Virus record (IMG/VR): IMGVR_UViG_3300025127_004845
Coordinates: 1 to 26,487 of that record
Reading direction: 5' to 3' (one strand)
DNA: 26,487 nucleotides
From: a virus
Under the pieces are notes generated by a model, which saw nothing but the letters and a program-made list of their open reading frames with translations, made no database searches and was not told where the DNA came from. The position numbers were made by a program, and so were the translations under genes. How positions within the stretch are numbered: the stretch's first letter is position 1; every line of letters starts with the position of its first letter. Of this stretch, positions 1-26,487 are shown one piece after another.

Positions 1-1643
1 TTACCAGTTATTTAGGATTTAACCCGTCATCAGCCCTTTTAAATTTAACACAAATACCACAGGTTACGGCCCCTACATTGGCTACATTAGATGGGGTCAG
101 AGGTGTAAAAGCTTTAATAAAAGCTTCAGCAGATGCTTTTAAATTAAGTAAAGTAAAAGATGTAGATGAATATTTTTACAATCCAGACAAAATAAAAGAT
201 GCTGATTTTTTAACAGCTGATGAAAAAGAATATTTACGTGGTTTGTTTGCTAAAGGCATAGTTACACCAATTAGAAACATAGATGCGGGTGCTCGTTTTG
301 ATATTGAAATGGAAAGTCAGTTGTCTCGAAGTGGTTTTGGTGCTCCAGCAATAAAAGCTTTTAGAAATACAGTTAACTGGGCTGGTGCTTTATTTGGAGG
401 AGTTGAACAATTAAATAGAATTTCTACAGCATTAGCTGGCTATAGGTTGCACAGAGACAGTCCTAGATTTAGAAAAAATTTAGACATTCATAAGCAAGGC
501 ACTAAATATAAAAATGTTGAAAACGTCACCAAAGAAATGGCCGGAGAGATGATGGTGTTTGATACACAGTTTTTGATGGGTAAGGAAAACAGACCGACTA
601 TTGCTAGGGCTACAGGATTTTTTGGACCTGTTGGTGTCTTAACCACACAGTTCTTAACATTTGTTGGTCAGTATATTGAAAGGATATTTATACTTGGAGG
701 CACTGCTTTAAGCAAAGAAGCTGATCCTCTCACAAGAAAATTAGCTATGAATATAATGCTCGGAACATTAGGAACAGTAGTTATGTTTGGTGGGTTATTG
801 GGTTTACCATTTCTAGATACTCTTAGAGAAATGTTTAAAAGAATTTCTAAATTTTTTACAGATAGAGAGATTGATATAGAAATAGTTCTTAGAGAATTAC
901 TACAAGAGTCTATTGGCACCGGTATGACTGACACCTTATTAAGAGGACTGCCTCGTCAAATGGGAGTAGATTTAAGTCAACGTGCAGCTTTTGGAAATCC
1001 TTTAGGTATTGATGTTCTTAATAACGAATTGTCTTGGTTGTTAGGACCATTCGGATCTTTGGTTAAGGACACCATTACAAATATTAAAGACGATATAAAA
1101 AATGATAAGCCTGTCCGAGCTGCTTTTAATTTAGCCCCATTAGGGATAAGAAATTTTATTGATTCTTTTTATTATGTCTCAGAGGGTGTTAAGGCAGGGA
1201 CAGGAAGAACGATCGTGGCTCCTGAAGATTTAACCCCAATCGATATTGGATTTAAAGCTATAGGTTTTACTCCGTCTAAAGTTGCAAAAGAAAGAGAATT
1301 AGTAAGAGCAAAAAGATATTTAGGTACTAGAGATAAAGGTTTAAGGGAGTCATTTACTAGAAGGATGACTGATAAATTAGCTAAATCTTATAGGTCTCGA
1401 ATTTCCGGGGATATGGCTGAGTCTCAAAAATATCAAGAAGAGTTTGAAGAATTAGTAAGAGAATTAGCTGAATACAATAGAGGAAAACCACCGGAAGAAA
1501 TTGTGATTATTCAGCCTGAAACTTTAAAAAATAGATTTGCTATACAAATAGCTGGAATAAACAGTGAGGCTTCATTACGATACACTCCAAAGTTAGATCG
1601 AGCTAAAAGTATGGAGATGAGAAAGTTGTATTTTTCAGATTGA
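1..1643 (+). CDS. Large virion protein, C-terminal part (partial; PLxRFG-like internal/ejected protein)
   Basis: The frame is open from base 3, so the gene begins outside the window; the TTG at 78 is internal and not the start. About 547 residues are visible. The C-terminal third carries the segment NLAPLGIRNF followed by an aromatic stretch and a GR.I...D..P.D...K.IGF.PS.V sequence. I recognise this pattern from the ends of very long marine phage virion proteins (PLxRFG-type), thought to be internal proteins ejected with DNA. Residues around TLGTVVMFGGLLGLPFLDTL form a hydrophobic segment that could insert into a membrane. The C-terminus is charged and helical. It is the last virion gene before the glycosyltransferases. 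Family assignment is from memory of the motif; the exact role is inferred. Confidence 0.72.
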   Translation, partial: TSYLGFNPSSALLNLTQIPQVTAPTLATLDGVRGVKALIKASADAFKLSKVKDVDEYFYNPDKIKDADFLTADEKEYLRGLFAKGIVTPIRNIDAGARFDIEMESQLSRSGFGAPAIKAFRNTVNWAGALFGGVEQLNRISTALAGYRLHRDSPRFRKNLDIHKQGTKYKNVENVTKEMAGEMMVFDTQFLMGKENRPTIARATGFFGPVGVLTTQFLTFVGQYIERIFILGGTALSKEADPLTRKLAMNIMLGTLGTVVMFGGLLGLPFLDTLREMFKRISKFFTDREIDIEIVLRELLQESIGTGMTDTLLRGLPRQMGVDLSQRAAFGNPLGIDVLNNELSWLLGPFGSLVKDTITNIKDDIKNDKPVRAAFNLAPLGIRNFIDSFYYVSEGVKAGTGRTIVAPEDLTPIDIGFKAIGFTPSKVAKERELVRAKRYLGTRDKGLRESFTRRMTDKLAKSYRSRISGDMAESQKYQEEFEELVRELAEYNRGKPPEEIVIIQPETLKNRFAIQIAGINSEASLRYTPKLDRAKSMEMRKLYFSD

Positions 1644-1678
1644 CAGAATAGAACAATAATAGTACATATATTATACCC

Positions 1679-2467
1679 ATGGTAAAAGACATTCACGTGG
1701 CGATCGGTTGGGACTCAAGAGAAATGGATGCTTATGATATTTGTGAACACTCACTCGTAAGACGTTCATCAATACCGGTGGCTGTGACACCTCTTATGCA
1801 TAACAACCTGCGATACTTTAATTTGTTTGATCGTGAGTGGCGGATTGACAAAAACGGGCAGCATTGGGATGTAATGGACAATGCTCCTTTTTCTACAGAG
1901 TTTAGTCACACTCGTTTTCTCGTACCGGAATTAGCTAGACGTAACAAAGTTAAAGGATGGGTAATTTTTTGTGACTGTGATTTCTTATGGCTTGATGATA
2001 TAAAAAATTTACTTGATGAACTTGATGACAGCTATCCAGTTTGTACAGTTAAATTTTCTTATGAACCAGAAAGTGATATGAAGATGGACAATAAGATACA
2101 AACAAAATATAATTGTAAGTTATGGTCTTCCCTTATGGCTTTTAATATGAATCACAAATCAAATAAAAAATTAACACACGATGCTGTTAACGAAATGAAG
2201 GGTCTTGATCTCCATCAGTTTGCATGGTTATCAAGAGGACCAAATAGTGTCGGAGAGATAAATCCAAAATGGAATTATGTTCCTGGCATAATGGGAGAAA
2301 ACACTCCGTTACAACCATCAGCTGTTCACTTTTCTTTAGGTGGGCCGTGGATGGAGGGTTTTGATGATTGTGAGTTTTCAGACAAATGGTTTGCTGAAAG
2401 AGCACACAGAGAGTATCAAACGGGATCAACATTAAAGGATATGAAATGTCTACATTTTCACTTGTAA
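1679..2467 (+). CDS. GT-A type glycosyltransferase-like protein
   Basis: A 262-residue protein with the look of a small GT-A nucleotide-sugar transferase. It has an N-terminal beta strand IHVAIGWDSRE and the sequence VIFCDCDFLWL, whose DCD (residues 99-101) is a DxD metal and nucleotide-sugar binding motif. Related proteins are often annotated as GT8- or LPS-type transferases. There is no signal peptide or membrane segment, so it should act in the cytoplasm. It is the first of three overlapping genes and its 3' end overlaps the next start by 22 bases, which suggests translational coupling. The donor and acceptor cannot be read from the sequence; LPS, capsule or a virion protein are possible. 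Confidence 0.75.
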   Translation: MVKDIHVAIGWDSREMDAYDICEHSLVRRSSIPVAVTPLMHNNLRYFNLFDREWRIDKNGQHWDVMDNAPFSTEFSHTRFLVPELARRNKVKGWVIFCDCDFLWLDDIKNLLDELDDSYPVCTVKFSYEPESDMKMDNKIQTKYNCKLWSSLMAFNMNHKSNKKLTHDAVNEMKGLDLHQFAWLSRGPNSVGEINPKWNYVPGIMGENTPLQPSAVHFSLGGPWMEGFDDCEFSDKWFAERAHREYQTGSTLKDMKCLHFHL

Positions 2468-4077
2468 CGTCATTTAGAGGCGACCATTGGAACGTCTATG
2501 CTAAAGACTGTATAGAAAGTTTTATTAAACACTGGCCTGAAGACACCAAACTTTATGCTTACTACAACGACTGGCCGGAACGGGGATTGCAAACTTACGA
2601 TTCTAATAAAGTTGAGTTTATCGATCTTATGTCTGCATCTACAGAATTGTGTGAGTTTTTTAAAAAATTTAAAAGCCCAGAAGATACACCTAACTGGAGA
2701 ACAGATGTTAAAAGATGGGCATACAAAGTCTATACTGAGTATGAGTTCTTTGTAAAGAATCCACCAAAGTGTGATGTTGGTATATGGATTGATGCTGATA
2801 CGGTAACATACAATGATATACCCAAAGCTAAACTAGAAGAATGGCTGCCCAAAGATAAAGACATAGCTGTACTTGGTCGTGAAGCTGTAAACTATATTGA
2901 AGCTGGGTTTGTTATGATGAGAATGACAGACTTAAACAAAGCTTTGTTTGCAGATTTATTTGGGGTATGGAATTCTGGTGAAATCTATAACTACCGTGAG
3001 TGGCACGATGCTTTTGTGTTTACTAGGATTATGAACCTACATCAGGCTCATGGGTTACAGGTAGAAAATCTGTCGCCATATTGTGGAGATCTTAATGCAT
3101 TTGAAGCCTCACCACTTGTTAGATATATGTATCACAACAAAGGTATGTTGAAGTTTAAGCAGGAACAGGCCGGGCAAGAACCGCCACAAACAAAAGTAAA
3201 AGCAAAGAAAACAGAAGAATCAAACAAGAAACCTATTGTTGTTACACCGCAAGACTGTATGCCAATAGAAGATATTCGAATGAATATTCTTACAAATGCT
3301 AAACGTATGCCAACAGCCATAACAAAACGGTGTCAGTGGAACAACGAAGAAGTAGCTATCATATCGGCAGGCCCATCACTTAAAAAAAGTTTTAGAGAAA
3401 TACAACAATTACAAAACAGAGGAGTAAGAATTGTTTGTGTTAAACATAGCCATAATACCTTGCTTGAAAACGGTATTCAGCCGTGGGCTTGTACAATATT
3501 AGATCCAAGACCATTTAACGAAAAATCTACTCATGGCTATGTTCGTAAAGAGTTGTTAGCTGAGCCACACCCAAGGGTTATGTATTGGGTGGCAACAATG
3601 TCTAACCCAGATGTGGTGACACACTTGCTTGATAAGAAAGCAAAGGTCATAGCTTGGGATGCTTATTGTAATGCCATCGAAGGATGGGATTTTTTTAAAG
3701 ATAGATTACTTATTACTGGCGGCACGTGTGCTGGTATGAGATCAATCGGTCTGTTACACACTCTTGGTTTTAGAACTATGCACCTATATGGTTTTGATTC
3801 ATGTATTGAGGGTGAACCAGAAAACAAAGATGAATTAGCTGAAGACGGTCGTAAGAAATGGTTGAAGGTGTCGGTTGGTGAAGATAACAAACCATACTGG
3901 ACAACAGGCGAACTATTAGCCCAAGCTCAAGACTTTGAAAAACTTATGCAAAGAGAAGAGATTGACCTTGATATTCATGTTCACGGTGACGGACTAGTGA
4001 AAGCACTGTGGGATGATGGTTTAAGAGATAAGATAGAAAAAACAACATATAAGGAGATATTCGATGACATCCCGTAA
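2446..4077 (+). CDS. Two-domain protein: GT-A-like domain fused to DUF115/MptE-like domain
   Basis: A 543-residue protein with two halves. Residues 1-235 resemble a GT-A fold, with WIDADT (DAD at 116-118) as the DxD motif. Residues about 238-265 are a Lys/Glu/Gln-rich linker. Residues about 298-540 match the DUF115 family (6-hydroxymethylpterin pyrophosphokinase MptE-like, also found in Maf flagellin-glycosylation proteins): SAGPSLKKS at 308-316, then LDPRP, ITGGTCAGMRS and HLYGFDSC. DUF115 proteins in bacteria are tied to nonulosonic-acid glycosylation, but the pterin kinase activity is known only for archaeal members. The start is set by AAGGA seven bases upstream of the ATG. It overlaps both neighbours (22 and 14 bases). 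The function as a surface or protein glycosylation enzyme is inferred. Confidence 0.78.
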   Translation: MSTFSLVTSFRGDHWNVYAKDCIESFIKHWPEDTKLYAYYNDWPERGLQTYDSNKVEFIDLMSASTELCEFFKKFKSPEDTPNWRTDVKRWAYKVYTEYEFFVKNPPKCDVGIWIDADTVTYNDIPKAKLEEWLPKDKDIAVLGREAVNYIEAGFVMMRMTDLNKALFADLFGVWNSGEIYNYREWHDAFVFTRIMNLHQAHGLQVENLSPYCGDLNAFEASPLVRYMYHNKGMLKFKQEQAGQEPPQTKVKAKKTEESNKKPIVVTPQDCMPIEDIRMNILTNAKRMPTAITKRCQWNNEEVAIISAGPSLKKSFREIQQLQNRGVRIVCVKHSHNTLLENGIQPWACTILDPRPFNEKSTHGYVRKELLAEPHPRVMYWVATMSNPDVVTHLLDKKAKVIAWDAYCNAIEGWDFFKDRLLITGGTCAGMRSIGLLHTLGFRTMHLYGFDSCIEGEPENKDELAEDGRKKWLKVSVGEDNKPYWTTGELLAQAQDFEKLMQREEIDLDIHVHGDGLVKALWDDGLRDKIEKTTYKEIFDDIP

Positions 4078-4972
4078 AGTAGTAGGAGTATTCTTAAACT
4101 CAGCTGTGCATCAACCACATATTAATACACTTACAGCTATGACTCACGGCATTAGAGAAACAACTGATGATCTTGTATTCTTATCTAATTCAACTAAATA
4201 TTTGGACTGTGATGTAGCAATAATATTTGGATCGTGGAAAGACAGATATACCAAACACCACATATTAAAGAATGAAATAGTAAACAATCACAAGGGTGAT
4301 TTACTCGTAATTGAAACTCCGTTATTAGGCCGAACAATAACAGAGGATCACAGATATTACAGAGTAGGTAAAGGACATTACATGGATTCACTTGGTTACT
4401 TTAATAATAAAAAATCTGATAAAGATAGGTGGGGCATTATTAGAACAGATGTTGGTCTTGAAATAAAAGACTGGAGAAAAGACGGAAAACATATAATGTT
4501 TCTTATGCAACTACCAGGAGATGCAGCTACGGCTGATGTCGATATACTTAAATGGCTACAAGATGAAATAGTGAAATGTAAAAAAATATCTGACAGGCCT
4601 GTTAGAGTTCGCATGCATCCGTTAATATCATCTTATGACTTATCTAAATTTGAAGAGTTTGTGGAAAAACAAAAAGATGTCAGTATGGTATTCGGTCATA
4701 AGAACCCGATTGCAATGGATTTGGAAGATTGTTGGGCAACGGTTTCGTTTACAAGTGGAGGGTCTGTGGACAGTCTCCTTGCTGGTGTCCCTGTTATTAC
4801 ACCTAGTCCTCTTAACTTTGCTTATCCAATATCATCCCATACCATAGAAGACATTGAGAATCCAAAGATGGAAGATCGTCAACAATTATTTAATGATCTT
4901 GCTTATACTCAATGGACTATAACCGAGATGGCACACGGCTTACCTTACAAACATCTTTTAAGTAATGACTGA
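4064..4972 (+). CDS. GT-B-like / capsule-type glycosyltransferase-like protein
   Basis: A 302-residue protein. The C-terminal half has VRMHPL (182-187) and TSGGSVDSLLAGVPVI (230-245). The second is the Ser/Gly-rich loop and helix of GT-B glycosyltransferases and capsular polysaccharide KpsC/S-like proteins, where it binds the sugar nucleotide. The N-terminal half is a Rossmann-like region ending near LVIETPLLGR. GGAG lies seven bases before the ATG. It overlaps the upstream gene by 14 bases and the downstream gene by 8, so the transferases and the next small gene form one transcription unit. The substrate is unknown. A non-enzymatic GT-B-like protein cannot be ruled out. Confidence 0.68.
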   Translation: MTSRKVVGVFLNSAVHQPHINTLTAMTHGIRETTDDLVFLSNSTKYLDCDVAIIFGSWKDRYTKHHILKNEIVNNHKGDLLVIETPLLGRTITEDHRYYRVGKGHYMDSLGYFNNKKSDKDRWGIIRTDVGLEIKDWRKDGKHIMFLMQLPGDAATADVDILKWLQDEIVKCKKISDRPVRVRMHPLISSYDLSKFEEFVEKQKDVSMVFGHKNPIAMDLEDCWATVSFTSGGSVDSLLAGVPVITPSPLNFAYPISSHTIEDIENPKMEDRQQLFNDLAYTQWTITEMAHGLPYKHLLSND

Positions 4973-5279
4973 TAAAAAAGATAATGATAAAGATGTCGTC
5001 GTAAATTTATTTAAAGATAAATCAGAGCATGTAATGTCAACGGCAGCTGCACAACAGTTACCAAAAGAACATTTCTATAAATTAGTTATTGATCAGTTAG
5101 ACAAAATAAAAGAAGACACAACTAAACATCAAGCTACAGGAATAATAACTATATTGTTTGATGATAAAGGTCCCTTAGTTGATTACTTTGCTGGCAGTAT
5201 CAATTTACATATGGCTTACGTTTTGATGGATCAACTAAAGAATGTTATACTAGAGAAACTTGAAGAAGGGACAGAGTAA
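4965..5279 (+). CDS. Small protein of unknown function between glycosyltransferase and holin
   Basis: A 104-residue acidic and lysine-rich protein that I do not recognise. The N-terminus is charged (DKKDNDKDV). The middle contains a strand-like segment IITILFDDKGPLVDYFAGSI, then a helix HMAYVLMDQLKNVILEKL. There is no signal peptide or membrane segment. It overlaps the preceding gene by 8 bases, and its stop overlaps the holin start as TAATG, so it is probably translated with the holin. A role in lysis timing or as a virion accessory protein is possible from position alone. Confidence 0.7.
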   Translation: MTDKKDNDKDVVVNLFKDKSEHVMSTAAAQQLPKEHFYKLVIDQLDKIKEDTTKHQATGIITILFDDKGPLVDYFAGSINLHMAYVLMDQLKNVILEKLEEGTE

Positions 5280-5689
5280 TGTTAACAGCACTTATTGGTC
5301 CAGTTACTGGTCTACTGGATAAGTTTATAGAAGACAAAGATCAGAAAGCTAGGCTAGCACACGACATTGCTACGATGTCAGAAAAACATGCTAATGCTTT
5401 AGCTAAAGAACAAGCCAAAGCTAACACTGAGGCAGCTAAACATCCAAGTATGTTTGTCGCCGGTGCACGTCCAGCTATTATGTGGGTGTGTGCTATCGGT
5501 TTGTTTGTAAACTTTTTTGTACTACCACTAATGACTTGGTTCACAGCCTTGTTTGCCCCAGAGATTAGTATGCCAAACTTCATAGACACTGGTGAGCTTA
5601 TCTCTTTAACGATAGCTTTACTTGGAATGGGGGGCTTACGTTCTTTTGAAAAATCAAAAGGGGTTGCAAGAGAGAACATGAGGAAGTAA
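5279..5689 (+). CDS. Holin, 3TM gene-transfer-agent type
   Basis: A 136-residue membrane protein of the family called holin of 3TMs for gene-transfer release. Residues 1-55 form a charged amphipathic helix (GLLDKFIEDKDQKARLAHDI) rich in Ala/Lys/Glu. Then comes ARPAIMWVCAIGLFVNFFVLPL (about 64-86), a second hydrophobic stretch, and LISLTIALLGMGGLRSFEKSKG (about 107-128); the ARP...W and MGGLRSFEK patterns are typical. It would form pores in the inner membrane and trigger lysis. No endolysin is visible in the window; it may lie elsewhere in the genome. The start is fixed by the one-base TAATG overlap with the upstream gene. Confidence 0.88.
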   Translation: MLTALIGPVTGLLDKFIEDKDQKARLAHDIATMSEKHANALAKEQAKANTEAAKHPSMFVAGARPAIMWVCAIGLFVNFFVLPLMTWFTALFAPEISMPNFIDTGELISLTIALLGMGGLRSFEKSKGVARENMRK

Positions 5690-5764
5690 TATATAAAGAT
5701 CAGTGGACTGCGGCCTTTCAATGGCAACCAGCACTTTGTTAACAAATAACAAATGGAGTTGACT

Positions 5765-5839
5765 ATGTGGTCTAAACCAATTATCACAGAAATAGCAATA
5801 GGTCTTGAGATCAACAGCTATGCATGTGCAGAAAAATAA
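5765..5839 (+). CDS. pqqA: PQQ precursor peptide PqqA
   Basis: A 24-residue ORF. The peptide has WSKP at residues 2-5, then T8-E9-I, G13, and E15-I-N-S-Y19 followed by CAE. In PqqA the Glu and Tyr of the E-x3-Y motif are cross-linked by the radical SAM enzyme PqqE (with PqqD) to become the PQQ backbone; here they are E15 and Y19, with the right spacing and the conserved W near the start. From memory, methylobacterial PqqA has the closely similar SEICVGMEVTSY core. GGAG at 5755-5758 lies six bases before the ATG. No pqqB, C, D or E is present, so it would have to use host maturation enzymes. It sits after the holin and overlaps the next gene by 20 bases. An auxiliary metabolic role is inferred. 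Confidence 0.88.
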   Translation: MWSKPIITEIAIGLEINSYACAEK

Positions 5840-6125
5840 TATAGTGGGAGCCTTAGTGCTCCCCTTATTACTTTCTTTTTGTGATCCTGTTATTGCTACA
5901 AATGCCAGGTTGTATGATCAACGTAACCAATACTTCGTAACTTGTAGATTAACTAAAGAAAAAAGAGTTGAACCTTTTTTTGGAGAAGATTCTGTCAAGT
6001 GCTTTTATACCTGTTCAGACAAAGATAATATAGTCATAACAACACACAGTAATCATGTGTGTGAAAAACAAATACAAACTCCAAGAGGGGATCAAAGAGG
6101 TTGGCGAAACAGATTAAGATATTAA
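5820..6125 (+). CDS. Small secreted cysteine-containing protein, unknown function
   Basis: About 101 residues from the ATG at 5820; a TTG at 5805 is in frame but lies inside pqqA and has no better ribosome site. The N-terminus looks like a signal peptide: a Lys at position 5, a hydrophobic core IVGALVLPLLLSFC, and a likely cleavage after VIATNA. The mature part has four cysteines (in VTCRL, KCFYTC and HVCEK), which could form two disulfides in the periplasm, and a basic tail (RGWRNRLRY). Its position just after the holin and pqqA suggests late expression, perhaps in lysis or the cell envelope. I recognise no family. It overlaps pqqA by 20 bases in another frame. Confidence 0.65.
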   Translation: MHVQKNNIVGALVLPLLLSFCDPVIATNARLYDQRNQYFVTCRLTKEKRVEPFFGEDSVKCFYTCSDKDNIVITTHSNHVCEKQIQTPRGDQRGWRNRLRY

Positions 6126-6203
6126 CTCTACAGGATTGTAGTGGTGAACGATTTCCAAACAATAGGAATAGATTATTAGGTTATAGAAACCCGGTTAAAT
6201 ATT

Positions 6204-6323
6204 ATGGTAAAAAGATTTCAAAAAGTAGAATATAGTCCAGTAAAAAAAACAAAGAGGAGATATAAGAAGTTAGGTCTTAGACATCAAAAAAAATTAGGAC
6301 CTAAATCACATCTAAGGAATTAA
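6204..6323 (+). CDS. Small highly basic ORF
   Basis: A 39-codon ORF starting MVKRFQKVEYSPVKKTKRRY and ending in KSHLRN. More than a third of the residues are Lys or Arg and there are almost no acidic ones, which suggests nucleic-acid binding if it is made. There is no clear Shine-Dalgarno sequence. Its stop at 6321-6323 lies directly against the terminator hairpin at 6324, so it would be the last gene of the plus-strand late operon. Treat it as a possible gene only. Confidence 0.35.
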   Translation: MVKRFQKVEYSPVKKTKRRYKKLGLRHQKKLGPKSHLRN

Positions 6324-6370
6324 ATCTCTAGGAGCTTACAGTTTCCAGTCCCACTCCTAGAGATCCTTTT
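6324..6370 (+). terminator. Terminator hairpin at the convergent junction
   Basis: A perfect 11-bp stem, ATCTCTAGGAG at 6324-6334 against CTCCTAGAGAT at 6354-6364, with a 19-base loop and a short CCTTTT tail. It lies between the plus-strand late operon and the minus-strand metabolic operon, and could stop transcription from both sides. The T tail is weak on both strands. The stretch 6371-6425 holds nothing else but a small palindrome, GTATAATTATAC, next to the cupin stop. Confidence 0.7.
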
Positions 6371-6425
6371 GACGACGTTGTTTCAATTAAGATTATATAT
6401 TGTTTAAAAGCTTGGTCAAGTATAA

Positions 6426-6803
6426 TTATACCCCCCACTCACTACTATAATTGTGTTCGACCCTTATTATATCGTTTTCATCTAGTTTTTCACCCTCCCA
6501 AACCTCAAAAATCCGTACATGGCTATTACAAGCCCGTACACAATGAATCGTATTTTTAGGGATATAAACCCTATAACCACGTGTAAATGTCCACCAGTGG
6601 TCTCCTATGAGGGTCGTTGCTTCGCCATCTATAATTTTCCAGTGCTCATTTCTATATTTGTGGTATTGAACGGACATTGCCTTGCCTGGATACACGTGTA
6701 ATATCTTTGCTACCATCTTTGGAGTGGATTTTAACACCCGATAATGTCCCCAAGGTCGGCTAACTATATTCTTTATTGAAATGGTGGCCCCATAAACCAA
6801 CAC
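6426..6803 (-). CDS. Cupin of the mannose-6-phosphate isomerase type II (ManC C-terminal) family
   Basis: A 125-residue single-domain cupin. It has RPWG at 16-19, YPGKAMSVQYHKYRNEHW (38-55) with the metal ligands H48, E53 and H54, and IPKNTIHCVRA with H87 as the second-motif ligand, ending in FEVWEGEKLDENDIIR. This matches the isomerase domain of bifunctional ManC/AlgA, which interconverts fructose-6-P and mannose-6-P. The nucleotidyltransferase domain is absent. It starts at GTG 6803 (or TTG 6800) inside the end of the 2OG oxygenase gene, 31 bases of overlap. It is last in the minus-strand operon. It may feed GDP-mannose-type sugar pathways for the phage glycosyltransferases, or be a sugar-binding cupin with another activity. 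Confidence 0.82.
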   Translation of the reverse strand: MLVYGATISIKNIVSRPWGHYRVLKSTPKMVAKILHVYPGKAMSVQYHKYRNEHWKIIDGEATTLIGDHWWTFTRGYRVYIPKNTIHCVRACNSHVRIFEVWEGEKLDENDIIRVEHNYSSEWGV

Positions 6804-7339
6804 ACAAGACTATATCGTTTACCTCCTTTTACTTCTGTTACTTGATGAAGTAAAAATGAAGGGAAGACTAACAAGTCTCCTTTGTTTTTAAATTCCTCTG
6901 GTTTGTGTTGTTTGTTGTTAAAATCTTTTATAAAAAAATTACCGCCCTTATAATCTTCAAAGTTAGACAGCTGAATACACATTGATAACTTTCTAACTAG
7001 TCCGGGATAGGGGCCGTCTTTTTCAGGCGGGTAAATATCTCTATGCCATTTGTAGTGTTGTCCTTTTTTATACTCAGTAAATTGAGGACACTGTAAATTA
7101 GTAATTTTAAAATTATAATGCTCGTCATTTACAGTATTAGCCAGATCACAAAGTTTAGGAACAATCCAATGATCAAGAGGATAAAATCTAATATTAGAGT
7201 TTCTATCTTTTTTTAAATCCGGTTTGTCTTTCCACATAACTCCAGCTAATTGTTCACTGTAATGTTTTGATTCTTTAACCATCTCATCACACAATTTTTC
7301 TGGAACAACGTTTGGTATAACTACATATGGTTTATACAT
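6773..7339 (-). CDS. 2OG-Fe(II) dioxygenase (prolyl 4-hydroxylase-like)
   Basis: 188 residues from the ATG at 7339, chosen because GAGGT is five bases upstream; a TTG at 7342 is just ahead of it. The iron ligands are visible as H99-R-D101 in KWHRDIYP and H165 in LLHQVTEV, with R175 ten residues later (KGGKRYSL) as the 2-oxoglutarate ligand, which is the standard HxD...H...R arrangement. GGNFFI is also typical. Such enzymes hydroxylate proteins, nucleic acids or small molecules using O2 and 2OG; the substrate here is unknown. They are common in marine phages. It overlaps the 3' end of the ribonucleotide reductase gene by 8 bases and the cupin by 31. Confidence 0.87.
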   Translation of the reverse strand: MYKPYVVIPNVVPEKLCDEMVKESKHYSEQLAGVMWKDKPDLKKDRNSNIRFYPLDHWIVPKLCDLANTVNDEHYNFKITNLQCPQFTEYKKGQHYKWHRDIYPPEKDGPYPGLVRKLSMCIQLSNFEDYKGGNFFIKDFNNKQHKPEEFKNKGDLLVFPSFLLHQVTEVKGGKRYSLVCWFMGPPFQ

Positions 7340-9263
7340 CAACTACCTCACATGATCCAGCACTACAAGCAAGAGTTTGGGAGGATTTAGTATTGTCATC
7401 TTGCTCATGTAGTGCTAAATCACTCCAGTTTATTTCATCTGGCTGATTCTTTTTTAACCTATTATAGGTATCGTTGTCAATATCTTCGTAAGGTGCTTGT
7501 TGATATACGTGTCCGAAGTTTGGTAAAAAAGATATACCACTTAGGTCATCAAAGTTTCTCCAACACCAATCAGCTACACCTAACCATTCATCTTCATTAA
7601 CTGATATTGTTACACTTGGTTTATGCTCACACCAATGTTGTGCGTATATCAACCAATGATCTAATTGTTCAATAGCTGATCGTTGATTACGAGTTATACA
7701 AGCATTAGGTGCTTTCTCAACAAACGAAAATACGGCTGTTGAATCCGGCTTCATAACACAATCTTCTGTTGGAATGTTTTGTGTTTGTAAAAATTGTGTT
7801 AGTGGATCTTTCTTATCACCTCTCACTCTTCTAATATAATGTTCGTTGTGTCGTGCATGTATGCCCGATGCGGCATTAACTAATTGAGACACAGTACCGG
7901 ACGGTTTGACACAAGTGATAGCTGTAGATTGATTAATACCGAACCGTTTAGCCCACGTTTTATTTACCTCCACAGCTTTTTGTTTCATCATCGTTAATAA
8001 GTTTGGGAGGATTGATTTATTAAATACATCGCCAGATAATATTTTATGATCCATGATACCGGTTAATGACACACCAAGTAATCTTTCTTTTTCAGTAGTA
8101 TCTTTCCATTGTCTGCGTAGATATTTAAAACTAGTTAAGGTAGACTGCATAGTGCCAAGTATAGTGGCAGCCTCAACTTTATCTAGTAAATCTTCTTCTT
8201 TATCACTTTCACGAACAACTACTTCGGATAGGTTACAAAATTGAAAAGGCTGTAAGATTATCTCTGAGCACGGATTAGTTCCGAACTCAAAGTTAGCATC
8301 TCTTCTTTTGTTACGTGCTGCAACTTTCTTTGAGGCTTGTCTGTTAAAAATACCACGTTCACCACTGCCCGATTTATAAAGAGCTAACCACTCTTCCATA
8401 AATGTACCAATGTTGTCTGGTTTTGTTTCGTACACAGCTGAGTTATTTGACAATGCTCTTTGTGCTTCAACTCTATACCACTCTCCAGACTTGGCATCTC
8501 TCATGTCTCTATCGTTTAAATCAGACAAACTAATCATAGCTGATCGTCTTACACCACCAACTACAACAATCTCTCCGACTTTACAAACAAGATCGTGACA
8601 CTCTAACGGGGTGAGCTTTCTACCCTTGGCTTTAATAAAGGTTTCTTTGGCAAAGTTGAAGAGATCCACGAGTGGTGCAGGTCCAGAAGCTCTGCCGCCG
8701 AAAGTTTGGAGTCGTGCTCCTGCTGGTCGCACGTTAGAAATATCCCACCTGGGAATTTGCCCGGCATACAATAATGTAACGACTTCCCGAAATGCTTTTG
8801 CCCAACCAAGTTTAGAATCTCTGACCACGATAACAGACTCTGTATCATGGAAATCATCAGCAACATTAGGCAGATGTTCTGTATATTTTTTTTCAACACT
8901 AAAACCAACTCCCGTCCCACACATAAGTACATAAAGTATTTCATCAAAAGCTTTCGGATGATCCACCGGTATATAAGAACAATTATATCCGGCAATGTTC
9001 TCTTTCTCAAGGGCCGGACCGGCTGTCATTAGTGCTCTCATAGAGGGCATAACTTCTAAATTTAAAACTTTGTTTTCAAGATTCTCTCTTGTTTTTTTAT
9101 CTAATTTATATTTAAAATTTTTCTCTAAATGTTTTTCAAAAAAATCAAAATATCTACCCACTGTTTCGTGCCATTCCTCTCTTCTTTTTTCTTCCGACAA
9201 CCATCTAGCATACCTAGACTTATGTATAAATTGTTGATAAACAGTTGGTAGTTTCTTTTTCAT
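7332..9263 (-). CDS. nrdJ: Adenosylcobalamin-dependent ribonucleotide reductase, class II (monomeric type)
   Basis: A 643-residue enzyme that reduces ribonucleotides to deoxyribonucleotides for phage DNA synthesis. NPCSE at 330-334 carries the thiyl-radical Cys (C332) and catalytic Glu (E334). C95 (GYNCSY) and C343 (QFCNL) fit the active-site redox pair; the 11-residue C332-C343 spacing equals that of the Lactobacillus leichmannii enzyme (408/419). The C-terminal C633-x4-C638 pair is the usual shuttle for thioredoxin-linked re-reduction. These features fit the monomeric ribonucleoside-triphosphate reductase type. No intein is seen. AGGAG precedes the ATG. Host or environmental cobalamin would be needed. 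It overlaps the next gene downstream. Confidence 0.95.
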   Translation of the reverse strand: MKKKLPTVYQQFIHKSRYARWLSEEKRREEWHETVGRYFDFFEKHLEKNFKYKLDKKTRENLENKVLNLEVMPSMRALMTAGPALEKENIAGYNCSYIPVDHPKAFDEILYVLMCGTGVGFSVEKKYTEHLPNVADDFHDTESVIVVRDSKLGWAKAFREVVTLLYAGQIPRWDISNVRPAGARLQTFGGRASGPAPLVDLFNFAKETFIKAKGRKLTPLECHDLVCKVGEIVVVGGVRRSAMISLSDLNDRDMRDAKSGEWYRVEAQRALSNNSAVYETKPDNIGTFMEEWLALYKSGSGERGIFNRQASKKVAARNKRRDANFEFGTNPCSEIILQPFQFCNLSEVVVRESDKEEDLLDKVEAATILGTMQSTLTSFKYLRRQWKDTTEKERLLGVSLTGIMDHKILSGDVFNKSILPNLLTMMKQKAVEVNKTWAKRFGINQSTAITCVKPSGTVSQLVNAASGIHARHNEHYIRRVRGDKKDPLTQFLQTQNIPTEDCVMKPDSTAVFSFVEKAPNACITRNQRSAIEQLDHWLIYAQHWCEHKPSVTISVNEDEWLGVADWCWRNFDDLSGISFLPNFGHVYQQAPYEDIDNDTYNRLKKNQPDEINWSDLALHEQDDNTKSSQTLACSAGSCEVVDV

Positions 9264-9508
9264 TTTACTTTTCTCCTTTTCATTTTAAATATGTTTCTTA
9301 TGTGGGTTATAGTCATAAATATATTTAACAACATTATAAAATATAATCCATGTCTAATAGCCCACCACCACCAAAAAGTTTGAGACACAAGTCCAACCCA
9401 TGGGGCTTTCTTTGATCCGTTACCGTACAGGTATACCGAAAGACAAGCTCCGGTAGCTGCAAAAAATTCTAAGAACGGAAAGTTATCGTAAGTCAATAAG
9501 TGTAGCAT
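9260..9508 (-). CDS. Small membrane protein, unknown function
   Basis: 82 residues with two or three hydrophobic segments: FPFLEFFAATGACLSVYLYG (10-29), a middle part with QTFWWWWAIRHGLYFIMLL, and a basic end (KMKRRKVK) expected on the cytoplasmic side. The G(N)GSK..PWVGL.SQ.FW pattern recalls small phage membrane proteins similar to a piece of PnuC-type transporters, but this is only a resemblance. No clear ribosome site is visible; the start lies inside the upstream gene (26-base overlap), which suggests coupled translation. Its stop overlaps the nrdJ start by 4 bases. Confidence 0.65.
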   Translation of the reverse strand: MLHLLTYDNFPFLEFFAATGACLSVYLYGNGSKKAPWVGLVSQTFWWWWAIRHGLYFIMLLNIFMTITHIRNIFKMKRRKVK

Positions 9509-9929
9509 TTTTTATTGGTATATTAAAGAAATATTCTCCACTAGAGATAAATTTATTAGGCACCTGTACAATTTTAACACACTCTGATGCTTTTATAGAC
9601 CAAGCCTTTTGTAAGTCTTTTCTTAAAACATAAAAAGTTAACCGATCCGGTAAATCTTGCATGTCAATTAGTCTTTTTTTACGGTAAGGAATATGAATTG
9701 TGTCCCAAGATGGCGGCCAGTCATTTACCCATCCCGGTTTAACTTCTACCTCGTGATAAGATACTTCTGGCTTTACTACCTTTATGTCAGCATTATAATC
9801 CTCAATATCAGATGATAGTTGGCAGCCCAATCCTAATAAAAAATCTCTAACGGCTTGTTTAGCTGGACTATCCCATTTGTTATATTCTGTTATACGAAAT
9901 GGAGATTTATTGTTTTGTATCAGCACCAT
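9483..9929 (-). CDS. PD-(D/E)XK nuclease-like protein
   Basis: 148 residues from the ATG at 9929, chosen because GAGG precedes it at a proper distance; the longer frame upstream overlaps the next gene too far. Residues 44-64 read as DYNADIKV followed by HEVEVKPGW, giving D48 and E62-V-K64. This is the D...ExK core of PD-(D/E)XK nucleases. The N-terminal helix and later basic strand (PYRKKRLID) fit a small restriction-endonuclease-like fold. It may cut host DNA or trim phage DNA. The family match is by motif only, and an inactive homologue is possible. Confidence 0.62.
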   Translation of the reverse strand: MVLIQNNKSPFRITEYNKWDSPAKQAVRDFLLGLGCQLSSDIEDYNADIKVVKPEVSYHEVEVKPGWVNDWPPSWDTIHIPYRKKRLIDMQDLPDRLTFYVLRKDLQKAWSIKASECVKIVQVPNKFISSGEYFFNIPIKNATLIDLR

Positions 9930-10134
9930 CTTTTTTGTCCTCACATTTGTGTTTAAAAAAAACGTTACCAAAAACAGTAAGACTAGTGTTGTCTGGGTTT
10001 GGTTTAGTCTTACCAACATATTCCCATTCACAATCCATTGTTTTCTCGTTGATGGCTCGTTGTTGAAAAAAATCTATGTTATTTAACGTGTAAAAATTCA
10101 TAGCTAATCCAACTATTATAGATATTGGGTCCAT
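9907..10134 (-). CDS. Small protein of unknown function
   Basis: 75 residues. The N-terminus (MDPISIIVGLAMNFYTLNNI) is hydrophobic and could be a short membrane anchor. The rest is polar, with two cysteines and a charged end (KHKCEDKKDGADTKQ). An AGGAG eight or so bases before the ATG supports the start. It overlaps the PD-(D/E)XK gene by 23 bases and follows DUF3310 by four. No family is recognised. Confidence 0.6.
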   Translation of the reverse strand: MDPISIIVGLAMNFYTLNNIDFFQQRAINEKTMDCEWEYVGKTKPNPDNTSLTVFGNVFFKHKCEDKKDGADTKQ

Positions 10135-10138
10135 ATTA

Positions 10139-10369
10139 TTACTCCTCCTTTAATAAGTTAATATATTTTTTTAAATACCACTCAGCTTTTTTTAAATCTT
10201 CTAATCGTTTGCCTTTGTAATTACATCTCCAAACATATTTTATAACTTGTCCTCGTAAGTACCCGTGAAACTCTTCGGGTGTAAGAGTAGCTTCAATCGC
10301 CTCTATACATTCTATACCTTCGTTTGCTGTGTAGTGAGCCGGGTGATTAACTGGGTCATCACTTGCCAT
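10139..10369 (-). CDS. DUF3310 protein (T7 gp1.7-like family)
   Basis: 76 residues from the ATG at 10369, which has GGAG six bases upstream; an in-frame ATG at 10381 would add four residues but lacks a site. The sequence VNHPAHYTANEGIECIEAIE, then QVIKYVWRCNYKGK and DLKKAEWYLKKYI, is the whole DUF3310 signature. The family includes T7 gp1.7, a nucleotide kinase that phosphorylates dTMP and dGMP, so a role in dNTP supply fits the neighbouring replication genes. This copy contains essentially only the domain. Confidence 0.85.
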   Translation of the reverse strand: MASDDPVNHPAHYTANEGIECIEAIEATLTPEEFHGYLRGQVIKYVWRCNYKGKRLEDLKKAEWYLKKYINLLKEE

Positions 10370-10763
10370 TGTCTTCTCCATGTCTCATATTTAACAACAC
10401 ATTTAACCTCTTTCGTTCAAAATTAACCTTTTCAGGTTCACGAATGAGTCGACTAGCAAAGTCACGAACTTGACTGTAGTTAAGGTTAGCAAGATCACAA
10501 ACATCAACAAACCAAGAAGCAGTAACCCCGGTAGTTTTAGTAAACCATCGCACAGCATCTTGCTGAACGACCATATTTTCTTTGCTAGTAATTTCGGGAG
10601 CACTAGCATCCAGTAGTGCTTGATAGATAATAGCTCTGAATAAGGTTCTTTCGTTTTCTCCTTCATGATTTTCCCTTTCTGTATTGGTCGAGAGATCGAT
10701 ACTTATACGGCTTGCTTTTTCTTTTGACAAATAGTCGGTCTGGTTCTTCTTTTGGTTTTTCAT
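10359..10763 (-). CDS. Helical protein of unknown function in the replication operon
   Basis: 134 residues from the only ATG (10763). This start overlaps the endonuclease I gene by 101 bases, which is unusual; a TTG eleven codons later would shorten the overlap, and the only upstream ribosome site is weak. The folded part is residues 40-128: LFRAIIYQALLDAS, then QQDAVRWF, then a helix-turn-helix-like FVDVCDLANLNYSQVRDFASRLI. I have seen similar short proteins in alphaproteobacterial phages without a known function. DNA binding is a guess from the last segment. It overlaps the DUF3310 start by 11 bases. Confidence 0.65.
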   Translation of the reverse strand: MKNQKKNQTDYLSKEKASRISIDLSTNTERENHEGENERTLFRAIIYQALLDASAPEITSKENMVVQQDAVRWFTKTTGVTASWFVDVCDLANLNYSQVRDFASRLIREPEKVNFERKRLNVLLNMRHGEDNGK

Positions 10764-11154
10764 CTATCCATTCTTGAGGTATTGTTTTGTCTGCCCATAA
10801 AAAATTATGTTTATCTAACCATTGAGCATAAGTTGTTTTACTTCCTTTGTAAAGTTTTGATTTAGAGTTTTGCAAAACAAAACGAATGTCTAGTTTTGGT
10901 AACTGTCTTTGTATATACAGATGTTTGTCCCGGTTGGCAAGTGTTAACTGTCCTTTAATCTCAATAATTATACCGTTGCCTAACACAACATCAGGCACAT
11001 AAGTATGATAAGACTCAGGAACTGAAAAAGGTATGGTCAAAGTTTCATATTCAAAAAATATTTTATCGTCCATAAGTTTCTTACAAACTTCTGATTCAAA
11101 CACAGACCGAAAGGTAATTCCTTTTACCTTTTTTTTCTTTATACGGCTAAACAT
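10663..11154 (-). CDS. Endonuclease I, Holliday junction resolvase (T7 gp3-like)
   Basis: 163 residues, close to the T7 enzyme's length. FRSVFESEV carries E20, and PDVVLGNGIIIEIKG carries D55, E65 and K67. These are the same residue numbers as the T7 catalytic set, and the C-terminal half (SKLYKGSKTTYAQW, ADKTIPQEW) is also characteristic. It resolves branched DNA made during phage replication and can degrade host DNA. The C-terminal tail is strongly basic. Its start overlaps the upstream stop as TAATG, and the product probably works with the neighbouring exonuclease and SSB. Confidence 0.95.
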   Translation of the reverse strand: MFSRIKKKKVKGITFRSVFESEVCKKLMDDKIFFEYETLTIPFSVPESYHTYVPDVVLGNGIIIEIKGQLTLANRDKHLYIQRQLPKLDIRFVLQNSKSKLYKGSKTTYAQWLDKHNFLWADKTIPQEWIDEKPKEEPDRLFVKRKSKPYKYRSLDQYRKGKS

Positions 11155-12002
11155 TAAGGAATATCTTCGGGAACTTTGGGTTCGTTCTTAACTGTTGTTA
11201 ACCAACGAGGACCATTACTATAAATAAATTTTCGTAATCCTTTACCTTTGTTAGAATCACTCCAACATTCATTTTTAAATGAACAGTAAGAACAATTTAC
11301 ACCTAACTTTCTGTTTCCCGTAACTCCATCAGCTTCATCGGGATAACATCTCGGTGGTGGTGTGTCTGACTCAAGGCAAGTTTTAAGTTTAGCTATCTTT
11401 TCTTTTACATCCGGCAGTTCTTTTTTATCCGGAGTGCATACAGCTATATGTCCAAACTGTTTATCGATAGCTAAGAAACAAAGTTTGTCATTTTGTTCAG
11501 CTTCTCCATAAGCTTTAATTTGATACAGATAACCAAAAGAATCGTTCTCTCTTGTTAAGTTATTACTTTTAAATTTTTTAAATCCAAAACTTGAGGCACT
11601 TTTAATATCACATACCCAACCATCAATGGTTGCATCTTTGTGCCCTTTAATACCATCAAGTTCTAACTCTTTTTGTTCTTCGGTAACATCATGTCCCGCC
11701 ATACGAGCAAACAATAACAACAAGTCTTCTAGTATATGGCCATATAAAAACTTTATTTTTGTTTCAGCTGTCAAATGTTCTCGTAAATCGGGACGATGAC
11801 ATTCATACCAAGATTGTCTTTCCGGTTTACCAAGAGCCGACATACGAAGTCCTCGTGACTCGTTTGGTTTATACCGGAAAGAGTTTCTAATAGAATTCGT
11901 GACCGACTTTGAGAAAGCCTCAAGCTGTTCATCTGTAGGTTCAACACCACCGGCATCAAACAACCGATAAATATCTTGTACTAATGTGTCAATAGTCGCC
12001 AC
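11154..12002 (-). CDS. Cas4/RecB-like PD-(D/E)XK exonuclease with a probable iron-sulfur cluster
   Basis: 282 residues starting at GTG 12002, with AGGAG six bases upstream. Nuclease motifs: GHILED (E92), GHKDATID (D123), CDIKSAS (D132-I-K134), and QIKAY (Q161...Y165), the RecB QxxxY motif. The C-terminus has C237-x2-C240-x5-C246, and C68 lies upstream in the N-terminal half. One N-terminal Cys plus a C-x2-C-x5-C end is how Cas4 and AddB-type nucleases hold a 4Fe-4S cluster. It probably takes the role of T7 gp6 exonuclease in host DNA breakdown or recombination. No CRISPR genes or arrays are present, so an adaptation role is unlikely here. Confidence 0.85.
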   Translation of the reverse strand: MATIDTLVQDIYRLFDAGGVEPTDEQLEAFSKSVTNSIRNSFRYKPNESRGLRMSALGKPERQSWYECHRPDLREHLTAETKIKFLYGHILEDLLLLFARMAGHDVTEEQKELELDGIKGHKDATIDGWVCDIKSASSFGFKKFKSNNLTRENDSFGYLYQIKAYGEAEQNDKLCFLAIDKQFGHIAVCTPDKKELPDVKEKIAKLKTCLESDTPPPRCYPDEADGVTGNRKLGVNCSYCSFKNECWSDSNKGKGLRKFIYSNGPRWLTTVKNEPKVPEDIP

Positions 12003-12010
12003 GATAACTC

Positions 12011-12526
12011 CTAATTAAAAGTAGCTGATTCTTCAGCCACCGGTGGAGCATTTACTTCAGGAAAGTCTTCAGCCCCGGAGCTTGTGTCTGCCACAAATTT
12101 AATTATTTTTACAGAACGAAGGATAGCTGTAACTCCCTTTGATCCTGTGGGTGACGTGTATGGATATGGGTTCAACTTAACATACACTTCCGTACCACGA
12201 CCAAGACGGCCGTTTGGTACATCCTGCATAGTTAGTTGTCTGTTGTTCGTATCAAACACTCTCGGCTTAATCGGATTTTCAGTTCCATCTTTTTTATAAA
12301 AGTTTGTTTTAACTTCAATATAATTGCCAAGCTCCGGTTTGGTATCAGAACTCTTTACATTCAAACCTAAAGACTCAAGTGTCTTTTTATTTTTATCATC
12401 CACTTGCAAAGTAATTTTAAACTTTGGTGGTGGAAAAGTATTGTCGGGTTCAAATAAATGATTGTAGTGACAGATACCTTGGACAATAACATCCTTTGGT
12501 CTATCGTTCTTTGACGAATTTGCCAT
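12011..12526 (-). CDS. Single-stranded DNA-binding protein (T7 gp2.5-like)
   Basis: 171 residues from the ATG at 12526, where AGGAG lies six bases upstream; the in-frame ATG at 12559 is less likely. The body is strand-rich with an OB-fold character (FKITLQVDDK, YIEVKTNFYKK, TEVYVKLNPYPY, VTAILRSVKII). The end is acidic and flexible (GAEDFPEVNAPPVAEES) and closes with an aromatic residue, as in gp2.5, where the tail contacts polymerase and helicase. It sits between the polymerase and exonuclease genes. The family call rests on size, tail and context more than on exact motifs. Confidence 0.8.
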   Translation of the reverse strand: MANSSKNDRPKDVIVQGICHYNHLFEPDNTFPPPKFKITLQVDDKNKKTLESLGLNVKSSDTKPELGNYIEVKTNFYKKDGTENPIKPRVFDTNNRQLTMQDVPNGRLGRGTEVYVKLNPYPYTSPTGSKGVTAILRSVKIIKFVADTSSGAEDFPEVNAPPVAEESATFN

Positions 12527-12611
12527 AGATTTCTCCTTTAAAAGTTGTGACTTATCCATATATAAGTCTATTAATATTAAGTCTTATCACTAACACATAA
12601 AAAAATAGTTG

Positions 12612-14306
12612 TCAATGAGTTTCTTTCCAAGTTGTCCCGATATGATATTCACTATCTAAAGGACAGTTGAACTGTAAAATCTTTTCAGCTTCTTTCATAG
12701 CTTGTTTAGTAATCTGACCGAACTCTTCAGCCTGATCTCTTTTGACCTCCCACTGCACCTCATCGTGCACGTTAGCTACCGGCCTTGCATCTAATTTTTT
12801 CTCCTTAACCATACGATCAATCTCACAAAGAAAATGCTTGCAGACAATACTACCACAACTTTGTAGAAGAACATTTAAAGCTGCGTGTTCACTTCGACAC
12901 TCTAAAAGTCTGCCGTCAATAGCTTTTATGTTACCGTGGTTTGATCGTAGCATCGCAGTAATTTTATTCTTTAACTCTCGAATCATCGGAAATGCTGACT
13001 CAAACTTATCTCGTAATTGTTTTCCTTCAGACATACCACCACCAACAACCTTACCCAGCTTCTCGTTACCGGCTCCGTATATGTAGGCATACAGCCAAGT
13101 TTTACATACTGATCGATCAGCTAAACCCAAAGCCTCTTTGTGCACATTGTGAATGTCGCCACCAACAACAATGTCTGTGTACTTTTGATTATTGAGGTAA
13201 TGAGCAAAACATCTTATCTCAAGTGACGAGGCATCTGAACCGACGAGACAGTAGTTTATAGGATCTTCTACCGTCCAACAATCTCTACACTCCGGGCCGT
13301 ATGAAGAATAACTTGCGGGTATCTGTGCCATATTAGGACTGTAATGACTCATACGGTGTGTCACACAGCCTATCGTTATAACTTTACCGTGCACTCGGCT
13401 GTCCGGTCCCACAGCCTCAAGCCACGATTTTATTTGTGATACCCTTTTCTGCATCAGTAAAAACTCTGACATCTTTTTAGCTTCAGACAAATTAATTTCT
13501 GACAAGACAGATTCATCCACTATAGGTTGTCCCTTCGGGGTTAGTCGTTGAGGATCGGGCTGCCACCCCACAGCTTTCAATCGTTTTATTATCTGTTGGC
13601 GAGAGTTTGGGTTGAATATCTCAACGTTATCTTTTAATCGTTTGCCGGTCTTGTCACTGTATCTCTCTGTTATTATTGGTGGAAATATTTTCTGTAAGTC
13701 TTGCTTTATTTGACCGGAGTTGTCCTCAAGATCAGCCATCAGCATTGATGCTTTCTTCTGGTCAAGGTAAAAGCCGTTGACCTCTTGCTGTGTAATTATG
13801 TGTCTGACTTTATGTTCAAGTCTGACTGGCGACTTACCAAAAGGTTTGAGTAATGGCTGTAGATGTTGGGCTAGTTTACGAGTCAGGGCCACATCCTGTC
13901 GACAGTAATAAAGCATCTCATTGCTGTATGTTTCAAAGTCATCTTTAAAATCTATCTTCTCACATTGTAATCGTTCACCCCAAGCCTTCAAGCTGTGTCC
14001 ACCATCTCTATGAGGTTGTATCATCTGTGATGCTAGCATCGTATCCCATACCCTCTCAGGTGGTAAACATATGTGGAGTAGCCGGCTAAGAACCACAGCA
14101 TCAAAGCTGACACCGTTGTGCATAATATATATTCTCTCCGGGTCTTGTTTGTGAAACTCTACAAACTCGTGAAGGTTATCAATAAATTCTTTTGTCTCTC
14201 CCGTTTCAAAATCCATACAGCATATGCAGTGTATTTTTGTTACCGGTATCTCATCAGTTTCTATGTCTAATACTGTATATTTAAAGGAAGACGGCATCCG
14301 TATCAC
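12612..14306 (-). CDS. DNA polymerase I-type (family A), T7-like, with proofreading domain
   Basis: 564 residues from GTG 14306 (ATG 14297 is also possible, giving 561). The 3'-5' exonuclease has D14-I-E16, N64...D69 (HNGVSFD) and Y134-x3-D138. The polymerase has motif A GSDASSLEIR (D358), motif B R398...K402-x3-Y406 in CKTWLYAYIYGAG, and motif C VHDE (514-516). The Tyr four residues after the motif B Lys corresponds to E. coli position 762 and T7 Y526. It is shorter than T7 polymerase (704), so a thioredoxin-binding insert is probably missing. It overlaps the primase-helicase gene by 26 bases. Confidence 0.96.
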   Translation of the reverse strand: MIRMPSSFKYTVLDIETDEIPVTKIHCICCMDFETGETKEFIDNLHEFVEFHKQDPERIYIMHNGVSFDAVVLSRLLHICLPPERVWDTMLASQMIQPHRDGGHSLKAWGERLQCEKIDFKDDFETYSNEMLYYCRQDVALTRKLAQHLQPLLKPFGKSPVRLEHKVRHIITQQEVNGFYLDQKKASMLMADLEDNSGQIKQDLQKIFPPIITERYSDKTGKRLKDNVEIFNPNSRQQIIKRLKAVGWQPDPQRLTPKGQPIVDESVLSEINLSEAKKMSEFLLMQKRVSQIKSWLEAVGPDSRVHGKVITIGCVTHRMSHYSPNMAQIPASYSSYGPECRDCWTVEDPINYCLVGSDASSLEIRCFAHYLNNQKYTDIVVGGDIHNVHKEALGLADRSVCKTWLYAYIYGAGNEKLGKVVGGGMSEGKQLRDKFESAFPMIRELKNKITAMLRSNHGNIKAIDGRLLECRSEHAALNVLLQSCGSIVCKHFLCEIDRMVKEKKLDARPVANVHDEVQWEVKRDQAEEFGQITKQAMKEAEKILQFNCPLDSEYHIGTTWKETH

Positions 14307-15948
14307 TCTCTCCTGTTGGCTCGGGTTGTTTTTGTTCTTGCATCCTACCAGTATTTTTATCCCATTTCAACCAACAACAAGGGCCAGTTTCTCCACTGAA
14401 TCTGTTTTTCAATACTCGTATCGTTGTTAAATTTCTTTTGTCTTCCGTATCGGCTTGTCCGTTTCGTATCAAAGCAAACACCATATCACACAACTGAGCA
14501 ATCCCGTGTGAACCTCTGAGGTCAGCCAAAGATATACTCCCTCCCTCCTCGGCTGTATTGTTTTGTGGCAGTGTTCGTCTTAGGTGAGACACAAGCATTA
14601 GATGTATGCCTTGCTCTTGAACGAGAGTTCTTAGCCTGGTCATAATCGTATCTATGGCTCGTCGTTCATCGTTTCCGTCGTGTGCACCGACAATCATATG
14701 CAGATGATCAACAATTATATACTTACAAGCTAGTCCGGAGGACAAATATTGTATCTTACTAATGACATTATCTATATTTGTAGCACCAAAGTGATCCCAT
14801 AATCTGACTCTACCAGTGCCAAGTGTCTGATTCCACGCATCTTTTTTAATGTCCATTGAGGCTGTTGTTGTGGGTAAATGGAGGGGGAGGTTAGCCTCAA
14901 CAGACATTAGTCCTTTGGCTGTACGGAGGACACTTTCCTCCAAGAATAGACAGCCAACGGATTCTGTGGTGTTCTTGACAATGTGGTGGGCTAGTTCTCG
15001 CATAACACTAGACTTACCGATACCCGAGCCGGCACACCAGCAGGTGAGTTCTGATTTTCTCATACCGTATGTCATATCGTTCATACCTCGCCACGGGTAG
15101 GGCAAGGACTCTTGTGGTTTCTCGTTTTCTATCAGATCCCACGTTGACTCTCCGAGGATTATACCCTCCGGTGTGTAGTCTCGAGCTTCCCACCAGAGCT
15201 GTGTAAATCCTTTACGGTTATTAGTAGCAATGTATTCGTTTGCATCTTTGAGGTGGAGGTCTACGACTTTGACTTTGTTGGGAGGAAACAGATCGGCAAC
15301 CTGCTGTGATGCCTTACGTCCGGGTTCATCGTTATCAAAGCAGAGGACTATTGTGTCAAAGCTGTTGATATATTCAAAGTTCTTCTGGCAGTCTGATACA
15401 GCTGACTGAGCACCGTTTTTGATGGATACACACGGCCATCGTGAGCCGAGCATCTCGTAACCTGACAGAGCATCCACTTCTCCTTCGAAGATAGTTATGT
15501 ATTTACCACCCTTGGCAAAGATATGCTGCCCAAATAGTATACTGTTACGGCTATCGCCTATATATTTGAAGTCCTTGGTTTGGGTATCTCTGACTTTAGT
15601 CCCGATGTGATTCCCGTTTTTGTCGGTGTACGGATAGAGGTGACGGCTGATCTGTGTGTCAACACGGTTGTGTTTCACTCCGTATCGTTGGCAGGTCTCC
15701 CTGGATATGTGGCGATCCGTCAGTTCATCAATGATGCCGTTCGGTAGAGTCTGTGGCTTCGGTGGTTCCTGTTTAGGTACAGGGGCCGGGTTGTCGCCGG
15801 GTGTATGTGTGTTGCATACGAAACAGTAAGTATGTCCGTCTGAGTATAGTGAGTTACCGTCAGATGACCCACAGTTGTCGCACGGTATGTGCTTTATAAA
15901 TTTAGAGTCTGTTTGGTGTTCCACGTTTTTCCCCCTTTCACACCTCAT
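14281..15948 (-). CDS. Primase-helicase (T7 gp4-like)
   Basis: 555 residues from ATG 15948. A GTG at 15924 has AGGGGG seven bases upstream and may be the true start (547 residues). The N-terminal zinc finger is C23-x2-C26...C42-x2-C45. The TOPRIM primase core has FEGEVDAL (E155) and CFDNDEPGRKA (D205, D207). The RecA-like helicase domain starts near 285, with Walker A GSGIGKSS (307-314), then FLEE, YIIVDHLHMIV (Walker B-like) and RGSHGIAQLCD. It unwinds the fork and primes lagging-strand synthesis for the polymerase encoded just downstream. As the first gene after the strong promoter at 15963-15991, it heads the replication operon. Confidence 0.95.
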   Translation of the reverse strand: MRCERGKNVEHQTDSKFIKHIPCDNCGSSDGNSLYSDGHTYCFVCNTHTPGDNPAPVPKQEPPKPQTLPNGIIDELTDRHISRETCQRYGVKHNRVDTQISRHLYPYTDKNGNHIGTKVRDTQTKDFKYIGDSRNSILFGQHIFAKGGKYITIFEGEVDALSGYEMLGSRWPCVSIKNGAQSAVSDCQKNFEYINSFDTIVLCFDNDEPGRKASQQVADLFPPNKVKVVDLHLKDANEYIATNNRKGFTQLWWEARDYTPEGIILGESTWDLIENEKPQESLPYPWRGMNDMTYGMRKSELTCWCAGSGIGKSSVMRELAHHIVKNTTESVGCLFLEESVLRTAKGLMSVEANLPLHLPTTTASMDIKKDAWNQTLGTGRVRLWDHFGATNIDNVISKIQYLSSGLACKYIIVDHLHMIVGAHDGNDERRAIDTIMTRLRTLVQEQGIHLMLVSHLRRTLPQNNTAEEGGSISLADLRGSHGIAQLCDMVFALIRNGQADTEDKRNLTTIRVLKNRFSGETGPCCWLKWDKNTGRMQEQKQPEPTGESDTDAVFL

Positions 15949-15962
15949 TTTTCCCAGATTGC

Positions 15963-15991
15963 ACTATAAAATACACGGGCGGGGTTGTCAA
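15963..15991 (-). promoter_or_regulatory. Sigma70-like promoter of the replication operon
   Basis: On the minus strand TTGACA (15986-15991) and TATAGT (15963-15968) are separated by exactly 17 bases. The predicted start of transcription, about 15956, lies just before the primase-helicase start codons. The -35 is a perfect consensus. It should be read by host RNA polymerase and drive the genes down to 6426. Confidence 0.8.
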
Positions 15992-16231
15992 CAGGAAAAA
16001 ATCGTGGTAGGTTGGGTTGTCTCCCGAGGGGAACTATATGTATCTATGAGTATCTATATGTATACCTAGCTGAATACATAGGTGTACTTAGTATTTATAG
16101 GTATACATAGGGTTCTATGTGGATACCTTTAGTATATTGTTGTAGTAATACCTATATTATACTTATAAGGAAGAACACTATACCCAAAAGTATTACTGAG
16201 TATAGTGTTAGAGTTCTGAGCCATTGTGGTG
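15992..16231. repeat. Non-coding region with iteron-like ATACCTA repeats and a long inverted repeat
   Basis: No convincing gene. A 12-bp inverted repeat, TATGTATACCTA at 16057-16068 and TAGGTATACATA at 16098-16109, contains the core ATACCTA. Related copies follow (GATACCTTTA near 16122, ATACCTATA near 16148, and CATAGGTGTA near 16077 in reverse). The stretch lies between the end of the small-gene operon and the replication promoter. An origin or regulator binding region is possible. Confidence 0.5.
16174..16209 (-). terminator. Hairpin downstream of the small-gene operon
   Basis: A 10-bp perfect stem, AACACTATAC at 16174-16183 with GTATAGTGTT at 16200-16209, and a 16-base loop. It follows the last small minus-strand gene, which ends at 16232. 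The downstream tract on the minus strand is only moderately T-rich, so a terminator role is likely but not certain. Confidence 0.5.
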
Positions 16232-16378
16232 TCATTTGCCACTCATTATATTATCATACATTTTTGATACCTTATCTGCATATTCTTTTTGTGTCTTAAA
16301 TTGTTTTATGTCTAATGTTATGACTTCATCTAAAAATTTTATTCTTCTCGCCGTCCATTTATCCATATACGAGGTCAT
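16232..16378 (-). CDS. Small basic protein, unknown (48 aa)
   Basis: 48 residues beginning MTSYMDKWTARRIKFLDEVI, mostly helical, with many Lys. Its ATG overlaps the stop of the upstream 41-residue membrane peptide as TGATG, the usual sign of translational coupling. It is the last gene of the minus-strand small-gene operon, before the hairpin at 16174-16209. No family is recognised. Confidence 0.55.
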   Translation of the reverse strand: MTSYMDKWTARRIKFLDEVITLDIKQFKTQKEYADKVSKMYDNIMSGK

Positions 16379-16503
16379 CACATAAAGTTAAAAATACTGT
16401 TTAATATAGATATTCCAAACAGTCCTATTGTAAAATATATTATAAAAAAACAAAAATATCCATAACATAATTTTAAAAATTTATATAAACTGCTTTCGCC
16501 CAT
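16378..16503 (-). CDS. Small membrane peptide (41 aa)
   Basis: 41 residues beginning MGESSLYKFLKLCYGYFCFF and continuing with a long hydrophobic run to the end (IIYFTIGLFGISIL), enough for one membrane-spanning helix. It starts inside the 3' end of the upstream gene (26-base overlap), and its stop forms TGATG with the next start. AAGGA lies somewhat far upstream. Small membrane peptides among phage early genes often act on host envelope or ion balance, but nothing here shows a target. Confidence 0.5.
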   Translation of the reverse strand: MGESSLYKFLKLCYGYFCFFIIYFTIGLFGISILNSIFNFM

Positions 16504-16663
16504 TGGCTACTTTTTCCTTTCTATACCCCTCAAGAGTTGAAAGTCTTTCTTCGTAGTCCGGGGCATTCAGTTGTTTAAGTTGCTGACTTGCTCTTGATTT
16601 AGACATCAAGCCAGAGAAGAACAAGTAATATATCGTCTCAATACTTGTAATTTTGTTTGTCAT
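16481..16663 (-). CDS. Small protein, unknown (60 aa)
   Basis: 60 residues, helical: ITSIETIYYLFFSGLMSKSR, then ASQQLKQLNAPDYEERLSTL, then a basic end. It starts within ATGA shared with the stop of the gene before it (16660-16663), so it is probably translated by reinitiation. It is part of the minus-strand tiny-gene operon. No family is recognised. Confidence 0.6.
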   Translation of the reverse strand: MTNKITSIETIYYLFFSGLMSKSRASQQLKQLNAPDYEERLSTLEGYRKEKVANGRKQFI

Positions 16664-16803
16664 TTCTTAAGTCGTGTAAAATGTTTGATGTAATCTGAGG
16701 GTACTTTTATTTGTACCCCTTGACTTGTAGTTGCTCTCTTGCCGTTTGCTTCTACAACATAGTCCTCGTCATCAATATACATAATTATTTTGCTATTTAT
16801 CAT
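16660..16803 (-). CDS. Small protein, unknown (47 aa)
   Basis: 47 residues beginning MINSKIIMYIDDEDYVVEAN and ending QIKVPSDYIKHFTRLKK. Its ATG overlaps the end of the upstream gene (TATGATAAATAG), and its own stop overlaps the next gene as ATGA. Both junctions, and the unbroken frame between them, support it as a real gene. The pattern looks like a small beta-rich protein with a basic tail; nothing more can be said. Confidence 0.6.
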   Translation of the reverse strand: MINSKIIMYIDDEDYVVEANGKRATTSQGVQIKVPSDYIKHFTRLKK

Positions 16804-17014
16804 AGGGATATAATCCTTTAAATGTTTCTTGTTTTAATTTTAAACTTTCTGCTGTATCACACTTGACGGCGACTAGTCGTTTGGAATTTTGCTCGTACTT
16901 TTCAAATAGTTTTGTCGCAACCCCCTCACAATCTGTGGTCGTGCCTAATCTTTCGTGTTTCAATGTGCCGTCAGCTAATTCAAACCATATGGTTACCACT
17001 ACTGCTTCAAGCAT
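16793..17014 (-). CDS. Small protein, unknown (73 aa)
   Basis: 73 residues: a strand VVVTIWFELADG, then a helix TKLFEKYEQN and a strand RLVAVKCD. Its start forms TAATG with the upstream stop at 17014, and it overlaps the next gene by 11 bases. It contains two cysteines. It and the preceding 71-residue protein have a similar strand-helix-strand outline, which may mean old duplication, but identity is too low to claim this by eye. Confidence 0.65.
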   Translation of the reverse strand: MLEAVVVTIWFELADGTLKHERLGTTTDCEGVATKLFEKYEQNSKRLVAVKCDTAESLKLKQETFKGLYPYDK

Positions 17015-17226
17015 TATTTAGCTCCTTGTCGTGCAAGATGAAACTTCCAACCAATACACATATATCCTGTTTGTTGTAGCTCATCTCGGTTAATATTCAA
17101 TCGTTTAAACTCTTGTTCAACGACCGGTTCTAGGTTGTTACAGTTCTCTCGTCCCATAACAAACCTCTCCTCCACACCAGTTGGTGTAGAGAAAACTAAG
17201 TATAATGCAAAGAGTTCTTTAGCCAT
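17014..17226 (-). CDS. Small protein, unknown (70 aa)
   Basis: 70 residues from the second of two adjacent ATGs (17226), which has AGGAGG six bases upstream. It begins MAKELFALYLVFSTPTGVEE and contains NCNNLEPVVEQEFKRL, then GYMCIGWKFHLA. Three cysteines. It overlaps the upstream 45-residue gene and shares TAATG with the next gene. No family is recognised. Confidence 0.65.
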   Translation of the reverse strand: MAKELFALYLVFSTPTGVEERFVMGRENCNNLEPVVEQEFKRLNINRDELQQTGYMCIGWKFHLARQGAK

Positions 17227-17356
17227 CATCTTCCTCCTTGTCTAAATCAAATCTAATCCATATTGATGCACCAGCTTCATCACTAAAGTGTTGTACTTCT
17301 TCGTAATCAACGGGTGCATTTTCATCTAACCATTTGATAAATTCTTTTTCATTCAT
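17219..17356 (-). CDS. Small acidic protein, unknown (45 aa)
   Basis: 45 residues, strongly acidic, beginning MNEKEFIKWLDENAPVDYEE and ending FDLDKEEDDG. GAGG lies six bases before the ATG. It overlaps the upstream gene by 8 bases and the downstream start by 8, filling what otherwise looks like a gap of over 100 bases in a tightly packed operon. An acidic small early protein could mimic DNA or bind a host enzyme; that is speculation. Confidence 0.6.
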   Translation of the reverse strand: MNEKEFIKWLDENAPVDYEEVQHFSDEAGASIWIRFDLDKEEDDG

Positions 17357-17798
17357 CACTTTCCTCACTTTCTAATCCCATTGCCTCTCTGTGGTACACT
17401 CCAGAATAATCCCAAGTTTCTTCTAAATAGTGTCCTATTATTGTTACTTCGTCTTTATCAAACATCTCGTGTAGTTTCTTTATTACCGGAAGTGGCGGAG
17501 ACCAAGCTGTGCTAAACCTAATGGATATTCTATCATCATCAATATCTATATCCTCTGTGTCAGCATTCCACTTCGTACCCCAATGTTCTATTGACCAATC
17601 ATACCAATTTTTCTTACCATACTTCTTCTGTTCCTTGTCTCCAAGTTCACCTCTGTATATGTCTTTAGGCATAGGTATTATCTTTTCAAAATCTAATTTG
17701 TCTTTTGAATCAAGTATCTTATTTTTAATATCAGTAATAGTTGTCTTACTATTATCACTTACTAATATTTCTAGTTCGTTGTAACACCAATTAGGCAT
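17349..17798 (-). CDS. Api92-like / YubB ferredoxin-like domain protein
   Basis: 149 residues from the ATG at 17798, which has GGAGG six bases upstream; a longer in-frame start would run into the upstream gene. It begins MPNWCYNELEI, has FEKIIPMPKDIYRGE, then YDWSIEHWGTKWNA and FSTAWSPPLPVIKKLHEMF. These are the landmarks of the Api92/YubB family, which is spread in phages and plasmids and has a ferredoxin-like fold of unknown role. The C-terminus is acidic. It is the best recognised gene of the minus-strand small-gene operon. Confidence 0.82.
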   Translation of the reverse strand: MPNWCYNELEILVSDNSKTTITDIKNKILDSKDKLDFEKIIPMPKDIYRGELGDKEQKKYGKKNWYDWSIEHWGTKWNADTEDIDIDDDRISIRFSTAWSPPLPVIKKLHEMFDKDEVTIIGHYLEETWDYSGVYHREAMGLESEESDE

Positions 17799-18078
17799 CT
17801 CCGTCCTCCAATCTTTCTTGTACTTGTCTTTGTAATTCAAGGTTAACAGTTGATGTTATTAAATGTTGAGCAGACAAAACATCCGGTGCAGTTTCGTGAA
17901 CATAATTAACAGCCACTTCCGTCAACGCAATAGCTATGCTCAAAGCATTAAACTTTTTCTTTTCAGCTTTGTTAATTATCTTACAGAGTTCGTCAACTAC
18001 CCATTCAGTCTGATGTTCATCACATAATTTATTATGCTCAAGTGGTTTCTTTGATTTTATATCTATTACTTTAGTCAT
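17791..18078 (-). CDS. Small helical protein, unknown (95 aa)
   Basis: 95 residues from the ATG at 18078 (a GTG at 18090 is in frame but within the upstream gene). It begins MTKVIDIKSKKPLEH and is then mostly helical (EWVVDELCKIINKAEKKK, LSIAIALTEVAVNYV), ending in a Gln/Glu-rich helix. It overlaps the Api92-like gene by 8 bases and the upstream gene by 8. No family is recognised. Confidence 0.68.
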   Translation of the reverse strand: MTKVIDIKSKKPLEHNKLCDEHQTEWVVDELCKIINKAEKKKFNALSIAIALTEVAVNYVHETAPDVLSAQHLITSTVNLELQRQVQERLEDGDA

Positions 18079-18253
18079 CTTCCACCACACTTTCTATTGT
18101 TTCGTCGTGGACATCAGTAGGCATTCCGTCATTGTGTGGATCACCCCACCCTAGACTAAACTTTTCTTCAGCTTCTTCTTCTGTGTCAGCTTCTACATAA
18201 TACTCAAAAGTTGCCGTGCCATAGGTTGTTATCTTAAAAGTTTTCGTCGTCAT
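18071..18253 (-). CDS. Small acidic protein, possible DpnD/PcfM-like fold (60 aa)
   Basis: 60 residues. The first half, KTFKITTYGTATFEYYVEAD followed by TEEEAEEKF, matches the strand-strand-helix outline (F.I...V.A.s.eEA) of DpnD/PcfM-like small proteins found on mobile elements. The second half is acidic. GGAG precedes the ATG. The match is to a very short pattern and may be chance; function unknown. Confidence 0.6.
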   Translation of the reverse strand: MTTKTFKITTYGTATFEYYVEADTEEEAEEKFSLGWGDPHNDGMPTDVHDETIESVVEDD

Positions 18254-18286
18254 AGTTATTACTCCTTATTTTTAATAGTTAATATT

Positions 18287-18595
18287 TTAACACCAATAGA
18301 CTTGTTCATTGTCTTCCTCCACTTCAGTTAAATTAGCAATACATTCATTTTTATATTCACCATTCTCATCTTCATAATTGCAAGAGTTAATTTCAAATTC
18401 AGATGAACAATCATTACAACCCATTAATTCATTACGGGTTAAATCTTCGTGTTTTAATTTCGGGAATGTTGCTACCCATTCTCCTTTTTTATTCTGATTA
18501 AAAATAACATTATCATCTGCACCACAGTTTATATATTCGTGATAATAGAAATAAAGATTTGTACTTTTACAATCAGGACACTTAACAATGCTCAT
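18287..18595 (-). CDS. Zinc-ribbon-like protein, unknown (102 aa)
   Basis: 102 residues. CPDC at 6-9 and CNDC in the middle (after RNELMG) form two CxxC knuckles that could bind zinc; further Cys residues occur in SCNYED, NECIAN and the last residue. The protein is acidic. Zinc ribbons in small phage proteins often mediate contact with nucleic acids or RNA polymerase, but no target is visible. Its ATG overlaps the stop of the upstream gene by four bases (ATGA). Confidence 0.65.
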   Translation of the reverse strand: MSIVKCPDCKSTNLYFYYHEYINCGADDNVIFNQNKKGEWVATFPKLKHEDLTRNELMGCNDCSSEFEINSCNYEDENGEYKNECIANLTEVEEDNEQVYWC

Positions 18596-18780
18596 TTTTC
18601 TCCCTCACTTTCTTCGAATTGGCTAACAATTCTAATTTTAGTTTCAATGTGTTTATTTAATTTTTCAAGAGCAAGACCATTACAAGCATTGATTGTGTCA
18701 GCATTATTACTTGTACTTGCTTTAATTAGAAAGTGTCTAACTTGCTCAAGTTCTTGGATATCGTTTACAAAATTTTCCAT
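18592..18780 (-). CDS. Small helical protein, unknown (62 aa)
   Basis: 62 residues, probably a helical hairpin or coiled coil: VNDIQELEQVRHFLIKAS and ALEKLNKHIETKIRIV, with an acidic end. It is linked by ATGA to the zinc-ribbon gene downstream. The upstream gap of 11 bases contains the ribosome site GGGGG. No family is recognised. Confidence 0.6.
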   Translation of the reverse strand: MENFVNDIQELEQVRHFLIKASTSNNADTINACNGLALEKLNKHIETKIRIVSQFEESEGEK

Positions 18781-18791
18781 AATTTACCCCC

Positions 18792-18995
18792 TTATATTTT
18801 GCTTTCAATATATAAATTTATCATTAGTTTTATGTCTTCTTCAGTATGAAAGACCGGCTTAACTCTGCTCATAATATATCTAGTATGTTCAGAAATTGTA
18901 GGGTGAGCATCTGCATCACCCCAATCTAAATTTTCAATCATTGAAGAAATAGAGTTTTCTTCTGCCTCGTGATAGTATTGCTTGACTTTACCCAT
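18792..18995 (-). CDS. Small protein, unknown (67 aa)
   Basis: 67 residues, acidic, beginning MGKVKQYYHEAEENSISSMI and including ENLDWGDADAHPTIS. A GGGGG run just upstream is the ribosome site, as in the gene that follows. It has no cysteine or membrane segment. No family is recognised. Confidence 0.6.
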   Translation of the reverse strand: MGKVKQYYHEAEENSISSMIENLDWGDADAHPTISEHTRYIMSRVKPVFHTEEDIKLMINLYIESKI

Positions 18996-19005
18996 AATTA
19001 CCCCC

Positions 19006-19293
19006 TTAAAAGTCTGCTATTATTAATTTATCAGTATTAGGAATTGGCACAACTGCCGTATGTTCCCCAAGGTCTTCAAGTGTGTCTATGCCCTCGTAAT
19101 TGTCTAAACACTCTTTGAGGTTTTCATATTCTGACCACTCGCAACGGATAGCCACAGGGTCAAATAGATAATCTTCGCCCATATTATCAAATAAATAATG
19201 GTACAAAGCTATCGCACCTTGACGGCTAAAGCTTGCATATTCGTCAGATACTAAAGCATCTACAAATTCGTATTCATATACTAATTTTTTCAT
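19006..19293 (-). CDS. First gene of the minus-strand early operon, unknown acidic protein (95 aa)
   Basis: 95 residues, acidic (net negative), beginning MKKLVYEYEFVDALVSDEYA. The middle part, SRQGAIALYHYLFDNMGEDY, is helical, followed by a strand RCEWSEYE, a helix and a C-terminal strand KLIIADF. GGAG precedes the ATG. As the first gene after a consensus promoter it should be among the earliest and most abundant products. An acidic, small, early protein recalls DNA mimics (Ocr, ArdA), but no family motif supports that. Confidence 0.65.
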   Translation of the reverse strand: MKKLVYEYEFVDALVSDEYASFSRQGAIALYHYLFDNMGEDYLFDPVAIRCEWSEYENLKECLDNYEGIDTLEDLGEHTAVVPIPNTDKLIIADF

Positions 19294-19349
19294 TTTACAA
19301 ATCTCCTATAAATGGTTGATATTATTAATTAATACATATTATGACTATT

Positions 19350-19378
19350 AACATATCCTTATATTAACACCCTGTCAA
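19350..19378 (-). promoter_or_regulatory. Sigma70-like promoter of the small-gene early operon
   Basis: On the minus strand TTGACA (19373-19378) and TATGTT (19350-19355) are 17 bases apart, with an AT-rich leader down to the ATG at 19293. A second TTGACT lies about 30 bases upstream. It should drive the run of about 14 small genes down to 16232. Confidence 0.75.
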
Positions 19379-19433
19379 CAAAAAATATAAAATTGTAGTC
19401 AACACCCATAAGTCATTGATTTTGCTGGATAAT

Positions 19434-19520
19434 CCACGTTTTTTTCTTATATTATTTACTTTAGAATGGTTCTAAACAAGGTTTTTTTCTTGCCTAGCTG
19501 TACTCACCCCGTTTTTTTCT
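19434..19520 (+). repeat. T-tract repeats GTTTTTTTCTT, copies 1-3
   Basis: Copies start with G at 19438, 19481 and 19511. The last two are 30 bases apart and the last is preceded by CCCC (19507-19510). The same paired, 30-base spaced arrangement recurs at 19895/19925, and a single clear copy lies at 20518. The non-coding stretch 19294-19658 also holds promoters, a palindrome and a hairpin, listed separately. Confidence 0.7.
19460..19476. promoter_or_regulatory. Palindrome TTTAGAA-N3-TTCTAAA, copy 1
   Basis: TTTAGAATGGTTCTAAA has 7-bp arms. A near-identical 17-mer, with 8-bp arms, occurs at 20062-20078. It lies between two divergent transcription units (minus-strand early operon and plus-strand cassettes), a usual place for an operator. 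Confidence 0.55.
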
Positions 19521-19521
19521 C

Positions 19522-19550
19522 TTGACATATGTGTGTTAGTGTGGTAGTGA
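19522..19550 (+). promoter_or_regulatory. Possible promoter for a short leader RNA
   Basis: A perfect TTGACA at 19522-19527 directly follows repeat copy 3. The -10 is poor (TAGTGA at 17 bases, or AGTGAT at 18). A transcript from here would meet the hairpin at 19578-19613 after a few tens of bases. Confidence 0.35.
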
Positions 19551-19577
19551 TACAAAATCATTTCTCCAAAATGGTGG

Positions 19578-19620
19578 AAACCCCGTAGTCATCTCTGTGT
19601 TGACACGGGGTTTTCTTTTT
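19578..19620 (+). terminator. Hairpin with T-rich tail overlapping the next promoter
   Basis: AAACCCCGT (19578-19586) pairs with ACGGGGTTT (19605-19613), followed by TCTTTTT. The right arm begins inside the TTGACA (19600-19605) of the following promoter, so the same bases serve as terminator and promoter spacer. Confidence 0.6.
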
Positions 19621-19628
19621 GGTACTAT
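19600..19628 (+). promoter_or_regulatory. Sigma70-like promoter of the 59-aa gene
   Basis: TTGACA (19600-19605) and TACTAT (19623-19628) are 17 bases apart; the gene starts at 19659 after AGGAG. Confidence 0.75.
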
Positions 19629-19658
19629 AAATCTTTAACCATTTAACAAGGAGAAACA

Positions 19659-19838
19659 ATGTCATTTAAAATAGTTCTAAAAAAAAATTTAAGTAAGAAA
19701 TATAACCACTTAGTAAATGAACTTCATAAGTTTTGTAAAACAGAACCTAAATCTTTTAACTGTGTTGAAGACGAATACAATCATAAGTTGAAAGTTATAA
19801 AATTAGTTAATCAAATAAAAGAAGAATACAGAAACTAA
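19659..19838 (+). CDS. Small basic protein, unknown (59 aa)
   Basis: 59 residues beginning MSFKIVLKKNLSKKYNHLVN, lysine-rich and helical, with two Cys (KFCKTE and FNCVED) and a C-terminal helix KLVNQIKEEYRN. The evidence for a gene is strong: a consensus promoter at 19600-19628, AGGAG six bases before the ATG, and a strong terminator directly after the stop. It forms a monocistronic cassette with the same design as the next two plus-strand genes. No family is recognised. Confidence 0.75.
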   Translation: MSFKIVLKKNLSKKYNHLVNELHKFCKTEPKSFNCVEDEYNHKLKVIKLVNQIKEEYRN

Positions 19839-19849
19839 GTTCCTTCCGG

Positions 19850-19889
19850 AAAAAGCCCATAGATTAATTTTTGTGGGCTTTTTTTTTGT
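19850..19889 (+). terminator. Rho-independent terminator after the 59-aa gene
   Basis: AAAAAGCCCA (19850-19859) pairs with TGGGCTTTTT (19874-19883), followed by more T. A shared AGTTCCTTC lies just before the hairpin here and also before the terminator of the next cassette. Confidence 0.88.
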
Positions 19890-19936
19890 GCCTCGTTTTT
19901 TTCTTGGGTAGTTATATTTACCCCGTTTTTTTCTTT
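19889..19936 (+). repeat. T-tract repeats GTTTTTTTCTT, copies 4-5
   Basis: G at 19895 and G at 19925 start two copies 30 bases apart, the second preceded by CCCC. The unit beginning TGCCT at 19889 lines up with TGCCT at 20482, each 36 bases before the G of the CCCCG copy. Confidence 0.7.
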
Positions 19937-20000
19937 ATATCTATTAGGTACTGGAGATCAATAGGTGTACTAGATGCTCTCTGAGGCTTTTTATTTAGGC

Positions 20001-20028
20001 TTGTATTATAAATTCATCGTGGTATATT
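20001..20028 (+). promoter_or_regulatory. Probable promoter of the 105-aa gene
   Basis: TTGTAT (20001-20006) and TATATT (20023-20028) with a 16-base spacer. It is weaker than the other cassette promoters. The palindrome at 20062-20078 would lie in the leader. Confidence 0.45.
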
Positions 20029-20061
20029 TAGATAAGCCCAAATAATTTGTGGGTGTTTTAG

Positions 20062-20078
20062 TTTAGAACGGTTCTAAA
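20062..20078. promoter_or_regulatory. Palindrome TTTAGAAC-G-GTTCTAAA, copy 2
   Basis: A perfect 8-bp inverted repeat around one central base, in the leader of the 105-residue gene. It matches copy 1 at 19460-19476 in 16 of 17 positions. Its symmetry and place suggest an operator for a dimeric regulator. Confidence 0.6.
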
Positions 20079-20109
20079 TTAGAAATTAACTATTAAAAGG
20101 AGAAATGTA

Positions 20110-20427
20110 ATGCCAAATTTATTTAAACAAGAACTAGAAAGACTAGGTGTGGTGGACAGTCGTAGTGAAGCATTAGCCAAAGCTACGAACGAAATGCACT
20201 CTGCTCTTTGTTACCTTAGCCCCAGCCAAGCTCTGTTAGTGAGGAAGCTAATGGGTGAAAAGTTTTTCAATTATATTAATTGGTATGGTAATACGGAGGA
20301 CTTAAACTCAGACGTAGGAGCATTGAACCACTTCAGGAATGCTTGTTTGAACGGCAAAAAACCAAAGGTATCTATCGGAAAAGATATGGGCGACCGTATT
20401 CATCAGCTAGAATTACCATTTAAATAA
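20110..20427 (+). CDS. Unknown protein with C-terminal clamp-binding-like motif (105 aa)
   Basis: 105 residues. The body is helical (LFKQELERLGVVDSRSEALA, SPSQALLVRKLMGEKFFNYI). The last eight residues are HQLELPFK. QLELPF closely resembles the sliding-clamp (DnaN) binding peptides of bacteria, such as QLSLPL of Hda, and the free C-terminus is a typical place for such a peptide. The minus-strand gene at 21155-21406 carries the same QLELPFK near its N-terminus. It has its own leader, palindrome, AGGAG site and terminator. Clamp binding, to hijack or block host replication, is an inference. Confidence 0.72.
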   Translation: MPNLFKQELERLGVVDSRSEALAKATNEMHSALCYLSPSQALLVRKLMGEKFFNYINWYGNTEDLNSDVGALNHFRNACLNGKKPKVSIGKDMGDRIHQLELPFK

Positions 20428-20446
20428 ACTCAGTTCCTTCTCTAAG

Positions 20447-20480
20447 AAAGCTCACAGTTTAACAGCTGTGGGCTTTTTTT
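20447..20480 (+). terminator. Rho-independent terminator after the 105-aa gene
   Basis: AAAGCTCACAG (20447-20457) pairs with CTGTGGGCTTT (20466-20476), with one G-T pair, followed by T residues. Confidence 0.85.
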
Positions 20481-20481
20481 A

Positions 20482-20528
20482 TGCCTTTATTTTTTTGGGA
20501 GTAGGGATGTATACCCCGTTTTTTTCTT
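20482..20528 (+). repeat. T-tract repeat CCCCGTTTTTTTCTT, copy 6, with degenerate partner
   Basis: CCCCG at 20514-20518 followed by seven T and CTT. The partner 30 bases upstream is degenerate (TTTATTTTTTTGGG). The unit again lies between the terminator of one cassette and the promoter of the next. Confidence 0.65.
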
Positions 20529-20604
20529 GTTACTATACTATTCCGGCTGGTCTATTTACTCACTCACGGGCTTTATATTAAGACAAAAAAAAATAAATAA
20601 GGGG

Positions 20605-20637
20605 TTGACATAGCTTTTTAATGTGCTACTCTATAAT
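20605..20637 (+). promoter_or_regulatory. Promoter of the zinc-knuckle gene
   Basis: TTGACA (20605-20610), a 16-base spacer, then TACTCT (20627-20632) with a TG extended -10. TATAAT at 20632-20637 overlaps. The same TTGACA-16-TACnCTATAAT arrangement precedes the minus gene at 21406. Confidence 0.7.
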
Positions 20638-20664
20638 TGTAATTGTTAACAAAGGAGAAATGAT

Positions 20665-20895
20665 ATGACAACTGCAAACAACAAAACAATAACTGATCCG
20701 TGTGGCTTGTGTGGTCATTCAATTAAGGGTAATGCTATTCCCAAAGTTTTGGACAATGGTAAGACTTGGACTTGGGACGGAGGCCACAATGGTTGGCCGA
20801 GAGTCGACGGACAGATCTGCGATCAATGTCACGCAGCAGGTGGCGGGGATCGTGTCAATGCAATACGGAGGATCGTAGCAAGTGCCAAAGCTTAA
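20665..20895 (+). CDS. Small zinc-knuckle protein (76 aa)
   Basis: 76 residues. CGLCGH and CDQCHA form two CxxC pairs about 40 residues apart, which could bind one zinc ion. The loop between is rich in Gly and Trp (TWTWDGGHNGWP), and the end is a basic helix. AGGAG and a near-consensus promoter precede it. Base composition differs from its neighbours: of the 120 bases at 20761-20880 I count 68 G or C, while flanking non-coding DNA is very AT-rich. It may have been acquired recently. No family is recognised. It overlaps the next gene by 14 bases. Confidence 0.72.
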   Translation: MTTANNKTITDPCGLCGHSIKGNAIPKVLDNGKTWTWDGGHNGWPRVDGQICDQCHAAGGGDRVNAIRRIVASAKA

Positions 20896-21088
20896 TACGA
20901 TATTCTTTTGGATCGCCATAGCAAACGTTGTGGCGATCTCCTTTCTACTCGGGATGATCTATCCGATCCAACTTGAGATCCTACCGGTCGATAGTATGAT
21001 CTTCATCGGATGCTTGATCCTATATCTAGTATGCTCGATAATTATGTCCTACTATTGGATCCGAGATCCTGAGAACATCTACAAATAA
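20882..21088 (+). CDS. Small two-helix membrane protein (68 aa)
   Basis: 68 residues from GTG 20882, with GGAGG ten bases upstream. Two membrane helices: TIFFWIAIANVVAISFLLGM (6-25) and MIFIGCLILYLVCSIIMSYYW (about 39-59), joined by a short loop with Pro and Asp, and a polar end. Isoleucine is coded mostly by ATC, unlike the ATT/ATA preference of neighbours, and many of these ATC codons make GATC sites. It overlaps the zinc-knuckle gene by 14 bases and ends before a strong terminator. Function unknown. Confidence 0.65.
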   Translation: MPKLNTIFFWIAIANVVAISFLLGMIYPIQLEILPVDSMIFIGCLILYLVCSIIMSYYWIRDPENIYK

Positions 21089-21105
21089 AAAGACTTCTCC
21101 AAAAA

Positions 21106-21133
21106 AAAACCCCAGGGATTAACCTGGGGTTTT
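21106..21133. terminator. Bidirectional terminator between convergent genes
   Basis: AAAACCCCAGG (21106-21116) pairs perfectly with CCTGGGGTTTT (21123-21133) around a six-base loop, with A and T runs on either side. It ends the plus cassette and probably also the minus gene at 21155-21406. Confidence 0.88.
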
Positions 21134-21154
21134 CATTTAGGAAGGATCTAGGAT

Positions 21155-21406
21155 CTACTTCTTATCTTTTAGATCGTTACAGATCTCTCTGATACGACGA
21201 GCCATTTTAGAATAGTAATTGTATTGTGTTAGAGTTGCCCGACGATCTAACAGATCCGCCTCGTCCCTTAGCATTCTTACTGCCTTATCTATCTTCTGTA
21301 ATTGAATGCAGTAATTAGCATACCAATATTCTTTCTTCTGAATATCCGTATAACTCTCGTAAGTATTAGGTTTAAATTTAAACGGTAATTCTAACTGTTC
21401 CATCAC
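21155..21406 (-). CDS. Helical protein with N-terminal clamp-binding-like motif (83 aa)
   Basis: 83 residues; the second Met (21403) may be the start. It begins MEQLELPFKFKP, where QLELPF resembles the sliding-clamp binding peptide of Hda (QLSLPL), also N-terminal there. The rest is a basic helical or coiled-coil region rich in Tyr, Arg and Asp (IDKAVRMLRDEADLLDRRAT, YSKMARRIREICNDLK). It has its own promoter at 21444-21471 and shares a terminator with the convergent plus cassette. A role in clamp binding is inferred from the motif. Confidence 0.7.
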   Translation of the reverse strand: MMEQLELPFKFKPNTYESYTDIQKKEYWYANYCIQLQKIDKAVRMLRDEADLLDRRATLTQYNYYSKMARRIREICNDLKDKK

Positions 21407-21438
21407 TTCTCCTTTGTTTATGGTTAATATGAATTACT

Positions 21439-21471
21439 ATTATAGTGTACCCCATCCACAATATTTGTCAA
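21439..21471 (-). promoter_or_regulatory. Promoter of the 83-aa clamp-motif gene
   Basis: On the minus strand TTGACA (21466-21471), a 16-base spacer, TACACT (21444-21449), overlapping TATAAT (21439-21444). It has the same form as the promoter at 20605-20637. The rest of 21407-21596 is AT-rich with a weak hairpin near 21540 that may end the methyltransferase operon. Confidence 0.7.
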
Positions 21472-21596
21472 CACTTTTTTTATTTTTTTTTACGACTGTA
21501 CTTCTACCACAATACGACTGAGGGGGGCACAGAAAAACACTACAGTGTGTGTGTATATGTCATATGAAACTCTTAAAAATTCAGCAAAAATCAGAC

Positions 21597-22271
21597 TTAT
21601 ACTACATTTTCTTTCTGTAGAATAGGCCCCTTTGTTTTAAAATCTAGGGTACCCATCACCCCCTTAGAAAATACAGCTATCATAAATTTACCTCCTTCGA
21701 GACCCGGCCGTACGTCGTAGTGTTTCCCACTAGTCTGACAAAAGAAATCTACATCGGTAAACCCAGCTTGTGTACCCATACCATAAAACTCTTCTGGGGT
21801 GTAGTGTTTGTAGTGAAACTCATTGACCGGAGGTAACTTATGGGGTCTCACTCGTTCGTTCGGTGATGAGCAGATAAATAAATTTGTTTTCTCTCCGGCT
21901 AAATCAAAGACACTCTGGGCGAGGTCAGGAGGTATATGCTCAATGAACTCAAAAGACACAACTGCATCATAGTTCGCCGGTAGTCGATCAGGTTTCAGTT
22001 GTGTAAAATCTTCGACAATATAATTAACCCGTGGAGCTTTTTTCGAGAAAGTTTCAAGATATACTCCGTGAGCCACAGGTGATTTATCAATACAATCAAT
22101 ACCACAATCTAACATATTGTGCATAATGAAAGAACCATAACCGATCCCGCAGCCAATATCTAAAACATCATTAGGTTTTGGGATGATTTCTTTTATTTTT
22201 TTACAGGCAAAGTTATATCGTTCTAAATGATCCGGCCGAATGTTGTTCGGATCCATAATTCTTTCAACCAT
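21597..22271 (-). CDS. Class I SAM-dependent methyltransferase
   Basis: 224 residues. SAM-binding motif I is VLDIGCGIGYGS (36-47); the acidic residue of motif II is in DCIDKS; YDAVVSFEFIEHI is the motif IV/V region with the EHI common in ubiE/small-molecule methyltransferases. The C-terminal part (EFHYKHYTPEEFYGMGTQAG) is typical of enzymes acting on sugars or lipids. It could methylate a sugar made by the phage glycosyltransferases. A DNA methyltransferase is unlikely because the DPPY/NPPY type motif is missing. Its start shares TAATG with the upstream gene. Confidence 0.83.
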   Translation of the reverse strand: MVERIMDPNNIRPDHLERYNFACKKIKEIIPKPNDVLDIGCGIGYGSFIMHNMLDCGIDCIDKSPVAHGVYLETFSKKAPRVNYIVEDFTQLKPDRLPANYDAVVSFEFIEHIPPDLAQSVFDLAGEKTNLFICSSPNERVRPHKLPPVNEFHYKHYTPEEFYGMGTQAGFTDVDFFCQTSGKHYDVRPGLEGGKFMIAVFSKGVMGTLDFKTKGPILQKENVV

Positions 22272-22870
22272 TACTTAACTACCTTCATAATACATCCTTG
22301 TTTCCACGAACGAGCTAACGGAACAACCTCACGATTGTACTGTTGACACCATTCAACCAAAGCTTTCCACTCTCCTTCTTCCCATTTAGGGTAGGGAGAG
22401 ATTGGTGACGGCAAAAGATCATCAAATCGTATTAATGTACCGTCTATAATTTGATCATTAAGTAATTCTAAAACAGTTTTTGTAGATTTATAGAGATCAC
22501 AATCAATATTCATAAACGATATGTGTCTTTTGTGGTCTTTTTTCCATACAGGAATGGTCTGTTCAAACCAACCTTCGTGTAAAACTACGTTTGGCACCAC
22601 TTTTGGTAGCTCTGATACAGCAAAATGTCCTTTTTCTATGACTTTATGTCCCATAAACCATTGTTCAGGCAGTCCTTCAAAGCTATCAAAGCCGTGAAAT
22701 GTAATTTTTTTATTCAAACTAGCTAAATAATTTATAGATTGTCCTTGATATACTCCAAATTCTACGTAATGTCCCTTTGGATGTAGAATATTTTGCATAC
22801 AGAATTGATATTCCATTAATCGATGGTCTAATAAAACCATAGGTGTATATAAAAAATCTTCAGGTCTCAT
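22271..22870 (-). CDS. TylF/MycF-like macrocin O-methyltransferase family protein
   Basis: 199 residues. YVEFGVYQGQSI (35-46) is the SAM-binding loop, GFDSFEGLPE (60-69) the next motif, and NIDCDLYKST (121-130), with Asp ligands D123 and D125, plus IRFDDL are typical of this metal-dependent sugar O-methyltransferase family. Members methylate deoxysugars on macrolides and many are found in surface polysaccharide clusters. With the next gene it forms a two-gene unit. The likely promoter at 22883-22911 would give a leader of only a few bases. Confidence 0.83.
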   Translation of the reverse strand: MRPEDFLYTPMVLLDHRLMEYQFCMQNILHPKGHYVEFGVYQGQSINYLASLNKKITFHGFDSFEGLPEQWFMGHKVIEKGHFAVSELPKVVPNVVLHEGWFEQTIPVWKKDHKRHISFMNIDCDLYKSTKTVLELLNDQIIDGTLIRFDDLLPSPISPYPKWEEGEWKALVEWCQQYNREVVPLARSWKQGCIMKVVK

Positions 22871-22882
22871 AAATATGCCGCC

Positions 22883-22911
22883 ATTCTAATTTAAAACTTG
22901 TTATTCGTCAA
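22883..22911 (-). promoter_or_regulatory. Probable promoter of the methyltransferase pair
   Basis: On the minus strand TTGACG (22906-22911) and TAGAAT (22883-22888) are 17 bases apart. The expected start at about 22875 is only a few bases before the ATG at 22870, so the message would be nearly leaderless; no good ribosome site is seen. Confidence 0.5.
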
Positions 22912-22932
22912 CAAATAACTTATAGTTTATGA

Positions 22933-22979
22933 AGTTTAGGTAGCTACCCCTTTCCAGTGATACATTGGCTACCTAAACT
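22933..22979. repeat. Perfect 12-bp inverted repeat at the terminase promoter
   Basis: AGTTTAGGTAGC (22933-22944) and GCTACCTAAACT (22968-22979) with a 23-base gap. The left arm also overlaps the palindrome GGTAGCTACC (22939-22948). There is no T tract on either side. It looks more like an operator or a structured leader than a terminator. Confidence 0.7.
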
Positions 22980-22993
22980 ATCAAAGGTATACT
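22965..22993 (+). promoter_or_regulatory. Probable promoter of the packaging/structural operon
   Basis: TTGGCT (22965-22970) and TATACT (22988-22993) have a 17-base spacer. The -35 and half of the spacer coincide with the right arm of the inverted repeat. The terminase small subunit starts at 23020 after AGGAG. Confidence 0.5.
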
Positions 22994-23019
22994 AATAATA
23001 GTGATAGGAGTAAAACACT

Positions 23020-23742
23020 ATGACAAAAAAGGGAAAGAATCCACGACCGCATGTCTTGTATGGTCGTATGAAAGAACAAGAGCTGATAAATTTAATTAAA
23101 GAAACAGCTGCGACATACAAAACAAGACAAGGGGGACGAATCTATGAGATGAAGCAAGAACTCGAACGTCGTCGTATGCTTACCCTAAAGAGAAAAAACC
23201 CTGAAGAGTACGAGAGGAGAAAAGAAGAGATGTTAGAACGACCAGCCAAACACAAAATGTTTGCAAAATCCACATTACCGAGAGGTATGACTCCAATGCA
23301 GGAAAAATTTTGTATGGAATACGCAGCTACCGGTGATGAACTCAATGCCTACAAGGTTGCTGGGTATAAAGAAGACGACACCAACGGACTAACCCGTCGA
23401 CGTGCCCGCCAATTACTTAATAATAAAAAAGTACAGGCTCGTATCGAGGAATATCAAGAGCAAGCTTTGAAACGCATTAGTTGGACAAAAGAAAAAGTCC
23501 TTGAAAAAATGCACGAAGTGTATCAAAACTCTATAGCCGAAGGTGATCACACAAATGCTAACCGATCACTAGAAAATATTGGGAAACATCTGGGTATGTT
23601 TGTTGATGTTTCTAAAATTGAACAAAATATTACAACATCAGAATTATTAACGAACGATACCGACAAAGATATAGAACGTCTGGCGGATGTTGTAGGACTA
23701 AAGATTGTAAAAGGTGGAAAATCCGAAAATACCGATAAGTGA
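23020..23742 (+). CDS. Terminase small subunit
   Basis: 240 residues. The central domain (about 89-150) has MTPMQEKFCMEYAATGDELN, then AYKVAGY, then RARQLLNNKKVQARIEEYQE, which is the DNA-binding helix-turn-helix pattern of the Terminase_2 small subunit family. The N-terminal 85 residues are an extra basic, helical region (KQELERRRMLTLKRKNPEEY). The C-terminus probably contacts the large subunit. It recognises phage DNA for packaging. It overlaps the large subunit gene by 29 bases. AGGAG precedes the ATG. Confidence 0.88.
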   Translation: MTKKGKNPRPHVLYGRMKEQELINLIKETAATYKTRQGGRIYEMKQELERRRMLTLKRKNPEEYERRKEEMLERPAKHKMFAKSTLPRGMTPMQEKFCMEYAATGDELNAYKVAGYKEDDTNGLTRRRARQLLNNKKVQARIEEYQEQALKRISWTKEKVLEKMHEVYQNSIAEGDHTNANRSLENIGKHLGMFVDVSKIEQNITTSELLTNDTDKDIERLADVVGLKIVKGGKSENTDK

Positions 23743-25294
23743 GTTAGCTTCTGACGAGACGACTAAGAAAAAACTTCTTCAGAAACTAGCCGTTCAATCC
23801 CTTGTTAAAAGCAAAGATAACTTTTTAGCTTTTGTGAAAACATTTGCTCCAAAGTTAGTAGCTGATTTCAAGATGGGAAGACATATTGAAGTTATCAGTG
23901 AAAAATTACAAAAGGTTGAAGAAGGAGAACTCAAACGTCTTATGGTATTCTTACCACCCCGTAGTTCTAAATCCGTTATTTGCTCAAAATTATTTCCGGC
24001 CTGGTACCTAGGCAGACATCCTCAACATGAAATCTTATCAGTATCTCACTCTGATACGTTAGCCTCAGATTTTGGACGTTCCGTCAGGGATCTGGTAGGT
24101 TCGGGTTTATATCAAAATGTATTTAGAGGAGTGAAGCTACGATCGGACGTACGAGCTGCCGGAAAGTGGCAGACAAACCAGAATGGTGTATATGTAGCTG
24201 CCGGTGTACGAACACAGATTGCTGGTCGTGGTGCACACATAGCTTTACTTGATGATGTAATGTCAGAAGAAGATGCTTTTAGTGAAACGGGTAGACGATA
24301 TATAAAAGAATGGTATCCGGCTGGTTTACGAACAAGACTTATGCCGAACGGTTCTATAGTTATTATCAATACACGATACCACGAAGACGATATATGTGGG
24401 TGGTTACTGGCTTGTGAGAATGATGCTAAAGGAGATGGAGCTGCAACCATACCGTGGGATGTTTTACGAATACCAGCTTGGGTCGATGAGAGTAGTAGCC
24501 GATTATTAAACATACCAGTAGGTGAATCATATTTTCCGGAATGGAAACCAAAAGAGGTTTTAAAAAATGATGAGATGGAAATACGACGACACAACGGTTC
24601 ACGGTATTGGGAATCACTGTATATGCAAAATCCTGTGCCAGATGAAGGCGGAATATTTAAAAAGAGCTGGTTTAACATTTGGAAAGAAGAAGACCCACCT
24701 CATTGTGATTTTATTATACAAACTATGGATACAGCTTTCTCAACTCGAACAACAGCTGACTATAGTGTAATTCAAACGTGGGGCATATTTACACAAATGG
24801 AAAAAGATAGTTCAGGCAAAGAGTATGAAGTAGGACATTTAATTTTATTAGGTAACATTAGAGATCGATTGGAGTATCCAGAACTAAGAAGCACAGCTCA
24901 AGATAGTTTTGAAGAACACCAACCAGATTTAATTGTAATTGAAAAAAAAGCCAGTGGACAATCTTTGATACAAGATTTACGACGAGCTGGTTTACCGATA
25001 CTTGAATACACACCGGACAGAGATAAAGTTTCAAGAGCTTATGCAGCATCTCCATTGCTCGAAGCTGGTCGAGTATGGCTACCTAATAAGACGTGGGCAC
25101 AGACTATGTTTGATGAAGCTGTATCTTTTCCTAATGCAGCTCATGACGATCAGGTTGACTCAATGGTTATGGCTGTGCTATACCTTAAAGAATCATGGCA
25201 CTTGCAACATCCATACGATCCGAACTATAATAGTGAAGACGAAAATATTTATAAAAAAAATAAAGCAACGTACTGGAACATAAATAATATTTAG
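23714..25294 (+). CDS. Terminase large subunit
   Basis: 526 residues from GTG 23714. The ATPase has Walker A PPRSSKSV (81-88) and Walker B IALLDD (176-181) with MSEEDA after it. The RNase H-like nuclease has QTMDTAFS (D339), DLIVIEKKASG (E410) and AAHDDQVDSM (D478, D479, D482), the three acidic positions of the headful-type nuclease. It cuts concatemers and pumps DNA through the portal. The start is a GTG inside the small subunit gene without a strong ribosome site, so coupled translation is likely. Confidence 0.94.
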   Translation: MENPKIPISELASDETTKKKLLQKLAVQSLVKSKDNFLAFVKTFAPKLVADFKMGRHIEVISEKLQKVEEGELKRLMVFLPPRSSKSVICSKLFPAWYLGRHPQHEILSVSHSDTLASDFGRSVRDLVGSGLYQNVFRGVKLRSDVRAAGKWQTNQNGVYVAAGVRTQIAGRGAHIALLDDVMSEEDAFSETGRRYIKEWYPAGLRTRLMPNGSIVIINTRYHEDDICGWLLACENDAKGDGAATIPWDVLRIPAWVDESSSRLLNIPVGESYFPEWKPKEVLKNDEMEIRRHNGSRYWESLYMQNPVPDEGGIFKKSWFNIWKEEDPPHCDFIIQTMDTAFSTRTTADYSVIQTWGIFTQMEKDSSGKEYEVGHLILLGNIRDRLEYPELRSTAQDSFEEHQPDLIVIEKKASGQSLIQDLRRAGLPILEYTPDRDKVSRAYAASPLLEAGRVWLPNKTWAQTMFDEAVSFPNAAHDDQVDSMVMAVLYLKESWHLQHPYDPNYNSEDENIYKKNKATYWNINNI

Positions 25295-25303
25295 AGAGTA
25301 GTA

Positions 25304-26487
25304 ATGGCAGTAGAAAAAAATCCCTTCGAAAAAATAGAAAAAGTAAATACCGATGTAAAAGAAATGACTCAAGGTCTTCCCGGTGTTGATGTTAATGTAG
25401 ATCCTGAACAAGAAGAAGATGTAGCTGTTGATGTGAATCCAGATACAGGAGAAGTGTCTGTTGATTTAAATGAAGATGCTGGCACAGTTTTAGCATCAAT
25501 AAAAGATTTTTATGGCAACCTTGCCGAATACATGGATGAAGAAGACCTAACAGATTTATCGACAACTATTCTCGATAATTTTAAATCTGATGAAGAGTCA
25601 AGACAAGAATGGGAACAAACATTCGAACGTGGGTTTGACTTATTAGGATTAAAATTACAAGAAACAACAGAACCATTCGATGGTGCTTGTACAGCAACAC
25701 ATCCGTTAATTATTGAGAATGCTGTTAAATTTCAATCAAAAGCTGCTCAAGAATTATTTCCAAGTAAAGGCCCAGTGAAAACACAAGTGCTAGGTAACTT
25801 AACTCCGGCAAAAGAACAGCAAGCTAAACGTGTGAAAGACTACATGAATTATCAACTTACTGAAGAAATGCCAGAGTATTTTGATGAGACAGAAAGATTA
25901 TTATTTCATTTACCACTGATCGGTACGGCTGTCAAAAAAGTTTACTACGATGAAACATTAGGACGACCAATATCAGAATTTATTCCTATTGATCAGTTTC
26001 ATGTATCAAATTTAGTTCCTGATCTTCGAAGAGCTGATCGATACACTCACGTTATCTACAGATCATCAAACGATTTAAAAAAAGACATGAATGCAGGAAT
26101 GTATAGAGATGTTGAAGTTGGTGAGCCAGAACAAGAAGAAAGAGGTATGATTACAGCTAAAGCTGAACAGGTCATGGGATTATCAGCTTATGATGAACAG
26201 CCATACGACACAACACACGTTTTATTAGAACAGCACTTATACTTAAATTTACCAGAGCCATTTAATAGTCCCGGTGGTGAAGCTTGGCCATACATTGTTA
26301 CAGTCGATAAATCCAGTAAAAAAATTCTTAGCATTCGACGTAACTGGAACGATGGTGATTCTCGTTATATAAAACGTGAACACTTTGTTAGTTATAAATT
26401 TGTACCGGGTTTTGGTTTCTACGGATTAGGACTAATACATTTCTTAGGTAATCTTACAATGTCAGCTACGGCAGCAATGAGAGCTTT
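25304..26487 (+). CDS. Portal (head-tail connector) protein, partial at 3' end
   Basis: The frame is open from ATG 25304 to the end of the window, about 394 residues. The first 75 residues are acidic and repetitive, with Val/Asp-Val-Asn patterns (VDVNVDPEQEEDVAVDVNPD). Then comes GACTATHPLIIENAVKFQSK and AAQELFPSKGPVKT, later LPLIGTAVKKVYYDE and PIDQFHVSN, which are familiar from portal proteins of marine podoviruses. It forms the ring through which DNA enters and leaves the capsid. Its place right after the terminase large subunit fits. The gene continues outside the window. Confidence 0.85.
   Translation, partial: MAVEKNPFEKIEKVNTDVKEMTQGLPGVDVNVDPEQEEDVAVDVNPDTGEVSVDLNEDAGTVLASIKDFYGNLAEYMDEEDLTDLSTTILDNFKSDEESRQEWEQTFERGFDLLGLKLQETTEPFDGACTATHPLIIENAVKFQSKAAQELFPSKGPVKTQVLGNLTPAKEQQAKRVKDYMNYQLTEEMPEYFDETERLLFHLPLIGTAVKKVYYDETLGRPISEFIPIDQFHVSNLVPDLRRADRYTHVIYRSSNDLKKDMNAGMYRDVEVGEPEQEERGMITAKAEQVMGLSAYDEQPYDTTHVLLEQHLYLNLPEPFNSPGGEAWPYIVTVDKSSKKILSIRRNWNDGDSRYIKREHFVSYKFVPGFGFYGLGLIHFLGNLTMSATAAMRA

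Follow-up and report, generated by a model that had tools for sequence, protein, structure and literature searches.

The DNA analyzed here (hereafter the window) is a 26,487-nt fragment of a marine tailed phage, IMG/VR record IMGVR_UViG_3300025127_004845, with genes for a DNA polymerase, endonuclease I, terminase and portal. Its nearest isolates are pelagiphages, and these are distant (37–45% protein identity): the best isolate match of TerL is Pelagibacter phage HTVC023P (37%) and those of the polymerase are HTVC103P and HTVC104P (45%). A host search by way of phage contigs inside sequenced genomes gave no match. The leftward genes extend to about 19.3 kb, those from the terminase small subunit gene (terS) onward point rightward, and over this interval the sign of the GC skew flips in all of the genomes examined. 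A dense array of GATC sites lies at this switch of gene direction and skew, past the leftward replication genes and 1.8–2.2 kb upstream of terS. The features of the region are as follows, in window coordinates and with the strand where a feature has one.

19460–19476: operator-like palindrome TTTAGAATGGTTCTAAA in the transcription-switch region
20062–20078: second copy of the operator-like palindrome, TTTAGAACGGTTCTAAA, in the same region
20665–20895, plus strand: orf20665, 76 aa, two CxxC motifs (Zn-ribbon-like), 5 GATC
20695–20698: the 20th GATC, an outlier at the beginning of orf20665, kept in five of five aligned homologues
20814–21256: GATC array, 19 sites in 443 bp, spacings of 7–80 bp, flanks not conserved
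20882–21088, plus strand: orf20882, 68 aa, hydrophobic, small membrane-like, 9 GATC
20910–20939, plus strand: 13-bp hairpin within orf20882, one GATC at each foot
21110–21129: GATC-free, terminator-like hairpin CCCCAGGGATTAACCTGGGG, located between convergent genes and also conserved in relatives
21145–21155: intergenic GATC pair GATCTAGGATC between the terminator and the end of orf21155
21155–21406, minus strand: orf21155, 83 aa, 4 GATC in its 3′ part
23020–23742, plus strand: terminase small subunit (terS), the reference gene for finding relatives

The array takes in the 3′ half of orf20665, nearly all of orf20882, the spacer after the terminator-like hairpin and the 3′ part of orf21155, at a density of about one GATC per 23 bp. 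A sequence-only reading of the window had reported 20 sites between 20695 and 21256, 19 of them in the last 443 bases, and a recount returns identical numbers. The same reading had the sites reaching the beginning of the minus-strand gene, which is wrong, as it is the 3′ end of orf21155 that is covered; and it had them crossing a terminator, which holds insofar as the array spans both sides, although the hairpin itself has no GATC and falls inside the widest gap between sites (21065 to 21145).

There are 98 GATC sites in the whole window, and the remainder of it predicts about 1.3 per 443 bp as against the 19 seen. The local excess of GATC (11.6-fold, 19 copies) is the strongest among the 256 tetramers; the runners-up are enriched 7–9-fold with 4–10 copies, and the tetramers obtained by permuting the letters of GATC have 0–2 copies each, so that equal enrichment of words of the same composition, which had been named in advance as an outcome that would speak against the cluster, is not found. 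In dinucleotide-preserving shuffles of the whole window (n = 200) no 443-bp stretch holds more than 9 GATC, and shuffles of the 443-bp patch alone (n = 5000) give a mean of 4.5 and a maximum of 11; chance or composition as the source of the array is rejected by these shuffles. Tandem duplication is rejected as its origin too, and the array is not a repeat array, because the flanks of the sites differ. Outside the array region GATC is not strongly avoided (78 observed, 91 expected). The bases flanking the array sites carry no information beyond the 4-mer and no extended operator motif, and helical phasing of the sites is not significant (best phase coherence p = 0.14). It is thus the bare 4-mer that counts, with nothing beyond the four bases visibly constrained.

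Selection acts on the DNA of the array, across coding and non-coding sequence and on both strands. Protein coding had been held not to explain the cluster, and the synonymous simulations, the intergenic pair and the minus-strand gene all bear this out. With phage codon usage, orf20882 has 9 GATC where 1.3 are expected (0 of 20000 simulations), orf20665 has 5 where 1.9 are expected (5 of 20000) and orf21155 has 4 where 1.1 are expected (75 of 20000). When each gene's own codons are reshuffled, the three genes pooled have 18 sites against 8.9 expected (maximum 16 in 5000) and orf20665 has 5 against 1.6 (P 0.0004). By this test orf20882 alone is less decisive (9 against a mean of 6.4, P 0.016), because its choice of ATC for Ile already embodies the excess; its codons are unusual, with a GC3 of 0.58 and ATC in 10 of 14 Ile codons. 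Codon usage alone is rejected for the pooled genes by both types of simulation. Conservation of the sites apart from the amino acids, another point raised from the sequence alone, is also observed: GATC retention in array-bearing relatives is 0.77 and 0.86, compared with 0.51 and 0.58 for other tetramers, and one site survives changes between Gln, Arg and Thr codons (CAG, CGG and ACG), all of which end in G before ATC. Between genes, GATC pairs stand in place of other sequence. The GATCTAGGATC pair, or its variant GATCTAAGATC, is present in L007, L011, L013 and L088, relatives without the pair have a GGAAATAGATTTA-like sequence, and the spacer GGATCTAGGATCT of some phages occupies the position of GGAAATAGATTTA in others.

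The search with terS found relatives at 80 loci. Within the closest clade, identity mostly exceeds 90% in the flanking and replication genes, and the small-gene region is mosaic. The aligned region has 20 GATC in the window, 17 in L007, 15 in L004 and in L012, about 10 in L088, 8 in L011 and in L013, 7 in L003 (only in orf20882) and none in L006, L008 and L014. The small terminase is 96–99% identical among relatives carrying 15–17, 7–10 or no sites (96–98% for the three phages with none), and on a tree of the neighboring genes, weakly resolved, the array shows four changes and is not clustered. Homologues of orf20882 have 7–9 sites in L003, L004 and L007 and none in L006, L008 and L014. The sequence-only reading was to be doubted if relatives with the same proteins lacked the sites, and this is half the case: homologues at 62–66% amino-acid identity have none, so the protein does not need the sites, and all of those at 86% identity or above have 7–9. 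The only examined gene occurring solely with multi-site arrays is orf20665, present in the window, L004, L012, L007, L011, L013 and L088 and absent from L003, L006, L008 and L014; multi-site arrays are known from only about seven contigs, and the genomes are incomplete. Neither orf20665 nor orf20882 has a convincing Pfam or PHROG family or a match in isolated phages, and no remoter relatives of either were found outside the clade of the window. Small genes of L037 and L044 are also locally dense in GATC (7 in 157 bp in L037), and we have not counted these as arrays because they are probably set in part by Asp-rich protein motifs.

The array is therefore an exchangeable and dispensable accessory module, swapped between close relatives, which makes a role as packaging site or essential origin less likely. 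Both had been put forward on the strength of the sequence alone. The phages that have near-identical TerS and no site tell against a packaging signal, and the same pattern of presence and absence speaks against an obligatory origin, although the array does lie at the switch of skew and gene direction.

The switch region contains further conserved elements. The palindrome TTTAGAAYNRTTCTAAA, exact or with one end base off, occurs once or twice per genome in the window, G001–G006, G008 and G009, always in the switch region and 2.0–3.75 kb upstream of terS; it may resemble the alphaproteobacterial Irr box, the iron control element. Farther away, G005 and G008 have dense TATATA tracts (15–16 copies in about 155 bp) at approximately 9.3–9.5 kb and 9.5–9.7 kb upstream of terS, respectively.

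Searches for a D12-type Dam (PF02086), an N6/N4 methylase (PF01555) and a phage Dam (PF05869) found none in the window or in G001–G003, all of which are fragments. A phage Dam-family gene (PF05869, E 6e-31) is present at G004:31285–31668 (L182); the phage concerned is a 59-kb relative without a GATC array. These fragments thus pair no phage-encoded Dam or CcrM methylase with the array, and a reader of the sites would have to come from the host or from the missing part of the genome, or be a novel kind of protein, for example the orf20665 product. SAR11, which the nearest isolates infect though the window phage need not, is reported to methylate GANTC, and some pelagiphages are reported to be depleted in GANTC (PMC9516812); PMC12570018 reports orphan GATC methylases for a Pelagibacter isolate and prophage. 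GANTC is mildly depleted in the window as a whole (58 observed, about 89 expected), as it is in G003, G002 and G008.

Clusters of GATC under selection are familiar from bacterial origins and from P1 packaging. The E. coli oriC has 11 GATC in about 245 bp and is bound by SeqA. The array is like it in having a similar density (19 in 443 bp), a bare GATC unit without flank information and a switch of skew and transcription nearby. It differs in being accessory and mostly intragenic, in having no known initiator boxes and close relatives without it, and in its spacing, which shows no one-face helical phase (a typical though not strictly required property of SeqA and Dam clusters); no Dam or SeqA was identified for it in the window and the G001–G003 fragments. 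The pac site of P1 has seven TGATCA/G hexamers inside the terminase gene, and P1 has its own methylase. The array resembles it as a phage-borne GATC cluster that precedes terS, but it is without the hexamer, shows no flank preference for the TGATCA/G context and is 2 kb away, and where sites of the P1 type would occur wherever the terminase does, L006, L008 and L014 have the terminase alone. Clusters in coding sequences of E. coli have been defined by at least four GATC at a mean distance below 18 bp with a seed pair below 8 bp (PMC493266); the sites at 21145, 21152, 21172 and 21182 form such a cluster (mean 12 bp, one pair 7 bp), with two of the four at or beyond the gene end, and the six sites of 20935–21016 (mean 16 bp) come close to one. 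The array shares with that E. coli network the placement of clusters within coding sequences and differs in lying in phage genes and extending into non-coding DNA and an opposite-strand gene. Work on marine phages with GANTC or GATC methylation (PMC9516812, PMC12570018) similarly ties marine phage genomes to host adenine methylation motifs, although the available portions of these papers deal with genome-wide motif densities or methylases and describe no local array. Nothing on point emerged when the literature was searched for clustered GATC sites in phages.

The explanation that we favor, tentatively, is that the array is a GATC recognition platform, probably linked to methylation, at a transcription-switch region; a methylation-dependent switch, one of the causes offered in the sequence-only reading, is possible, although no Dam-type methylase turned up in this record or its close relatives. 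Recognition of exactly four palindromic bases points to a protein of the Dam, SeqA, MutH or restriction type. The accessory module would keep bare GATC as a platform for a reader most likely of this kind, because only the four palindromic bases count, and the reader would probably sense the adenine methylation of the sites and may be supplied by the host or by the unsequenced part of the phage. The density of sites could permit cooperative binding, and the bound reader might distinguish new copies from old, or set the timing of transcription or replication close to the switch, in hosts that have it; phages of hosts without such a reader would lose the array. Against this stand the lack of a Dam- or CcrM-type gene in the window and the G001–G003 fragments, the reported GANTC methylation of SAR11, the non-significant helical phasing and the location of most sites within gene bodies rather than promoters.

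Next to the methylation-linked platform we rank, as an unlikely contender, a phage-encoded reader that recognizes GATC independently of methylation, for example the Zn-ribbon-like orf20665 product, with the array as an autoregulatory or recombination platform travelling with its own gene. The confinement of orf20665 to contigs with multi-site arrays, among the genes examined, and the presence of sites outside it are consistent with this, but the association arises partly by construction, because five sites are inside the gene and the block recombines together. Furthermore, L003 has seven sites in orf20882 yet no orf20665, L004 and L012 have orf20665 without the intergenic pair, and the AlphaFold model of orf20665 (pLDDT 42) is uninformative and demonstrates no DNA-binding fold. 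The array might instead be a decoy, also among the causes offered in the sequence-only reading, titrating a host GATC-binding enzyme (a methylase, a SeqA-like protein or a restriction enzyme), as the high local density, unconstrained flanks, accessory distribution and absence of strong GATC avoidance elsewhere in the window would allow. We consider this improbable, since a single array would presumably add few sites to the thousands in a host chromosome, and added sites would be expected to raise sensitivity to a GATC-cutting enzyme.

An effect at the RNA level, in which self-complementary GAUC strengthens the folding of plus-strand transcripts, is a lesser rival and similarly improbable. Plus-strand RNA of 20800–21090 does fold better than 200 shuffles (z = −2.7), GATC-rich alleles of orf20882 reach −55 to −63 kcal/mol compared with −37 to −44 for GATC-free ones, and the hairpin with GATC feet is paired in seven of seven alleles, two of its pairs with compensatory change. 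The GATC-free alleles are among these seven, however, minus-strand RNA has no folding excess (z = −0.08), no flank extension beyond the four bases is conserved, and the array runs past the terminator, through intergenic DNA and into an opposite-strand gene. That the sites merely follow from the codon usage of newly acquired genes, or arose by chance, is very hard to sustain: the codons of orf20882 lend themselves to this, but orf20665 and the pooled genes remain in excess after own-codon reshuffling, and a non-coding pair and a minus-strand gene take part. Least probable of all is a pac site controlled through GATC methylation like that of P1, whose clustered Dam sites, together with terS some 2 kb away, make the comparison natural; site number ranges from 0 to 20, searches of the window and its close relatives revealed no phage methylase, and a site read by TerS is largely refuted by the near-identical TerS proteins of phages without sites.

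Arrays of other words lie in the corresponding control region of more distant relatives. L060 has 16 CTAG in 426 bp (L060:3004–3429), L049 has 12 (L049:3416–3821), L054 has 10 (L054:2954–3350), and L063 has 7 CTTAAG in 358 bp (L063:2947–3304); each exceeds all of 3000 local shuffles. These arrays are mostly in non-coding DNA beside the conserved core CTTCTKCGTATGATACT, a highly conserved 17-bp promoter-like element in the intergenic control region of this distant group (L063:3273, L060:3383, L037:1002) that is absent from the clade of the window. The comparison is a lead rather than a test, because it was made after inspecting many motifs. It raises the doubtful but attractive idea that short-palindrome arrays upstream of terS are exchangeable, with a word for each lineage (GATC in the clade of the window, CTAG in L060, L049 and L054, CTTAAG in L063), and might act as rapidly evolving landing platforms fitted to different reader proteins or host methylation systems, a class not described so far.

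Here, a selected GATC cluster runs through both the genes and the intergenic DNA of an accessory phage module that is swapped between near-identical phages, and its presence and absence therefore constitute a natural experiment on the role of the cluster. Should a methylation system prove to be the reader, the array would be an example of marine phages tuning to host epigenetics, and should the CTAG and CTTAAG arrays belong to the same type of element, they would together represent a new class of fast-evolving recognition platform.
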